From positions 1 to 64,000 of the forward strand of contig NZ_AUMH01000015.1 in the NCBI RefSeq assembly GCF_000430585.1: DNA of 64,000 nt, written 5' to 3'. Below the pieces are notes generated by a model. The model saw only the letters and a list, made by a program, of their open reading frames with translations. It was not told the DNA's origin and made no database searches. Made by a program: the position numbers and the translations under genes. The stretch is from Alicyclobacillus herbarius DSM 13609. Lineage in GTDB: Bacteria; Bacillota; Bacilli; Alicyclobacillales; Alicyclobacillaceae. Within the stretch, counting starts at the first letter, position 1. Each line of letters starts with the position of its first letter. This document shows positions 1 through 64,000 of this stretch, in pieces.

Positions 1-215
1 TGCCGTTCATAGAAACGTTGTACCCGATAGAGGGCTTTTCTGTCCGTCAGAATATTGATGAGAAGGGCTTTAATCCGTACCCCGACCGAAACACGGCAGT
101 CTTCGGGTTTGACTGGAACAATCGCATCAATACGCTCCACCCATTTCAATCGCCGTATGAGTTCAGCGAATACGGGAGCTGCTTCAACCTGAAATTGCGA
201 TATGGGTTCAATCAA
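1..215 (-). CDS. IS1634-family transposase, N-terminal part (runs off the left edge)
   Basis: On the minus strand an open frame starts at TTG (215-213), eight bases after a GGAGG site (228-224), and stays open to the window edge for about 71 codons. The protein contains PEDCRVSVGVRIKALLINIL followed by TDRKALYRVQRFYE, which matches the conserved N-terminal region (DUF4277) of IS1634/IS4-group DDE transposases, usually written as a VSPGxRIxALxxNILTDRxPLYRVxxF pattern. The catalytic domain would lie outside the window. The insertion-sequence end and its terminal repeat should lie a short way to the right of 228, but I could not identify it. Family assignment comes from remembered motif similarity. 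Confidence 0.75.
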   Translation of the reverse strand, partial: MIEPISQFQVEAAPVFAELIRRLKWVERIDAIVPVKPEDCRVSVGVRIKALLINILTDRKALYRVQRFYER

Positions 216-245
216 CTGGAAATCCTCCGTGCCATGTTGCGATGG

Positions 246-1343
246 ATGAAAGATTTCGCTGTGAACCCCCGTAAACCCTTTGGAAAATTACTGAACCACC
301 CTATATCAGGCGCGGAATCTGTGGTGAAAGACCAACCGTATGATGTTGAACACCTCAGAGAGCTTCCACAAATCCCGTTTTCTGAAGCGCTTCATGACCG
401 AATCCTGCACGTGGTTCAAAATCAAGACGCGACCACGGCAAGAGGCGCAAGGCGTTTGCGTAGACGATGGAACCTATTGATAGCGGCAGGTGGGATGTTA
501 GCCGCAGCTATGGCCATCGTCGCCGTTTTATCAACAAATGTTGCATCACCGCCGCGTCCGAATGCGGTCTCGCATACAGATTTCGCAACGAATTCGAATC
601 CAAATGGGTTACCTTCGGAAGACTCTTTATCACCTGTGGTCTCTTCACCGCTGTATGTTCATCCGGCTCCCGTTCAGGTCGTATCTGTCTGGACAGGGGC
701 TGACGCCGAACACCCTGGTGAGTGGGTGAACGCCCGTATTCGTAATCGTGGCTCGGTGCCTCTCGGGCGTTACGACGTCATCGGGGTCTTGGGCTTTGGC
801 CCCGGGGCCAATCCGAATGACATGCTGCATTATCAGCGCCTCGTCCTGACCAATGGTCCGGATAATCCGATTCAGCCTGGAAAAGAAGGGGTTTGGTCAT
901 TTCGCCCGGTCGGTCTCACGACTCGTGAACTGAGCAATCAAGTGCCACCACACCTTTGGTTTTTGCAAGCCGACAAGGCTTCCCGTGTTTCGACTGGCGC
1001 CCCGTGGAAGCCGGTTTCCACATTGGCAATCCGGAATCTCCGCCTGACTTCAGGGCCGACGGCGAAGCAGGCGCGGGTCTATGGCGTGCTCGTCAATCGT
1101 TCAGGCACAAAGGTGTCCCTGGCGGGCAAATGGGCGATTGTGTGGCTGGCTCCGCGCGACGTTTCGGACTGGACGAGTCCACGGGCGTTACGGTTTATTA
1201 CGACTCTCAAATGGGCTACCGGCGGCGCAAAGTCGCTTGCCGGTGGGACGGCACTCGCGGTATACTTTCCGCTGCTGGGACCAGAGACCGATTATCGCCA
1301 ACTGGTACCGCATATGGTTCTGGTCCAATCGTCCGAAGGTTAA
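246..1343 (+). CDS. membrane-anchored protein of unknown function, anti-sigma-factor-like layout
   Basis: The protein has a cytosolic N-terminus of about 75 residues containing ELPQIPFSEALHDRIL, an Arg-rich stretch, one transmembrane segment (LLIAAGGMLAAAMAIVAVL) and about 250 extracytoplasmic residues with Val/Gly-rich beta-sandwich character. This layout resembles membrane anti-sigma factors, but no zinc-binding HC2 motif and no sigma gene is visible. The start is uncertain: ATG 234, ATG 246 and GTG 261 are in frame and none has a good ribosome site. The open frame upstream to position 18 is the shadow of the transposase. The 5' end and promoter may have been removed by the insertion sequence. 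The stop overlaps the next start (TAATG). Confidence 0.5.
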   Translation: MKDFAVNPRKPFGKLLNHPISGAESVVKDQPYDVEHLRELPQIPFSEALHDRILHVVQNQDATTARGARRLRRRWNLLIAAGGMLAAAMAIVAVLSTNVASPPRPNAVSHTDFATNSNPNGLPSEDSLSPVVSSPLYVHPAPVQVVSVWTGADAEHPGEWVNARIRNRGSVPLGRYDVIGVLGFGPGANPNDMLHYQRLVLTNGPDNPIQPGKEGVWSFRPVGLTTRELSNQVPPHLWFLQADKASRVSTGAPWKPVSTLAIRNLRLTSGPTAKQARVYGVLVNRSGTKVSLAGKWAIVWLAPRDVSDWTSPRALRFITTLKWATGGAKSLAGGTALAVYFPLLGPETDYRQLVPHMVLVQSSEG

Positions 1344-1639
1344 TGCGGGGTGGTCAATTGACGACGCGGTTCAGTTTGAGTGAACTTGCGGAGATGTTAC
1401 ACGCACCCGTCGAACTCATTCGCCAGGCAGTGGATGATTTGGCAGAAACGGGGGAACTTACGGCGGAATCTTTCGTTTATGGAGAACGAAATTGGCGCGT
1501 GGCCCCAAGTGACGTAAAGCGGGTACAGGATTGGATTCAGGAGCACGAGGGTTCAGTGGGGCATGTGCAACCCAAGGCCGTCCGGCGCGTACGCCGAAAA
1601 CGGGTGATTCGCAAGGATGGGGCCATGGGTCCGACCTAA
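1343..1639 (+). CDS. small winged-helix-like protein, translationally coupled
   Basis: The ATG shares its A with the TAA stop of the preceding gene, which suggests translational coupling. The 98-residue product begins with a region (TRFSLSELAEMLHAPVELIR, then QAVDDLAETGEL) that reads as a helix-turn-helix or winged-helix fold: sensing helix, turn, recognition helix and a short beta wing (FVYGERNWRV). The C-terminus is strongly basic (RRVRRKRVIRKDG), consistent with nucleic-acid binding. I do not recognise a named family. Its coupling to a membrane-anchored protein suggests a signalling or regulatory pair, but that is inference. Confidence 0.55.
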   Translation: MRGGQLTTRFSLSELAEMLHAPVELIRQAVDDLAETGELTAESFVYGERNWRVAPSDVKRVQDWIQEHEGSVGHVQPKAVRRVRRKRVIRKDGAMGPT

Positions 1640-1644
1640 TTCGG

Positions 1645-1673
1645 TTGCAGTAGCGGAGTGTCTGATCTACACT
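1645..1673 (+). promoter_or_regulatory. possible sigma-A promoter for ald
   Basis: TTGCAG (1645-1650) and TACACT (1668-1673) are separated by 17 bases, about 100 bases before the ald start. The match to the vegetative consensus is only moderate. Confidence 0.3.
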
Positions 1674-1770
1674 GTGGGCGGGCTTTTCGGTGCTCTCAAC
1701 GAATGGATTCCGTCGGTGAAGGGAACCGCCAGAACAGGGCATGGTGAATGTCGAGAAGAAGGTGCGAAGA

Positions 1771-2892
1771 ATGAAGATTGGGGTCCCAAGAGAGATTAAA
1801 AACAACGAAAATCGCGTTGCCATTACACCTGCAGGTGTTCATACCCTGGTTGGAGCAGGACACGAAGTATATATTGAAACCAGGGCCGGGGAGGGAAGCG
1901 GTTTCACGGATGACGATTTTATTCAGGCGGGTGCCCAAATTTTAACGTCTGCCGCTGACGTTTGGGAACAGACCGACATGGTAATCAAGGTCAAAGAGCC
2001 TCTGCCTGAGGAATATGGATATTTCCGCAAGGACTTAATCCTATTCACGTATCTCCATTTGGCGCCACTGCCCGAGTTGACGAAGACGCTTATGGACAGT
2101 GGGGTCACGGCAATCGCATATGAGACGGTACAACTTCCGGACGGAAGCCTGCCGTTGTTGACGCCGATGAGTGAAGTGGCTGGGCGTATGTCGATTCAAG
2201 TGGGGGCCCACCATCTGGAGCGGCCTCATCAAGGGTTGGGTGTCTTGCTCGGTGGAGTACCCGGGGTTCCAGCAGCGAAGGTAGTTGTTGTCGGCGGGGG
2301 AACGGTTGGCTTGAACGCAGCCCGGATTGCGCTTGGGATGGGGGCGAATGTATCCATCCTGGATATCAATCCAAGCCGGCTGGCGTACATTGATGAGGTC
2401 TATCAAGGACGTATCCAGACCGTGATGTCCAACGACTACAATTTGTACGAACAGCTCCAGGATTGCGACCTGCTGATTGGTGCTGTTTTGATTCCAGGGG
2501 CACGGACGCCGAAGATCGTCAAGACGGATATGGTCAAGTCGATGAAGAAAGGCAGCGTGATTGTCGACGTCGCCATTGACCAGGGCGGATCGGTCGAGAC
2601 GATTGATCGGATTACCACGCACGATAACCCGACCTACGAGAAATTCGGAGTCGTACACTATGCCGTAGCCAACATGCCGGGGGCAGTGCCGCGGACCTCG
2701 ACGTTCGCCTTGACCAACGTCACCATCCCGTACGCATTACAAATTGCCAACAAGGGTGCAAAGCAGGCGGTTCGTGACAATGGCGCTTTGGCGCGCGGGG
2801 TGAACGTGATGGAGGGGAAGCTGACTTATGAGGCGGTCGCGAAGTCTTTGGATTTCCCTTATACCCCGCTCGCTGACGTGATTCATGCATAA
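1771..2892 (+). CDS. ald: alanine dehydrogenase
   Basis: NAD-dependent oxidative deamination of L-alanine to pyruvate and ammonia, in the cytosol. The N-terminus [20 protein letters not shown] is the family signature. The Rossmann motif [21 protein letters not shown] sits near residue 170, and the catalytic Lys (VIKVKEP), His (YLHLAPL) and Asp ([12 protein letters not shown]) are present. The 373-residue length is typical. ATG 1771 was chosen over the upstream ATG 1741 because homologues begin with MKIGVP and a GAAGAAGG site precedes it. In Bacillus this enzyme supports growth on alanine and sporulation. Confidence 0.95.
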
Positions 2893-3058
2893 CTTCCATC
2901 CATCTTTATATCAAGGACGCGGATCACGCCCGGTTGCAGCCGTTTTTCCATGAATCGGGCGTGGTTCGCGTGGAACGCGAGCACTACAGCGCCCTTTTGG
3001 TGTATCATAGGCATTGCAGGGGATTTCCGAAGCCCGCTCGGGGAGGAGACCGCAAGAT
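2893..3058 (+). other. intergenic region with inverted repeat and a startless protein-like frame
   Basis: CACGCCCG (2925-2932) is repeated inverted as CGGGCGTG (2956-2963), with a 23-base loop and no T-run. The frame that ends in TGA at 3060-3062, overlapping the next ATG, translates to plausible protein (SIHLYIKDADHARLQPFF, then HESGVVRVEREHYSALLVYH). It has no ATG, GTG or TTG before TTG 2934, and no ribosome site there. It could be the remnant of a short gene or chance. Confidence 0.25.
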
Positions 3059-3439
3059 ATGAAGACCTGTTGGGCCATGCCGTTTGTGGCAGGAGTGGTC
3101 GCGCTTACAGTGGGAGGATGTGGACAGGCAAGCCAACCGGCATCCCAGGTGCCAGCGGATGCGGTGAAAGTCAACGTGGTTGCGTCCGATTTTAAATGGT
3201 CTCTGAGCAGGACCGACTTTGTAGTTGGAAAACCCATCGATTTCGTGGTCAGTTCAAAACAGGGGACACACGGTTTTTCGATTGACGGCACCAACATCAG
3301 TCAAACCGTCTCCCAGGGGGACAATCCGGTCGATGTGGTGTTTACGCCCAAAAAGACAGGGACGTATACCATTCGTTGCGACGTCTTTTGCGGTTCAGGG
3401 CATGCCGATATGGTCGCCAAATTCCATGTGCATCAATAA
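3059..3439 (+). CDS. CuA-type cupredoxin lipoprotein (cytochrome c oxidase subunit II-like)
   Basis: The 126-residue protein starts at ATG 3059 behind GGGGAGGAG. A signal peptide ends in a lipobox (LTVGGC), so it is probably a membrane-anchored lipoprotein outside the cell. The cupredoxin domain has a His in GTHGFSI and the complete binuclear CuA set CDVFCGSGHADM (Cys-x3-Cys-x3-His-x2-Met), as in cytochrome oxidase subunit II and N2O reductase. There is no transmembrane hairpin and no oxidase subunit I nearby. It may be a stand-alone electron carrier, or a copper carrier for a CuA centre; which one cannot be decided from the sequence. Confidence 0.85.
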   Translation: MKTCWAMPFVAGVVALTVGGCGQASQPASQVPADAVKVNVVASDFKWSLSRTDFVVGKPIDFVVSSKQGTHGFSIDGTNISQTVSQGDNPVDVVFTPKKTGTYTIRCDVFCGSGHADMVAKFHVHQ

Positions 3440-3465
3440 GGCACACGGCGGAAAGGATGAGGTGA

Positions 3466-3774
3466 ATGGTCACTGAAGAGCAAGTCCGCAGTGCGTTAAC
3501 CGAAGTTTTGGACCCGGAAATTCAGATTGATATCGTAAACCTAGGGATGGTTTACGGGATTGACATTTCGGAGGATGGAAAAAAGGTTAAAATCACGATG
3601 ACGTTGACCACCATGGGGTGCCCCGCGTACGACATGCTGCGTGATGAAATCATTGAGCGGGTGGGAAGCTTCGAAGGTGTCGAAGACGTCGAGGTCGAGC
3701 TGACGTTTGATCCGCCTTGGGATAAGGATATGATGTCGGAGGAAGCAAAGTTAGTGTTCAAGTACCTGTTCTAA
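3466..3774 (+). CDS. DUF59/MIP18-family metal-sulfur cluster protein
   Basis: A 102-residue protein of the PaaD/SufT/MIP18 type, with the typical features LDPEIQIDIVNLGMVYGI, the conserved Cys in TTMGCPAYDML and the C-terminal VELTFDPPWDKDMMSEEAK. Such proteins assist maturation or transfer of Fe-S clusters. Its position directly ahead of sufC supports that role here. The start at ATG 3466 follows GGAAAGGATGAGGTG. Bacillus has similar free-standing copies. Confidence 0.9.
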   Translation: MVTEEQVRSALTEVLDPEIQIDIVNLGMVYGIDISEDGKKVKITMTLTTMGCPAYDMLRDEIIERVGSFEGVEDVEVELTFDPPWDKDMMSEEAKLVFKYLF

Positions 3775-3793
3775 GCAACGGATTTTCAGACGC

Positions 3794-3821
3794 TTGCAAT
3801 TTTCGATTCATGTGGTACGCT
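3794..3821 (+). promoter_or_regulatory. weak candidate promoter for the suf operon
   Basis: TTGCAA (3794-3799) and TACGCT (3816-3821) are spaced by 16 bases in the 176-base gap between the DUF59 gene and sufC. No clear IscR-type operator or terminator is visible in this gap. Confidence 0.25.
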
Positions 3822-3950
3822 GAAGTTGAAACATGACTTGAGCAGTCAACTTTTAGAGGCGGTCCGGAATGGATGAAACGCCCCGTTCTCTTTCTGGATG
3901 CGCTGCTCCACTTCGACGACGTTGATTTCGCTGGAAAAGAGGTTGGTTGC

Positions 3951-4736
3951 ATGTCGACTCCAGTTCTGAACATCGAAGACCTGCATGTGGCGGTCGAGGA
4001 GAAAGAAATTGTCAAGGGACTGAGCCTTGAGATAAAAGGCGGAGAAATTCACGCGATTATGGGCCCCAACGGGACCGGGAAAAGCACCCTGGCTTCCGCG
4101 CTGATGGGCCATCCAGCCTATGCCGTGACAGGCGGGAAGGTGACTTTGGATGGCGAGGACATCTTGGCGATGTCCGTCGATGAGCGTTCCCGGGCTGGGC
4201 TGTTCTTGGCGATGCAGTACCCGGCCGAAGTGCCCGGTGTATCAAACGCCAACTTCCTACGTACAGCTTTGAACGCGCGCCGTGGGGAAGGCAATGAGCT
4301 CCCAGTGATCAAGTTCCACCGTTTACTGCAGCAAAAGATGAAAGACCTAAACATCGACCCGTCCTTCGCGGAGCGTTATTTGAACGAAGGGTTCTCAGGG
4401 GGCGAAAAGAAGCGGAATGAAATCCTGCAGATGAGCCTCTTGGAACCAAAGATTGCGATTTTGGATGAGATTGACTCCGGATTGGATATCGACGCTTTGA
4501 AACTGGTTGCGGATGCTGTGAACCAACTCCGCTCGCCGAAGACCGGGTTTCTCATCATCACGCACTATCAGCGCCTGCTTCAATACATCGTGCCGGATTA
4601 TGTGCATGTGATGATGCAGGGCCGCATCGTCAAGTCTGGTGACAAGACGTTGGCTGAGTATCTGGAGGCCAACGGGTATGATGCTCTAAAACGGGAACTC
4701 GGCATTGTCGACGAAACGGTCGGCGCCGAAGCGTAA
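3951..4736 (+). CDS. sufC: Fe-S cluster assembly ATPase SufC
   Basis: ABC-type ATPase of the SufBCD scaffold, cytosolic. Walker A GPNGTGKS lies near residue 38, the signature FSGGEKKRNEILQM near 145, and Walker B IAILDEIDSGLD near 168; the FSGGEKKR variant is diagnostic of SufC. The 261-residue length is normal. ATG 3951 was chosen over the in-frame ATG 3873 because homologues begin just before the first beta strand and AAGAGG precedes it. It is the first gene of sufC-D-S-U-B, the same order as in Bacillus subtilis, where the operon is essential. Confidence 0.96.
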   Translation: MSTPVLNIEDLHVAVEEKEIVKGLSLEIKGGEIHAIMGPNGTGKSTLASALMGHPAYAVTGGKVTLDGEDILAMSVDERSRAGLFLAMQYPAEVPGVSNANFLRTALNARRGEGNELPVIKFHRLLQQKMKDLNIDPSFAERYLNEGFSGGEKKRNEILQMSLLEPKIAILDEIDSGLDIDALKLVADAVNQLRSPKTGFLIITHYQRLLQYIVPDYVHVMMQGRIVKSGDKTLAEYLEANGYDALKRELGIVDETVGAEA

Positions 4737-4749
4737 GGAGGGGCGGCGC

Positions 4750-7698
<2,949 letters not shown>

Positions 7699-7743
7699 AC
7701 GGGTATTCGATTGTAAGTTGGTCTGAAAAGGAGGAGATACGAA

Positions 7744-9141
7744 ATGGCCAAATCACTCCCGGAACTGGAAGAGTATCAGTATGGCTTTCGGGATAAGGAC
7801 ATCTCCGTGGTCAAGTTCCAAAAGGGGTTAAACCGTAAGATTGTCGAAGAAATTTCGATGATGAAAAACGAGCCCGGCTGGATGACCGACTTTCGCCTGC
7901 GTTCGCTGGAGATCTTCCAATCCAAGCCGATGCCGACCTGGGGCGGCGACCTGTCCGAATTAGACTTTGACGACATCACGTATTACGTGAAGCCGACCGA
8001 GCGCCAGGGCAAGACCTGGGATGATGTCCCCGAGGAGATTAAGAATACGTTTGATAAACTGGGGATTCCGGAGGCGGAACAGAAGTTTTTAGCCGGGGTA
8101 TCGGCGCAATACGAGTCCGAAGTGGTTTATCACTCAATGAAAAAGGAACTAGAAGAACAAGGGATTTTGTTCATGGACACCGACTCGGCGCTCCGTGAGC
8201 ACCCAGAGATCTTTAAGCAGTACTTTGGCACGGTCGTCCCGCCGGAAGACAACAAGTTCGCAGCTCTGAACAGCGCGGTTTGGAGTGGCGGCAGCTTCAT
8301 CTATGTGCCGAAAGGTGTCAAGGCGGAGGTTCCGCTGCAGGCGTACTTCCGGATCAACTCGGAGAACATGGGACAATTCGAAAGAACGTTGATCATCTGT
8401 GATGATGACAGTTTTGTCCACTATGTCGAAGGGTGCACGGCGCCGATTTACAGCACCAATTCACTGCACAGCGCGGTAGTGGAAATCGTCGTCAAAGACC
8501 GGGCGCGCTGTCGCTACACCACCATCCAGAACTGGGCGCCGAACATTTATAATCTGGTCACTAAGCGGGCGGTCGCATATAAGGATGCCACCATGGAATG
8601 GGTCGACGGCAACATCGGATCGAAGTTGACGATGAAGTATCCAAGCGTCTACATGATGGAAGAAGGAGCCAAGGCGATGGTTCTGTCGATTGCCGTGGCA
8701 GGCAAGGGGCAGCACCAAGACGCTGGCGCCAAGGTGATCCACAACGCGCCGAATACTACGTCGACCATCGTTTCGAAGTCCATCAGTAAGCGTGGCGGAA
8801 AGACGACGTATCGCGGATTGGCCAGCTTTGGTCCGAATGCCCGTGGTGCGAAGGCGAACATTAAATGCGACACGCTCATCTTTGACGAGGACTCAACCTC
8901 GGACACGATTCCGCATAACGAGATTATGAACGATGATGTGACGCTGGAACACGAAGCGTCTGTGTCCAAGGTCAGTGAAGAACAGCTGTTCTATCTGATG
9001 AGTCGGGGCATTTCTGAAGAGGATGCCACACGCATGATTGTCATGGGCTTTATCGAGCCGTTTACCCGTGAACTGCCGATGGAATATGCGGTAGAAATGA
9101 ATCGTCTGATTAAGTTCGAAATGGAAGGGTCCGTGGGTTAA
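7744..9141 (+). CDS. sufB: Fe-S cluster scaffold protein SufB
   Basis: A 465-residue core scaffold subunit of SufBCD. Landmarks include [57 protein letters not shown] and the C-terminal [20 protein letters not shown]. The start has a strong AAAAGGAGGAG site. The 45-base gap after sufU holds only this ribosome site. Confidence 0.97.
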
Positions 9142-9145
9142 ACAC

Positions 9146-9454
9146 ATGGCTTGGATAAAGGTTGCGAGTGCTGCTGAGGTTCCGATTGGCCACATGATTC
9201 GTGTCGAGGTTGAGGATGAAGAAATTGCGATATATCACCTGGAAGATGGCTGGTACGCGACTTCGGCCATCTGTACACACGCATACGCAGATTTAACGAC
9301 TGGTAGTTTGGACGGGGCAGTGGTCACTTGTCCAAAGCACGGTGGGCAATTTGATGTAAGAACCGGTGCTGCGGTCAAACTTCCGTGTGTCGTTGCGCTC
9401 GCAACCTTTGCGGCTGAAGTGCGAGGAGAAGACGTGTATATCGACTTCGAATAG
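9146..9454 (+). CDS. Rieske [2Fe-2S] ferredoxin (NirD/HcaC-like)
   Basis: A 102-residue soluble Rieske ferredoxin. The cluster motifs are CTHAYADL (C-x-H) and CPKHGGQFD (C-x2-H), separated by 16 residues as in dioxygenase ferredoxins and the small nitrite reductase subunit NirD. There is no signal peptide. It starts four bases after the sufB stop, so it is the sixth gene of the suf transcript. No oxygenase, reductase or nitrite reductase large subunit is adjacent. It may be a redox partner for assembly, or a reporter-like client of the Suf system; this is inference. Confidence 0.9.
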   Translation: MAWIKVASAAEVPIGHMIRVEVEDEEIAIYHLEDGWYATSAICTHAYADLTTGSLDGAVVTCPKHGGQFDVRTGAAVKLPCVVALATFAAEVRGEDVYIDFE

Positions 9455-9539
9455 GCATGTTTGGCGGCAGCGTGGTCTACTTCTTGTTGCCGCCGCGCAC
9501 GAAAGCCGTTCCTTATCCGGTATAACGGGGGGAATTTCG

Positions 9540-9989
9540 GTGCGAGTTTCAAGCAAAACGGAGTATGGGTTGCGGGCCATGGTGGCATTGGCCCAGCTGG
9601 CGAGCAACGAACGTCCAGTGTCGCTGCCGCGAATCGCGGATCAGGAAGGGATTCCCGAGCAGTACCTGGACCAGATTGTGGCACGCCTGCGGCGGGCTGG
9701 ATTCGTAAAGAGTGTTCGAGGTGTCAACGGTGGCTATCTCTTGAGTCGCCCTCCAGAAGACATTCGCATCGGTGAATTAGTCAGAGTCTTAGAGGGAAGT
9801 TTGTCACCGATAGGTTGCATCAGCGAGGAAAATGAATCACCCGGAGACTTTTGCGGGTTGTACAAGACCTGTCACACACGCAGTGTTTGGCTTCGTGTGA
9901 TGGACGCGGTCACACAAGCCTTGGACAGCATCTCGCTGGCGGACGTGATGCATGATGACGTGCCGGTTACGACACAGCGGAACGGTTAA
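9540..9989 (+). CDS. Rrf2/IscR-type transcriptional regulator
   Basis: A 149-residue Rrf2-family winged-helix repressor (MRVSSKTEYGLRAMVALAQL; recognition region LPRIADQEGIPEQYLDQIVA; wing VRGVNGGYLLSRP). Three cysteines in the C-terminal loop (GCISEE, DFCGLYK, TCHTR; spacing C-x11-C-x5-C) could bind an Fe-S cluster, as in IscR and NsrR. The start is GTG 9540 after GGGGG. The gene lies 85 bases past the Rieske gene. A TATAAC sequence (9521-9526) sits inside the imperfect dyad TTATCCGGTATAA just upstream, a possible own promoter and operator. Feedback control of suf is inferred from position. Confidence 0.88.
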   Translation: MRVSSKTEYGLRAMVALAQLASNERPVSLPRIADQEGIPEQYLDQIVARLRRAGFVKSVRGVNGGYLLSRPPEDIRIGELVRVLEGSLSPIGCISEENESPGDFCGLYKTCHTRSVWLRVMDAVTQALDSISLADVMHDDVPVTTQRNG

Positions 9990-10025
9990 TTCCTTTCCGA
10001 ACAAAGTTGGTATAGCCTTAGGATG

Positions 10026-10061
10026 GAGGCGGCTGCGCGTGTTCAGCACGGCCGCCTCTTT
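10026..10061 (+). terminator. Rho-independent terminator after the suf/rrf2 cluster
   Basis: GAGGCGGC (10026-10033) pairs with GCCGCCTC (10051-10058), with an inner CGTG/CACG helix, and is followed by TTT. The T-run is short. Confidence 0.65.
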
Positions 10062-10082
10062 CGCATTACGGGACGCGCATTC

Positions 10083-10373
10083 TCATGAATGCTCCTCCTT
10101 GAACCCTAAGTCGACCTTTGGCAAGTGCTGAATTTCTTCCAGGGATCTGTCCCGCTCAGCACAGGCATCTAAGTATTCACGGTAAAGGGCTTCGACGTCA
10201 GAGTGACGCTTTAGGATATCTTCATCCAAGATGAGATGGTTGCCCGACTTGTCATACGCAATGTGGTGGCTTGGGTTATATCCGTGATCCCGTAGGACAG
10301 ACAGCAGCTTGGATAAAAGCTTTGTGACTTTCAAGTGTGCAGTGCTCCAACGTTCGGAAATCGGTGCGCTCAT
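10083..10373 (-). CDS. small alpha-helical protein of unknown function
   Basis: A 96-residue, charged, soluble protein (MSAPISERWSTAHLKVTKLL ... YDKSGNHLILDEDILKRHSD ... RDRSLEEIQHLPKVDL) with no transmembrane segment. ATG 10373 follows AGGAAAGGAAGGG; the longer open frame upstream would run across the divergent promoter and was rejected. It is divergent from the peroxiredoxin gene. I do not recognise the family. Confidence 0.6.
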   Translation of the reverse strand: MSAPISERWSTAHLKVTKLLSKLLSVLRDHGYNPSHHIAYDKSGNHLILDEDILKRHSDVEALYREYLDACAERDRSLEEIQHLPKVDLGFKEEHS

Positions 10374-10397
10374 AGCCAAAACCCTTCCTTTCCTGAT

Positions 10398-10427
10398 TTG
10401 AAGCGATGCGACTGGGTATAGTATAAT
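10398..10427 (+). promoter_or_regulatory. sigma-A promoter of the peroxiredoxin gene
   Basis: TTGAAG (10398-10403), an 18-base spacer and a perfect TATAAT (10422-10427), 62 bases before the start codon. No PerR box is recognisable around it. Confidence 0.6.
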
Positions 10428-10488
10428 CCAGGTGAAATGGCTTCGCCAACTTTTGGTTATCCAAATTCCCATGTAGGAGGTAGTGGTC

Positions 10489-11028
10489 ATGCCGTTGGTG
10501 GGTCGCCCTGCTCCGGACTTTGACATGTTGTCTACGAAAAACCTGAAGACGTTGAATGAGCGCGTGAAACTGTCCGATTACAAAGGCAAATGGCTCGTGC
10601 TGTTCTTCTATCCGCAGGATTTCACGTTTGTCTGCCCGACGGAAATCCTCGCGATGAACGAACGGTTGCAGGAGTTTAAGGACCTGGACGCGGAGGTGCT
10701 GGGTGTGAGCACCGACAGCGTCCACAGCCACAAGGCCTGGCTTGAAACACCGCGGGACAAGAACGGCCTGGGCGGGATTGGCTATCCGTTGGCAGCCGAT
10801 TTTACCAAGGAAGTAGCTCGCAAGTATGACGTGCTGATCGAGTCCGAGGGCGTGGCTCTGCGCGGATTGTTTATCATCGATCCGGAAGGTATCCTGCGGT
10901 ATCAGGTGGTTCACGATTTGAACATTGGCCGCAGTGTCGACGAGACGCTTCGCGTCTTGGAGGCCTTGCAGGCGGGCGGAATGTGCCCGGCAAACTGGAA
11001 GCCTGGGGATAAACTGCTCGAAGTTTAA
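10489..11028 (+). CDS. 2-Cys peroxiredoxin (AhpC/TSA family)
   Basis: Thiol peroxidase that reduces peroxides with a dithiol donor. The peroxidatic Cys is C49 in FTFVCPTEI and the resolving Cys is C166 in GGMCPANWKPG, so it is a typical 2-Cys enzyme. The catalytic Pro/Thr (PTEI) and the active-site Arg (GVALRGLFIID) are present. Length is 179 residues. ATG 10489 lies eight bases after AGGAGG; the GTG at 10483 is too close to that site. It has its own promoter and terminator, so it is probably monocistronic. No AhpF gene is adjacent. Confidence 0.93.
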   Translation: MPLVGRPAPDFDMLSTKNLKTLNERVKLSDYKGKWLVLFFYPQDFTFVCPTEILAMNERLQEFKDLDAEVLGVSTDSVHSHKAWLETPRDKNGLGGIGYPLAADFTKEVARKYDVLIESEGVALRGLFIIDPEGILRYQVVHDLNIGRSVDETLRVLEALQAGGMCPANWKPGDKLLEV

Positions 11029-11102
11029 AGTATGTGCCGGTATAACGCTTAAACAGCCCTGTTCTTAGGGTTGCCCAGTTCCCAAGGACATCCGAATAAA
11101 AC

Positions 11103-11134
11103 AAGGGGTTCAGTTTCGGGCTGAACCCTTTTTT
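11103..11134 (+). terminator. Rho-independent terminator after the peroxiredoxin gene
   Basis: AAGGGGTTCAG (11103-11113), a seven-base loop and CTGAACCC (11121-11128) followed by TTTTTT. This is a classical structure. Confidence 0.9.
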
Positions 11135-11243
11135 CCTTGTACGCACCCAAAGATGCCTCCTCTTACTCGAACGGATGTCTAGGGGGGATACATTCACCTC
11201 CGGATGCGGATAAAGGCAAACTGCGGTGAACGGAGTAACCCGA

Positions 11244-11272
11244 TTGACAGGGGGGTGTCCTCCCATTACAAT
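11244..11272 (+). promoter_or_regulatory. strong sigma-A promoter of the fadR-like/etfBA operon
   Basis: A perfect TTGACA (11244-11249), a 17-base spacer and TACAAT (11267-11272). The predicted start of transcription near 11279 falls just before the FadR-type operator. Confidence 0.8.
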
Positions 11273-11281
11273 AGGTTTGAC

Positions 11282-11299
11282 TGAATGAGGATTCATTCA
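11282..11299. promoter_or_regulatory. FadR-type operator
   Basis: TGAATGA-GGAT-TCATTCA is a perfect 7-4-7 palindrome that matches the Bacillus FadR (YsiA) operator consensus TGAATGA-N4-TCATTCA. It covers roughly +3 to +20 of the promoter and ends just before the ribosome site of the TetR gene, which fits autorepression relieved by long-chain acyl-CoA. Confidence 0.85.
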
Positions 11300-11315
11300 T
11301 AAGGAGGGGAGGCGC

Positions 11316-11927
11316 ATCGTCAACCGTCGGGATGAATCCAAGTATGACGCCATTTTGCGAGCTGCGGTGGAGGTTATGGCAGAATCCGGATACCATCACG
11401 CGCAGATCGCCCGCATCGCTCGCATCGCCGGGGTTGCTGATGGCACCGTCTATCTGTACTTTAAGAACAAAGAGGACATTTTGGTCTCCTTGCTGAGACG
11501 CTCCATCGAAAAAATCGTGGAAAAACTCCAGGCCTCAATGTGTTCGATGGACGGGGCTGCGGACAAATTGGACTATCTGGTTCACTTGTATTTGCGTGAA
11601 TTGGGGGCAGATCCCAAGCTGGCGATGGTCACGCAGGTTCACATGCGCCAAGTTGACGCGGGGATTCGAAGGGCTATTGGGGAGTTTATGAAACCGCTTT
11701 ACGATGTCTTGGATGGCATCATTGAGGATGGGGTTCGGCAAGGCGTCTTCCGGCCTTCGATGGACCGGCGTATTGCCCGGCGGATGATTTTTGGCACCAT
11801 CGACGAGACGGTCACCGCATGGGTTTTGACGGGCAGCAAATACGACCTGCATGCGCAGGCGGACGCTGTGGTGGATGTGCTGCTGAACGGACTGAAGGTA
11901 CGCCCGCAGGTACATCAAGTGCGTTAA
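11316..11927 (+). CDS. fadR: TetR-family fatty-acid regulator, FadR-like
   Basis: A 203-residue TetR repressor. The DNA-binding domain is complete only if translation starts at about 11316: the residues NRRDESKYDAILRAAVEVMA precede the HTH GVADGTVYLYFKNKEDILVS. In that frame no ATG, GTG or TTG occurs until TTG 11355, which would cut helix 1. The codon after the excellent AAGGAGGGG site (11301-11309) is ATC (11316), apparently an unusual start. The adjacent operator and the etfBA genes downstream match the Bacillus fadR (ysiA)-etfBA arrangement. The probable ligand is long-chain acyl-CoA. Confidence 0.88.
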   Translation: MVNRRDESKYDAILRAAVEVMAESGYHHAQIARIARIAGVADGTVYLYFKNKEDILVSLLRRSIEKIVEKLQASMCSMDGAADKLDYLVHLYLRELGADPKLAMVTQVHMRQVDAGIRRAIGEFMKPLYDVLDGIIEDGVRQGVFRPSMDRRIARRMIFGTIDETVTAWVLTGSKYDLHAQADAVVDVLLNGLKVRPQVHQVR

Positions 11928-11950
11928 GAACGTAGGAAGGGGTGTCGTAG

Positions 11951-12721
11951 GTGAACATCATCGTGTGCCTCAAGCAGACGTTTGACACTGAGGAGCGGAT
12001 TGTACTCGAAAACGGGGTGATTAAAGAGGACGGAGTGCGCTTTGTCATCAATCCGTACGACGAGTACGCAGTCGAGGAAGGCATCCGCTTAAAGGAAGAG
12101 TATGGCGGCGAGGTGGTGGTCGTCTCTGTGGGGCCCACGAGGACCGAGGAGGCGCTCCGGACAGCCCTGGCGATGGGGGCTGATGAGGCCATCTTGGCCG
12201 ACGATGAGCAACTATTCGGGGATGAATATACGGTGGCACGGGTTTTGGCCGCCATCATTCGGCAGCGTGAGTATGACATCATTCTGGCCGGAAATCAGGC
12301 GGTGGACGACGGATCGGGCCAGGTGGCCGTTCGTCTCGCCGAGGAGTTAGGAATTCCGCACATTTCGACCCTCACCAAGCTGGTGGTGGAAGGGGATAAA
12401 GTCGTTGGATACCGGGATGCCGAAGGGGATGAGGAACATGTGGAAGGAAAACTTCCAATTCTCGTTACGGCACAACAAGGGCTGAATGACCCTCGCTATC
12501 CTTCCTTGATTGGCATCCGTAGGGCAGGCAAGAAACCGTTGACACACGTGACGCTGGCGGATTTGGGACTGTCCCAAGAGGATATCCGTCCCCGTACGGA
12601 AGTCGTAGAGACGTTTCTGCCGGCTCCGAAACAAGCGGGTCGAATTTTGAGCGGAGATCTCGAAGAGCAGGTCGCGGAACTGGTTGCGTCCCTGCGCAAT
12701 GTAGAAAAAGTGATTGACTGA
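11951..12721 (+). CDS. etfB: electron transfer flavoprotein beta subunit
   Basis: A 256-residue AMP-binding subunit of the EtfAB heterodimer, which accepts electrons from acyl-CoA dehydrogenases. The start region MNIIVCLKQTFDTEERI and the signature AVDDGSGQVAVRLAEELGIP with the segment QQGLNDPRYPSLIGIRRAGK are typical. GTG 11951 follows AGGAAGGGG. It lies in one operon with the FadR-like gene and etfA. Confidence 0.95.
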   Translation: MNIIVCLKQTFDTEERIVLENGVIKEDGVRFVINPYDEYAVEEGIRLKEEYGGEVVVVSVGPTRTEEALRTALAMGADEAILADDEQLFGDEYTVARVLAAIIRQREYDIILAGNQAVDDGSGQVAVRLAEELGIPHISTLTKLVVEGDKVVGYRDAEGDEEHVEGKLPILVTAQQGLNDPRYPSLIGIRRAGKKPLTHVTLADLGLSQEDIRPRTEVVETFLPAPKQAGRILSGDLEEQVAELVASLRNVEKVID

Positions 12722-12737
12722 GAGGTGGGATGCCAAA

Positions 12738-13724
12738 ATGGGGAAAAAAGTGCTCGTGGTCGCGGATGTACGCCATGGTAAGCTACGCAATGTGACGTAC
12801 GAAATGTTGGGGGCTGCGTTGACGATTGCGGAGGGCAGCCCGATTGCCGCGTTGATTCTAGGGGATGGCGTCAAGTCGCTCGGCGAAGGTTTGGGCGATT
12901 ACGGGGCTGACGTGGTGTATGTGGTGGACAATCCACACTTAAAGGACTACACGCCGTCGGCGTACCGGAAAGCGGTTCTGGAGACCATCTCGAGATTCTC
13001 TCCAGACGTCGTGTTGTTTGCTCATTCGGCCATTGGCAAAGACCTGGCGCCGATGGTCGCGATGCGCCTTGGCGCCGGACAGGTTTCGGATGTGGTGAAT
13101 CTCAGCGTGGAGGGAGAACACATTGTCTTCACGCGCCCCATCTATGCGGGCAAGGCGTTTACCAAGGTGGTCGTCCGTGAGGGGGTGACGATTGCCACCA
13201 TCCGTCCCAACAACTTGGAAGCGGCCGGTGCAGGACAGGGCAAGGCCGGGACGATAGAAACCGTGGACGTGACACTGGAGCCGGTCGACTTGTCGACCAC
13301 TGTGCGCGAAATTGTGCAGAAGGCGACCGGGGGGGTCGACCTGTCGGAAGCGAAGATCATCGTTTCTGGTGGCCGGGGTGTGAAGAGCGCAGAGGGGTTC
13401 AAACCTTTGTATGAGCTGGCCGAAGCGTTGGGCGGCGCCGTCGGTGCGTCTCGAGGCGCATGTGACGCCGGGTATTGTGATTATGCCTTGCAGATTGGCC
13501 AAACGGGGAAAGTGGTCACCCCAGACCTGTATATCGCGTGCGGCATTTCCGGCGCCATTCAGCACCTGGCAGGCATGTCCAACTCCAAGGTCATCGTGGC
13601 TATCAATAAAGACCCGGAAGCCCCCATCTTCCAGGTGGCCGATTATGGGATTGTCGGCGACTTGTTTGAGGTTGTACCGAAGATTACGGAGGCCGTCCGC
13701 CAACTCAAGGCGCAGGGCGTGTAG
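12738..13724 (+). CDS. etfA: electron transfer flavoprotein alpha subunit
   Basis: A 328-residue FAD-binding subunit. The C-terminal FAD domain contains GGRGVKSAEGFKPLYELA, GASRGACDAGYCDYALQIGQ and the PROSITE-type signature LYIACGISGAIQHLAGM followed by NKDPEAPIFQVADYGIVGD. ATG 12738 follows GAGAGGTGGG. The acyl-CoA dehydrogenase fadE at 49.6 kb is a plausible electron donor. Confidence 0.95.
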   Translation: MGKKVLVVADVRHGKLRNVTYEMLGAALTIAEGSPIAALILGDGVKSLGEGLGDYGADVVYVVDNPHLKDYTPSAYRKAVLETISRFSPDVVLFAHSAIGKDLAPMVAMRLGAGQVSDVVNLSVEGEHIVFTRPIYAGKAFTKVVVREGVTIATIRPNNLEAAGAGQGKAGTIETVDVTLEPVDLSTTVREIVQKATGGVDLSEAKIIVSGGRGVKSAEGFKPLYELAEALGGAVGASRGACDAGYCDYALQIGQTGKVVTPDLYIACGISGAIQHLAGMSNSKVIVAINKDPEAPIFQVADYGIVGDLFEVVPKITEAVRQLKAQGV

Positions 13725-13775
13725 GTCGGTTCTGCGTCCAGTGCGGATTAGGAAGATAGAGAGTCGCAAAAATGC

Positions 13776-13803
13776 GAACAGGGCGGGGTATCCCGCCCTG
13801 TTC
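13776..13803. terminator. strong hairpin after etfA, probably a bidirectional terminator
   Basis: GAACAGGGCGGG (13776-13787), a GTAT loop and CCCGCCCTGTTC (13792-13803) form a perfect 12-bp stem. Plus-strand T-residues are lacking. On the minus strand GCATTTTTGC follows the stem, so it may stop transcription of the minus-strand mini-gene as well. Confidence 0.6.
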
Positions 13804-13854
13804 ATTCACCGAGCTGTCTATGTATGCGTGACGCACGCAAGCTGTAGGAACGTC

Positions 13855-13998
13855 CTACTTGCCCGTGTTCGCTTCCTGTACCAAGGGCAGCGCGGCATCG
13901 ACGCCCGCCACATGTGGAAACGGTGGCTGCGGGCGGAAGGTGAAAAAGGCGACAATGATTAAAATAACGACGAATGCGACCTCAAAAACCCTCCTCAT
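13855..13998 (-). CDS. single-pass membrane mini-protein
   Basis: A 47-residue product starting at ATG 13998, behind a strong GAAGGAGG site on the minus strand. It consists of a short basic N-terminus (MRRVF), one transmembrane helix (EVAFVVILIIVAFFTF) and a short polar tail of about 27 residues. The longer open frame upstream is not supported. It is in the gap between etfA and the next plus-strand gene, convergent with etfA. Function unknown. Confidence 0.6.
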   Translation of the reverse strand: MRRVFEVAFVVILIIVAFFTFRPQPPFPHVAGVDAALPLVQEANTGK

Positions 13999-14099
13999 GA
14001 TACTTTGGCCTCCTTCTTCACAATTGTACCCAAATTGGACAACAACCGTTCCGGCGTACGTGACATATTGTAGCAGACCGGAAGCCAGCCTGCACCCGC

Positions 14100-14129
14100 T
14101 TGCAGGGGTTAGGGATGGCTCGCTACACT
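14100..14129 (+). promoter_or_regulatory. candidate promoter for the 14.2-15.2 kb gene trio
   Basis: TTGCAG (14100-14105), an 18-base spacer and TACACT (14124-14129). The same two hexamers occur ahead of ald. Confidence 0.35.
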
Positions 14130-14198
14130 GGATTTGAACCGAAAGGTAGTCCGGAAAGGCCTTTTCGGACACGTATTGGAAACTAGGAGGCAAAGCCG

Positions 14199-14528
14199 TT
14201 GGATCCGTTAGACTGGACCCATCAGTGGGATGATTACGAAATGATGATGTACGCATGCACCGACCCCGGTGAGGAGGGGATCCGCATGCAGGTGAGTCGG
14301 CGCATACAGCGCGACGGCGCAGAGGAATGGGAGATGCTGTATGACCGGAAGCTCATCGACTTGCCTTCCCCACCGCCGGCGATCGACAATCCGGCAGATT
14401 TGGAGGATTGGGAAGAATCGGTGTTGCGGACGCACCTGCATGAACACCCGCAACTGGTGACCGAGGAAAAACAGTTTTTGGCGAAGTGGTTGGATGGGCA
14501 AGCCAATCCTTCGCTCGAATCGACCTAG
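14199..14528 (+). CDS. acidic soluble protein of unknown function
   Basis: A 109-residue acidic protein, rich in Trp, Asp and Glu (DPLDWTHQWDDYEMMMYACT; PADLEDWEESVLRTHLHEHP). It starts at TTG 14199, eight bases after AGGAGG. There is no signal peptide or membrane segment. It is first of three closely spaced genes ending with an ACT-domain protein. I do not recognise the family. Confidence 0.6.
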   Translation: MDPLDWTHQWDDYEMMMYACTDPGEEGIRMQVSRRIQRDGAEEWEMLYDRKLIDLPSPPPAIDNPADLEDWEESVLRTHLHEHPQLVTEEKQFLAKWLDGQANPSLEST

Positions 14529-14540
14529 GGGGAATTGAGC

Positions 14541-14990
14541 GTGGCAAAGCGGCGAAAGAAATCCACCCCTCAGAGCGTGGAATTCCAAGATAAGCCGGAC
14601 TATGCGTGGGATCCGCTGGACGACTCGTCCCCGTCAGAGAGGCAGCGAAAGAATCAGCCGGACCACGAACACGGCGGGAAGGTGGTACAGCCAACGCCTG
14701 CAGCGAGTCTGCGGGAAGCCTTGCCAGAGTCGGTCCTGCAACAGCTGCAAGACCTGCATCGGGAGGTGGAGCAGCAGGCCGCTCTGACGCAACCAGTTGG
14801 ACGCTCGGGCGGTAAAAAATCAGCACGGACGAAGCCGACGGGTAAGCGGCATGACGAGAAGTCCGAGCTCGGCGCGGAGGACGAAGAACCGACCTTTGCC
14901 GAGTTGTTCAGTCCAGATACGGAAACTGAGGAACCTTCCTTTGCCGAACTTCTACGCGAGTCGCGCTTGGATTGGCGAAAGTTTAAGTGA
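14541..14990 (+). CDS. disordered protein with a duplicated acidic motif
   Basis: A 149-residue, largely disordered protein starting at GTG 14541, eight bases after AGGGGG (TTG 14535 is an alternative). The N-terminus is basic (MAKRRKKSTPQ), the middle Gln/Ala-rich and possibly helical. The C-terminus carries two copies of an EEPxFAEL motif (DEEPTFAELFS and TEEPSFAELLRESRLDW). Such tandem short linear motifs suggest partner binding. Its TGA stop overlaps the ATG of the ACT-domain gene. No family recognised. Confidence 0.55.
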   Translation: MAKRRKKSTPQSVEFQDKPDYAWDPLDDSSPSERQRKNQPDHEHGGKVVQPTPAASLREALPESVLQQLQDLHREVEQQAALTQPVGRSGGKKSARTKPTGKRHDEKSELGAEDEEPTFAELFSPDTETEEPSFAELLRESRLDWRKFK

Positions 14991-15250
14991 TGGAATGCGG
15001 TCGACCAACGCTTCGCTGGTGCTTGGAAATCGAAGGCCGTGTCGGGATGGTGCGTGACATTGTGTCCGTCTTGGCCGAAGCGGGCGCCAACGTGGAAGCG
15101 ATGGAGGTGGTGGCACGTGTGGTCTACATCCGTTTTCGCCTCGCCACGAGGATGCACCGCACGTTCGTCGGCGGATGTGTGGAGGATATCTGGTCCGATT
15201 TGACCCAAGCGCTATCGGCGGCGGAAGGGACAGTCGGAAGGGACAGGTGA
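14990..15250 (+). CDS. stand-alone ACT-domain protein
   Basis: An 86-residue protein whose core (WCLEIEGRVGMVRDIVSVLA, then EAGANVEAMEVVARVVYIRF) is an ACT fold of the kind found at the N-terminus of TyrR/PhhR aromatic regulators (EDRLGLTRELLDLL pattern). ACT domains bind amino acids. ATG 14990 overlaps the previous stop (TGATG). The free-standing domain and its position 200 bp ahead of hutH suggest an amino-acid sensor, but no link to hutH is proven; a terminator separates them. Confidence 0.7.
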   Translation: MECGRPTLRWCLEIEGRVGMVRDIVSVLAEAGANVEAMEVVARVVYIRFRLATRMHRTFVGGCVEDIWSDLTQALSAAEGTVGRDR

Positions 15251-15343
15251 TTAGGGGGGAGGTAGGTGAGCGAGTCGGGCAGGACGATGAGACGAGACAT
15301 ACGCTACGAAGTTATATGGCAAATAAAAACAAATGAAGAGGCA

Positions 15344-15369
15344 GCGGCCCAATGTCGGGTCGCTTTTTT
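15344..15369 (+). terminator. Rho-independent terminator between the ACT gene and hutH
   Basis: GCGGCCC (15344-15350), a six-base loop, GGGTCGC (15357-15363) and TTTTTT. There is one mismatch in the stem. Confidence 0.75.
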
Positions 15370-15448
15370 GTTGGCTAAAGCGCTAATGAACCATAAAGCA
15401 TCGTAGGAAATCCCGATTCGGGCAGACTGACAAAAGGAGGAACGTGCC

Positions 15449-16969
15449 ATGCAGGAACGAAAAGTGATGTTGGACGGGCAGACCCTAACCCCAGAAATGG
15501 TGATGGAGGTTGTGGCGGGAGCACAGGTTGAGGTGACGGATGCCGCCTGGGAAAGGGTCCGTGCGAGCCGCGCTCGGATTGAAGAGCAGGTGCAGGCTGC
15601 GCGTGTCGTCTACGGTGTGACGACAGGTTTTGGAAAATTGGCCGACGTGCGGATTGATGGAGGCGACCTCAGCAAACTGCAGATGAACCTACTCCGATCT
15701 CATGCCGTAGGAGTCGGGCAGCCGCTGTCCACGGACGTAGTGCGGGCCATGCTGACTTTGCGGGCCAACGCTCTCGCCAAAGGGTTTTCCGGCATTCGCG
15801 AGGAAACTTTGCGTCTCCTGATTGAGATGGTGAATCGGCGCGTGCATCCGGTTATCCCCAGTCAAGGGTCACTGGGGGCGAGCGGGGATTTGGCCCCGCT
15901 GGCACACATGGCGCTGGTCCTGATTGGCGAAGGGAAGGCGGAGTTTCATGGTCGCGTTCTCCCCGGAGCCGAAGCCCTGGCTAAGGCCGGGCTCAAACCC
16001 GTCGAGCTGATGGCTAAGGAAGGGCTAGCGCTGATTAACGGCACGCAGGCGATGACGGCGATTGGGGTCCTCGCCCTGACGGAAGCCGTTCATGTCGGTC
16101 TGGCCGCGGATGCCGCGCTGGCGTTGACGATGGAGGCCTTGGAGGGGATTGCGGATGTCTTTGACGAGGAGTTGTTGCGGGTTCGCCCGCACAAGGAATT
16201 CCTGGCGGTTGCGGGGCGCCTGCGGCAATGGTTGGCAGGCAGTCAGCGGGTCTCCCGACAAGGGATCTTGCGCGTGCAGGACGCCTATTCACTGCGCTGC
16301 GGTCCGCAGGTACACGGATCATCCTGGCAGACCATCGAGTACGTGCGGGATCGGCTGCTGGTGGAGATAAATTCGGCCACCGATAATCCGATTGTGCTTG
16401 AGGACGGCCGTATTCTCTCCGGGGGTCACTTTCATGGCCAGCCGATTGCCATCGCGATGGACCTGCTCAAAATCGGGGCGGCGGAGTGGGGGAACATCTC
16501 CGAGCGTCGCACCGAGCGCATGGTCAACCCTCAGCTCAGTGGTTTGCCGGCGTTTCTCGCGCCAGACCCAGGACTTCAGTCTGGCTTCATGATTACGCAG
16601 TACGTGGCGGCGGCGCTGGTTTCCGAGAACAAGGTGTTGGCCCACCCGGCCAGCGTGGATTCCATTCCATCCTCGGCCAACCAAGAGGATCACGTCAGTA
16701 TGGGGACGATTGCGGCCCGCCAGTGCCGGCAGATGATTCACAACGTGGCGCACGTCATCGCCATCGAAATGGCCTGCGCGGCGCAGGCCATTCACCTGCA
16801 GCAGGCGGAAGGATATCTGGCTCCGGCCACTCGCAACCTGCTCCAAAAAATTCGCGCTTTCATTCCTGCGGTTACGGACGATACGTCCCTGTCGGAACCC
16901 TTAGAACGACTCGCGTCGGCCATCCTGGCGGGGGAGGTTCCCGGGTTTCATCCGGCCGATGTCCAGTGA
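15449..16969 (+). CDS. hutH: histidine ammonia-lyase
   Basis: Converts L-histidine to urocanate and ammonia. The MIO prosthetic group forms from A144-S145-G146 in GSLGASGDLAPLAHM. The family blocks YGVTTGFGKLADV, QDAYSLRCGPQVHG, NSATDNPIV and SSANQEDHVSMG identify HutH rather than phenylalanine ammonia-lyase. Length is 506 residues and AAAAGGAGG precedes ATG 15449. No hutU, hutI, hutG or hutP gene is adjacent, so the rest of the pathway must lie elsewhere or be absent. Confidence 0.95.
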   Translation: MQERKVMLDGQTLTPEMVMEVVAGAQVEVTDAAWERVRASRARIEEQVQAARVVYGVTTGFGKLADVRIDGGDLSKLQMNLLRSHAVGVGQPLSTDVVRAMLTLRANALAKGFSGIREETLRLLIEMVNRRVHPVIPSQGSLGASGDLAPLAHMALVLIGEGKAEFHGRVLPGAEALAKAGLKPVELMAKEGLALINGTQAMTAIGVLALTEAVHVGLAADAALALTMEALEGIADVFDEELLRVRPHKEFLAVAGRLRQWLAGSQRVSRQGILRVQDAYSLRCGPQVHGSSWQTIEYVRDRLLVEINSATDNPIVLEDGRILSGGHFHGQPIAIAMDLLKIGAAEWGNISERRTERMVNPQLSGLPAFLAPDPGLQSGFMITQYVAAALVSENKVLAHPASVDSIPSSANQEDHVSMGTIAARQCRQMIHNVAHVIAIEMACAAQAIHLQQAEGYLAPATRNLLQKIRAFIPAVTDDTSLSEPLERLASAILAGEVPGFHPADVQ

Positions 16970-17002
16970 AGCAAGACCAAACGTGTCCGCTGCGGGAGAT
17001 TC

Positions 17003-17043
17003 GGCCGACCCGAAGGCGGGAATCTACTCCCGCCAAGTCGGCC
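17003..17043. terminator. double hairpin between convergent hutH and the aspartase/fumarase gene
   Basis: An outer stem GGCCGAC (17003-17009) / GTCGGCC (17037-17043) encloses an inner stem GGCGGGA (17015-17021) / TCCCGCC (17028-17034). There is no T-run on either strand. The position between convergent genes suggests a bidirectional transcription barrier. Confidence 0.45.
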
Positions 17044-17075
17044 TGGCGGCCGTTATGCGACGCGGTGAATCGTCG

Positions 17076-18581
17076 TTAATCGCCCGTTTCCGGGTGCGGG
17101 GGCTGTGCCGGGGCGGACGATTGCGGACGGCTGAAAGCCGACGTCCCCTGTAGCGCGTCGAAACTTGGGTTCCCCTGCGGGCGTGTTCTTTGCACGACTT
17201 GGGACAAGACATCTACGTCGAGTGCGCGGTCGAGGGCCCCCGCGTCGATGCCGAGTTGCACCCCCGCATCGCGCAGGCTGAGGTTGTGCGCCAGGGCGTG
17301 TCTGACGATGCGGGAGGCGGTATCGTATCCGACCTCCACGTTTAAGGCGGTGGCGAGCGAAAGTGAGTGTTCGGCGTAGCTGCGGCAACGGTCCCGGTTT
17401 GCCCGAATCCCACGCACGCACTTGTCCGTGAAGGCCTCGACTGCATTCGCGAGGATTTGGATTTCGTGCAGGAAATTCGCGGCCATGACCGGCATCATGA
17501 CGTTGAGTTCCAGTTGCCCAGCTCCTCCTGCCTGGGCGACAACCGTGTCACACCCTTGCACCTGATACATCACCATGTTCAGCATCTCCGCCAGCACCGG
17601 GTTGACCTTTCCCGGCATAATCGACGATCCCGGCTGTACTGCGGGGAGTTCGATTTCCGCGAGCCCGGTTCGTGGCCCGGAGGACAACAGGCGCAGGTCG
17701 TTGGCGATGCGCTGCAGCGCCAGCGCGAGGTTACGCAGGGCTGCACTGACCCAGACGACTTCGTCCGGGTTTTGATTGAAGGTGAACGGGTTTTCCGGCA
17801 AGCAAAAGGCCAGTCCGGTGAATTGGGCAATATGGGCCACCGCAGCTTCGGCGAAACCGGGCGGCGTGTTGATGCCCGTTCCTACGGCGTTCCCGCCCAA
17901 CCCGATGGGTAAAAGATTGGCAGCGGCCTGTTCCAGCCAACGGCGATGCCGTTCGATGTTGTGGGCATACCCGTAGAATTCGTCGCCCAGGCGCATGGGT
18001 ACCGCATCCTGCAGGTGCGTGCGGCCGGACTTGACGACGTCCATAAATTCGTTGCCCTTTTGCTTGAGGGCGTCGGTCAAGCGGGCCAGTGCCGGATCTA
18101 GCTGGTGCGCGAGCAGTTCCATACCGGCAATCTGCATGGCGACATGGATGGTGTCATTGGTCGACTGGGAGCGATTGACGTCATCGTTCGGGTGCACCAG
18201 CGAATAGTCTCCGCGCGCCCCTCCCAACAATTCGGCGGCACGTGAGGCAATGACTTCGTTGGCGTTCATGTTTTGCGACGTTCCGGCTCCGGCCTGGTAA
18301 ACGTCGACCCGAAACTGGTCGTCCAGCTTTCCCTCAATTACTTCGCGCGCCGCCTGACAAATCGCTTCCGCTTTTTGTGTCTCCATGACGCCGAGCTCAG
18401 CGTGCGCCCGCGCTGCCGCCCACTTAATGATTCCCTGCGCGCGGATAAAGGCCCGCGGCAGACGCAGGCCGCTGATGGGGAAGTTCTCGATGGCGCGCGC
18501 CGTCTGGGCGCCGTAGTAGGCGCTCTTCGGAATGCGGACTTCGCCAAGCGAATCACGGGCAATGCGTGTTGCGTCGGTCAC
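17076..18581 (-). CDS. aspartase/fumarase superfamily lyase (aspartate ammonia-lyase or class II fumarase)
   Basis: A 501-residue lyase with the superfamily signature GSSIMPGKVNPVLAEMLNMV, the substrate loops VDVYQAGAGTSQNMNANEVI and SGRTHLQDAVPMRLG, and the His-containing HPNDDVNRSQSTND. Fumarases usually have KVNPTQ, whereas GQLELNVMMPV, KCVRGIRANRDRC and YQAGAGTS are aspartase-like. I favour aspartate ammonia-lyase but cannot exclude fumarase. The C-terminus has an extra Pro/Ser/Gln-rich tail of about 25 residues. GTG 18581 was chosen because GGGAGGGA ends about five bases upstream; the ATG at 18596 lies before that site. Confidence 0.85.
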   Translation of the reverse strand: MTDATRIARDSLGEVRIPKSAYYGAQTARAIENFPISGLRLPRAFIRAQGIIKWAAARAHAELGVMETQKAEAICQAAREVIEGKLDDQFRVDVYQAGAGTSQNMNANEVIASRAAELLGGARGDYSLVHPNDDVNRSQSTNDTIHVAMQIAGMELLAHQLDPALARLTDALKQKGNEFMDVVKSGRTHLQDAVPMRLGDEFYGYAHNIERHRRWLEQAAANLLPIGLGGNAVGTGINTPPGFAEAAVAHIAQFTGLAFCLPENPFTFNQNPDEVVWVSAALRNLALALQRIANDLRLLSSGPRTGLAEIELPAVQPGSSIMPGKVNPVLAEMLNMVMYQVQGCDTVVAQAGGAGQLELNVMMPVMAANFLHEIQILANAVEAFTDKCVRGIRANRDRCRSYAEHSLSLATALNVEVGYDTASRIVRHALAHNLSLRDAGVQLGIDAGALDRALDVDVLSQVVQRTRPQGNPSFDALQGTSAFSRPQSSAPAQPPHPETGD

Positions 18582-18826
18582 GAATGTCCCTCCCATCGGG
18601 ATTGGTTTCAGTTACCAGTATTCCATACCGATGCTTTTTTAGCATACAATCCAGTGCGGTGCACGACGTGGATCGTGGCGATTTTGCGCAAAGTATGTTA
18701 AAGATCTAGAGAGCACGAGTGTGTGGGCGGTAGATCCCCGACAGACCATGGTAGAAACCGGTCTGCTTGGTTGTAGAGGGCATCGGACAGGCCTGCCAAT
18801 CGCAATTCGACGAGAGGTTGTTGACA

Positions 18827-19717
18827 TTGGCGCATGCATGGGAACAGCGGTTTTCGGTCGCTCTAGCTGCTGCGCTGGAGGCAGGGCGGTATTTCTATTC
18901 GCGTCGGTTTAGTGACAAAGAGGTTCGGAGTAAGTCTTCACCGAGCGATTTGGTGACGGATGTCGATCCGAAGTGTGAAGAAATCATTCGTCGGCACGTT
19001 CGTTCCGCCTATCCGGAGGATGCGATTTTAGGCGAAGAAACGACGGCGCCTGGTTCTGAGGCGGCTCGCAAGGCGGCCAGCCAGGCGACCGATGAAAAGC
19101 GGGTGTGGGTGGTCGATCCGCTCGATGGTACGACCAATTTCGTTCAACAAATCCCCCTGTCGGCGGTGTCCGTTGCCTACGCAGAGCGGGGACAACCGGT
19201 CATCGGGGTCGTGTTTGACCCGTACCGGTCCGAGGTGTTTCTCGCCGTTCGTGGAGAGGGGGCATACCTCTGCAGCGAGCAGGAAGCGGAGGTGTGGCTC
19301 TGCTCCAAGCGCCGGGAGGGTCTGCCGGGAACCCGGTTGCAGGCTTCCAGTCAAGAAGATATCCAGAAGAGTGTGGTCGCGACCGGGTTTCCTTCTCGTC
19401 AGCCGGTGCGCGAAAGCCGCGCGGCCGCATTGGCCATCGCAACACGGGTCAAGAGCCTGCGTGTACTCGGGACGGCCGCCATCGAAATGGCGTATGTCGC
19501 CGCGGGAAGACTGGACGCCTACTGGGAATATGACCTCAACGCCTGGGACCTCGCGGCTGGCGCGCTGTTGGTGCAGGAGGCGGGCGGCAGCGTCCTGGAT
19601 GTGGATGAGAACCCTTATGACCTGACGTTGCGTAACGTGGTCGCCGCAGGGCGGGAAGCTCTGGCCAAAGCGCTGTGCGAACAGATTCACCGGGCTGCCC
19701 GAACAGGGGATGAATGA
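18827..19717 (+). CDS. inositol monophosphatase-family phosphatase
   Basis: Mg-dependent phosphatase with all three IMPase metal motifs: GEET, DPLDGTTNFVQQIP and WDLAAGALLVQEAGG. Start choice is uncertain: TTG 18827 lies nine bases after GAGAGG, and TTG 18818 and TTG 18821 are alternatives. The product is about 296 residues. Its stop overlaps the pncB start by four bases (ATGA), so the two are coupled. The family also includes CysQ-type and NADP phosphatases; the tie to pncB makes an NAD(P)-related substrate worth considering, as inference. Confidence 0.88.
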   Translation: MAHAWEQRFSVALAAALEAGRYFYSRRFSDKEVRSKSSPSDLVTDVDPKCEEIIRRHVRSAYPEDAILGEETTAPGSEAARKAASQATDEKRVWVVDPLDGTTNFVQQIPLSAVSVAYAERGQPVIGVVFDPYRSEVFLAVRGEGAYLCSEQEAEVWLCSKRREGLPGTRLQASSQEDIQKSVVATGFPSRQPVRESRAAALAIATRVKSLRVLGTAAIEMAYVAAGRLDAYWEYDLNAWDLAAGALLVQEAGGSVLDVDENPYDLTLRNVVAAGREALAKALCEQIHRAARTGDE

Positions 19718-21297
19718 AGATGGAAGTAAGTGTCCGACAGCCGCTGACCGAGGCACGCGAGAAAGCGGACGCCGCCGTCGTGGCGCGCGCTCGGGAGCGG
19801 ATTGAAGAGATTTCGGCCAACGCCGTCTATCGTGATCGTCGATTGTCCCTCCTGACCGACCTGTATCAGCTGACCATGATGTATGGCCAGTACCGGCAAG
19901 GGCAGGATGGACAGCGGGTCGTGTTCGATTTGTTTTACCGCAGCAATCCGTGCGGCAATGGCTACGTCATCGCGGCGGGGTTGGAGCAGGTGGTCTGGTA
20001 CCTGCACAACCTTCGTTTCACCGAGGAAGATATCGCGTATCTGCGTAGTCTGCAGTTGTTTGACGAGGATTTCCTGAACCGTCTGCGCGGTCTGCGTTTC
20101 ACAGGCGACTTGTACGCTGTGCCGGAAGGGACGATTGTCTTCCCGAATGAACCCCTGCTGCGGTTTGAAGGGCCAATCTTTGAACTGCAGTTTGTGGAAT
20201 CGGCCGTCTTATCGTTTATCAACCATCAGAGTCTCATCGCCACCAAGGCGCAGCGCATCGTGGATGCTGCACAAACAGACCGGCGGCATCCGGGGGCCAA
20301 GGTGCTGGAAATGGGGCTTCGCCGCGCCCAAAACGCAGACGCGGCGATTTTCGGCGCTCGAGCGGCCTTCATCGGCGGCTGCGCGGCAACCAGCAACCTT
20401 TTGGCTGGGCAGGCCTACGGGATTCCGGTGGTCGGGACGATGGCGCACAGCTGGATTCAGAGTTTCCCCAGTGAACTGGATGCCTTTCGGGCTTACGTGG
20501 ATACGTTTCCGGATCAGGCCATCTTGTTGGTCGATACGTATGACGTGTTGCAAAGCGGCGTTCCCAACGCGATTCAAATCGCCGGGGAGTTGGCCGCCAA
20601 GGGCAAGCGGCTATTGGCGATCCGCATCGACAGCGGCGACCTGGCCTATCTGTCGAAGCGGGCGCGAGCGATGCTGGATGAGGCTGGGCTGCAGGACGTC
20701 GGGATTATCGCGTCGTCCGACCTGGACGAACGAACGATTCGAGAGCTGATCCTTCAGGAGGCGGAGATTACCGATTGGGGGGTCGGCACCAATCTCATCA
20801 CGAGCAGCGGCTGTCCGGCGTTGGGGGCGGTCTATAAACTCGTGGCCCAGGAAGCCAACGGGTACATGGTGCCGAAGATCAAGGTCTCCGAAAACCCGGT
20901 CAAAATCACGAATCCAGGACGGAAACAACTGTTGCGTTTGTACGTGCAGGGTTACGCTTCGGCCGACTTGATTGCACTGGCGGATGAATCGTACACTGCC
21001 AATCGGCCGCTGGAGTTGTTTGATCCGGTGCATACCTATAAGCGCAAGGTGCTGCGTGAATACGAGATTGAATCGCTTTTGACTCCCATTTACCTGAATG
21101 GGGAACTGGTGTATGAACTTCCGGACATTCGGGCAATACGCCGGCGAGTGGAAGACAACATCAGCCGCTTTTCGTCGGAAGTGCTACGGCCAGTGAATCC
21201 CCATATTTATCACGTCGACTTGTCGCAGAAGCTGTGGGACTTGAAACAACAGCTGTTGCGCGCATGGCGGCCAGAACGCATGCGGGGACCCGAATGA
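19714..21297 (+). CDS. pncB: nicotinate phosphoribosyltransferase
   Basis: Forms nicotinate mononucleotide from nicotinate and PRPP in NAD salvage. The signature LLTDLYQLTMMYGQYRQ near residue 47, the active-site GTMAHSWIQSFPSELDAFRA and the phosphate-binding IASSDLDERTIRELILQ are present, with GVGTNLITS. The 527-residue length includes an N-terminal extension of about 40 residues not usual in the family; a later start is possible, but the coupling with the IMPase stop favours ATG 19714. Confidence 0.93.
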   Translation: MKMEVSVRQPLTEAREKADAAVVARARERIEEISANAVYRDRRLSLLTDLYQLTMMYGQYRQGQDGQRVVFDLFYRSNPCGNGYVIAAGLEQVVWYLHNLRFTEEDIAYLRSLQLFDEDFLNRLRGLRFTGDLYAVPEGTIVFPNEPLLRFEGPIFELQFVESAVLSFINHQSLIATKAQRIVDAAQTDRRHPGAKVLEMGLRRAQNADAAIFGARAAFIGGCAATSNLLAGQAYGIPVVGTMAHSWIQSFPSELDAFRAYVDTFPDQAILLVDTYDVLQSGVPNAIQIAGELAAKGKRLLAIRIDSGDLAYLSKRARAMLDEAGLQDVGIIASSDLDERTIRELILQEAEITDWGVGTNLITSSGCPALGAVYKLVAQEANGYMVPKIKVSENPVKITNPGRKQLLRLYVQGYASADLIALADESYTANRPLELFDPVHTYKRKVLREYEIESLLTPIYLNGELVYELPDIRAIRRRVEDNISRFSSEVLRPVNPHIYHVDLSQKLWDLKQQLLRAWRPERMRGPE

Positions 21298-21356
21298 ATA
21301 AGGGGACAGAGTGCATAACGGATCGGAATTCTAAGAGGAGAGAGGAGGAGTAGGTA

Positions 21357-22301
21357 ATGAAGGTGATTCGCATTACACCGCGTGGGTATTGCCATGGGGT
21401 TGTGGATGCTATGGTGCTGGCGCGGCAGGCGGCGGAGGATAAGTCTCTGCCAAGGCCCATCTACATCCTGGGGATGATTGTTCATAACCAGCATGTGGTC
21501 GACGCCTTTGAAAAGGTCGGCATTATCACACTGGACGGTGCCAACCGCCTCGAGCTGCTGGAACAAGTCAAGACGGGGACGGTGATTTTCACCGCCCACG
21601 GGGTCTCCCCGGAGGTCAAGCGGCGGGCCGCCGAGCGAGGATTGCGCGTCATCGACGCGACGTGCCCAGATGTGACGCGGACACACGATTTAATCCGTGA
21701 CAAGGTCCGGGAAGGGTATGAGATTGTCTACATCGGTCGCAAGGGTCACCCAGAGCCGGAAGGTGCCTGTGGCGTGGCTCCCGGTCACGTGCATCTGATT
21801 GAAAATGAACACGACATTGAACAACTCAACTTGACCAATGCGAAGATTGCCGTGACCAATCAGACCACCATGAGTCAGTGGGATACCGCCCATTTGATGG
21901 ACGCGGTGAAACAAAAGTACCCGCAGGCGGAAGTTTACAATGAACTGTGCATGGCCACGCAAACCCGGCAGCAGGCGGTGGCCGAACAGGCGAAAGAAGC
22001 CGACCTGTGCATCGTAGTGGGCGATCCCCGCAGCAACAATTCCAATCGCTTGGCGCAAGTGTCCGAAGAAATTGCTGGGACCAAGGCGTATCGCGTCGCG
22101 GATGTAAGCGAGATAGAGCGCGAGTGGCTGATGGGGGTAAAGACGGTGGCCGTCACCGCCGGTGCTTCCACGCCGACCGCCATCACCACGGAGGTCATCG
22201 CGTATCTGGAACAGTTTGACGAGGCCGATCCGTCGACCTGGGTGCCTGAGCGCACCGTACAAGTGGAGCGGATTTTACCGGCGCCAAGGCGTCATGCGTA
22301 A
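21357..22301 (+). CDS. ispH: 4-hydroxy-3-methylbut-2-enyl diphosphate reductase
   Basis: Last enzyme of the non-mevalonate isoprenoid pathway, with a [4Fe-4S] cluster. The three cluster cysteines are in [20 protein letters not shown] and [11 protein letters not shown]; the active-site Glu/His regions ([24 protein letters not shown]) and the SNNSNRLA-type loop ([12 protein letters not shown]) are intact. Length is 314 residues, with GGAGGAG ahead of ATG 21357. It would be a client of the Suf machinery encoded upstream. Confidence 0.96.
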
Positions 22302-22328
22302 TGTCTTGAACGGACAGGAGAGGTGCGC

Positions 22329-22523
22329 GTGGTTTTGACGGTAGTCGTTGCCGTGTTGTTTATTCTGGCGGCCGTCTGTTGGTTCCTGCGCCGAAAAGTG
22401 ATGCGCGGGTTGTTTGCAACCCTCGCAATCCTCTTCTTCCTTGCGTTTTTCGCCCTGTTGGGCTACATCATTGGCTATCAAGCAGGGATGCACGGGGTAC
22501 ACGTACTTGACGTTTTGATCTAA
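22329..22523 (+). CDS. two-pass small membrane protein
   Basis: A 64-residue product with two hydrophobic helices (LTVVVAVLFILAAVCWFL and LFATLAILFFLAFFALLGYI) separated by a basic loop (RRKVMRG), predicting both termini outside. GTG 22329 follows GGAGAGG with suitable spacing; GTG 22323 overlaps that site. It lies 27 bases after ispH, probably in the same transcript. Function unknown. Confidence 0.6.
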   Translation: MVLTVVVAVLFILAAVCWFLRRKVMRGLFATLAILFFLAFFALLGYIIGYQAGMHGVHVLDVLI

Positions 22524-22546
22524 GTTTTGTTCGGGCTACCGTTTCC

Positions 22547-22586
22547 ATGCCGGCCTCCGCCGACACCTCTCCGATGGGGCCGGCAT
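22547..22586. repeat. perfect inverted repeat ahead of proS
   Basis: ATGCCGGCC (22547-22555) and GGCCGGCAT (22578-22586) with a 22-base loop. There is no T-run and no T-box sequence (AGGGTGG) follows, so it is not a recognisable tRNA-sensing leader. It may end the ispH transcript. Confidence 0.45.
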
Positions 22587-22701
22587 ATGGACTTGGGTTT
22601 GCTAGACAAAACCAACCAACAGGGTTAGAAATCCCCGATTACGTCCGATAATAACGATAGGAAGACACGGGTGCGTGTGAGAATGATGTGGGAGGATACA
22701 T

Positions 22702-24153
22702 ATGGCGAGGCAGGACAAGGAGTTTGTCAAAGAGATTACACCCCAGAGTGAGGATTTTTCACGTTGGTATATCGACGTGATTCAAAAAGCGGATTTGATG
22801 GATTATGCCCCGGTGCGAGGCTGCATCGTGTTCAAACCGGATGGATATGAGCTGTGGGAGGCCTGTCAGCGTGAGTTGGACATGCGTTTTAAACGGACGG
22901 GCCACCGCAATGCTTATTTCCCGCTGTTCATTCCGGAGAGTTTCTTCGAAAAAGAAAAGGAGCATGTGGAAGGATTCAATCCGGAACTGCCGTGGGTGAC
23001 GGAGGCGGGAGGCGAGAAGCTGGAGGAGCGCCTGGCCATCCGTCCGACGTCGGAGACGGTCATCGGGCACATGTATGCGCGTTGGATTCACTCTTACCGC
23101 GACCTGCCGGTCCTCATCAACCAGTGGGCGAATGTGGTGCGCTGGGAAAAGCGGACCCTGCCGTTCCTGCGCACGAGCGAATTCCTCTGGCAGGAGGGCC
23201 ATACCGCCCACGCGACGGCGGAGGAAGCGGAGCAGGAGACGCGCCAGATGCTCGACGTCTACACGGATTTCGTGGAAAACGTGTTGGCGATTCCCGTCTT
23301 CCGCGGGCAAAAAACCCCGTCGGAAAAGTTTGCCGGGGCGGTGGCCACCTATTCCCTGGAGGCCATGATGAAAGACGGCAAAGCGCTGCAGGCGGCCACA
23401 TCCCACTATTTAGGGCAGAACTTTGCCAAAGGGTTTGAGATCAAGTACCTCGATCGGGACAATCAGTTGAAGTATGTCTACACCACTTCGTGGGGCATCA
23501 GCACTCGTATCCTGGGAGCCATCATCATGGTGCATGGGGACGACAAGGGGCTTGTCCTGCCGCCGAAGATTGCCCCAACCCAGATTATCATCGTTCCGAT
23601 TGGACCTCAGAAGGAACGCGCACGGGTGGTCGAGCATGCGTCGTCCCTGCTGAACAGCCTAGAGCAGGCGGGTTGGCGTGTCCGCATGGACGCCCGAGAA
23701 GATTTCAGCCCCGGTTGGAAGTTTAACGAGTACGAGATGCGCGGCATCCCCATTCGTCTGGAAATCGGTCCGCGGGACATCGCAAACGGCCAGGTCACCC
23801 TGGCGCTTCGCGATACCGGGGAGAAGTTGGCGGTTCCGGAAGGGGAACTGTTGAAGAGGCTGCCGGAGTTGATGGATGACATTCAGCGGACCATGTTCCA
23901 GAGCGCGAAACAGTTTCAGGATGAGCACTCACATGTGGCGCATACGCTGGGTGACATCGTCGAAATCATTGGCGCCCGCCGCGGGTTTGTACTTGCCGGG
24001 TGGTGCGGCGATGCGGCTTGTGAGCAGGCCATCAAAGAGCAGGCCGGGGCGACCAGCCGCAACATCCCGTTCCAGCCCCCTGAGACACTGCCAACCTGCG
24101 CCGTCTGCGGCAAGTCGGCAGCCCATTCGGTCTGGTACGCCAAGGCCTATTGA
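22702..24153 (+). CDS. proS: prolyl-tRNA synthetase, archaeal/eukaryotic type
   Basis: Class II synthetase of the short, archaeal-like type (483 residues) without the bacterial INS editing domain. Motif 2 (VVRWEKRTLPFLRTSEFLWQ) and motif 3 (GAIIMVHGDDKGLVLPP) are clear. The C-terminal extension has Cys pairs that may bind zinc (CGDAAC; CAVCGK), and the protein ends in the hallmark Tyr (VWYAKAY). The start has GGGAGG. This type coexists with or replaces the bacterial enzyme in several Firmicutes. Confidence 0.95.
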   Translation: MARQDKEFVKEITPQSEDFSRWYIDVIQKADLMDYAPVRGCIVFKPDGYELWEACQRELDMRFKRTGHRNAYFPLFIPESFFEKEKEHVEGFNPELPWVTEAGGEKLEERLAIRPTSETVIGHMYARWIHSYRDLPVLINQWANVVRWEKRTLPFLRTSEFLWQEGHTAHATAEEAEQETRQMLDVYTDFVENVLAIPVFRGQKTPSEKFAGAVATYSLEAMMKDGKALQAATSHYLGQNFAKGFEIKYLDRDNQLKYVYTTSWGISTRILGAIIMVHGDDKGLVLPPKIAPTQIIIVPIGPQKERARVVEHASSLLNSLEQAGWRVRMDAREDFSPGWKFNEYEMRGIPIRLEIGPRDIANGQVTLALRDTGEKLAVPEGELLKRLPELMDDIQRTMFQSAKQFQDEHSHVAHTLGDIVEIIGARRGFVLAGWCGDAACEQAIKEQAGATSRNIPFQPPETLPTCAVCGKSAAHSVWYAKAY

Positions 24154-24192
24154 TAGATAGAGGCCAATGGAGGATGTGGGGGATAGGTAAAC

Positions 24193-25107
24193 ATGGAGCA
24201 GATTATGCGCAAGTTCTTCCAATCCTTGGCAGCCAATCCGATGGCCAACCGCTGGGCCAAACGGTACGGGTTGCGGTTTGGCGCCAAACGGTTCGTGGCG
24301 GGGGAGACGATTGAGGAGGCGATTGCGACCATCCGGGCGCTCAATCGCGCCGGCATGAAGGTCACACTCGACCACCTGGGGGAGTTTGTCCAGGATGAGG
24401 CGGAGGCACGAGAAGCGGCGGATGTCTGCGTGCGCACGCTGGAGGCCATTGATGCGTCCGGCGTTGACGCCACATTGTCTTTAAAAATGACCCAGTTGGG
24501 GTTGGACATCAGCCGTCCACTCTGCATGGAGAACATGCGGCGGATTCTCGACACGGCCGCCCGTTTGGACATCATGGTAACGATAGATATGGAGGATTAC
24601 GCTCATTGCCAGGTGACGCTGGACATCCTGGATGAACTGCGCCGGGACTACGCGAACGTAGGCACGGTGATTCAGGCGTACCTGTTTCGCAGCCTGGAGG
24701 ACGTCCAGCGGCTGGGGAACGAAGGCGTCCACCTGCGCATCGTGAAAGGCGCGTACAAAGAGCCGGCATCGGTCGCGTTTCAGGACAAGGCGCAGGTGGA
24801 TGCGAACTACCTCCGTTTGATGGAGACCCAGCTTCAAAGTCCCGGATTCACCGCCATTGCCACGCACGATCCCGCCATCATCGCGCACGCCAAGCGATTC
24901 ATTGCGGATCACCAAATACCGGCGGATAAATACGAGTTTCAGATGCTGTATGGAATCGCTACTCAGCTACAGGCCGAACTCGTCCAACAAGGGTATCCCT
25001 TGCGCATCTATGTTCCCTACGGGAACGACTGGTTCGGCTACTTCATGCGCCGACTGGCCGAGCGACCCGCCAATGTGGCGTTTGTCCTGCGCGGTCTGTT
25101 TCGGTAG
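24193..25107 (+). CDS. proline dehydrogenase
   Basis: FAD-dependent oxidation of proline to pyrroline-5-carboxylate, first step of proline use. The monofunctional 304-residue enzyme carries the beta-barrel motifs TIDMEDY, QAYLFRSLEDV, LRIVKGAYKEP, ATHDP, EFQMLYGI and the C-terminal signature YVPYGNDWFGYFMRRLAERP. It lies 39 bases after proS, giving a proline-related pair. A pyrroline-5-carboxylate dehydrogenase is not in the window. A terminator follows. Confidence 0.95.
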   Translation: MEQIMRKFFQSLAANPMANRWAKRYGLRFGAKRFVAGETIEEAIATIRALNRAGMKVTLDHLGEFVQDEAEAREAADVCVRTLEAIDASGVDATLSLKMTQLGLDISRPLCMENMRRILDTAARLDIMVTIDMEDYAHCQVTLDILDELRRDYANVGTVIQAYLFRSLEDVQRLGNEGVHLRIVKGAYKEPASVAFQDKAQVDANYLRLMETQLQSPGFTAIATHDPAIIAHAKRFIADHQIPADKYEFQMLYGIATQLQAELVQQGYPLRIYVPYGNDWFGYFMRRLAERPANVAFVLRGLFR

Positions 25108-25142
25108 CTGCGGAAAGCGACGAACCATCGGCGGCTTACGAT

Positions 25143-25179
25143 AGAAAGACCCATGGGGAATCTGCCTGTGGGTCTTTCT
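25143..25179 (+). terminator. terminator after proline dehydrogenase
   Basis: AGAAAGACCCA (25143-25153) pairs with TGGGTCTTTCT (25169-25179), giving an 11-bp stem with a 15-base loop. The following bases (GTATTGTG) are only moderately T-rich. Confidence 0.6.
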
Positions 25180-25272
25180 GTATTGTGTTACACTGAGGCA
25201 GTAGGGATTGGCCCGGTGGCCAGTTTTATCCGGCTTACGGCTAGGAGCAGACCACAGGGGGGATACGCTGCC

Positions 25273-26901
25273 GTGGAGATGACCCTTCTTATCATCCTTT
25301 TGCTGGTTGTCGTTGTACCACCGATTGCCTTTCTGGTGTATATGTATGCGCTCTCGAAAAAACCGCAGCACTCGGTCATTCGGGCGCATCCGTATCTGGG
25401 TTGGCTTCGTTATTTGCTGGAAAAGCTCGGGCCGGAGTTCCGGCAGTACTGGTTTGACCACGACACTGAGGGCAAACCATTTTCTCGGGCCGATTACCTG
25501 GGGGTAGTGTTTGCGAGTAAGTACCGCACGGACCTCATCAGTTTTGGCGCTAAGCGCGACTACGAGCAGCCCGGATTCTATCTTTCCAACGCGTTGTTTC
25601 CCAAACTGAGGGAGGAGCTGCGGGCGGACAATCAGCAGCCGGTGCGCGGGAAAAAGTACGAAATTGTCAAGGAGACGCTGTTCACGCGGCACGAACGGAT
25701 GGTGGAAGACAAGGCCCATAAGTGGTTGTACACGGACGAGGATGCGATTGTGGTGGGACCGAATCGGCGCCATCCGTGGCGTTTGAAAGGCATGTTTGGA
25801 GCGTCTGCCACTTCCTATGGCGCCGTGGGTGAGCATTATATCCTGAGCACCGGCAATGGCGCGAAGATGGCGGGCGGATCGTGGATTAACACCGGCGAGG
25901 GCGGGGTGGCCCCGGAGCATTTGGCCACGGGGGTAGACGTCATCGCGCAGATTGGGCCAGGGTTATTCGGCTATCGGGATGACGAAGGCCGTTTTTCGCT
26001 GACAGAGTTTCTGCAGAAGGCCCAGGAACCGCACATCAAGGCGTTTGAACTCAAGTTTGCCCAGGGCGCCAAGATTCGCGGTGGGCACTTGGAAGGGGCA
26101 AAAGTCAACGCGAAGATTGCCGCCATTCGCAAGGTGCCCTTGGGGGCGACGGTCAATTCTCCGAACCGTTTCCCTTTTCTTGAAAATGAGGAGCAAGCCC
26201 TGCGTTTTGTCCATACCCTGCAGGTGGAAGGCGGAAAACCGGTGGGCATCAAAATCGTCGTGGGCGATGCGGCACGGCTGACCACCTTGTTTGAGACCAT
26301 GAAGCGGCTCGACATCTATCCCGACTTTATCACCGTGGACGGAGGCGAAGGGGGGTCAGGCGCCACCTTCAAGGCGATGGCCGACAGTATGGGGTTGCCT
26401 CTGTATCCCGCCTTGCTGACGCTGGATGATACGGCTCGGGAGATGGGGGTTCGCGACCGGTTTGTCGTGTTTGCGTCCGGGAAACTGATCACCCCGGACA
26501 AGGTGGCCATCGCCTTGGCGTTGGGGGCGGACTGCGTCAATTCAGCGCGCGGGTTCATGATGGCCAATGGCTGCATTATGGCGATGCAGTGTCATACCGG
26601 GAAGTGCCCGACCGGGGTCACCACAACCCACCCGAAGTATCAGGCGGCACTCGTTCCAGAGGAGAAGCAGTGGCGGGTGATGAACTACATTCTACAAATG
26701 CGGGAGAGTTTGTTTGCTCTGGCGGCGGCCGCCGGTCTGGAAAGCCCACGGCAGTTTTCTCGGGAACACGTGGTGTACAAAAACGAATACGGCCGCACGG
26801 TCCGTGTCAGCGAGCTGTTCCCGTACCCATCGTCCGCAGTGGGTGCGAGAGCTGGCGGCGGTCAACACGAAGCCGCTGCAGCGGGAGACACAGCTGGCTA
26901 A
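25273..26901 (+). CDS. membrane-anchored FMN-binding glutamate synthase-like protein (YerD-like)
   Basis: A 542-residue protein with an N-terminal transmembrane helix ([20 protein letters not shown]) followed by a glutamate-synthase FMN/Fe-S domain. FMN and substrate motifs include [52 protein letters not shown] and [17 protein letters not shown]. The cluster cysteines are in [16 protein letters not shown]. It resembles Bacillus YerD, whose substrate is not established; it lacks the glutaminase domain, so it is not a complete GOGAT. GTG 25273 follows AGGGGGG; the longer frame begins inside the preceding terminator hairpin. Confidence 0.88.
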
Positions 26902-26935
26902 GTTGAAAGTGACGATGATGACGGAGGAGAAACTG

Positions 26936-28039
26936 ATGACGAAAGATGTTTATGCAGCACGGCGGCAGCGAATGGAACAGTTGATGACGGAGCGGGGCGC
27001 TAAAAGCACTTTAGTCACCTCCGTTCCTGGAGTGTACTACTTCACCGGTGTCTGGCTGGAACCGGGCGAGCGTCTCAACGCCCTGGTGCTGCGTAGGGGT
27101 GAGGACCCGGTCTGGGTGACGGCGGAGATGTTCCAGGAGGAAACCGCAGCGTGCGGCGTGGAAACCTACTATTTCCGGGACGGAGAAAACCCGTACGAGC
27201 GGGTGGTGTCTGTGTTAGGGAGTGCCGCAGGGCTTTTGGTGGACGGGCAGTGGCCGGCTCGCCACGTATTCGGTCTGGCCGCAGCCTTAGGCCAAAATAC
27301 GCTGCCTGGAAACGCGGATGCGCTCTTGGATGAGTTGCGCACGCGGAAAGACGCGGAGGAAATTGAGGCATTGGAGCGGGCTTCGCAGATGGCGGACCAA
27401 GTGGTCCAACAGCTGGCAGCACGCTTACGGCCAGGGATGACGGAGCAAGCGGCCGCCGAGACGCTGGCCCAGTTGTGGCGGGAGGCGGGATCGGCCAAAA
27501 TGTCGTTCCCGCCGATTGTCGCGTCCGGGCCGATGGGGGCTGCGCCTCATCACGATCCGGACGAGACGCCGCTGCTCTTGGATACCACGGTCATCGTCGA
27601 TACGGGCGGGTTGTATCGCCACTATTGCAGTGACATCACGCGGACATTTGTCCTCGGACGGCCAGACAAAGAGATGGAAGAAGTTTACAAGGTGGTGTTG
27701 GCGGCGCAGAAGGCAGGCATCGCGGCGGCGCGTCCAGGGGTGGCCCTGGGCGAGGTCGATGCGTGCGTTCGCCGCGTGATTACAGAGGCCGGATACGGGG
27801 CGTATTTTACGCATCGAACGGGGCATGGGGTTGGGCTCGACATCCATGAGGCGCCCTTCGTCATGGCCGGGAACGAACAGGTGTTGGAGCCGGGGATGGT
27901 CATGAGCATTGAACCCGGGGTGTATTTGCCGGGAAAGTTTGGCGTGCGCATCGAGGATTTGGTGGTGATTGAGGAGCAAGGGGCGCGCTCACTGAACCAG
28001 GCACCTAAGGAGTGGGAAGACGTTCTTTTGGGCGGATGA
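26936..28039 (+). CDS. Xaa-Pro dipeptidase/aminopeptidase (M24)
   Basis: Metallopeptidase of the PepQ/PepP group, 367 residues: N-terminal creatinase-like domain ([20 protein letters not shown]) and C-terminal pita-bread domain. The five metal ligands are visible in [20 protein letters not shown] (two Asp), [13 protein letters not shown] (His), MSIEPGVY (Glu) and RIEDLV (Glu). ATG 26936 is six bases after GGAGGAG. It follows the YerD-like gene by 34 bases, probably in one transcript. Confidence 0.92.
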
Positions 28040-28068
28040 GCGGCCGCATCCGCCGCTCAATCCTTTTC
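28038..28068 (+). terminator. hairpin between convergent peptidase and yfhH genes
   Basis: GAGCGGC (28038-28044), a seven-base loop and GCCGCTC (28052-28058), followed by AATCCTTTTCC. It overlaps both stop codons. Confidence 0.4.
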
Positions 28069-28362
28069 CAGCATGGCGATAGGGACGGCAATCTCGGCGC
28101 CGTCCGACATCCGGGTGCCCCACGCCATGACCCCTTTGACTTTGGCCACCGTAAACTGGTCGTATGCTTCCGCCAAGCGATAGGTGGCCCCAATCCGGAT
28201 GTCGGCTTCAGGCTCGATAAGATAGGACTTGGCCAGGTACCACTTTTGCATCAGCACTTCATATTGGCTCCAGTTTTCCTCGTCATACGCGCGCTGTCCC
28301 TGTTGCTGCAGGTCTTTCATCTCACGCTGTAATTGCTCGGGTGTCATGTCACTGTAGAGCAA
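28057..28362 (-). CDS. yfhH: YfhH family protein (DUF1811)
   Basis: A 101-residue soluble protein conserved in Bacillales. The pattern MLYSDMTPEQLQREMKDLQQ, KWYLAKSYLIEP, GATYRLAEAYDQFTVAKVKG and VMAWGTR matches Bacillus YfhH. The function is unknown. TTG 28362 was preferred, because AAAGGATGG precedes it with proper spacing; the ATG at 28371 sits directly on that site. Confidence 0.8.
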   Translation of the reverse strand: MLYSDMTPEQLQREMKDLQQQGQRAYDEENWSQYEVLMQKWYLAKSYLIEPEADIRIGATYRLAEAYDQFTVAKVKGVMAWGTRMSDGAEIAVPIAMLEKD

Positions 28363-28510
28363 AAAAACCATCCTTTCTGGAACGTCTCTATTATAGCGAA
28401 TCGAGTGTAGAGCGAATCGAGCGGCTTGCGGTTGCAGGGGAAAAGTAACGGGGCAAGGGGCGAAAGGAGAAGGACGGCGACGGGTCTTCGCTGGGGTTTT
28501 GAGATACACG

Positions 28511-28972
28511 TTACTCCGCCGCGGTTAACGTCACCTGTAGGTAGGGGACCTCACCGATGACCAAGGTTTTGACGTGAAACCGGTAGTCTTTTTCATCGAT
28601 AGTAATGGTTCGGCCATCGATGATGGATGGGATGAACGCAGGCGTTTCCACGAGCGGATCGAGCGGGAGGCCGACTAGAAACGCGAGTTTCTGCTTGACA
28701 TACTCGGCCGCCCGGATTTTCTGTAGTTCTGTGACGTCGCTGGGGGCCTCGACGATTTCCACGCTGAATTTTTGGATGGTCGGCTTTTGCACGGGCCTAT
28801 CCGCCTGGTCTTTGAGGTGTTGAATCTCGGCGCTCAGTTCGTCGATGGTGGTCTCTGACTTTTGCAGTTCGGTCGACAAGGTATCGATGCGTGCGCCGAG
28901 GATAGAGAGCATGGCAACCGACCCGAAAAGGCCGCCCAGAATCAGCAGGGCGAGTGCGAGACGCGGTTTCAT
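28511..28972 (-). CDS. ytrI: sporulation membrane protein YtrI
   Basis: A 153-residue protein with an N-terminal membrane anchor (ALALLILGGLFGSVAMLSIL), a coiled coil (ELQKSETTIDELSAEIQHLK) and a C-terminal domain ending DGRTITIDEKDYRFHVKTLV. The tail closely matches Bacillus YtrI (TYTINDRTYRLEVKEV pattern). The start overlaps the ytrH stop by four bases (ATGA), the same gene pairing as in Bacillus, where both are sigma-E-dependent and required for normal sporulation. Confidence 0.82.
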   Translation of the reverse strand: MKPRLALALLILGGLFGSVAMLSILGARIDTLSTELQKSETTIDELSAEIQHLKDQADRPVQKPTIQKFSVEIVEAPSDVTELQKIRAAEYVKQKLAFLVGLPLDPLVETPAFIPSIIDGRTITIDEKDYRFHVKTLVIGEVPYLQVTLTAAE

Positions 28973-29313
28973 TTTGGTAGTTCACTTCCCTGCGCCGCGT
29001 ATAAGGTTTCAATCAGCCAATAGCCGACCTGACAACCGATGAATGCAGCCGTGAGATAGGTGAACTGTTTGCCCAGCACGTTCAGATTCGCATGTAAAAC
29101 GCCGGTTTCAATCGCTCGCAGCGTATCCATCGTGCCTCCAAGGGTGCTGACCATAGCCCAGATTTTCAGTCGATCCGCCAGTTGGAGCATATACCCCATA
29201 GGGGCTGGCCAATGGATGATGGCCGCTGCGACACCGCCCAGCAGAGAACCACCCAAAACCATGCCCATGGCGATAAAAAAATAGGCGAACAGGTTGCCGA
29301 GAAAACCGTTCAA
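28969..29313 (-). CDS. ytrH: sporulation membrane protein YtrH
   Basis: A 114-residue membrane protein with three hydrophobic helices (FFIAMGMVLGGSLLGGVAAA; LKIWAMVSTLGGTMDTLRAI; LTAAFIGCQVGYWLIETL). The LKIWAxVxxxGGTxDT block is characteristic of YtrH. TTG 29313 lies eight bases after GGAGG; the upstream TTG 29328 overlaps that site. It is translationally coupled to ytrI. Confidence 0.88.
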   Translation of the reverse strand: MNGFLGNLFAYFFIAMGMVLGGSLLGGVAAAIIHWPAPMGYMLQLADRLKIWAMVSTLGGTMDTLRAIETGVLHANLNVLGKQFTYLTAAFIGCQVGYWLIETLYAAQGSELPK

Positions 29314-29380
29314 GGATCTCGCCTCCAAAAGCGCAGTCGCGTGCTAGACGTTTATGCGTCCGTGTCCTTTACGGTATTCA

Positions 29381-29409
29381 AACATACGGGACAAGGGCGG
29401 CGAATATGC
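29381..29409 (-). promoter_or_regulatory. candidate sigma-E sporulation promoter for ytrHI
   Basis: On the minus strand GCATATT (29409-29403) matches the sigma-E -35 consensus KMATATT exactly. After a 14-base spacer comes CGTATGTT (29388-29381), a partial match to CATACANT. The spacing is correct for sigma-E. Confidence 0.4.
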
Positions 29410-29432
29410 TGTCGGTGTTGCCCACGCTTGCG

Positions 29433-29441
29433 TGATATAAT
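29433..29441 (+). promoter_or_regulatory. extended -10 promoter ahead of the SNF2 helicase gene
   Basis: TGATATAAT is a full extended -10 element, which compensates for the lack of a clear -35. It lies 23 bases before ATG 29464. Confidence 0.5.
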
Positions 29442-29463
29442 GAAGGAATAGGGTTTACAAAGT

Positions 29464-32400
29464 ATGGAGGCGGACGAAACGGTGGAAGACAGCCATCACA
29501 TTACGGCATCGGGTTGGGCACACAAGACTGTCGACATCCGCCGATGGCAGAACGAACACGGCGGCGTTCCGCTGAACGGGGCATTTCTCGCCGCAGACCC
29601 ATGGACTAAGCTCGGGACTGGAGTTCTCTGGCTGGTGGAGGGAGAGACGAAGTGGCTGCGTGAGCTGGCCAGTACGCTCGGGGTTCAGTATCAGACGGGG
29701 GACAGCCCGGTTGGTCCCGGGGTGGCGCTGGTCATCCCTGGACATGAGTTTGTGGATGTGTTGAACCGTCACACCTGGGAGGGCGTCCTCATTGGACCGG
29801 AGCTGGCGCTGCACCTGAATCTGCTCCGCTTGGCTCAGCGGTTGGTGCAGGAGGCGGACGTCTTGCCGTTTGCGGCCTTGGCGGACTGGACATGGCGGCA
29901 GGTATTGGCGGAACCCCTCGATGTCCAGAGCGGAGATGGTCTGTCTGTGCGTCAAGGTAGTCCCTCCGGCCAGTACAGCTCCATCTTCATTCCGGCTTGG
30001 CGGATGGGACCTGGGGCCGCCCTCTTTCGATCCATCCTGCACCAAGGGTATGAGTTACCTGGATGTGAGGGGAATGACACCTCCCTGGCGGCCTGGATGT
30101 GGGTTTGTACGGACTGGCTGGTCCGTCAAGACCTCGTCGAACTCCCGCATGCGCCAGAGTCTTCGAATCTGCCGTTTCAAATTCGTTACCGCGGGGAAGC
30201 GGAACTGGTAGATAACTGGCAACAGAGCCTCAGCGAGCAGCATCCCGAGGCACAAAAACGGGTGTTTATAGCGGATCGTTGGCTGGTGGGGCGGATGCTG
30301 GCCATGGAGCTGCGGGATTCCGGATGGAGCGAGTCCCTGTTCGATAAAACCGGGTCTGTGGACTGGCAGTTGGCGTTTGAACTGATTCCACCCAAGCAAG
30401 GAATGGACGGACATTGGACCTTTCGGGGGATGGTGGTTCATCGGTGGTTCCCGTGGCGCGCCCCGCTGATGGAGTGGTGGCGGCAAACGGATCGTCGCTG
30501 GCGAATAGGTGAGGACGTCCTGACAGACCCGGATGTCTGGCTTTTGCCGAGGCTGGCGAAAGCGGCGGAGGTGTGCCCGGCCATCGCGCGTATGCTGTCG
30601 AATCCGGCTCCCGGCGAGGTGGTTGTGGAACCGAGGGAAGTGATGGAGCTAATCAACGAGCAAATTCCCAACCTGCTGCAGGCTGGCTTCCCGGTATTGA
30701 CACCCGATTTGGAGCACCTGGATACGAAGGATGTGCGGATTCGCGTACGGGTGAAGCGTACACGACGCCGGTCGCGTCCAGCGGCCAGGGCGAACGCAGT
30801 GAACGCGTGGTTTGACCTGGAACAGTTAGTTGAGTTTGATTGGTCCGTCGTCGTTGACGACGCCGAAGTCTCGAAAGAGCAGTTCGAATCCTTGGTCCGC
30901 GAACAACAACCGTACGTGTATGCTGGGGGTACGTGGAAACGCATTCCTGTCGAAGCGATTGTCGAACGCATCCGCGCGCTGACGGACGGTGCCCCTGCGA
31001 GTATGTCGGTTTGGGAACTGGTCCGTTCCGTATTGCAAAACGAGCAGGCGGATTTGCCGTTGGAGGTCTCGTTCGATCCGGATGCGGCGCCGGTGCGGGA
31101 TTTCGTCGAGGCGTTGGCACAGGTGCGCGTCCCAAAGCCTTGGCCTTTACCGCGTGGGTTTCGCGGGCAGCTGCGGGACTACCAGAAGCAGGGGTTCTTC
31201 TGGTTGTTGCAGCTGCGGGACTTGGGGCTTGGTGCCTGTCTGGCGGACGACATGGGGCTGGGGAAAACCATACAGGTTCTGGCGTATTTCTTAAGCGTGA
31301 AGGAGCAGGGGCAGGCGCGCGGACCGCATCTATTGGTCTGTCCCACCTCACTTGTGCCCAATTGGCGGGCTGAAATACAGCGGTTTGCCCCTGCGCTTAG
31401 GGTCTACGTGCACCATGGGGCGAAGCGCCACGAGACGGATGAACGAGGGCAAACCCGGCTGGCGAGAGAGGGCATAAAGGCGGACGTGGTGTTGACCACG
31501 TTTGCCACCTGCGTCCGTGATGTGGACGAGTTGAGTCAGGTGGACTGGGATGCGGTGGTGGTCGATGAAGCGCAAAACATCAAGAACGTGGACACCAAAC
31601 AGGCTGCGGCTGTCCGGCAGCTATCAGCCCGTCATCGGATTGCCCTGACCGGGACGCCGGTAGAAAACCGCTTGGAGGAACTATGGGCGATTATGGACTT
31701 TCTCAATCCCGGGTACTTAGGGGGGCAAACCTGGTTTCGCCGTCATTTCGCGGCGCCCATCACGGCGCATCCGCAGGGGCCGACGGCCCGCCATCTCGCT
31801 CAGCTGCTCACGCCAGTACTGCTCCGTCGCCGTAAGGTCGATCCGTCCATTCAAGCGGAACTGCCTGATAAGTGGGAGGTCCGCGACACGGCCGGCCTCA
31901 AGACCGAACAAGCGGCGTTGTATCAATCGATTGTCAATGAATTGTGGGTACGTCTGCCGGAGGCCGTATCGAACATGTCGCGCAGGGGACGGATTTTAAC
32001 CGCCTTAACCCGCCTGAAACAGGTCTGTGACCATCCCGCACTGATTACCGGCGGATCGACAGACCCAGAGCGTTCCGGGAAGTTGTCGCTGCTGCTCGAT
32101 TTAATTGAGGAAGTGGTGGATCAGGGAGAGGCCGGTCTGGTGTTCACGCAGTTTCGTGAGATGGGGGAAATTATCTGCGATGCCTTGGCAGCGAAGTTTG
32201 GCTGGCGGCCGGGGTTTCTGCACGGGGGACTGCGTCCGGCCGAACGCGGTGAACTGGTGGAACGCTTTCAAACGAAGTCGCATGCGGCCCCCATTTTGGT
32301 GTTGTCGCTGAAGGCCGGAGGCGTCGGACTCAATCTCACACGAGCGAATCACGTGTTTCACTTTGACCGCTGGTGGAATCCGGCCGTCGAAGACCAGGCG

Positions 32401-32625
32401 ACGGACAGGGCGTTTCGAATTGGACAAACGCGGGACGTGCAGGTACACAAGCTGGTCTGTTCCGGGACCCTGGAGGAACGGATTGATGAATTGATTGCCG
32501 CAAAGCGCCAGTTGTCCGCGGCGGTTGTGGAAGGCGCGGAGGGGTGGATTACGGAACTGGACGATGCGCAATTGAGGGCGTTGTTTGCCCTGGATGTTGA
32601 ATCGGCGCTGGGGGAGGAGGAATGA
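29464..32625 (+). CDS. ywqA: SNF2-family helicase (YwqA-like)
   Basis: A 1053-residue ATP-dependent DNA translocase. Residues 1-560 form a SNF2-associated N-terminal region with little recognisable sequence except VKRTRRRSRP, around 440. The helicase core begins at LRDYQKQGFFWLLQL. Walker A is DDMGLGKTIQVLAYF (about 596), Walker B VVVDEAQNIKN (about 700), motif III LTGTPVENRLEELW, and motifs V/VI LSLKAGGVGLNLTRANHVFH with DQATDRAFRIGQTR. A SWIM-finger gene follows four bases later, as in Bacillus ywqA-ywqB. The substrate is unknown; DNA or RNA polymerase remodelling is likely. ATG 29464 has a weak ribosome site; GTG 29482 is an alternative. Confidence 0.93.
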   Translation: MEADETVEDSHHITASGWAHKTVDIRRWQNEHGGVPLNGAFLAADPWTKLGTGVLWLVEGETKWLRELASTLGVQYQTGDSPVGPGVALVIPGHEFVDVLNRHTWEGVLIGPELALHLNLLRLAQRLVQEADVLPFAALADWTWRQVLAEPLDVQSGDGLSVRQGSPSGQYSSIFIPAWRMGPGAALFRSILHQGYELPGCEGNDTSLAAWMWVCTDWLVRQDLVELPHAPESSNLPFQIRYRGEAELVDNWQQSLSEQHPEAQKRVFIADRWLVGRMLAMELRDSGWSESLFDKTGSVDWQLAFELIPPKQGMDGHWTFRGMVVHRWFPWRAPLMEWWRQTDRRWRIGEDVLTDPDVWLLPRLAKAAEVCPAIARMLSNPAPGEVVVEPREVMELINEQIPNLLQAGFPVLTPDLEHLDTKDVRIRVRVKRTRRRSRPAARANAVNAWFDLEQLVEFDWSVVVDDAEVSKEQFESLVREQQPYVYAGGTWKRIPVEAIVERIRALTDGAPASMSVWELVRSVLQNEQADLPLEVSFDPDAAPVRDFVEALAQVRVPKPWPLPRGFRGQLRDYQKQGFFWLLQLRDLGLGACLADDMGLGKTIQVLAYFLSVKEQGQARGPHLLVCPTSLVPNWRAEIQRFAPALRVYVHHGAKRHETDERGQTRLAREGIKADVVLTTFATCVRDVDELSQVDWDAVVVDEAQNIKNVDTKQAAAVRQLSARHRIALTGTPVENRLEELWAIMDFLNPGYLGGQTWFRRHFAAPITAHPQGPTARHLAQLLTPVLLRRRKVDPSIQAELPDKWEVRDTAGLKTEQAALYQSIVNELWVRLPEAVSNMSRRGRILTALTRLKQVCDHPALITGGSTDPERSGKLSLLLDLIEEVVDQGEAGLVFTQFREMGEIICDALAAKFGWRPGFLHGGLRPAERGELVERFQTKSHAAPILVLSLKAGGVGLNLTRANHVFHFDRWWNPAVEDQATDRAFRIGQTRDVQVHKLVCSGTLEERIDELIAAKRQLSAAVVEGAEGWITELDDAQLRALFALDVESALGEEE

Positions 32626-32629
32626 TCCG

Positions 32630-33385
32630 ATGCCCTACAACAAGAAGCAGGCGGGCAAAGGCGTGAACGCCGCGTCGGGAACCGCAGCGTATTTGGAGTC
32701 ACTTTGGAAACCGGTGTTTGATGACGTAGACAGGGTGGTGTGGCGACGAGCGAGGGCGTTGGCGGTGGACGGGGTTCTAGAATGGGGTTATCAAGAGGGG
32801 ATGGTCACTGCGCGGGTCCGTGGCCATGGTCCGGCGGCGCATCAGCAGGCTCACTTTCCACTGGTGGATGATTGGCGGCCTCATCGCCGGATTGTAGCTG
32901 CGTGGTTTTTTTTGCACCCCGACTGGCTGGCGGGGTTGATGCGCGGTCACCTGGCTTCAGATTTTTTAGCTGCTATCCACCAGGAGGGTATGGATCTATT
33001 TCCAACCGATTCCTACGTAACGCGGTTTCATCATCAGGCTAGCTGTACGTGCGGAGAGTCCGTGCTTCCGTGTACACACGTATTGGCTGCGGTTCTTGCG
33101 TGGCTGCGTGCGCTGGCAGAGGACCCTGTACAGCTTCTGGCTTCGGTGCAACTGGATACAGAGTGGATATTGAATGAGGCCCATCGCCTCACCCATGCGT
33201 GGGTGCAGAGGGAAAGTGGGAGTCTAGACTCACCGGCGCGGTCAAACGTTTTGTATCGGCCGTGGACTCCTCAGCCTGAAATAGACCGGATTCAGCCTGG
33301 GCGGAGCGAGGAAGCAAAAGAAAAAGGCGACCGGCTTGTCGCCCTGTCGCGCAACCTGTCTCTGTATCTTCCTGTGCGTTCTTAA
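32630..33385 (+). CDS. ywqB: SWIM zinc-finger protein (YwqB-like)
   Basis: A 251-residue protein with the SWIM motif CTCGESVLPCTHVLAAVLAW (C-x-C-x7-C-x-H) near residue 142, preceded by an RGHLASDFLAAI-type helical segment. SWIM fingers bind DNA or proteins. ATG 32630 follows GGGGAGGAGG located inside the end of the helicase gene, so the two are translationally linked and probably function together. The C-terminal 60 residues are polar and poorly conserved-looking. Confidence 0.88.
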   Translation: MPYNKKQAGKGVNAASGTAAYLESLWKPVFDDVDRVVWRRARALAVDGVLEWGYQEGMVTARVRGHGPAAHQQAHFPLVDDWRPHRRIVAAWFFLHPDWLAGLMRGHLASDFLAAIHQEGMDLFPTDSYVTRFHHQASCTCGESVLPCTHVLAAVLAWLRALAEDPVQLLASVQLDTEWILNEAHRLTHAWVQRESGSLDSPARSNVLYRPWTPQPEIDRIQPGRSEEAKEKGDRLVALSRNLSLYLPVRS

Positions 33386-33424
33386 AGTATGTGTCCGGAC
33401 ATGCATTTCAAGTTTCACCAGCCG

Positions 33425-33574
33425 CTACATGGCGTGCGGAGGCAGTGTCCTATTGTCCGATGTAGACGTCCCCTCTTGCGTTTCGTCCGCTTCAGTGGTG
33501 TTGAGTGTTTGCCGCGCGAATAGTCCCAAAAGCGCCCCGAGAAAGACAACCGTGACAATCAATCCAAGGCCCAC
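33425..33574 (-). CDS. single-pass membrane mini-protein
   Basis: A 49-residue product on the minus strand: one transmembrane helix at the N-terminus (MGLGLIVTVVFLGALLGLFA) and a Thr/Glu/Asp-rich polar tail (TTEADETQEGTSTSDN). GTG 33574 lies eight bases after AAAGGGG; GTG 33583 is an alternative in the same frame. It is convergent with the SWIM gene, and its coding character stands out in an otherwise empty 460-base gap. Function unknown; it could be a spore-specific or regulatory small membrane protein. Confidence 0.55.
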   Translation of the reverse strand: MGLGLIVTVVFLGALLGLFARQTLNTTEADETQEGTSTSDNRTLPPHAM

Positions 33575-33732
33575 AATTGACACCCCTTTGGCGGCGGATT
33601 TGCGGGGGCTTGATGCCGCTCAGCCGCCGATACGTTTTCCTTTGTTCCCAATTACCAACTCATAAAGGATGACGAATGTCAGGGGGGTAATGTTACATCC
33701 ATTCGAAAAAAAAGAATCGGGTCTGAAAACGC

Positions 33733-33785
33733 TTGGGGCTTTCTTCATAGCCGACGTAAAATAGGATACAGCGCAGACGTAAAAT
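33733..33785 (+). promoter_or_regulatory. candidate thiolase promoter with a direct repeat
   Basis: TTGGGG (33733-33738), an 18-base spacer and TAAAAT (33757-33762). The decamer GACGTAAAAT occurs at 33753-33762 and again at 33776-33785, 23 bases apart, possibly a regulator site. The rest of the gap 33575-33848 shows no other gene. Confidence 0.35.
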
Positions 33786-33848
33786 CTGAATACACTCGTA
33801 CACCGGGGAAATGTGCGGCGTTTCGGAAAACGCGAAGGGGGTAGAGGT

Positions 33849-35018
33849 ATGCGGGAAGCGGTGATTGTCGATGCGATTCGGACGCCGATTGGGCGCAGAC
33901 GGGGCATCTTATCCGAGGTGCATCCGGTGGATTTGATGGCCGATTTGTTATTGGAACTATTGCGTCGTAACCCCATCCCGCCCGAGTTGGTGGAAGACGT
34001 CATCCTCGGATGCGTGGATATGGTGGGAGAACAGGCGGCGAATGTGGCGCGAAATGCGTGGTTGACCGCAGGCCTGCCTGAATTCGTGCCGGCTGTGACG
34101 CTCGATCGACAGTGCGGGTCGAGCTTGCAGGCGCTGCAGTTCGCCGCCCAAGGAGTGATTGCGGGTGGGTATGACTGTGTGATTGCCGGTGGGGTTGAAT
34201 CCATGTCCCGGGTGCCGATGTTCAGCAACCTCGGTCAGGGTGTTGGAACGCCGCTGGCATCCCGACTGGCGGCCCGATATGGGATGTCGGATGGATGGTT
34301 CAGTCAGGCGGCCGGAGCCGAGCGAATTGCCAAGGAGTGGGGATTCACCCGCGAACAACTGGACGCATTCAGCTTGCAAAGCCATGGGCGCGCCGCCAAG
34401 GCGCAAAAACAAGGGTATTTCCAGGCAGAGATTGTACCGGTAAAGGTCAGTGATCGCCAAGGTCCACCTGTGGCTCACGATGAAGGAATCCGTTTCGATA
34501 CCTCGATGCAGAAGTTGGCCGAATTGAAGCCAGCCTTTCCGGATCTGCAGTTGATCACGGCCGGAAATGCCAGCCAGATTTCGGACGGAGCCAGTGCCGT
34601 GCTGGTCACTTCCCGGGAGACCGCAAAGCGTCTGGGGCTGCGAATTCGGGCGCGGTTGGTCGCGTTTTCCGTGGTCGGCGTCAATCCGGTCACCATGCTG
34701 ACCGGGCCGATTCCGGCTACGGAAAAGGTGTTGCAGCGGGCAGGGCTTTCTCTCGCGGATATCGATTTGTTCGAAGTGAACGAGGCGTTTGCCTCCGTGG
34801 TTTTGGCTTGGCAGCGCGAAACGGGCGTGGATTGGAGCCGGATAAACGTCAACGGCGGGGCAATTGCGTTGGGACACCCGCTTGGCGCAACGGGCACGCG
34901 CATCGTTGCGACGCTGTTGAACGAGTTGGAGCGGCGGGCAGGCCGCTATGGGCTCATCGCCATCTGCGAGGGTGGCGGTATGGCCAACGCGGTGATCTTC
35001 GAGCGGGTCAATGACTAG
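33849..35018 (+). CDS. acetyl-CoA acyltransferase (thiolase)
   Basis: A 389-residue thiolase with the acyl-accepting Cys in TLDRQCGSSLQALQFA, the catalytic His in [18 protein letters not shown] and the base Cys in AICEGGGMANAVIFE (CEGGG replaces the usual CIGGG or CGGGG). It thus has a complete triad and should cleave or condense acyl-CoAs. ATG 33849 follows GGGGGTAGAGG; the earlier in-frame start at 33813 is not supported. It is separate from fadA at 48.3 kb and its partners are not visible. The end overlaps the convergent MFS gene by 11 bases. Confidence 0.93.
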   Translation: MREAVIVDAIRTPIGRRRGILSEVHPVDLMADLLLELLRRNPIPPELVEDVILGCVDMVGEQAANVARNAWLTAGLPEFVPAVTLDRQCGSSLQALQFAAQGVIAGGYDCVIAGGVESMSRVPMFSNLGQGVGTPLASRLAARYGMSDGWFSQAAGAERIAKEWGFTREQLDAFSLQSHGRAAKAQKQGYFQAEIVPVKVSDRQGPPVAHDEGIRFDTSMQKLAELKPAFPDLQLITAGNASQISDGASAVLVTSRETAKRLGLRIRARLVAFSVVGVNPVTMLTGPIPATEKVLQRAGLSLADIDLFEVNEAFASVVLAWQRETGVDWSRINVNGGAIALGHPLGATGTRIVATLLNELERRAGRYGLIAICEGGGMANAVIFERVND

Positions 35019-36204
35019 AGGGAAGACGTTTTTCTCTCCGGATGAGCCAGACGGAAACCACGATAGCTGTAGACAACAGAACGCTGATGAGCATGAGCAC
35101 ACCAATCCATCCCCAAGCATTGAAAAAGAATCCGCCAATCCACCCTACTAGACTGGAACCCACGTAATAAAACAGAAGGTATAAGGAGGATGCCTGGGCT
35201 CGGTTATGACCAGCCCAGGCTCCCACCCAGGAACTGGCCACCGAGTGACTGCCAAAAAAGCCGAACGTGAAGATGGCCAAGCCAATGAGTTTGAAGACGA
35301 CCGGCGGCAGCCAAGTCATCCAAGCGCCGACGAACGTGATCAGAATCCCCGCAAAGAGTACCGGCCCGCGTCCGGTTTGATCGGAAAGCCTACCCATCCA
35401 GGCTGAACTGAAAGTACCCACTAGATAGACCAGGTATAACGCGCCGATGGCGGATCGACTTAAGTGGTAAGGAGGGGATAAAAGCACGTAGGTGATGTAG
35501 TTGTATAGGGTGACAAACCCCCCCATGAGCAGAAATCCCATCAGGAACAGTGCCAATAGGACGGGGCGGCGTAGATGCTGCCCAAATGACGGCAGGGTGT
35601 TGCGGAGTGTCGACGGGTTCGGCCGGAAATGAGCGGGTCTGGGCAAGGCCAGCCAAAACCATATGCTGGCGAGGATGCCGAAGATGCCAATCCCTATCAT
35701 CGCGATCCGCCAGGAGAAAAGGTCAGCCACGGTTCCAGAGACGAGTCGGCCAGCCATGCCACCGAGGGAATTGCCGGCGATGTTTAAGCCCATGACAAGC
35801 CCAAGGTCGTGCGGATCGAACTCTTCATTGACGTAGGCCATGGCGATGGCGGGCAGCCCGGCCAAGGTGAAGCCTTGCAGGGCCCGGAGGACAAGCAGAG
35901 TGGCGAAATTCGGAGCAAAAGCGGTCAGCAAAACAAGCAACGACGAAGCGGCCAAGGAGGCTAACATCATCCGCTTCCGCCCCCATGCATCGGAAAGTGC
36001 GGCCGTCAACAACATGGAGATGCTAAGCACTCCAGTGGAGATGGACAGGGATAGGCTTGCGCTGGCTGGGGACACCCCGTATTCACGGCTGAATTCAGGG
36101 AGCAGGGGCTGTACGCTGTACAATGCGGCAAATGTCACGAAGCTGCCGGCGGCAAGTGCGGACGCGGCCCGCACAAAGGCTCTTGAACCTCGCTGAATAT
36201 ACAA
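35008..36204 (-). CDS. MFS transporter (YnfM/arabinose-efflux type)
   Basis: A 398-residue permease with 12 predicted transmembrane helices. The MFS motif A is present as SDAWGRKRMMLASLAASSLL. The helix 1 block VTFAALYSVQPLLPEFSREY is typical of the YnfM branch of drug and sugar exporters. TTG 36204 follows AAAGGGACGG. The gene is divergent from the LexA-controlled imuB operon. The substrate cannot be told. Confidence 0.88.
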   Translation of the reverse strand: MYIQRGSRAFVRAASALAAGSFVTFAALYSVQPLLPEFSREYGVSPASASLSLSISTGVLSISMLLTAALSDAWGRKRMMLASLAASSLLVLLTAFAPNFATLLVLRALQGFTLAGLPAIAMAYVNEEFDPHDLGLVMGLNIAGNSLGGMAGRLVSGTVADLFSWRIAMIGIGIFGILASIWFWLALPRPAHFRPNPSTLRNTLPSFGQHLRRPVLLALFLMGFLLMGGFVTLYNYITYVLLSPPYHLSRSAIGALYLVYLVGTFSSAWMGRLSDQTGRGPVLFAGILITFVGAWMTWLPPVVFKLIGLAIFTFGFFGSHSVASSWVGAWAGHNRAQASSLYLLFYYVGSSLVGWIGGFFFNAWGWIGVLMLISVLLSTAIVVSVWLIRREKRLPSSH

Positions 36205-36300
36205 GATGGCCGTCCCTTTCTGTGCGGTTTCGTAGTTTACTCATGCTCTTTGTTGAAGAGTTGAAGAGAGAGAATCGTATTTTCACGGCTTCAATTTTCC

Positions 36301-36309
36301 ATTATATCA
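36301..36309 (-). promoter_or_regulatory. extended -10 promoter for the MFS gene
   Basis: On the minus strand TGATATAAT (36309-36301) is a complete extended -10 element about 100 bases upstream of the start. No strong -35 is seen. Confidence 0.4.
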
Positions 36310-36356
36310 CAGTTATATCTCGGATGCATGGGGGCGAGGTGGATATAATTGGATGG

Positions 36357-36368
36357 GAACATATGTTT
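36357..36368. promoter_or_regulatory. LexA box 1
   Basis: GAACATATGTTT fits the Bacillus LexA (DinR) consensus GAAC-N4-GTTC with one change. It overlaps the -35 of the imuB promoter. Confidence 0.75.
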
Positions 36369-36394
36369 GCTTCCGCTGGGTGGGTGGATATAAT
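36367..36394 (+). promoter_or_regulatory. imuB operon promoter
   Basis: TTGCTT (36367-36372), a 16-base spacer and a perfect TATAAT (36389-36394), framed by the two LexA boxes. A second GGTGGATATAAT sequence lies at 36338-36349. Confidence 0.6.
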
Positions 36395-36407
36395 AGACGT
36401 GAATACA

Positions 36408-36419
36408 GAACATATGTTC
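36408..36419. promoter_or_regulatory. LexA box 2
   Basis: GAACATATGTTC is a perfect Bacillus-type LexA palindrome located about ten bases downstream of the predicted transcription start. Two boxes around one promoter predict tight SOS control. Confidence 0.88.
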
Positions 36420-36437
36420 CCTTTGGGGGGATTTTAG

Positions 36438-37757
36438 GTGCGGTATACATTGTTTGGTTTCGGGGAAGGGGTACGCATCGATGAAGGGTCACCCCTATGG
36501 GCTTCCATTCAATCGGGCAAGGTCAGTGACGCGTCGACGGCGGCGCGTGAGCAGGGAATTCAACCTGGGATGTCGGCGGCGACGGCACAATCTTTGCTGC
36601 CAGGGCTTCGCTTGTTTGAAGAAACGGGTTCCCCCTCACAGACGATGGAGCGGGTTTGGCATACACTGTGGAAATTCTCCCCTTGGTTAGAAACGGTCGG
36701 TTACGACTCGTTTTTTCTGCAAATCCCCGGTGCGCGTCTACCTTTTTCGGAGGTCCGGCAGATTCTGCGGCAGGTGGATGTTCAACTTCCCAGAGGGGCG
36801 CGCTTTTTCGTCGGGTTGGCTGAGACCCCCAAGTTGGCGCGGGCGCTGGTGCAATGGGCGCGGTGTCGAAGTGATCGGCCGCCTGGCGCGGGCTACAGGG
36901 TGGGCCGTCAGTATCTCTGGATTTCTCCCGTTTTCTCAAGGAAAGTAAGTGTTCCATCGGGATCGGCGGCGGATGCGGTACTTGCGCACGCTTGCGATTC
37001 TCAAGCAGATAGACGCGGACGGACAGACAGCCTTTCCATTCCCGCGCCGAAATGGATTCATGCGTTGCCTATCGACGCGATGTGGTTTCTGTCCGCAGAG
37101 GAAAGGGAAAGATTGAAGCGGTTCGGCGTGTTTCAGTATCGGGATTTATTCGACCTGCCGGATGCGGATTTCATACGGCAGTTTGGTCGGGAATCTCTTT
37201 TGTGGAAGCAGGTATTTGCCGAGATTCCTCCCGGACACCTGCAGGTCAATTATCCGCCGTTTACGTATTCGCAGATCTGGCGGGCTCATATAGGGGAAAC
37301 CTTGAGCGCTGGTCAAATCCCGGAAGTGGTCGCAAGGTTGGCGGCGCGGATTGCCGATTTTCTGGAGAAGTGGGGGAATGCCGCGCACCGGCAAGGAATT
37401 GTGTGGCGGACGGTGTCTGCAGAAGGGCGATTTGAACAGGCCACCGGGCAGCCCGTATACCGTTTGTCCACCCTGATGGCGCATTGGCAGGAAGGAATCC
37501 ATAGGTGCCAAGCGGCGGCTGAAGGGGAAGGCGGAGTGGAGACGATAAAGATCTACGTGGCCGATCTGCAGCCACTCACCGGCAGGCAATCCGGGTTCAT
37601 TTTAAAAAATGGCTTGTTGCTTCCGGACAATCTCAAAACGAAAGAGAAGCTGGAACAAATTCTCGGGCAGGTGAATGGGCGCCATCCTGGAAAACTGCGA
37701 ATTGGAATTCGCGGAAGCTTTCGCGAACTGCGTTGGAGAGCGGTGGTCGAGGCGTGA
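36438..37757 (+). CDS. imuB: ImuB-like Y-family polymerase homologue
   Basis: A 439-residue protein of the UmuC/DinB-like ImuB family. It has the ImuB-type segments AAREQGIQPGMSAATAQSLL, TLWKFSPWLETVGYDSFFLQ and the helix-hairpin-helix region LKRFGVFQYRDLFDLPDADF. The acidic catalytic residues of active Y-family polymerases are not recognisable (there is no N-terminal DMDAF and no DE pair), as expected for ImuB, which acts as a hub bridging DnaE2 and the beta clamp. GTG 36438 follows GGGGGG. First gene of the LexA-controlled operon. Confidence 0.88.
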   Translation: MRYTLFGFGEGVRIDEGSPLWASIQSGKVSDASTAAREQGIQPGMSAATAQSLLPGLRLFEETGSPSQTMERVWHTLWKFSPWLETVGYDSFFLQIPGARLPFSEVRQILRQVDVQLPRGARFFVGLAETPKLARALVQWARCRSDRPPGAGYRVGRQYLWISPVFSRKVSVPSGSAADAVLAHACDSQADRRGRTDSLSIPAPKWIHALPIDAMWFLSAEERERLKRFGVFQYRDLFDLPDADFIRQFGRESLLWKQVFAEIPPGHLQVNYPPFTYSQIWRAHIGETLSAGQIPEVVARLAARIADFLEKWGNAAHRQGIVWRTVSAEGRFEQATGQPVYRLSTLMAHWQEGIHRCQAAAEGEGGVETIKIYVADLQPLTGRQSGFILKNGLLLPDNLKTKEKLEQILGQVNGRHPGKLRIGIRGSFRELRWRAVVEA

Positions 37758-37996
37758 CAAGGATTGTCCGGCGGCCCATCGAGGTGGAAAGGTGGTATCA
37801 AGACCTCCCGTATCAATTTTGGGATCACGGAACTTTGCATCAGGTTGTGGATTGGCTTGACGACTGGAGCGAGATGGGAAACTGGTGGGACGGGGAGGGA
37901 GAACGTCAGATGATTCGAGTCTGGACGAAGGACGGGCAGATTTTTGATTTAGAGGCATCTGACGGGAAATGGTGGCTGTACAAGGTGTGGGACTGA
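37754..37996 (+). CDS. DUF6504 family protein in the mutasome operon
   Basis: An 80-residue Trp-rich protein. The pattern RRPIEVERWYQDLPYQFWDH, VVDWLDDWSE, NWWDGE, RVWTKDGQIFDL and KWWLYKVWD matches DUF6504, a small domain found next to or fused to ImuB in several phyla. GTG 37754 overlaps the imuB stop (GTGA). The gene is embedded between imuB and dnaE2, so it is probably a structural part of the mutasome. No biochemical role is known to me. Confidence 0.8.
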   Translation: MTRIVRRPIEVERWYQDLPYQFWDHGTLHQVVDWLDDWSEMGNWWDGEGERQMIRVWTKDGQIFDLEASDGKWWLYKVWD

Positions 37997-38010
37997 GGGA
38001 GTGATTGTGG

Positions 38011-41000
38011 ATGTTTGTACACCTTCACTGCCACTCCCCGTTTTCCTTTCAAGATGGAGCGTCTTCCATTGAGTCTTTGGTAGCCCAAGCCGCTGCTGTC
38101 AACATGCCCGCATTGGCGTTGACGGATCACAACACGATTGCTGGCTTGCCTGAGTTTCATCATTGGGCGTCGTTATACGGGATTCAGCCGATTTCAGGAG
38201 CGGAGTTGACCCTTGAAGACGGAACGCATTTGACACTTTTGGCGGAAACGCCCACAGGGTATGAAAACCTCTGTCGCCTGTTGACCATCGCTCATGACGG
38301 TCGCCGCCGTCAGCCGGCCTTGCCGGAACAGCACTTGTTCACTCATTCCGAAGGGTTGATTGTGCTCTCCGGGTGTCGAAGAGGGCGCATTCCGCAACAG
38401 GTCTTACAGCACCAGCCAGAGCAGGCAAAGGAGACGGCGAGGTGTTACCGGGATCGATTTCCAGGGTCGTTTTATCTCGAACTGCAAGGGGACCGATACC
38501 CGCGCAGCCAGTGGTTGAATCGACAGTTGGCGGAACTCGGAGAATCTTTGGGCATCCCGTTGGTCGCCACCAGCAACGTTCATCACGCGCAGCCGGAAGG
38601 ATTCCCGGTCTACGATATCCTTTCCTGCATGCGGCAGGGCGTGACCATTTACGATCCGTCCGCAAATCGGCCGTTCAATCCGTCCCGGTGGTTGCATGAC
38701 GCGACTGAAGCCAAGCGCCGGTTTGGGGCGTATCCGCAGGCCCTGGCCAACACCGTACGGATTGCCGAACGCTGCCAAGTGGTGGTCAAGCTGCATCGGT
38801 CTTTATTCCCGGATTACCGTCTTCCGGCTGGAGAACGGGATGCGGCCGCCTATCTGCGCAAACTGGTTTGGCGTGGGGCAGAGGAACGTTATGCTCGCAT
38901 CGACCACCGTCTTCGGGAGCGGTTGGAACACGAACTGACGATTATCGAACGACTGGGATATGTCGATTATTTCCTTACGGTTTGGGACATCGCCAACTAC
39001 GCGAGAAGCCATCGCATCCGCTACGCGGGCAGGGGGTCTGCGGCCGATTCCGCCGTCGCCTATTGCTTATACATCACGGATGTCGATGCGGCAGGGCGTG
39101 GACTGCTGTTCGAGCGATTTATGAGCCTTGAGCGTGCGGAAAAGCCAGACATCGATATCGATTTTGACAGCCGCCGCCGGGATGAGGTGATGGAGTATGT
39201 CTATCGGAAGTACGGAGAGCAGCACGTGGCGCGTGTCGCCACCTACCAGACGTTTCGTGGCAAGTCGGCGATCCGGTCGGTCGGGGCTGCCTTGGCCTTG
39301 CCCGATGCGCTGCTCTGTGAGCTGGCCAAGCGACTGCCCTGGGGGGCACATGCGGATCGGCTCGAAGAGTTGTTGGAGAAGGTCCCCGAATTGCGGCCCT
39401 ATCAGACATATCGTTCGCAATTAATCTGGTTGTGGCGATTGTCTGCCCAGATTGCTGGTTTTCCCCGTCATTTTGGTCTTCACCTGGGCGGGGTGGTTAT
39501 CAGCCGGCAGCCCTTATATGAAGTGACTTCTCTGCAGCCTTCGGCAAAGGGGGAGTGGATGACCCCTTTTGATAAAGACGCGGCGGAAATGGTGGGTTTC
39601 GTGAAGTTAGACTTATTATCGTTGCGGACGATGTCTGCTATTGATGACGTGGTGCACTTGCGGGAGCGGCAAGGGAAATCGTTGGATTATGAAAATATTC
39701 CCTTGGATGATAGAGCGACGTTCGAGCGAATCGGGAGAGGGGATACGGTTGGCGTCTTCCAACTGGAGAGCCCGGCGCAACGCGCGTTGCAATCCCGATT
39801 GCAGCCAGACCAGCTGGAAGACATTGTAGCCAGCGTCGCGCTGATTCGACCGGGTCCCATCAAAGGAAACATGGTCGATCCGTTTTTACGCCGGCGCAAA
39901 GGGCTGGAGCCGATTTCTTACCTGCACCCGAAGTTAGAGCCGATTCTCGGCAAGACGTACGGAGTGGTTCTGTTTCAGGAACAAGTGATTGAGATTGCGA
40001 CGGCCATTGCGCAGTTCACGCCGGGCGAGGCTGACCAGCTGCGACGCGTCATGAGTCATGCGCGATCGGCTGCGGAGATGAAAAAAATCGGGTCTCGATT
40101 TCTTGAGAAGGCCATTCAGGCGGGGGTAGAGGCGGACCTGGCGAATACGATTTTTTCCTATATCCAATCGTATTCGAGTTATGGGTTTTGCGAGGCGCAC
40201 GCCGCAGCCTTTGCCACGACTGCCTACAAGACCGCGTATTTGCTGGAACATTACCCGGCAGAGTTTTATGCCGCGATTTTGAACCAGTACCCGATGGGCT
40301 ATTACCCGCTGCACGTGATTGCAGCCGAAGCGAGACGGCGCGGGATTTCGATTCTTGGGGTGGACATCAACGCGAGCGAATGGCCCTGCAGGGTGGTGAA
40401 TGGACAAATTCGCTTGGGGTTTCGTTTGATTAAAGGGAGCCAAGAGACCGTTGTCCAGCGCTTGATTCGTGAACGGGAGAAGGGTGGCCCGTTCCAGTCC
40501 GTCTGGGAGGTTCTCGCTCGGGTTCCGGAGCTGGATTCCCTTTTCGCAGAGTGCTTAATCCGCGTCGGCGCGTTTGACGGATTGGATGCCCGGCGTAGGC
40601 ATCTATTGTGGCGGTTGCCCGGCTGGCTGCAGGAACGGCGCAAGAAAAAAGACGACCTGCCGCTTCTACCGGATGCTCTTGGCGATGCAAACCGTTCTGG
40701 AAATCGGTCGGACGAGTACGGAGATTTGCCGCTTGTCGTGAAATTGACGGATGAGTACAGCCTGCTGGGAATCGGACTCTCCGGCCACTGGCTGGAACTT
40801 TATCGTCCGTCTTTAACGCGGATGGGGTATGTTCCGATTGCAAGTTTACAGCACTATCCCGATGGGGAGCAGGTCTATACCGCGGGTCTCGTGGTTTGTC
40901 CGCATCGTCCTCCAACCAAGAGTGGGCGGACTGTTGTCTTTTTTTCGCTGGAAGATGAAAGCGGCTTGATTGACGCCACCATGTTTGAATCCGTGTATCA

Positions 41001-41136
41001 ACGTAGCGGCGCGATTCTTTTCACTCCTCAGGGAAGGATGGTTGGCATACGCGCCGAGGTGCAGCGACGTGGCGGCTCCCGGCCCCAGCTGTCGGTGTTG
41101 GAAGTGATCCCGTTGCCGAAACTTCGCGCCATTTAA
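38011..41136 (+). CDS. dnaE2: error-prone DNA polymerase DnaE2
   Basis: A 1041-residue C-family polymerase. The N-terminal PHP domain begins FVHLHCHSPFSFQDGASSI and contains LALTDHNTIAG. The catalytic acidic motif is PDIDIDFDSRRRDEV (Asp near 380 and 382), with a palm block YAGRGSAADSAVAYCLY, and an OB-fold follows toward the C-terminus (VFFSLEDESGLIDATMFE). The length and its ImuB/DUF6504 context identify DnaE2 rather than the replicative DnaE. ATG 38011 was chosen over TTG 38005, with GAGGGAG upstream. It performs induced mutagenesis under LexA control in characterised relatives. Confidence 0.92.
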   Translation: MFVHLHCHSPFSFQDGASSIESLVAQAAAVNMPALALTDHNTIAGLPEFHHWASLYGIQPISGAELTLEDGTHLTLLAETPTGYENLCRLLTIAHDGRRRQPALPEQHLFTHSEGLIVLSGCRRGRIPQQVLQHQPEQAKETARCYRDRFPGSFYLELQGDRYPRSQWLNRQLAELGESLGIPLVATSNVHHAQPEGFPVYDILSCMRQGVTIYDPSANRPFNPSRWLHDATEAKRRFGAYPQALANTVRIAERCQVVVKLHRSLFPDYRLPAGERDAAAYLRKLVWRGAEERYARIDHRLRERLEHELTIIERLGYVDYFLTVWDIANYARSHRIRYAGRGSAADSAVAYCLYITDVDAAGRGLLFERFMSLERAEKPDIDIDFDSRRRDEVMEYVYRKYGEQHVARVATYQTFRGKSAIRSVGAALALPDALLCELAKRLPWGAHADRLEELLEKVPELRPYQTYRSQLIWLWRLSAQIAGFPRHFGLHLGGVVISRQPLYEVTSLQPSAKGEWMTPFDKDAAEMVGFVKLDLLSLRTMSAIDDVVHLRERQGKSLDYENIPLDDRATFERIGRGDTVGVFQLESPAQRALQSRLQPDQLEDIVASVALIRPGPIKGNMVDPFLRRRKGLEPISYLHPKLEPILGKTYGVVLFQEQVIEIATAIAQFTPGEADQLRRVMSHARSAAEMKKIGSRFLEKAIQAGVEADLANTIFSYIQSYSSYGFCEAHAAAFATTAYKTAYLLEHYPAEFYAAILNQYPMGYYPLHVIAAEARRRGISILGVDINASEWPCRVVNGQIRLGFRLIKGSQETVVQRLIREREKGGPFQSVWEVLARVPELDSLFAECLIRVGAFDGLDARRRHLLWRLPGWLQERRKKKDDLPLLPDALGDANRSGNRSDEYGDLPLVVKLTDEYSLLGIGLSGHWLELYRPSLTRMGYVPIASLQHYPDGEQVYTAGLVVCPHRPPTKSGRTVVFFSLEDESGLIDATMFESVYQRSGAILFTPQGRMVGIRAEVQRRGGSRPQLSVLEVIPLPKLRAI

Positions 41137-41141
41137 GTGCG

Positions 41142-41183
41142 TTGTCCGGGTGGGAGTGCTGTCTCCTTTCCGGACAATCTTTA
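41142..41183 (+). terminator. terminator after dnaE2
   Basis: TTGTCCGG (41142-41149) pairs with CCGGACAA (41170-41177), with a further GGAG/CTCC inner helix and a TCTTTAT tail. No gene is seen in the rest of the gap up to 41382. Confidence 0.55.
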
Positions 41184-41382
41184 TACGTTGGCCAGTTCCA
41201 ACTCTATCTTGTATGATGGACTTCGTGTGCAGCGGGGCGATGCAGCTTGTATCGCAGTCCATCTTCACTACAACAGAAACATAGGTTTTTGTAAATGATC
41301 GGATTGAAAACAGGTGTATTCCAGATGACTGCGAATATATAGCTGTATGATGATTCGACTGTTCAACAGGGAGGAAGTCGTG

Positions 41383-42450
41383 ATGCACCTGTCGACCCGA
41401 TTTCGCAGTTATGGACTGCGCCTTCTCATCTTCGTCGCGTTTACGGTCAGTATCTTATTTCTTCCAGCCTGCGGAAGTGCTGCTTCGTCTCCAAAGGAAG
41501 GGCGTCTGCCTGCGCCCGTCAGCCAGAATGGCGCAACTCTGGATTGGGGTAAGGATGTCAAGGACACCGCGTTAAAGATGATTCGCCAGAGCCGTCATTA
41601 CTGCTATCTCGATATCTATGAATTGTCCGATCCCGATATCCTACAAGCCCTTGTGAAGGCGAAAAGGCGTCACGTGGATGTTCGAGTCGTGGTCGATGCG
41701 TCCGAGTCCCATTCACAGGAAAAGGCGGTCCCTACGTTGCGACACGCTGGGGTACCAGTCGAATCGCTACGCATTCACGAAGGCATTTCCCACATCAAAA
41801 TGCTGATTGCAGATGGGAATCATGCCGGTGTCTTGATTGGCGGGATGAACTTTGGCGAGAGCAGTTGGGAGAATAACGACGCCTCCGTCTATCTCCGTGA
41901 CCCGAATCCCTCTTTTCTCGCCCTGTTTCGTTGGGACTGGAAACGGGCCGAAGGCATACCGGCAGCAGCACCGAAGACGCAAATGCCACTCATCACGGAC
42001 CGGGAGATCAAGGGACAAGTGGTTCAAGCCATCCAGTCGGCACGGCAGTTGATTTGCCTGGAGGCGTTTGATTTAACCGATGATACAGTGCTAAACGCCC
42101 TCTCGGCCGCCATCAATCGCGGCGTCATTGTTGAGGTTCTGCTTGATCCGAATCAATCCTATAATCGAGATGCCGCCGAGGAACTGCGCGATGCCGGCGC
42201 CACGGTGCGCTTTTACCGCCCATATGGGAGGGAGTGGATGCACGCGAAAATCCTCGATGTCGACCACGGTTCCACTTTCATCATTGGAAGCGCCAATTTC
42301 AGTCATCAGGCATACACGTACAATCATGAAGGTGACCTCGAACTCCATGACATGAAGCGGTTTGATATCTCCTTTCAAGCGGATTTCTCAGTTCAGATTT
42401 CGCGTGGCACGGACTATCCGGTCCGTGATGGCAGGCGGGGCGGAGATTAG
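41383..42450 (+). CDS. phospholipase D-like lipoprotein
   Basis: A 355-residue exported lipoprotein: signal peptide with lipobox LPACG near residue 28, then two PLD domains. Both HKD motifs are complete: HIKMLIADGNHAGVLIGG (about 137) and HAKILDVDHGSTFIIGSANF (about 287). It should hydrolyse or transfer phosphodiester bonds outside the cell, perhaps on phospholipids or as a cardiolipin-synthase-like enzyme. ATG 41383 lies eight bases after GGGAGGA. The PAP2 phosphatase gene follows three bases later, making a plausible phospholipid-processing pair. Confidence 0.88.
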   Translation: MHLSTRFRSYGLRLLIFVAFTVSILFLPACGSAASSPKEGRLPAPVSQNGATLDWGKDVKDTALKMIRQSRHYCYLDIYELSDPDILQALVKAKRRHVDVRVVVDASESHSQEKAVPTLRHAGVPVESLRIHEGISHIKMLIADGNHAGVLIGGMNFGESSWENNDASVYLRDPNPSFLALFRWDWKRAEGIPAAAPKTQMPLITDREIKGQVVQAIQSARQLICLEAFDLTDDTVLNALSAAINRGVIVEVLLDPNQSYNRDAAEELRDAGATVRFYRPYGREWMHAKILDVDHGSTFIIGSANFSHQAYTYNHEGDLELHDMKRFDISFQADFSVQISRGTDYPVRDGRRGGD

Positions 42451-42453
42451 ATC

Positions 42454-42984
42454 ATGGCGTTTGCGCGCATACAGGCATACGACGACAGATTGGTCTGGTG
42501 CATTCGGAGGTTGTGGGGGAAGTCCCTGTCGCTGGACGGATTCATGGTGACGGTCGCACGCTGGACGCCGTTCGTCATGGTGGGGCTTATCGCTGCTACG
42601 GTGGTTCTTGCCTTCACACAACCACAATTCCATGCCGTCCTCCATGGCTTTTCCGCGATTGCTGCCGCTGCGGCGGCGAGGTTTATCAATGAACCGATCA
42701 CACGAGCGTTTTGTCGTCCGCGACCGTTTGAACAAATGTCTTTCTTCCCGTTGGTATCCCACGAACGGGGTGGGTCATATCCGAGCAACCACGCAACCGG
42801 AGCCTTCGCGCTCGCGGTAAGCATGTTGGCTGTTCCGGGAATTGGATGGATTTTGCTTGTCTTAGCCGCGCTTCTATCGGTTTCACGCGTCTACGTTGGG
42901 CTGCACTATCCATCCGATATTGTCGGCGGTGTCCTTCATGGTACGGCCGTGGCGTTATTGATTTCTTGGTATCTTGGCATCTGA
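42454..42984 (+). CDS. PAP2-family phosphatase (undecaprenyl-diphosphatase-like)
   Basis: A 176-residue membrane phosphatase with the three PAP2 motifs RPRPFEQ, SYPSNHATGAFA and SRVYVGLHYPSDIVGG, and about five transmembrane helices. The size and motifs are of the BcrC/YodM type, acting on isoprenyl or phosphatidyl phosphates at the outer membrane face. It begins three bases after the PLD lipoprotein gene. Confidence 0.9.
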   Translation: MAFARIQAYDDRLVWCIRRLWGKSLSLDGFMVTVARWTPFVMVGLIAATVVLAFTQPQFHAVLHGFSAIAAAAAARFINEPITRAFCRPRPFEQMSFFPLVSHERGGSYPSNHATGAFALAVSMLAVPGIGWILLVLAALLSVSRVYVGLHYPSDIVGGVLHGTAVALLISWYLGI

Positions 42985-43045
42985 CACCTCCTAATGCATA
43001 CTTGCCAATCCGGTTGTACACGGTAGAAGCCAGGAGGCAGATGTC

Positions 43046-43480
43046 ATGCACCGGAAACCGCCGTTTTTGAAAATCGCCCAGGTGTTCATACCTCCCCTGA
43101 TCAGCCTCATGCTATGGGGATGCATGTCCATGGTCAGTTTACGTATGGATTCAGGGCATGTGGCCAGTTTGCAAATTCCACCGGTTTGGGCACAAACCAA
43201 CGTACGAATTGTTTTACGTGACGGGGGCATCCAGCCTGTACAGATTGAAACCGCAGCCGGCGAGGCGGTTCACCTGACCGTTGTCAATGAAGGGCTGCAG
43301 GTTCACAACCTGGTCATTCCGGATTTTTATGTTTTTTTGCCCAATCTTTCAGCCGGTGAGCAGACCACAGCCTCCTTTACACCCAGTCGCGCGGGGCGGT
43401 TTCCGTACTATTCGGACAAGGCTGTAAACGGTCGGCGCCAGCCTGAACCGGGTATGCAGGGCACGCTCATTGTACGTTGA
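43046..43480 (+). CDS. cupredoxin-like exported protein without the copper cysteine
   Basis: A 144-residue exported protein; the hydrophobic signal ends in LWGC, a possible lipobox. The C-terminal domain has cupredoxin form (LTVVNEGLQVHNLVIPDF, then LSAGEQTTASFTPSRAGRFP), with the first copper His (VHNL) and a late Met (GMQGTLIV). The loop that should carry Cys and His reads PYYSDKAVNGRRQPEPG, with neither residue, so a normal type-1 copper site cannot form. AGGAGG precedes ATG 43046. Confidence 0.8.
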   Translation: MHRKPPFLKIAQVFIPPLISLMLWGCMSMVSLRMDSGHVASLQIPPVWAQTNVRIVLRDGGIQPVQIETAAGEAVHLTVVNEGLQVHNLVIPDFYVFLPNLSAGEQTTASFTPSRAGRFPYYSDKAVNGRRQPEPGMQGTLIVR

Positions 43481-43507
43481 TTTTTCGGCTCTGCGCTAAG
43501 ATATAAT
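43477..43507 (+). promoter_or_regulatory. candidate promoter of the OsmC gene
   Basis: TTGATT (43477-43482) and a perfect TATAAT (43502-43507) with a 19-base spacer; a second TATAAT is at 43537-43542. The first overlaps the stop of the cupredoxin gene. Confidence 0.4.
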
Positions 43508-43586
43508 CGGTTTATCCGCGCGGATTCGATCGGGAGTATAATGGCCGCAGCAGAATAAAGGCGTTTTTTGCAGGAGGCTGGGCGAT

Positions 43587-44045
43587 ATGGCAGAAGGCAT
43601 CGTCCGTGTTACAGCGAATTGGCTGGGTGGTCGGCATTTTGCGGCCGTAGGTCCATCCAATTTTCGTATTGACATGGATGCGGCAGCGGATGTCGGAGGA
43701 CAAGGACTCGGTGTACGTCCGATGGAGCTGTTGTTGATGGGATTAATCGGCTGTACGGGCATTGACGTCACCATGATCTTGGAGCGAATGCGGCAATCGG
43801 TCACAGCGCTTCATATTGAGGCTCAGGGAGTGCGACGGGCGGAATACCCACAGAAATTTACCGATATTCACCTCTACTATCATTTACAAGGCGAGGTATC
43901 TCCTACGAAGGCTTGGCGGGCTATACACCTCAGCGAGGAAAAGTATTGCAGCGCATCTGCGTCCCTGAACGCGAATATCATTCCTCACTTAATTTTGAAC
44001 GGTACAGAGGTTCCCGATTCGGGTACGCCGGCGTCGCAGGTATGA
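43587..44045 (+). CDS. OsmC-family peroxidase-like protein
   Basis: A 152-residue OsmC/Ohr fold protein. The two redox cysteines are in MGLIGCTGIDVTMIL and LSEEKYCSASASLN, with the substrate-side region GGQGLGVRPMELLLMGL. It belongs to the YhfA-like OsmC branch rather than Ohr. The likely role is detoxification of organic hydroperoxides. GCAGGAGG precedes ATG 43587. Confidence 0.9.
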   Translation: MAEGIVRVTANWLGGRHFAAVGPSNFRIDMDAAADVGGQGLGVRPMELLLMGLIGCTGIDVTMILERMRQSVTALHIEAQGVRRAEYPQKFTDIHLYYHLQGEVSPTKAWRAIHLSEEKYCSASASLNANIIPHLILNGTEVPDSGTPASQV

Positions 44046-44151
44046 TAACTACGCGCCAGCATCGCACCTATGATAGACCTGCACTTTCGACGCATACTTC
44101 CTCGTCGTACACATGCGCTCTCGTTGCACGCCGATAGGGCTGTTGCTTGGG

Positions 44152-44186
44152 GCCGCGGGCCAGGCCAGATGGGCTTTGCCCGCGGC
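44152..44186. repeat. perfect inverted repeat in the OsmC-hit gap
   Basis: GCCGCGGGC (44152-44160) and GCCCGCGGC (44178-44186), a 9-bp stem with a 17-base loop, lie between convergent genes. There are no T-runs. The remainder of 44046-44251 shows no supported gene. Confidence 0.4.
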
Positions 44187-44251
44187 AGGTAACGAAATGC
44201 GCAGATTGTCTTCGGATACTTTCCCCGGCTATGTCTCCTTTACCTATTCGG

Positions 44252-44596
44252 TCAACCCGGGGGCCACTGCAGCTGCCGGCCCCCAATGACGTGGTAGTGT
44301 AGGTGCGGGACCGTCTGTTGCCCATGCTGTCCGATGTTGGTCACGATGCGATAGCCATCCTTCGCGATGCCCAGGTCTTCGGCAACGCGCTGTGCAGCCA
44401 AATGCAAACGGCCAATCAGTGCGCAGTCTTCCTCTTGAATGTGATGGGCGGAAGGAATGTGTTTTTTGGGGATAACCAGCACATGTACCGGCGCTTGTGG
44501 TTGAATGTCTTGAAACGCGAGTACGTCATTGGTTTCGTATACTTTCGTCGACGGTACTTCACCCGCAACAATTTTACAGAATAAACAATCTTCCAC
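44252..44596 (-). CDS. HIT-family nucleotide hydrolase/transferase
   Basis: A 114-residue histidine-triad protein: CLFCKIVAGEVPSTKVYE at the N-terminus, VLVIPKKHIPSAHH in the middle and the triad VPHLHYHVIGGR at the C-terminus. It is of the Hint/PKCI type, which hydrolyses purine nucleoside phosphoramidates. GTG 44596 follows GAGGTG on the minus strand; the longer open frame is not supported. Confidence 0.93.
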   Translation of the reverse strand: MEDCLFCKIVAGEVPSTKVYETNDVLAFQDIQPQAPVHVLVIPKKHIPSAHHIQEEDCALIGRLHLAAQRVAEDLGIAKDGYRIVTNIGQHGQQTVPHLHYHVIGGRQLQWPPG

Positions 44597-44784
44597 GCTG
44601 ACACCTCGCTCCTCGGTGGTATTCGCCTCACCAGAATTGTAGGACAATCGCGCACTCGACTCAAATCGCAGGGGGAGATGCTCGGTTACATCTGTCCCTT
44701 TTCTCCGCAATTGATTCGGCGCTACTTTTCACTTACGGTATTCTTGCAGGGAAATGGTCTTGGATGCATAAGGAGGGCTCAAGG

Positions 44785-45723
44785 ATGTCCGAAGTCTATT
44801 ACTACAACGGTCAATTTGTTGAAAGCGTAGACCGTCAGGTCGCTTTGGAGGATAGAGGCCACCAGTTTGGGGATGGCATCTATGAGGTTGTACGAGTGTA
44901 TGGCGGACGGCCGTTTCTCCTCGAATGGCACCTGGAACGGTTTGAACGCAGCTGTGCTGCCATCGGCTTATCCAACCCGTTATCGCGTGAGCAATGGGTG
45001 GAGATTATCCACGACGCGATTCGTCGCAGCAATGAAGCGGAAGCGCAGGTGTACTGGCAGGTGACCAGAGGGGCGGCTCCGCGGACCCATTGGTTTCCTG
45101 CGACGAATCCCAGCGTCACTCTGATTGTTCGGCCGTACAGAGGAACTGCGCCAATGGAAGAACCAGCTTTATTCGCCGTCCCGGATGAGCGGTGGGCAAA
45201 CGTATACGTAAAGACGATCAATCTGCTTCCTAATGTGCTTGCCAAAGAAGCCGCCCACCGCATCGGTGCCGCAGAGGCGCTTTTGGTACGGAACGGCACC
45301 ATCACGGAAGGTTCTGGCAGCAACGCGTGGTTTGTCGCGGGCGGCCAATTGTATACGCATCCTGCGAATCGTCACATCCTCCCAGGGATTACGCGCCGCT
45401 TCATTGTACAGTTGGCTGCCTCCCTATCCATCCCCGTGCAGGAGCGTCCGGTTTCGTTGACAGACCTTACGGATGTCGACGAAGTGTTCATGACTGGGAC
45501 GACGACGGAAATTATGCCTGTACAGAAGATTATTACGAGTGAAGGGCTTCGTTCGGAACTCGTCTCCCCAGCGGACGAACCGCGCCCGTCACTGATCTAT
45601 GCGTGTGAGCAACCCGTGCTTCTCTGGTCGCGTCAACGTCCGAGTGTCGTCACCAAGAGGCTGCAGGAAGCGTTTGCCGAGGCTGTCCACCAGTGTCGAC
45701 TCGGTTGCATGGAAATTTTCTGA
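44785..45723 (+). CDS. dat: D-amino-acid transaminase
   Basis: PLP class IV aminotransferase. The N-terminus YYYNGQFVESVDRQVALEDR with GHQFGDGIYEVVRVYGGRPF and the segment YWQVTRGAAPRTHWFP are close to Bacillus Dat. The PLP Lys lies in YVKTINLLPNVLAKEAAH, and the cofactor phosphate loop in FMTGTTTEIMPVQKI. It would supply D-Glu or D-Ala for peptidoglycan. Length is 312 residues, with a C-terminal extension of about 30. ATG 44785 is seven bases after AAGGAGGG; the in-frame ATG 44764 lies before that site. Confidence 0.88.
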   Translation: MSEVYYYNGQFVESVDRQVALEDRGHQFGDGIYEVVRVYGGRPFLLEWHLERFERSCAAIGLSNPLSREQWVEIIHDAIRRSNEAEAQVYWQVTRGAAPRTHWFPATNPSVTLIVRPYRGTAPMEEPALFAVPDERWANVYVKTINLLPNVLAKEAAHRIGAAEALLVRNGTITEGSGSNAWFVAGGQLYTHPANRHILPGITRRFIVQLAASLSIPVQERPVSLTDLTDVDEVFMTGTTTEIMPVQKIITSEGLRSELVSPADEPRPSLIYACEQPVLLWSRQRPSVVTKRLQEAFAEAVHQCRLGCMEIF

Positions 45724-45753
45724 TGGCGACTGTTCAATGCGGAGAAGGTTTGC

Positions 45754-45762
45754 TATGATAAT
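45754..45762 (+). promoter_or_regulatory. -10 region of the fadNAE operon
   Basis: TATGATAAT contains two overlapping -10 candidates. The -35 is weak (TGTTCA at 45731-45736). Transcription would begin just before the operator at 45772. Confidence 0.45.
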
Positions 45763-45771
45763 AGAGAATCT

Positions 45772-45785
45772 ACCGACTGGTCGGT
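45772..45785. promoter_or_regulatory. TetR-type operator of fadNAE
   Basis: ACCGAC-TG-GTCGGT is a perfect 6-2-6 palindrome placed just downstream of the predicted transcription start. It has the form of operators bound by TetR-family acyl-CoA or lipid regulators, but differs entirely from the TGAATGA box ahead of the fadR-like gene. Confidence 0.65.
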
Positions 45786-45821
45786 TTGGGGTTGCCGGGT
45801 CGGTGCAAGGGGGATGAAACG

Positions 45822-48227
45822 GTGAAGCAACCAATTCGCAAGGCGGCTGTACTCGGAGCAGGCGTCATGGGCGCAGCCATTGCAGCGCACCTTGCCAATG
45901 TGGGGCTGTCTGTCCTACTTCTCGACATTCGTCCGAATGAGTTGACGGATGCCGAACGGGCGAAAGGACAAACACTGGACGACCGCACCGTGCGCAACCG
46001 GGTCGCCTGGAACGGATTGCAAGCTGCTTTGAAAGCGAAACCTGCTGCCTTTTATGACCCGGCGGATGCCGAGCGGATTGAAATCGGGAATTTTGACGAT
46101 GACCTTACACGCCTCTGCGATTGCGATTGGGTCATTGAGGCGGTCGTCGAGGACCTCGCCATCAAGAAAGCGCTGCTTGCGCAGGTGGCCGCGGTAACGA
46201 CTGAGCGAACGATTGTCAGTACGAATACCTCTGGGATCTCGATTGCCGCCATGTCGGCCGACTGCCCGGCCTCGTTTCGCCAGCGTTTCTTGGGCACGCA
46301 CTTTTTCAATCCACCGCGTTACATGAGGCTCCTCGAAATCATTCCGGGCCCGGAAACCAATCCGGAACTTGTAGAGGCCTTGATTGAGTTTGGCCAGCGC
46401 GTACTCGGAAAAGGGGTTGTCATCGCCAAGGATACCCCCAACTTTATCGCCAACCGCATTGGTACGTACGGGCTTATTGCGACACTGCGGGCCATGGAGA
46501 AGTATGGCTTGTCCGTAGATGAGGTGGATGCCCTCACGGGGCCCGTCATGGGGAGGCCCAAGAGCGCCACGTTCCGCACCTTGGATTTGGTCGGCCTGGA
46601 TACCATGGTTCACGTTGCCCGCAATGTCCAACAGGCGGTGGTTGACGACGACGAGAAGAAAGCGTTTGCACTTCCGCCGTATATCGACGACATGGTGGCA
46701 CGCGGCTGGCTTGGGGAGAAAACCGGCCAGGGATTCTTTCGCCGCATGCAGACGGATAAAGGCCGGGAGATCCTTGCCCTGGACCTCACGACGATGGAAT
46801 ACCGACCACGCAGAAAACTCGTCAGTCCTTCCCTGGAAGCAGCGAAGCGGGCCAAAGACCTCGGGGCGAAACTGCGGACGTTGGTCTCCGGGGAGGATAA
46901 CGCGAGCCGCTTCATCTGGGAGGTGTTGAAATCCGTCTTACTTTATACCGCTCGCAAACACGGCGAGATCGCGGACGATATCGTCGCAGTGGACCGGGCC
47001 ATGAAGTGGGGTTTCAGCTGGGAACTGGGTCCCTATGAAACCTGGGACGCCCTCGGGGTGCGCGAGTCGGTCGAGCGGATGCGCCGCGAAGGAGAATCGA
47101 TTCCCGAGTTTGTCGAGGACATGCTGGCTTCCGGACAAGAGTCGTTCTATCGCCGACAGCCAGGGGCCCAGCCCCGCTTCTATGTGGGTCAGGGAAAATA
47201 TCAGGATGTCGCGGAGCCGAGAGAGCGAATCTCACTCGCGCGTCTGAAAGAGCAAGGAAAAGTCATCTTGCACAACACTGGCGCGAGTTTGATTGACATC
47301 GGAGAGGGCGTAGCTTGTTTGGAATTTCATTCCCTTAAACAGGCGATTGGAACCGATGTTGTGCAAATGATTCAGCGCAGCGCCCAAGAAGTCGAGAAGA
47401 ATTGGCGCGCGCTGGTCATTGCCAATGAGGCGCCGAATTTCTGTGTCGGGGCGAATCTGTTCATGATGCTCATGGAAGCCCAGGATGAAAATTGGGATGA
47501 CATCAACCTGGCAGTCCATCAATTCCAGCAAGCCTTGATGAGATTGAAGTATTTAGCGAAGCCGGTAGTGGCCGCTCCGCATCAAATGGCGCTGGGCGGT
47601 GGCGCTGAAGTGTGTTTGGCAGCCCATCGCGTGCAGGCGGCGGCGGAGACGTACATCGGTCTGGTCGAGGTCGGGGTTGGGTTGATTCCCGGCGGAGGCG
47701 GCAACAAAGAAATGCTCATCCGCGCCATCGAAGCGATTCCCGATGGCGTCGAGGAGCGACTGGACAGCTTCGTCCAGAAGGCGTTTGAAAACATCGCCCT
47801 GGCGAAGGTTTCAACGAGCGCCAAACAGGCCAAACGGATGCGTATCCTGCGCGATGCGGACGGAGTTACGATGCAGCGCGACTTTTTGCTTCACGATGCG
47901 AAACAGGCGGCCATCGCCCTCGCGGAAGGCGGTTTTCGGCCCCTGACGCCAAAGCGAATTCCGGTCATAGGAGAAGCTGGAGCCGCCCGTCTGAAGAGCG
48001 GGGTCTACGGGATGCGGATGAGTGGCTACATCTCGGAGCATGACGAGAAAATTGCCAACCACCTGATCCGTGTGTTGACCGGTGGTTCGGTGATGCGCGG
48101 TGCGGAGGTGTCGGAACAGTACCTCCTGGACCTGGAACGCGAAGCGTTTCTAAGCCTCATAGGCGAACCGAAGACGCAGCAGCGGATGCAGTACATGCTG
48201 ACCCACGGCAAACCGCTGCGCAACTGA
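45822..48227 (+). CDS. fadN: 3-hydroxyacyl-CoA dehydrogenase/enoyl-CoA hydratase
   Basis: An 801-residue two-domain beta-oxidation enzyme: N-terminal NAD-binding hydroxyacyl-CoA dehydrogenase ([20 protein letters not shown]; catalytic region [20 protein letters not shown]) and C-terminal crotonase ([59 protein letters not shown]). This domain order, dehydrogenase first, is that of Bacillus FadN (YusL). GTG 45822 follows AAGGGGG. It forms a complex with FadA. Confidence 0.95.
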
Positions 48228-48252
48228 CCGCGAAGGACAAGGAGGCGATTGT

Positions 48253-49434
<1,182 letters not shown>

Positions 49435-49575
49435 AGACATCAGCGACCGACACCGACACAAGACCTCGAACAAACCGGGCTGTGAAAGATAGAAGCCGCT
49501 TGAGGCGGATAGCGTCTTCTCTGCATCGTGAAACTCTGGCATTGTCAAACTTTGAATGGAAAGGAAGCGGAGACT

Positions 49576-51351
49576 ATGCCTACGACCGGGGATTTGACCA
49601 AAGGCGCGGCGTTTCTCATCACAGAGACCGACCCAGAGCGGGTCTTTACACCCGAGGATTTCACCCAGGAGCATCAAATGATCATTGAGACGACGCGCTC
49701 CTTTGTGGAAAACGAAATTCTCCCCAACGCGGAGGAGTTGGAGCATCAAAATTGGGACCTGACGGTATCGCTCATGAAAAAGGCGGGAGAGATTGGGCTC
49801 TTGGCGGCTGATGTGCCGGAGGCGTTCGAGGGACTTGGCGCCGATAAGGTAACTTCCGCGCTGATTATGGAATACCTGACCCGGGGCGGATCGTTTGCGG
49901 TCGGGTTGGGCGGACACGTCGGCATCGGTACGCTGCCCATCGTGTTTTTCGGCAATGAGGAGCAAAAGAAACGGTACCTTCCGCGTCTGGCGACGGGCGA
50001 GAAACTGGCCGCCTATGCCCTGACCGAGCCAGGTTCCGGATCGGACGCGCTGGGGGCTAAGACAACAGCTCGTCTGTCGGATGACGGAAAGTATTACATC
50101 CTCAACGGCACCAAGCAGTTCATCACGAACGCCGGGTTTGCGGACATTTTCATCGTGTACGCCAAGATTGACGGCGAGAAGTTTTCCGCCTTCATCGTGG
50201 AACGCGATTTTCCGGGAGTCTCGACCGGGCCGGAGGAGAAGAAGATGGGGATTAAAGCCTCATCCACGCGTCCGCTTATCCTCGAGGATGTGCACGTCCC
50301 AGTGGAGAACCTGTTAGGGGAACCCGGCAAGGGCCATGTCATCGCGTTCAACATCTTGAATATTGGCCGTTACAAACTGGCGGTGGGGTCGGTCGGTGGC
50401 ATGAAGGCGGCCATCGAGACATCCGTCAAGTATGCAAAGGACCGTAAGCAATTCCGTACGGCCATCGCCAACTTCCCGTTGATTCAGCAGAAATTGGCCG
50501 ACATGAACATTCGCTGCTACGTGACCGAAAGTATGTCTTATCGCTCTACAGGAGACATTGATGCGCGGCTGGCCACGCTCGCTGCGGACGCGGATGGGCG
50601 AGAGGCCGCCAGAGCGATTGAGGAGTATGCGCTCGAGTGTTCTGTCAATAAGGTGTATGCGTCGGAGGCCCTGGACTTCGTCGTGGACGAAGCGGTACAG
50701 ATTCATGGCGGCTACGGTTTCATTCAGGATTACCCGGTGGAGCGCATGTATCGTGATTCGAGAATCAACCGGATCTTTGAGGGGACGAACGAGATCAATC
50801 GAATGTTGATTCCGGACATGTTGATGCGGCGGGCAATGAAAGGGGATTTACCGCTGCTTCAGGCGGCACAAGGAGTGCAGGAAGAGCTGATGGGGATGCT
50901 GTCCTTGCCCGATGAGGGTGAGCCACTGGGGGTGGAAAAGCACCTCATCCAAATGGCGAAAAAGGTCTTCCTGTTTGTCGGGGGGAGCGCGGTTCAGAAG
51001 TACATGCAGTCGCTCAAGGAGGAACAGGAGATTCTCGCCAGTTTGGCCAATATCATTATTGAAATCTACGCCGCGGAAAGCGCCTTGCTGCGCGCGGAGA
51101 AGGCGTTAGCGCGGGGCGGGGAGGCCGCAGCCGCTCACAAAATCGACATGGTGCGCCTCTACACCCGGGAGGCGATGACCCGCATCGAACAGGAGGCCAA
51201 GTTTATCCTGTCCGCCATGGAAGAAGGCGACATGCTGCGCACGCAGTTGGCTGTTCTTCGGAAACTGACCCGCTTTGAGCCTATCAACAGCCGCGACGTC
51301 AAGCGTCGGATTGCGGCGCGGGTGATTGAGGCAGAGCGTTACTTGGCTTAA
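49576..51351 (+). CDS. fadE: acyl-CoA dehydrogenase
   Basis: A 591-residue FAD enzyme, first step of beta-oxidation. The signatures AYALTEPGSGSDALGAKTTA and QIHGGYGFIQDYPVERMYRD with RINRIFEGTNEINRMLI (catalytic Glu) are present. A C-terminal helical extension of about 180 residues marks the FadE/YusJ type. Electrons should pass to EtfAB. ATG 49576 follows GGAAAGGAAGCGGAG; a 141-base gap to fadA is unexplained apart from weak repeats. Confidence 0.95.
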   Translation: MPTTGDLTKGAAFLITETDPERVFTPEDFTQEHQMIIETTRSFVENEILPNAEELEHQNWDLTVSLMKKAGEIGLLAADVPEAFEGLGADKVTSALIMEYLTRGGSFAVGLGGHVGIGTLPIVFFGNEEQKKRYLPRLATGEKLAAYALTEPGSGSDALGAKTTARLSDDGKYYILNGTKQFITNAGFADIFIVYAKIDGEKFSAFIVERDFPGVSTGPEEKKMGIKASSTRPLILEDVHVPVENLLGEPGKGHVIAFNILNIGRYKLAVGSVGGMKAAIETSVKYAKDRKQFRTAIANFPLIQQKLADMNIRCYVTESMSYRSTGDIDARLATLAADADGREAARAIEEYALECSVNKVYASEALDFVVDEAVQIHGGYGFIQDYPVERMYRDSRINRIFEGTNEINRMLIPDMLMRRAMKGDLPLLQAAQGVQEELMGMLSLPDEGEPLGVEKHLIQMAKKVFLFVGGSAVQKYMQSLKEEQEILASLANIIIEIYAAESALLRAEKALARGGEAAAAHKIDMVRLYTREAMTRIEQEAKFILSAMEEGDMLRTQLAVLRKLTRFEPINSRDVKRRIAARVIEAERYLA

Positions 51352-51434
51352 GCTGTGTGTCTGGAAACCTCTGAAAACGCGTGTCTGGATGACTTCCGCA
51401 GTCCAAATGCTTGACGTCAACAGATAGGGGAATC

Positions 51435-51491
51435 ACGGACGTGTGGCCGTTTTGGCGTCTGACCCGAGCGGCCCGCACGTCCGTTTTCGTT
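51435..51491 (+). terminator. terminator of the fadNAE operon
   Basis: ACGGACGTG (51435-51443) pairs with CACGTCCGT (51476-51484), with an internal GGCCG/CGGCC helix, followed by TTTCGTTT. Confidence 0.75.
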
Positions 51492-51571
51492 TGATCCAGT
51501 TGGATTCGCCGCTCAGTTTGTGTATAACAGAATATAAGGAATTTTGGCGTGCGCGTGGAGGCGGATTCGGC

Positions 51572-51829
51572 GTGTTCAGTACCATGGCATGGGTGGCCGG
51601 GTGGTTTCCGCTCCTGGCATTTTTCCTCGGCTTTATCTTGTATTATCGGAGAAAGATGGTGTGGACGCCCACATTGATCGTCGCGTTGGGAAGTGGGGGG
51701 GTTTTGTGGGCGTTCTCCGTCGTCTATCAGGCGTACGTCATGCTGTACTTTTTCCTCTGCTGGTTTGGCTGCTGGGCGGCCTCTGCGCTCCGGCGTTGTC
51801 TCCGGCAACGTGCGAATTCGTCCTCGTGA
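51572..51829 (+). CDS. small membrane protein, DUF2651-like
   Basis: An 85-residue protein with about three hydrophobic segments (AGWFPLLAFFLGFILYY; TLIVALGSGGVLWAFSVVY; YVMLYFFLCWFGCWAA) and a basic C-terminus. The shape resembles Bacillus YbeF-type DUF2651 proteins, but the similarity is weak. GTG 51572 lies ten bases after GGAGG; the longer open frame begins inside the fad terminator. Function unknown. Confidence 0.55.
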   Translation: MFSTMAWVAGWFPLLAFFLGFILYYRRKMVWTPTLIVALGSGGVLWAFSVVYQAYVMLYFFLCWFGCWAASALRRCLRQRANSSS

Positions 51830-51865
51830 TACGTGTCTGCTAAATACGTGTCCGGACTGCCGCTC

Positions 51866-52594
51866 TTAAGGAATCGGGAACCAAGAGGGCAGTACGTAAA
51901 CCGTACTGTGGCGCACGCCAAAGTGAACGGCCGCACGTAAATCAGGCATGTACACATCGATATGGTTCCCTCGAATGGCACCCCCGGTATCCTGAGCGAT
52001 GCGAAATCCGATGCCCGGGATATACAGCTTTGTACCGTAGGGAATTATGGACGGATCGACCGCCACGGTCACCCCGGCTTGCACCGGTACACCGGTGGAG
52101 GTAATCCCGTATCCAGGGTCTCCTGGCCGCTTACCGGTGGATTCATAGCCTGCCGTGTAAGCGGTCAGTTCACAATCCATTGGTACGGCGACACGGGTGG
52201 CTAAAGAGGTGAGCAGCTGTTGGCTCAGATGACCGCCGCGGCTGACCAGCTGGCGGATACTCACCTCGTCTTCGGGTGTGTTGGAAGCACTCGTTTTCTT
52301 CATCAACTGACTCATTTCCGGCGAGGGTTGCCAGACTTCATAGGACAGTTTCTGTCCGACCTGCAGATACCGCGGATTGGTGATGTGGTTTTCTGCGATT
52401 AAGTCGTTGACCGAGACTCCGATTTTGTTGGCAATCTCCCACAGCGTATCCCCGTCCTGCACCGTGTAGGTGGCTTGAACAACTGCCCCCGGCACTACCA
52501 TCTGTTTACCGTTGACAATGCTCGCCCAACCGACCAACGGCATGGCCGCCATCGCTACCCATCCTGCCGAAAAAAATAACGTTTTTCGGAACAA
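51866..52594 (-). CDS. LysM/3D-domain cell-wall protein (YocH-like)
   Basis: A 242-residue exported protein: signal peptide, one LysM domain (YTVQDGDTLWEIANKIGVSV and NPRYLQVGQKLSYEVW), a linker, and a C-terminal 3D domain (ELTAYTAGYESTGKRPGDPG; AVDPSIIPYGTKLYIPGIGF; the Asp trio in QDTGGAIRGNHIDVYM). The fold is that of MltA-like lytic transglycosylases, so it should cleave or remodel peptidoglycan. TTG 52594 follows GGAGAGGAG on the minus strand. Confidence 0.9.
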   Translation of the reverse strand: MFRKTLFFSAGWVAMAAMPLVGWASIVNGKQMVVPGAVVQATYTVQDGDTLWEIANKIGVSVNDLIAENHITNPRYLQVGQKLSYEVWQPSPEMSQLMKKTSASNTPEDEVSIRQLVSRGGHLSQQLLTSLATRVAVPMDCELTAYTAGYESTGKRPGDPGYGITSTGVPVQAGVTVAVDPSIIPYGTKLYIPGIGFRIAQDTGGAIRGNHIDVYMPDLRAAVHFGVRHSTVYVLPSWFPIP

Positions 52595-52795
52595 AGGAAC
52601 TCCTCTCCTTCCCGGGCATTGCTAAGCCCGCGTCTCTCGTAAATTCTGGTAGCAGGATGGACAAGAAATACGAGTCTTAAACCTTTCTAGTGGGTTTGCT
52701 CGGCAAAGTCATAGAGTTGAATGTTCGGTTGGGGTACACTAAGGAGGAAAAATCGAGTCCGCAATATGAGATGGAGACCGGAACGGAGGTTGACG

Positions 52796-53119
52796 ATGGA
52801 ACAGAAGACCATTTCCCTGCCGCGCCTGGGCGGGTTGACGCCCACCCTGGAATCGACCATGTTGAAGATCACCGAAGAGGTCGGCGAGTTGGCCCAGGCC
52901 ATCGGGAAGTTTCGGGGGCTGTCAGGAGAACGGGACGTGCTGGCCGAGGCGGACGTGGTGCGTGCCATCGTATCGGAATTGCTGGATGTAGCCCAGACGG
53001 CCGTCTCTATGATGTTTGTCATTGAGGACTTGTACGGCATCGACATTTCCGCTGAGGTCGACAAACACGTTGACAAACTGCGCCAAAAGGGGTATTTGGA
53101 TGGACCATACTCTGGGTGA
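52796..53119 (+). CDS. MazG-like nucleotide pyrophosphohydrolase-related protein
   Basis: A 107-residue helical protein with the MazG-type metal motif KITEEVGELAQAIGKFRG and downstream ELLDVAQTAVSMMFVIE. Such proteins hydrolyse nucleoside triphosphates, though small members vary in activity. ATG 52796 follows GGAGG. It is convergent with nfo. Confidence 0.78.
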   Translation: MEQKTISLPRLGGLTPTLESTMLKITEEVGELAQAIGKFRGLSGERDVLAEADVVRAIVSELLDVAQTAVSMMFVIEDLYGIDISAEVDKHVDKLRQKGYLDGPYSG

Positions 53120-53140
53120 ATCGAGGGATTCGATTCACCC
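53114..53140. terminator. hairpin between convergent mazG-like and nfo genes
   Basis: GGGTGAATCGA (53114-53124), a GGGAT loop and TCGATTCACCC (53130-53140) make a perfect 11-bp stem that overlaps the mazG-like stop codon. There is no T-run. Confidence 0.5.
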
Positions 53141-53160
53141 ACCGGTCACTTGGAATGCGG

Positions 53161-54012
53161 CTACTTTGCAGGACGGTCGAGCAAAAGGTCAATCTCTTCG
53201 CGATAGCGGCCATTCGGGGTTTCTAGGATTTGTGGGATGCCCCGCAGCACCTCATGGTGCACGATGCGCCTCAGCGCCTCCAAACCGAGCGATCCCTCGC
53301 CGATGTTGGCGTGTCTGTCCTTCCTCGACCCAAACGGGTTCTTCGAGTCATTGATATGGGCCACCTTCAGGCGGTCGAGCCCGATGATGTCGTCAAACTG
53401 CTGTAGGAAACCATCAAAGTCGTTGACGATATCATACCCGTAGCTGTAGTTGTGGCAGGTGTCGATGCAGACCGCGAGGCGTTCTTGGTGTTTCACCAAT
53501 GAGATAATCTCCGCGATTTCCTCCAGGGAATTTCCAACTTTCGATCCGTCCCCAGCCATGGTCTCGAGGCAGACGTACAGCGACTCCTCGCCGGTGAGGA
53601 TGGAGTTGAGCGCCTCTGCGATTCGTTTTATCGCATACTCGACGCCTTCCCCGACGTGACTGCCCGGATGCATCACAATGTAGCGAAAACCTAGGTATTC
53701 CACGCGCGCGATTTCTTCCGTCAGCACCGAAATTCCGTACTCCCAGGTGTCTTCCTTCGGACTCGCCAGATTGACCAGATAGGACAAGTGCACGACCGGA
53801 TCGAAAATCCCGTTCTGCTCCATCAAACGGATTCCTTCATCCCGGTTAAACTCCGTGATGGGGCGGGCTTTGCCACCCCGATTACTGCGTGTGTAAATCA
53901 TGAACGTATTGGCATCGTACGATATCGTTTCTTCAACGGCAGCCAACAGGCCTGTCTTGGCAATGGACACGTTGGCTCCGAGCAAGATTTCGTCCTTCGT
54001 AGGGTTGCTCAT
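53161..54012 (-). CDS. nfo: endonuclease IV (AP endonuclease)
   Basis: A 283-residue zinc endonuclease that incises abasic sites. The metal-binding blocks VMHPGSHVGEGVEYA, LETMAGDGSKVG, CIDTCHNYSYGYD, HINDSKNPFGSRKDRHANIG and ILETPNG are all present. GGAGAAGGAGG precedes the start on the minus strand. No LexA box is seen in its 200-base divergent region with icmF. Confidence 0.95.
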   Translation of the reverse strand: MSNPTKDEILLGANVSIAKTGLLAAVEETISYDANTFMIYTRSNRGGKARPITEFNRDEGIRLMEQNGIFDPVVHLSYLVNLASPKEDTWEYGISVLTEEIARVEYLGFRYIVMHPGSHVGEGVEYAIKRIAEALNSILTGEESLYVCLETMAGDGSKVGNSLEEIAEIISLVKHQERLAVCIDTCHNYSYGYDIVNDFDGFLQQFDDIIGLDRLKVAHINDSKNPFGSRKDRHANIGEGSLGLEALRRIVHHEVLRGIPQILETPNGRYREEIDLLLDRPAK

Positions 54013-54134
54013 GATTGGACCTCCTTCTCCGGTTCAGGCATCACACCCTTATCAGAATGCAGGAAAGCCGCCCGCTTGTCCAATGTTTTGACTACAGGAG
54101 GGGGACTCGAAGCTAGCAAGACCGCTCCACTTCC

Positions 54135-54164
54135 TTGACCGCCTTGCGTGTATGCGCTTACACT
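54135..54164 (+). promoter_or_regulatory. sigma-A promoter of icmF
   Basis: TTGACC (54135-54140), an 18-base spacer and TACACT (54159-54164), 55 bases before the start codon. Confidence 0.55.
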
Positions 54165-54218
54165 TTGTTTTAGAAGCCCCTCGGTCATCTAGCGAATAGC
54201 CAGAAAGGAAGAGGATGC

Positions 54219-57200
54219 ATGGTGCCAGGTGTGGAGTCCAAGGTGGCACAGGAATCGCAGGATTCGTCCGTTCGCGCACAGCAACGAGCCGCAGGTTGGA
54301 ATTATCCGATTCGGTTTGTCACGGCATCGAGTCTGTTCGATGGGCACGACGCCGCCATCAACATCATGCGCAGGGTGATTCAAAGCCTTGGCGGGGAGGT
54401 GATTCACCTTGGCCACAACCGCTCCGTCGAGGAGATTGTGAGCGCGGCCATTCAGGAAGACGTGCAGGGCATTGCGGTGAGTTCCTATCAGGGCGGCCAC
54501 ATGGAGTTTTTTCGCTACATGTATGACCTCTTGCAGGAACGCGGGGCGGGGCACATTCGCGTTTTTGGCGGCGGCGGAGGGGTGATTGTCCCGGAAGAGA
54601 TCCGTGCTTTGGAGGAGTATGGAATCGCCAAGATCTTTTCCCCGGAGGACGGCCGGCGCATGGGGCTGGAGGGAATGATTCGCTTCATGATGGAGGCGTG
54701 CGACTTTCCCACGGTGGCCACTGTTGATCACCTGGACGAAAACCTTGACCTTCACCACCCGCAGTCGATGGCGCGTCTGGTGACCGTGTTTGAACAACAG
54801 AAGCGTTTTCCAGAAGCCGATGTGAACAAGCTGCGGGAGGTTCTGCGGGCTCGAAAACGGGATGTACCGGTCGTTGGCATCACAGGCACCGGTGGAGCCG
54901 GAAAGTCCTCTCTGCTGGACGAATTGGTGCGGCGGTTTCTGCAGGACTTCCCGGATAAGCGGGTTGCCGTGTTTTCGGTCGATCCGTCCCGCCAGCGAAC
55001 GGGCGGAGCGCTTCTGGGTGACCGGATACGCATGAACGCCATCAGTCATGAAAACGTATTTATGCGCAGCTTAGCCACCCGTAGTGCCAAGGGTGAACTG
55101 CCGGAAGCCATCGGCGACGTGCTCGACGTGGCCCGGGCCGCCGACTTTGACATCATCTTTTTGGAGACCAGCGGAATTGGTCAAGGCGACGCAGATGTGG
55201 TCCGCGTGGCGGATATTTCTTTGTACGTGATGACGCCCGAATACGGCGCGCCGTCGCAGCTAGAAAAAATCGATATGCTCGATTATGCGGACCTGGTTGC
55301 GATTAATAAGTTCAACCGGCGCGGGGGTTTGGATGCACTGCGACATGTGCAAAAACAGCTGCAGCGTAACAGGGGCGCATTTGCCAGTCCGCTCACGGAG
55401 ATGCCTGTTTATGGCACGAACGCGAACCACTTTCACGATGCGGGTACAAACCGTCTGTATAAAGCTTTGTTTCATATCGTAAAGGGAAAGTTCCCTGGCG
55501 AATGGGAGACTCACCTGGCCGATGAAGCAAACGCGTCTCTGCCCTCCGCCATCGTTCCTCCGCATCGGGCGCATTATTTGTTGGACGTGGTCAATACGGT
55601 CCGTCGCTACCGGCGATGGGTGGAAGACCAAGCGCAAACGGCCCGGCGTGCCTATCAGCTCAAGGGGGCGGACGAAACGCTAGCGCAACGAGGGTTGGGC
55701 GAGGCGAGTCGCAGCGTACGTGAGGTGCAGGAGGAATACTGGGATAAGCTCGACGAAAACGTCCGTCGCATCCTTGCCGAATGGGCGCAAAAGAAAGCGG
55801 CGTATCAACAGGAGGAATGGGTGACGCAAACGGTCGGCCGGGAGCAGCGGATTCCGCTGTACACCGTATCTTTGTCTGGCTTGCGCATCCCGAAAGTCGC
55901 CCTGCCCAGATATGAGGACTGGGGGGACATCGTGCGATGGTCCTTGCTTGAGAACGTGCCGGGGGAATTTCCGTTTACTGCAGGCGTTTTTCCTTTCAAA
56001 CGGACCGAGGAAGAGCCGCGGCGACAGTTTGCCGGCGAAGGGACGCCCGAGCGGACTAACCGTCGTTTTCACTACTTGTCCCGGCATGACACGGCCAAAC
56101 GGTTGTCAACGGCGTTTGACAGTGTCACCTTGTACGGAGAAGACCCGGATGAACGGCCAGACATCTACGGAAAAATCGGGGAAAGCGGCGTGAGCGTCTG
56201 CACACTGGATGATATGAAAAAACTATACGCGGGGTTTGACCTGTGTCACCCGCACACCAGCGTGTCAATGACGATTAACGGACCCGCGCCTGTGATTCTC
56301 GCCATGTATTTCAACACCGCGATCGATCAACAGGTGGATAAGTTCAAGGCGGAAAACGGCCGCGAGCCGACCGCCGATGAGCTGGCGCGCATCCGCGAGA
56401 CCACCCTGCAAACGGTGCGCGGCACGGTGCAAGCTGACATCTTAAAGGAAGACCAAGGTCAGAACACGTGCATCTTCTCGACCGAGTTTGCCCTGCGCAT
56501 GATGGGCGACATTCAGGAGTACTTCATTCAGCATGGGGTTCGTCACTACTACTCGGTGAGCATCAGCGGGTATCACATCGCGGAGGCCGGAGCCAATCCG
56601 ATTACGCAACTGGCGTTCACGCTGGCGAACGCGTTTACCTACGTCGAGTACTACCTCAGCCGCGGGATGCGGATAGATGACTTTGCCCCCAACTTATCCT
56701 TTTTCTTCAGCAACGGGATGGACCCGGAATACAGTGTCATCGGACGGGTCGCGCGCCGCATTTGGGCGATTGTCATGCGAGAACAGTATGGGGCCAATGT
56801 GCGGAGCCAAAGACTCAAGTATCACATTCAGACCTCGGGCCGCTCCCTGCATGCACAAGAGATGGATTTTAACGACATTCGTACGACCCTGCAGGCTCTG
56901 CTGGCGTTCTATGATAATTGCAACTCCTTGCATACGAACGCGTATGACGAGGCGATTACCACTCCGACCGAAGAATCGGTGCGCAGAGCGGTGGCCATCC
57001 AATTGATCATCAATCGCGAGTTCGGTCTGGCGAAGAACGAGAATCCACTCCAAGGGTCCTTTATCATCGAGGAACTGACTGACCTCGTGGAGGAAGCGGT
57101 CTTGGAGGAGTTCCTACGGCTGCATGAACGAGGCGGGGTGCTCGGGGCTATGGAAAGCCAATATCAACGCAGCAAGATTCAGGATGAGTCGCTCTACTAC

Positions 57201-57527
57201 GAGCAGCTGAAGCACTCCGGCAAGCTGCCCATCATCGGTGTCAATACCTTTTTGAACCCCAATGCGCAAGACCGAAATGCTCTCCCCAGGGAGGTACAAC
57301 TGGCCAGGGCCACGGAGGCAGAAAAGAGGGAACAGATTGCGAATCTGCGTCGTTTCCATCAGGAACACGCGGATGAGGTGCAACCTGCCTTAGCGCGGTT
57401 AAAACAAGTGGCTCAGTCCGGGGGTAACCTGTTTGAAGCGTTGATGCAGACGGTCCGTGTGGCCAGCCTCGGCCAAATCACACACGCCTTGTACGAGGTT
57501 GGCGGACGGTACCGTCGGAACATGTGA
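54219..57527 (+). CDS. icmF: fused isobutyryl-CoA mutase IcmF (B12 domain, G-protein chaperone, mutase)
   Basis: A 1102-residue adenosylcobalamin enzyme interconverting isobutyryl- and n-butyryl-CoA. Residues 30-160 are the B12-binding domain ([19 protein letters not shown], with the cobalt-ligating His). Residues 215-420 are a MeaB-type G protein (Walker [18 protein letters not shown] near 220; NKFNRRG). Residues from about 570 form the mutase barrel. Phe604 in [14 protein letters not shown] and Gln748 in [12 protein letters not shown] replace the Tyr and Arg of methylmalonyl-CoA mutase, which is diagnostic of IcmF. ATG 54219 follows GAAAGGAAGAGG. Confidence 0.96.
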
Positions 57528-57606
57528 CACAGAAGTTCTCTCTATCGGAAAGGCCGTTTCATGTCTGGAGCGTGTTCGGGAAGAATAGGCTGCGGGGGGT
57601 GAGTGC

Positions 57607-58923
57607 GTGCGCAAAGACAGCCGGCAACCCTCGCAGCCACCGGTGCGTTGGCTGCTTGCCATCAGTGCTGTATTTGCCCTGTCGGTGGGTCTGTCCAACA
57701 CCTTCGTAAACGTCTACCTTTGGAAAGTCGACCACAGTTATGTTCCGATTGGATGGTACAATTTTGCGATGTATACGTTCATTCCCATCATGTTCGTTCT
57801 GGCTGGGTGGCTGAGCGGGCGTTGGAATGCGGTTTGGACGTTACGCATCGGGATCACGCTGCATGCCGGGTTTTACCTGTTAACCCTGATTGGGGGAACG
57901 GAGCTGGCCAGGCACCCATTTCCCATGGGGGTGTTGATGGGGTGTGCAGCCGGTTTTTATTGGTTGTCATTCAATTATTTAAGCCTGCGATTGACCCAAG
58001 GGGGTGGGCGAGACCGATTTTACGGCAGCAACGGAGCGTTGGGCGCGATAGCGGGAATGGCTGCCCCTTTGACGTCCGGGTTTATCATTTCCCATGAGGA
58101 TCGATTTGGCGGATTGAGCGGCTATCACGTGATTTTTAGCGCATCGTTAGCCTTGTTTTTATTGGCGGTGCTTTTGAGCAGCAAATTGCGCGTGCAAGGC
58201 GGAGGCAAACTGGAAATTTGTCGGATTGCCGGAGGACTGAATAACCCCTGGTGGCGCAATGTCTTGGCCGGATGCTTTGTCTATGGTTGGCGGGAGGGCG
58301 TATTTCTCTTTTTGATTGGACTGCTCATGTACATCGCCACCGGAAGTGAGATGAAGCTCGGCGAATTCTTGCTGCTGCAGAGCGGTTTATCCTTTATGTC
58401 CTTTTCTTTGGTAAGCCGATGGTTGAAGCCTCGCCACCGTGTGCTCGTCATGGGGATTGGAGCCTGTGGCATGGCGGCGGCCGCGCTTTTATTTTTGATT
58501 CCGCTCAGTGCTCGGCTGGTGGTCTGGTATGGCTGCTGCGTGGCCATCGTATTACCGTTGTTTCTGGTCCCCCTACAGGGCACCGTGTTTGACGCCATCA
58601 GTCGATTGGACGCCACGGGGGAAGACGATGTGGAACACATCATTGCGCGCGAGGTGGTGGAGAACGCGGGACGCGTGGCCGGTATCGCGGCCTTTTTAAT
58701 CCTCGTCGCTCGGCACCCAAATGCCTCGGTGATTTCCAGGTTCGCGGTCGCACTGGGATTTGTTCAATTGGGAACATGGGCGCTCATTGCCTGGGCTCAC
58801 CGAAAGCAGAGCGATATCACTCAGACAGGTTCCGGGGATATGGCGAAAGCCCTGGAAAGGGATGCCCAAGCGGCGTACTTCTCGGCTGCGAGGCGACAAA
58901 CAGCGCGTAAAGCGCGCCATTGA
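57607..58923 (+). CDS. MFS transporter (YqgE-like)
   Basis: A 438-residue permease with about 12 transmembrane helices. The helix 1 block (ISAVFALSVGLSNTFVNVYL) and YWLSFNYLSLRLTQGGGRDR with YGSNGALGAIAGMAAPLTSG are like Bacillus YqgE. GTG 57607 follows GGGGGG. The substrate is unknown; it is 79 bases after icmF and could share its transcript. Confidence 0.85.
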   Translation: MRKDSRQPSQPPVRWLLAISAVFALSVGLSNTFVNVYLWKVDHSYVPIGWYNFAMYTFIPIMFVLAGWLSGRWNAVWTLRIGITLHAGFYLLTLIGGTELARHPFPMGVLMGCAAGFYWLSFNYLSLRLTQGGGRDRFYGSNGALGAIAGMAAPLTSGFIISHEDRFGGLSGYHVIFSASLALFLLAVLLSSKLRVQGGGKLEICRIAGGLNNPWWRNVLAGCFVYGWREGVFLFLIGLLMYIATGSEMKLGEFLLLQSGLSFMSFSLVSRWLKPRHRVLVMGIGACGMAAAALLFLIPLSARLVVWYGCCVAIVLPLFLVPLQGTVFDAISRLDATGEDDVEHIIAREVVENAGRVAGIAAFLILVARHPNASVISRFAVALGFVQLGTWALIAWAHRKQSDITQTGSGDMAKALERDAQAAYFSAARRQTARKARH

Positions 58924-59001
58924 GGAAATCCCCCACGTACTGTCGCCAGATCCGGGTTGGTCCGGAAGCAGAAGGCGACAGTACCGTGGATAAGGATTCA
59001 T

Positions 59002-59241
59002 TTAACGATTCTGAAAGAACGCGCGGTTTTTCTCGATAAAGGACTTTTCTTCCTCAGGAACAAAATCCTCTTGGTAGATAGCAGAAACCGGGCAGACCGC
59101 CTCACATGCGCCGCAGTCGATGCAGGTATCCGGATCGATATAGTATTGGTCTTCTCCTTCTACGATGCAATCTACTGGGCAAGTCTCAACGCAATCAGCG
59201 GCCTTTTCTCCAATGCAAGGCGATGTGATGACGAACGCCAC
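59002..59241 (-). CDS. 7Fe-type ferredoxin
   Basis: A 79-residue ferredoxin (FdxA type). The N-terminal cluster motif is PCIGEKAADCVETCPVDCI and the second is CIDCGACEAVCPVSAI. The spacing C-x7-C-x3-C, with the second Cys group complete, predicts one [3Fe-4S] and one [4Fe-4S] cluster. GTG 59241 follows GGAGGAG on the minus strand. Confidence 0.93.
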   Translation of the reverse strand: MAFVITSPCIGEKAADCVETCPVDCIVEGEDQYYIDPDTCIDCGACEAVCPVSAIYQEDFVPEEEKSFIEKNRAFFQNR

Positions 59242-59332
59242 GTAGGACTCCTCCTCACTTGTAAACTGAGTTCATGATATACCAGCATTCCCTCATTTTC
59301 AATGGGATCTCAGTGAATTCAGCCTTTCTCAC

Positions 59333-60352
59333 CTAGGCGAGTTCAGAGACCGATCCGCCCGTTTCCAGGGTCTGCTGTACCGGGGTTTTCAAAGCAGGCG
59401 CCGCAATGCTAGCGCGCAGGTGATTCCACTTCGCGACAAGTAGAGGTGCCACCTGCGTGGTCACCATCGCCAACGCCGCGCCGGCAATGACATCAATTCC
59501 GTAATGGATGCGCAAGTACAGCGTGGAGAAGATAATCAGCGTCACGGCGGGGATATATAACCAGCACCAGTTTCTTCGGTAGCGCCAAACTTGAACGCAC
59601 ATAACGATGGATAACCCCGTATGCAGGCTTGGGAAACAGTCACGCGCCAGAACCACTTGCCCTAGTGTCAGAAGGTGTGTAATCCCGCCAATCGGTTCTG
59701 GATAATGGACGGTAAATACCGGGCCAATCGCCGGCACGAAGACGTATGTGAGGTAGCCGATATAAAACGTCAAGGCAGCGGTAAAGACGTATTCCTGCAT
59801 GGCCACCGGATGACGGCGAAGCATCAAGAAAATGGTGAGATACAGCAAGCCAAACCATGACATGTAGGACGCGCTGAGCAACCAGGTCAATGGCCGGAAT
59901 ATGATCGGCTCGAGCCATTGTGACGGTAATCGACCAAAAAACAGCACTTGGTCAATATGCTTCAGGACGACATCATGGTCCACCGGGTTAAGAATGGAAA
60001 TATAGAAGAGGACGCTCTTGTACACAGCCATGACCACAAAAAAGGCGATGGTCGCGCGCACGCCGACAGCAAACCGGCGGACGCCCTGATGTTCGGATTG
60101 GTACAATCGACTGTACAAAGCGGCGAGAATGAGAAAGGTAGCCGTAAATAACCACGTGGTCAAATTCTGCGCGATACCGACCATGTTGTTCAAGATTTGC
60201 CAGTGGTATCCGGTCACTCCGAAAACCAGGTCAATCTTGTGCGCCAGTCGAAAAAACAAAACCGCTAAGAAAGATAACGCGAGAATCCCCAGAATCTCGT
60301 ACAATTCCAGGGCAAAAATGACTCGTTTGAGATGGAATCCCCAGCGTGACAT
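59333..60352 (-). CDS. PAP2-superfamily membrane protein (inositol phosphorylceramide synthase-like)
   Basis: A 339-residue integral membrane protein with about seven helices. The C-terminal PAP2 motifs are FPSLHTGLSIVM (His) and LRIHYGIDVIAGAA (His and Asp); the first PAP2 motif (KxxxxxxRP) is missing, as in the AUR1/IPC-synthase branch. It could be a lipid phosphatase or a phosphoalcohol transferase. ATG 60352 was chosen because GGGAGGG precedes it. Confidence 0.85.
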   Translation of the reverse strand: MSRWGFHLKRVIFALELYEILGILALSFLAVLFFRLAHKIDLVFGVTGYHWQILNNMVGIAQNLTTWLFTATFLILAALYSRLYQSEHQGVRRFAVGVRATIAFFVVMAVYKSVLFYISILNPVDHDVVLKHIDQVLFFGRLPSQWLEPIIFRPLTWLLSASYMSWFGLLYLTIFLMLRRHPVAMQEYVFTAALTFYIGYLTYVFVPAIGPVFTVHYPEPIGGITHLLTLGQVVLARDCFPSLHTGLSIVMCVQVWRYRRNWCWLYIPAVTLIIFSTLYLRIHYGIDVIAGAALAMVTTQVAPLLVAKWNHLRASIAAPALKTPVQQTLETGGSVSELA

Positions 60353-60591
60353 CGAATACCCTCCCAGCTTCCGTGACGACATGCCATCATGCTGTCCACG
60401 CTGTGATGTCTATCGTCCATGGGGAGCCTAATGGATACTATATCACACTTACGGACAAGCCTTCATTCGGACAATTGGGGCGGAGGCCGGGCAATGGCCT
60501 GGGGCGTGTCGTTCACTTGGCAGGAATTCGCGAACTTTTGGAGAAAAGTAAGGCAGATAAAAAGTCCGGAATCTTCGGCGGTATACGTTGT

Positions 60592-60620
60592 TTGTCCTTC
60601 CCATATGCATTTAGTAAAAT
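60592..60620 (+). promoter_or_regulatory. promoter of the zinc-finger gene
   Basis: TTGTCC (60592-60597), a 17-base spacer and TAAAAT (60615-60620), 16 bases before the start codon. Confidence 0.5.
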
Positions 60621-60636
60621 GAAAGGAAGGGATCGC

Positions 60637-60873
60637 ATGTACCAATGTCCGGTGTGTGGGGAACTTTTGGAAGCCCTGACCAACGTTCATTGCCTGTCGA
60701 AACACCAATGTACACGCGACGACTTCATCGCCCGCCACGGGGCGCCGAAATTTGTCGCGCCGAAACTCAGCCGTGAGATTCAGCGTTGGATTCGCGAGTC
60801 CCAGGTGATTACGCGTCTGGATTATGAGATTGCGCAAGCGTCGGCTCGAAATCAACTCGGCCGGCGCTATTAG
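60637..60873 (+). CDS. MucR/Ros-like zinc-finger protein
   Basis: A 78-residue protein with MYQCPVCGELLEALTNVHCL followed by SKHQCTRDDFIARHG. Its C-x2-C ... H ... H layout and the xHxCTRDDFIARHG segment recall the Ros/MucR zinc-finger family (CxxCGxxxxxLxxHxxxxHxxTxxEYRxxFG), which is mainly proteobacterial and phage-borne. The basic, helical C-terminus (LSREIQRWIRES) could bind DNA. AAAGGAAGG precedes ATG 60637. It has its own promoter and terminator. The target is unknown. Confidence 0.7.
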   Translation: MYQCPVCGELLEALTNVHCLSKHQCTRDDFIARHGAPKFVAPKLSREIQRWIRESQVITRLDYEIAQASARNQLGRRY

Positions 60874-60928
60874 ATTTATTTGTCCATCTGATAATTCGGC
60901 GCGTTTTCGACCATACTGTCAATCGGGA

Positions 60929-60958
60929 AAAGGGGCGGTGGCAGATCACCGCCCCTTT
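60929..60958 (+). terminator. strong hairpin terminator after the zinc-finger gene
   Basis: AAAGGGGCGGTG (60929-60940), a six-base loop and CACCGCCCCTTT (60947-60958) form a perfect 12-bp stem. Confidence 0.7.
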
Positions 60959-60991
60959 CGCCAACATGTTAAACAGACTGGGGTGTCGCCT

Positions 60992-62281
60992 GTGTCGTTT
61001 GTCAGTTTTCAAGAAGGTCGCTGTACCATACATATCCTTGGGACCCCGCAATTTCACACTCGCCATATCAATGTCAAAATGACGAAGCCAATCCGTCGAC
61101 CCGATGTGACGGCCACGGCCATGCTCCCCTATCTCTGGATGGAGGGGACGAGCACATACCCATCCGCCCTGGAGATTATTCGCCGCAGCGATACGCTCTT
61201 CGGAACGGTTCTGCAGACCGGGGTGGGCAAGCGCGGCAGTCGGCAGATGGTTGAGGCGTACGCAGGTTTTGCTGCCGCGAAGGCAGATGATACGTTGTTT
61301 TCCGATGTACTGGCGTTGGTGTTGGAGATTATGTTTGATCCGGCGACCGTGGACGGAACCTTTCCCGAGGGTCACGTAGAACGTCAACGGGTGTTACACC
61401 AAAAGCGCATTGCCAGTGTTTATGACGATAAGATTCAATACGCGTATGAACGGTGTATGGCTGAAGTGGCCAGGGGTCGACCGGAGTCCCTGCCGCGCTT
61501 GGGGTTTACCGAGGACCTCAAGGACTGCACTGGTGCACGCTTATGGCAGGCCTATCAAGACCTTTGCGACGAGGCTGACATTCATGTCTATGTGGTGGGG
61601 CCCATATCCGATGCCGAGGCGCAAGCAAAAATCATCCTCAGTCGGATCAATGCCGCGTTTACCCGTTTGTCCACACGCGCACCCGAGTCTGAGTCTGTGG
61701 TACAAGCGCTCCCTGTACGTGCCGGTCAGGAGCGGCAGGTGGTCGATGAGCAGTCCGTGGTGCAAGGAAAGCTCAATTTGGGTATCCGTACGGGGATATC
61801 TTATAAAGACGAAAGCTATCCCGCGTTGTTGGTGGCCAATGGGATTCTCGGGGGATTTCCACACTCGAAGCTGTTCCGCAATGTACGTGAAAAGGCCAGT
61901 TTGGCTTACTACGCATCCAGCCGTTTGGACGCGTTGACTGGCGTCATTTCAGTGCAAACCGGGATTGAGGTGGCCAACTACGACAGAGTGCTTGCCATCA
62001 TAAAAGAACAGATTCAAGCATTGAGAAACGGCGATGTAGACGAAAACGAACTCGACTATACAAAACGGGGTTTGCGAAACCAGTATCAGGTAATGCTCGA
62101 TCAACCGATGACGATGGCGGATCAACACTTTGTCGGTGTGTTAGCTGGGAACCCTCGTTCCATTCCTGAGCTGTTGACGGCCATTGACCAGGTCACACCC
62201 GCAGACGTGGCCCAGGTCGCGGCGAATTGGACAGTGGATATCGTCTATTTTCTCAAAGGGCGGGTGCAGACCAGTGCGTGA
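60992..62281 (+). CDS. ymfF: M16-family peptidase homologue YmfF (non-catalytic partner)
   Basis: A 429-residue M16-fold protein lacking the HxxEH zinc motif; the N-terminal region reads MSFVSFQEGRCTIHILGTPQ. The M16 substrate-side segment LGGFPHSKLFRNVREKASLA with YYASSRLDALTGVISVQTGI is present. It pairs with YmfH as the inactive half of a heterodimer, as for Bacillus YmfF/YmfH. GTG 60992 follows GGGGTG; GTG 60983 is an alternative. Its stop overlaps the ymfH start. Confidence 0.88.
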   Translation: MSFVSFQEGRCTIHILGTPQFHTRHINVKMTKPIRRPDVTATAMLPYLWMEGTSTYPSALEIIRRSDTLFGTVLQTGVGKRGSRQMVEAYAGFAAAKADDTLFSDVLALVLEIMFDPATVDGTFPEGHVERQRVLHQKRIASVYDDKIQYAYERCMAEVARGRPESLPRLGFTEDLKDCTGARLWQAYQDLCDEADIHVYVVGPISDAEAQAKIILSRINAAFTRLSTRAPESESVVQALPVRAGQERQVVDEQSVVQGKLNLGIRTGISYKDESYPALLVANGILGGFPHSKLFRNVREKASLAYYASSRLDALTGVISVQTGIEVANYDRVLAIIKEQIQALRNGDVDENELDYTKRGLRNQYQVMLDQPMTMADQHFVGVLAGNPRSIPELLTAIDQVTPADVAQVAANWTVDIVYFLKGRVQTSA

Positions 62282-63563
62282 GGTTTATGTGGAACCGCTA
62301 GAAATGACACTTCATCACGATACGCTAGACAACGGCTTAACCGTTGTGCTTCTACCGATGAAAGGGTTTCAGCAAACGTTTGCGTCGCTGACAACCCGTT
62401 TTGGCTCCATTCATCAAGCGTTTCAGGTCGCCGGCAGCAATGAAGAACTCATCGTACCGGACGGCGTCGCCCATTTCTTGGAGCACAAAATGTTCGATAT
62501 GCCGACTGGCGATGTCTTTCGCGATTTTGCCCAACATGGCGCCGCAGCCAACGCGTTTACCAGCTTTGAGCAAACAACCTACTTGTTTTCCTGCACGGAG
62601 GATTTGCTCGAAAACGTCAATATCCTGCTCAACTACGTACAAGAACCCTACTTTACCGAGGAGAGCGTGGAAAAGGAAAAGGGCATCATCTGTCAAGAAA
62701 TTCGGATGTATGACGACAATCCGGATTGGCGCTGTTTCTTCACGCTGTTGGACTGTCTGTATCAACGTCATCCCTTACGCATTCCCATCGCCGGGACCGT
62801 TGAAAGCATCGCCCAGATTGATGCAAGCTTGCTCTATAAATGTTATGAGACGTTTTATCATCCGGGGAACATGTTGTTTTTTGCCGCCGGTGGGTTCGAT
62901 CCGGCCGCACTGCGCACTGTGCTTGAGGACAACCAGAAGAAGAAAACGTTCCGTAAGTGGCTACATGTACACCCCAAGCCTGTGGAAGAACCGAAAGAGA
63001 TTTCCTGTTCACGCAGGACGGCTCAACTGGGTGTGAGCCAACCGCGTTGTCTGATTGGCTGGAAAGACCGCCAGACGGGGCTGCGAGGGGAAGGTCTGCT
63101 GCGGCAGGAGCTGCTGACGGGGGTCATTTTGGATACGCTGTTTGGACGGGGAAGCGAGTGTTACCACCAGCTGCTCGACGAAGGGCTGATTGATCAACAC
63201 TTTTCCTGGGAGTACGAGGTATCGAACAGTTACGGTTATACACTTCTTGGCGGAAACACGACCAATCCCGATTCGTTGTTGGAACGGGTGGACCGTACGG
63301 TCACGCGTGCCATCGAGAATGGGCTGTCCGAGGAATCGTTCCGGCGCAACGTACGCAAAGCGATTGGACGGTTTGTCATGGGGGTTGATTCACCGGCCGG
63401 GGTTGCTCGAAACTACACGGCGTACTGGGTCAAGGGCGTGGACTGGATGAACGCCATTCAGGTCTTGAATGACTTGAGGCTGGAGGAAGCAGAGGCACGC
63501 CTCCGCGAACATCTCGTTCCGGACCAGCGCGCCATCTCCATCGTGGAACCTGTATCCCCATAA
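62274..63563 (+). CDS. ymfH: M16-family zinc peptidase YmfH
   Basis: A 429-residue M16 peptidase with the inverted zinc motif VAHFLEHKMFDMP (His67-x-x-Glu-His) and the distal Glu in EKEKGIICQEIRMYDDNPDW. It should degrade peptides inside the cell. GTG 62274 overlaps the ymfF stop by eight bases; AAGGGCGGG precedes it. The catalytic and non-catalytic halves are thus translationally coupled. Confidence 0.92.
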   Translation: MREVYVEPLEMTLHHDTLDNGLTVVLLPMKGFQQTFASLTTRFGSIHQAFQVAGSNEELIVPDGVAHFLEHKMFDMPTGDVFRDFAQHGAAANAFTSFEQTTYLFSCTEDLLENVNILLNYVQEPYFTEESVEKEKGIICQEIRMYDDNPDWRCFFTLLDCLYQRHPLRIPIAGTVESIAQIDASLLYKCYETFYHPGNMLFFAAGGFDPAALRTVLEDNQKKKTFRKWLHVHPKPVEEPKEISCSRRTAQLGVSQPRCLIGWKDRQTGLRGEGLLRQELLTGVILDTLFGRGSECYHQLLDEGLIDQHFSWEYEVSNSYGYTLLGGNTTNPDSLLERVDRTVTRAIENGLSEESFRRNVRKAIGRFVMGVDSPAGVARNYTAYWVKGVDWMNAIQVLNDLRLEEAEARLREHLVPDQRAISIVEPVSP

Positions 63564-63608
63564 AAGACGGCTTAAAGTGTGTGTCTGGGGCTAGCCCGGC
63601 CTAAACGG

Positions 63609-63633
63609 GACAACAGTCCACTGGACCGTTGTC
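63609..63633. terminator. hairpin between convergent ymfH and queE
   Basis: GACAAC-A-GTCC (63609-63619) pairs with GGAC-C-GTTGTC (63623-63633) around an ACT loop, with one A/C mismatch. There is no T-run. Confidence 0.4.
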
Positions 63634-63655
63634 TGGCGACCAGGCCGACAACCTC

Positions 63656-64000
63656 TTAAACGCCTCGGCGGTCGGGATCCCAGATGACCTTGTGCAACTG
63701 CAGGCTCAGTTTCACATCTTTTACATGGTGCTCGTGCATCAGTTCAACGAGGCGGGCGGGAGGCATGGAGCCAAACACTGGGCTGAACAAGGGTTGGCCC
63801 TGTTTGACCCATGACCGGAGGACCTTTAAGGCGGTATAAAAGTCCGCCTCGTCTGCAATCACGAACTTAATTTCGTCGCGCTCTGTGAGCAGTTCGTAGT
63901 TGCTGCGTATCATTCGCGCCTCTTCGCCGCTGGAGGGCAATTTATAATCCAGGATGAAACGCAGCTTTCGAGCTGCCAGCGGGTTTTCTAGACGCAGCGT
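63656..64000 (-). CDS. queE: 7-carboxy-7-deazaguanine synthase QueE, C-terminal part
   Basis: A minus-strand frame enters from the right edge and ends at TAA 63658-63656 after 114 residues. It contains RFILDYKLPSSGEEA, EIKFVIADEADFYTALKVL, QPLFSPVFGSMPPARLVELM and the terminal LQLHKVIWDPDRRGV, the C-terminal blocks of the radical-SAM enzyme QueE in queuosine (preQ0) synthesis. The radical-SAM CxxxCxxC region is outside the window. Confidence 0.88.
   Translation of the reverse strand, partial: TLRLENPLAARKLRFILDYKLPSSGEEARMIRSNYELLTERDEIKFVIADEADFYTALKVLRSWVKQGQPLFSPVFGSMPPARLVELMHEHHVKDVKLSLQLHKVIWDPDRRGV

What the first reader, a model, noticed from the sequence alone, without database searches (positions are those of the whole stretch)
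36338..41183. SOS mutagenesis cassette imuB-DUF6504-dnaE2 with two LexA boxes and no ImuA
Two Bacillus-type LexA boxes flank the promoter of a coupled operon. ImuB lacks polymerase catalytic residues, DnaE2 is complete, and a free DUF6504 protein occupies the place where an ImuA/RecA-like partner would be expected. DUF6504 may replace ImuA or act as the linker between ImuB and the polymerase. This is the clearest candidate for an incompletely described system in the window.
Basis: partly seen in the sequence, partly recalled or inferred. Interest (0 to 1): 0.7.

Follow-up and report, generated by a model that had tools for sequence, protein, structure and literature searches.

The report
SOS error-prone polymerase operon, split ImuB
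This is a DNA-damage-induced operon for an error-prone DNA polymerase in an Alicyclobacillus-type bacterium; the small unknown protein in it is the detached tail domain of a known partner protein, so the system is essentially already described.

Summary
Window 36338-41183 carries an operon under LexA boxes: a catalytically dead Y-family polymerase (iPolY, 36438-37757), an 80-residue DUF6504 protein (37754-37996) and DnaE2 (38011-41136). Two LexA boxes lie 51 bp apart around the -10 element. The genome has RecA; no ImuA was found.

The suggestion that DUF6504 replaces ImuA is not supported. DUF6504 is the ImuB-C domain, the C-terminal part of ordinary ImuB, encoded as a separate gene: Pfam PF20114 hits the C-terminus of two of four canonical ImuBs tested, and the Deinococcus deserti ImuB-C is annotated DUF6504. 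iPolY plus DUF6504 is a split ImuB. This system is published: the Kyrpidia tusciae operon (2019), the DnaE2X-iPolY-ImuBC-RecA class (2026), and imuY-imuB-C-dnaE2 of Deinococcus, where imuY and dnaE2 mutants lose UV mutagenesis. RecA is the presumed ImuA substitute; my sequence test of the RecA-NT motif was marginal.

Added here: iPolY occurs in 34 of 41 genomes of the family. All 34 loci have a two-operator promoter; box 1 ends in GTTT (apparently merging with the -35) in 33. In A. pomorum ImuB-C has left the operon but has its own LexA box. Verdict: new member of a known kind.

The parts
36339..36349 (+). Upstream copy of a duplicated GTGGATATAAT; possible extra -10 element. Not present within 40 bases before box 1 in the 33 relatives (one, L049, has a TATAAT there)
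   Evidence: function inferred
36357..36368 (+). LexA box 1, GAACATATGTTT; its last 3 bases overlap the presumed -35 (36366-36371)
   Evidence: box 1 ends GTTT in 33 of 34 family loci
36366..36394 (+). Presumed sigma-A-type promoter: TTTGCT, 17 bp, TATAAT (36389-36394)
   Evidence: Sequence; exact TATAAT between the boxes in 32 of 34 loci; -35 assigned by eye
36408..36419 (+). LexA box 2, GAACATATGTTC, just downstream of the -10
   Evidence: ends GTTC in 34 of 34 loci
36438..37757 (+). iPolY (ImuY/ImuB-like inactive Y-family polymerase without ImuB-C), 439 aa
   Evidence: Pfam IMS; catalytic residues lost; conserved Q384 at the clamp-motif position; RecA-NT-like tail near residues 404-425
37754..37996 (+). 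Standalone ImuB-C (DUF6504), 80 aa, GTGA overlap with iPolY
38011..41136 (+). DnaE2 error-prone C-family polymerase, 1041 aa
41141..41178 (+). Intrinsic-terminator-like hairpin
   Evidence: z -4.5, 0 of 200 shuffles as stable; the T run after it is short

Best explanation
A LexA-repressed translesion-synthesis operon of the DnaE2-iPolY-ImuB-C type. Shown from sequence: tandem LexA operators around the promoter, a dead Y-family scaffold, a separately encoded ImuB-C domain, an intact DnaE2, and no detectable ImuA in the genome. Inferred: damage makes RecA filaments, LexA is cleaved and both operators are freed; iPolY and ImuB-C assemble in trans into what is one ImuB chain in other bacteria; ImuB-C docks the DnaE2 PHP domain while the iPolY thumb contacts the DnaE2 (HhH)2 region (contacts taken from the published model of the mycobacterial complex); iPolY brings the set to the sliding clamp; DnaE2 copies past the lesion with errors. 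RecA bound through the iPolY tail most likely takes the place of ImuA, but this last step is the least certain (about 0.6).
For: DUF6504 = ImuB-C: PF20114 hits Ensifer ImuB 428-504 and Sphingomonas ImuB 538-607 above cut-off, and D. deserti ImuB-C; D. deserti ImuB-C is annotated DUF6504; standalone ImuB-C against a profile of 7 canonical ImuB C-termini scores 39.5 against a shuffle maximum of 17.9, n=100. Thermus brockianus carries an iPolY-like protein whose C-terminal end resembles ImuB-C (tblastn 1e-3) before dnaE, with no ImuA annotated in the stretch. Linkage: iPolY in 34 of 41 family genomes; of those 34 loci, 33 have ImuB-C between iPolY and DnaE2, 34 have a DnaE2 match (one broken), 34 have the operator pair. 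A. pomorum has ImuB-C elsewhere with its own LexA box 18 bp before its ATG. No ImuA found, one RecA. Literature: PMC6511836 section 17, PMC12926913 sections 20 and 22, PMC8072749 passages (UV mutagenesis lost in imuY and dnaE2 mutants of D. deserti).
Against: The RecA-binding motif is weak: a profile of 18 of the then 21 family tails against 25 of 30 RecA N-termini scored 13.7, reached by 1 of 100 column shuffles; with the Deinococcus and Thermus tails added the score fell to 11.7. The motif's helix-ending Gly is Pro in 41 of 42 tails (34 family loci, 2 of another family, 5 Deinococcus, 1 Thermus; the other has Gln). My 20-row DnaE tree puts the Alicyclobacillus-family DnaE2 in its own clade, not with the Deinococcus/Thermus ones. 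The ImuB-C profile match to canonical ImuBs is partial (62 columns), and PF20114 missed two of four canonical ImuBs and the Thermus protein, and scored the window protein and two of three relatives tested under its cut-off. No complex was modelled here. In G014 dnaE2 is a remnant, and 3 of 33 good-quality family genomes lack iPolY, so the system is dispensable.
Confidence: 0.87

Rival explanations
1. DUF6504 is a functional replacement for ImuA, acting as the RecA-like partner of ImuB.
For: It sits in the operon where a third subunit is expected, and no ImuA was found.
Against: Homologous to the ImuB C-terminus; predicted nearly all-beta 80-residue fold, pLDDT 92. Canonical ImuBs of Ensifer and Sphingomonas carry this domain and still have an ImuA gene beside them.
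Confidence: 0.04
2. iPolY, ImuB-C and DnaE2 suffice, and no RecA-type subunit is in the complex; RecA only induces the operon.
For: Degenerate RecA-NT motif with Gly to Pro in 41 of 42 tails. For Deinococcus it is stated as unknown whether RecA is needed directly (PMC8072749).
Against: Published AlphaFold models of representatives of all 11 module types exceed confidence thresholds (PMC12926913). The tail aligns with RecA-NT in the expected register.
Confidence: 0.3
3. The operon is a decaying relic with no current role.
For: dnaE2 is a remnant in G014; IS-like fragment before iPolY in G030; iPolY absent from 3 of 33 good genomes.
Against: All three genes open in 32 of the 34 loci (not G014, not A. 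pomorum); operator pair in 34 of 34; invariant residues in iPolY and ImuB-C.
Confidence: 0.03

Closest known systems
Kyrpidia tusciae inactive PolY - standalone ImuB-C - DnaE2 operon (PMC6511836); DnaE2X-iPolY-ImuBC-RecA class (PMC12926913)
   Same: Gene set, dead polymerase, standalone ImuB-C, no ImuA found; the host also has another DnaE and a PolC-like protein (PolC is my reading)
   Different: The K. tusciae record itself was not compared
[quoted passage not shown]
   Same: imuY-imuB-C-dnaE2 order, ImuA absent, LexA/RecA control, 80-81 aa ImuB-C
   Different: lexA is inside the operon there; ImuB-C only 27-32% identical to the window's; DnaE2 in a separate clade in my tree
Canonical ImuA-ImuB-DnaE2 mutasome (Mycobacterium, Pseudomonas, Caulobacter)
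   Same: Dead Y-family protein, ImuB-C domain, DnaE2, SOS control
   Different: No ImuA found; ImuB-C split off as its own gene

Membership tests
DnaE2X-iPolY-ImuBC(-RecA) system | Catalytically inactive Y-family protein | tested here: met
   SIDE Glu lost in 21 of 21, first Asp absent by inspection
DnaE2X-iPolY-ImuBC(-RecA) system | Standalone ImuB-C | tested here: met
DnaE2X-iPolY-ImuBC(-RecA) system | DnaE2 with intact polymerase motif | tested here: met
   PDIDIDF at residue 379; error-prone DNA polymerase model 3e-257 but 857 bits, under its 939 cut-off
DnaE2X-iPolY-ImuBC(-RecA) system | ImuA absent from the genome | tested here: met
   with two positive controls; genome 99.97% complete in 57 contigs
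DnaE2X-iPolY-ImuBC(-RecA) system | RecA-NT motif in the PolY tail | tested here: inconclusive
   Right register, but 1 of 100 shuffles scores as high, and Gly is Pro
DnaE2X-iPolY-ImuBC(-RecA) system | DnaE2 falls in the DnaE2X clade | tested here: inconclusive
   20-row tree, long branches; outside both the DnaE2A rows and the Deinococcus/Thermus clade; no K. tusciae row
DnaE2X-iPolY-ImuBC(-RecA) system | RecA is a subunit of the complex | not testable with these tools
   No complex modelling or experiment available
Canonical ImuA-ImuB-DnaE2 mutasome | ImuA present | tested here: not met
Canonical ImuA-ImuB-DnaE2 mutasome | ImuB-C fused to the Y-family domain | tested here: not met
   iPolY ends at 37757 after the RecA-NT-like tail; ImuB-C is a separate ORF
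LexA (SOS) regulon | Operator matching the one at the organism's own lexA | tested here: met
   Same perfect GAACATATGTTC at the lexA promoter

The most novel reading that the evidence does not exclude
In this lineage the iPolY tail no longer binds RecA in the RecA-filament manner: the near-universal Gly to Pro change and the conserved [FLY]RE tail form a new docking site for the free ImuB-C subunit. The result would be a RecA-free, three-protein mutasome that assembles only when all parts are made together, under a two-operator LexA switch.
Probability: 0.12. Interest if true: 0.5.

Novelty: new member of a known kind. Interest (0 to 1): 0.25.

Why it matters
It links the database label DUF6504 to the ImuB-C domain, which clears up one unknown-function family. 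It also offers a natural experiment: A. pomorum has ImuB-C outside the operon but with its own LexA box, an independent argument that ImuB-C is a working SOS subunit. The conserved operator pair in the Alicyclobacillus family gives a clean promoter for testing how tandem LexA sites control mutagenesis.

Tried and rejected
DUF6504 as ImuA substitute: rejected. A second RecA or ImuA elsewhere in the genome: none found; PF00154 gave RecA, a weak 457-aa hit (RadA-like, my reading) and a stop-containing fragment. The NCBI ImuA model NF033429 was a poor detector (rings in 11 of 14 controls, over cut-off in 0, and hits only RecA here), so I built an ImuA profile with positive controls.
A fold relative for ImuB-C: Foldseek found nothing at E below 0.001; VIA-align best Z 5.5, which the tool calls common; PDB sequence search best E 0.23. 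Absence of a match does not show that the fold is new. The iPolY model is poor (pLDDT 58) and was not used.
The first genome-contig query failed for lack of a conserved stretch; a smaller, closer alignment worked and gave 8 loci.
Homology of the tail with RecA-NT could not be established by my own test. Kyrpidia identity of G099/G118 is a guess from genome size.
Rows dropped: the Thermomicrobium ImuB-like protein was left out of the canonical ImuB C-terminal profile; 3 of 21 family tails (the window, L046, L047) and 5 of 30 RecA loci fell out of the RecA-NT test because my search patterns missed them; the DnaE tree used the window and 8 of the 20 relatives then in hand. The Deinococcus and Thermus tails were found by searching for the R[FY]P letters themselves, and lie at the same aligned columns.
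Full report
What is there. Window 36438-41136 (+) holds three closely spaced genes: a 439-aa Y-family-like protein (Pfam IMS, 1.1e-7), an 80-aa DUF6504 protein and a 1041-aa DnaE-type polymerase with PHP, DNA_pol3_alpha, finger, HHH and OB domains. The DUF6504 start is best placed at GTG 37754, overlapping the iPolY stop as GTGA. The same 4-base overlap occurs in 11 of the 19 relatives measured (the 13 loci fetched later were not measured). A hairpin follows at 41141-41178.

Regulation. LexA boxes at 36357 (GAACATATGTTT) and 36408 (GAACATATGTTC) bracket a TATAAT at 36389. The genome's lexA promoter carries the same perfect box plus a one-mismatch copy (LexA identified by Pfam). The perfect 12-mer occurs only 3 times in 3.3 Mb; with up to one mismatch there are 11 sites against 1 for the control. 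Some of the 11 lie inside genes and are probably chance. recA has a related site, GAACAGGTGTTTGC, beginning 138 bp before its start. The GTTTGC end shared with box 1 suggests that the LexA half-site doubles as the -35 element; this is inference.

Family survey. iPolY was found in 34 of 41 genomes of the family (30 of 33 good-quality ones). I read all 34 loci (20, 13, and the window), analysed together. A pair of GAACN4GTTY boxes 42-53 bp apart is present in 34 of 34. My filter asked for spacing 38-60, so the narrow 42-53 range is the informative part. Box 1 ends GTTT in 33, box 2 ends GTTC in 34, and exact TATAAT lies between them in 32. The exception for box 1 is G030 (L048), where the pair lies 389 bp before iPolY with an IS-like fragment between (the IS nature is my reading). 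ImuB-C lies between iPolY and dnaE2 in 33 of 34. In G014 only four separated stretches of dnaE2 remain, without residues 138-391, so it is a remnant. All 8 named loci are Alicyclobacillus; A. shizuokensis and A. kakegawensis are nearest (56 and 55%). The family name Alicyclobacillaceae is recalled, and the exact species of the window is unknown.

Beyond the family. Among 299 genomes of the class, 45 match the iPolY profile at 1e-6: 22 strong ones in the family, 2 in one other family (6.9e-35 and 2.8e-31), and 21 weak partial ones (7.9e-10 or weaker; probably active Y-family polymerases, my reading). The two outsiders carry iPolY, ImuB-C and DnaE2 together but no LexA box of this type in the 9 kb read.

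Its ImuB-C is on another contig (79 aa), with a box GAACGTTTGTTC (plus strand of the locus) 18 bp before the ATG and a transposase-like ORF nearby (the transposase is my reading). So ImuB-C sits elsewhere but under a LexA box.

What DUF6504 is. PF20114 matches the C-terminal end of Ensifer and Sphingomonas ImuB above its cut-off and the D. deserti 80-aa protein; it misses the Cupriavidus and Burkholderia ImuBs and the Thermus protein; of three family ImuB-Cs one is over the cut-off and two are under it. PLSDB records call the D. deserti gene DUF6504 and also label the Sphingomonas ImuB 'DUF6504 family protein'. Profile comparison gives 97.8% probability between Alicyclobacillus and Deinococcus ImuB-C, and 78-92% to the C-termini of 7 canonical ImuBs. 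All three comparisons to canonical ImuB exceed the best of 100 column shuffles. Across 24 standalone sequences W38, G42, W44, W45, W73 and D80 are invariant besides the start. The model is nearly all-beta, pLDDT 92, without a convincing PDB relative.

What iPolY is. The catalytic carboxylates are gone: the Glu of SIDE is replaced in 21 of 21; the Asp before it is kept in 10 of 21; the first Asp is absent (N-terminus by inspection). A Gln stands in all 21 at the position of the clamp-binding motif of the genome's active Y-family polymerase (VQLSLF), but the rest of that motif is degenerate. The tail resembles RecA-NT (QVNGRHPGKLRIG against KKIEKDFGKGSVMWLG in the genome's RecA). The profile score, from 18 of 21 tails and 25 of 30 RecAs, was 13.7, with 1 of 100 shuffles as high; adding the Deinococcus and Thermus tails lowered it to 11.7. 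The motif Gly is Pro in 33 of 34 family tails (Gln in the other), 2 of 2 in the other family, 5 of 5 Deinococcus and 1 of 1 Thermus (read by eye). After it comes a conserved R-E within [FLY]RE in the family.

DnaE2. The genome also has another DnaE and a PolC-like protein (PolC by my reading). In a 20-row tree the nine family DnaE2s form one clade (100/100), apart from the DnaE2A rows and from Deinococcus/Thermus; long branches make the deeper order unsafe.

No ImuA. My ImuA profile finds the ImuAs of two control plasmids at 1.6e-119 and 3.9e-81. In this genome its one hit is RecA (4.2e-7). In the relatives searched the best hits were 1.8e-7 (G030), 5.0e-7 (G021), 5.7e-7 and 0.0033 (G022) and 0.04 (G017), and in the D. 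deserti plasmid 2.4e-8; I did not identify the proteins under these.

Literature. Timinskas and Venclovas 2019 (PMC6511836; passages and section 17 read) describe this operon type in Kyrpidia tusciae and propose RecA in place of ImuA. The 2026 survey (PMC12926913; [quoted passage not shown] Aravind 2013 (PMC3765255; passages) named ImuB-C. The Deinococcus review (PMC8072749; abstract and passages) reports loss of UV mutagenesis in imuY and dnaE2 mutants of D. deserti; the passages I read mention no ImuB-C mutant. PMC11791113 (passages) shows that the RecA-NT motif of mycobacterial ImuB is critical for binding ImuA', while removal of ImuB-C does not prevent it. dnaE2 in A. acidocaldarius was noted in 2012 (PMC3274465; one passage). 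I found no paper on the operator pair: 'DUF6504' is in 0 papers; 'Alicyclobacillus' + 'SOS response' + 'LexA' in 5, 4 listed, of which I read one passage of PMC3274465 and otherwise titles and abstract starts; 'Alicyclobacillus' + 'DnaE2' in 2, a passage of each read.

Verdict. The puzzle it raised is solved by identifying DUF6504 with ImuB-C. The system belongs to a published class; the regulatory conservation and the A. pomorum relocation are small additions. Whether RecA is a subunit remains open.

Noticed in passing
L158:3427-3666 (-), G017 contig 33 (A. pomorum): ImuB-C gene outside the operon, with its own LexA box and a transposase-like ORF nearby (my reading).
   Followed up: yes
L173 (G014): dnaE2 is a remnant: four separated stretches match, residues 138-391 (with the PDIDIDF motif) are missing, while iPolY and ImuB-C remain open.
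   Followed up: partly
L048 reversed, about 440-800 (G030): IS-like fragment (my reading) between the LexA-box pair and iPolY; an extra LexA box lies next to the gene.
   Followed up: partly
L083:3337-4668, Thermus brockianus pTB1: iPolY-like protein with an ImuB-C-like end, downstream of an S24 peptidase (LexA-like) gene; no ImuA annotated in the stretch read.
   Followed up: partly
window 36339-36349 and 36384-36394: Duplicated GTGGATATAAT, one copy before each LexA box; none of the 33 relatives has the upstream copy within 40 bases, though L049 has a TATAAT there.
   Followed up: partly
L006, own genome contig 12: Radical-SAM gene with a perfect LexA box, followed by a uvrB-like gene (my reading); apparent SOS gene.
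   Followed up: no
L009, own genome contig 4: Active-looking Y-family polymerase with a LexA-like box (one mismatch) and a RecA-NT-like tail that keeps Gly.
   Followed up: no
window 41347-42450: Phospholipase-D-like (PLDc_2) protein with what looks like a lipoprotein signal, directly after the operon.
   Followed up: no
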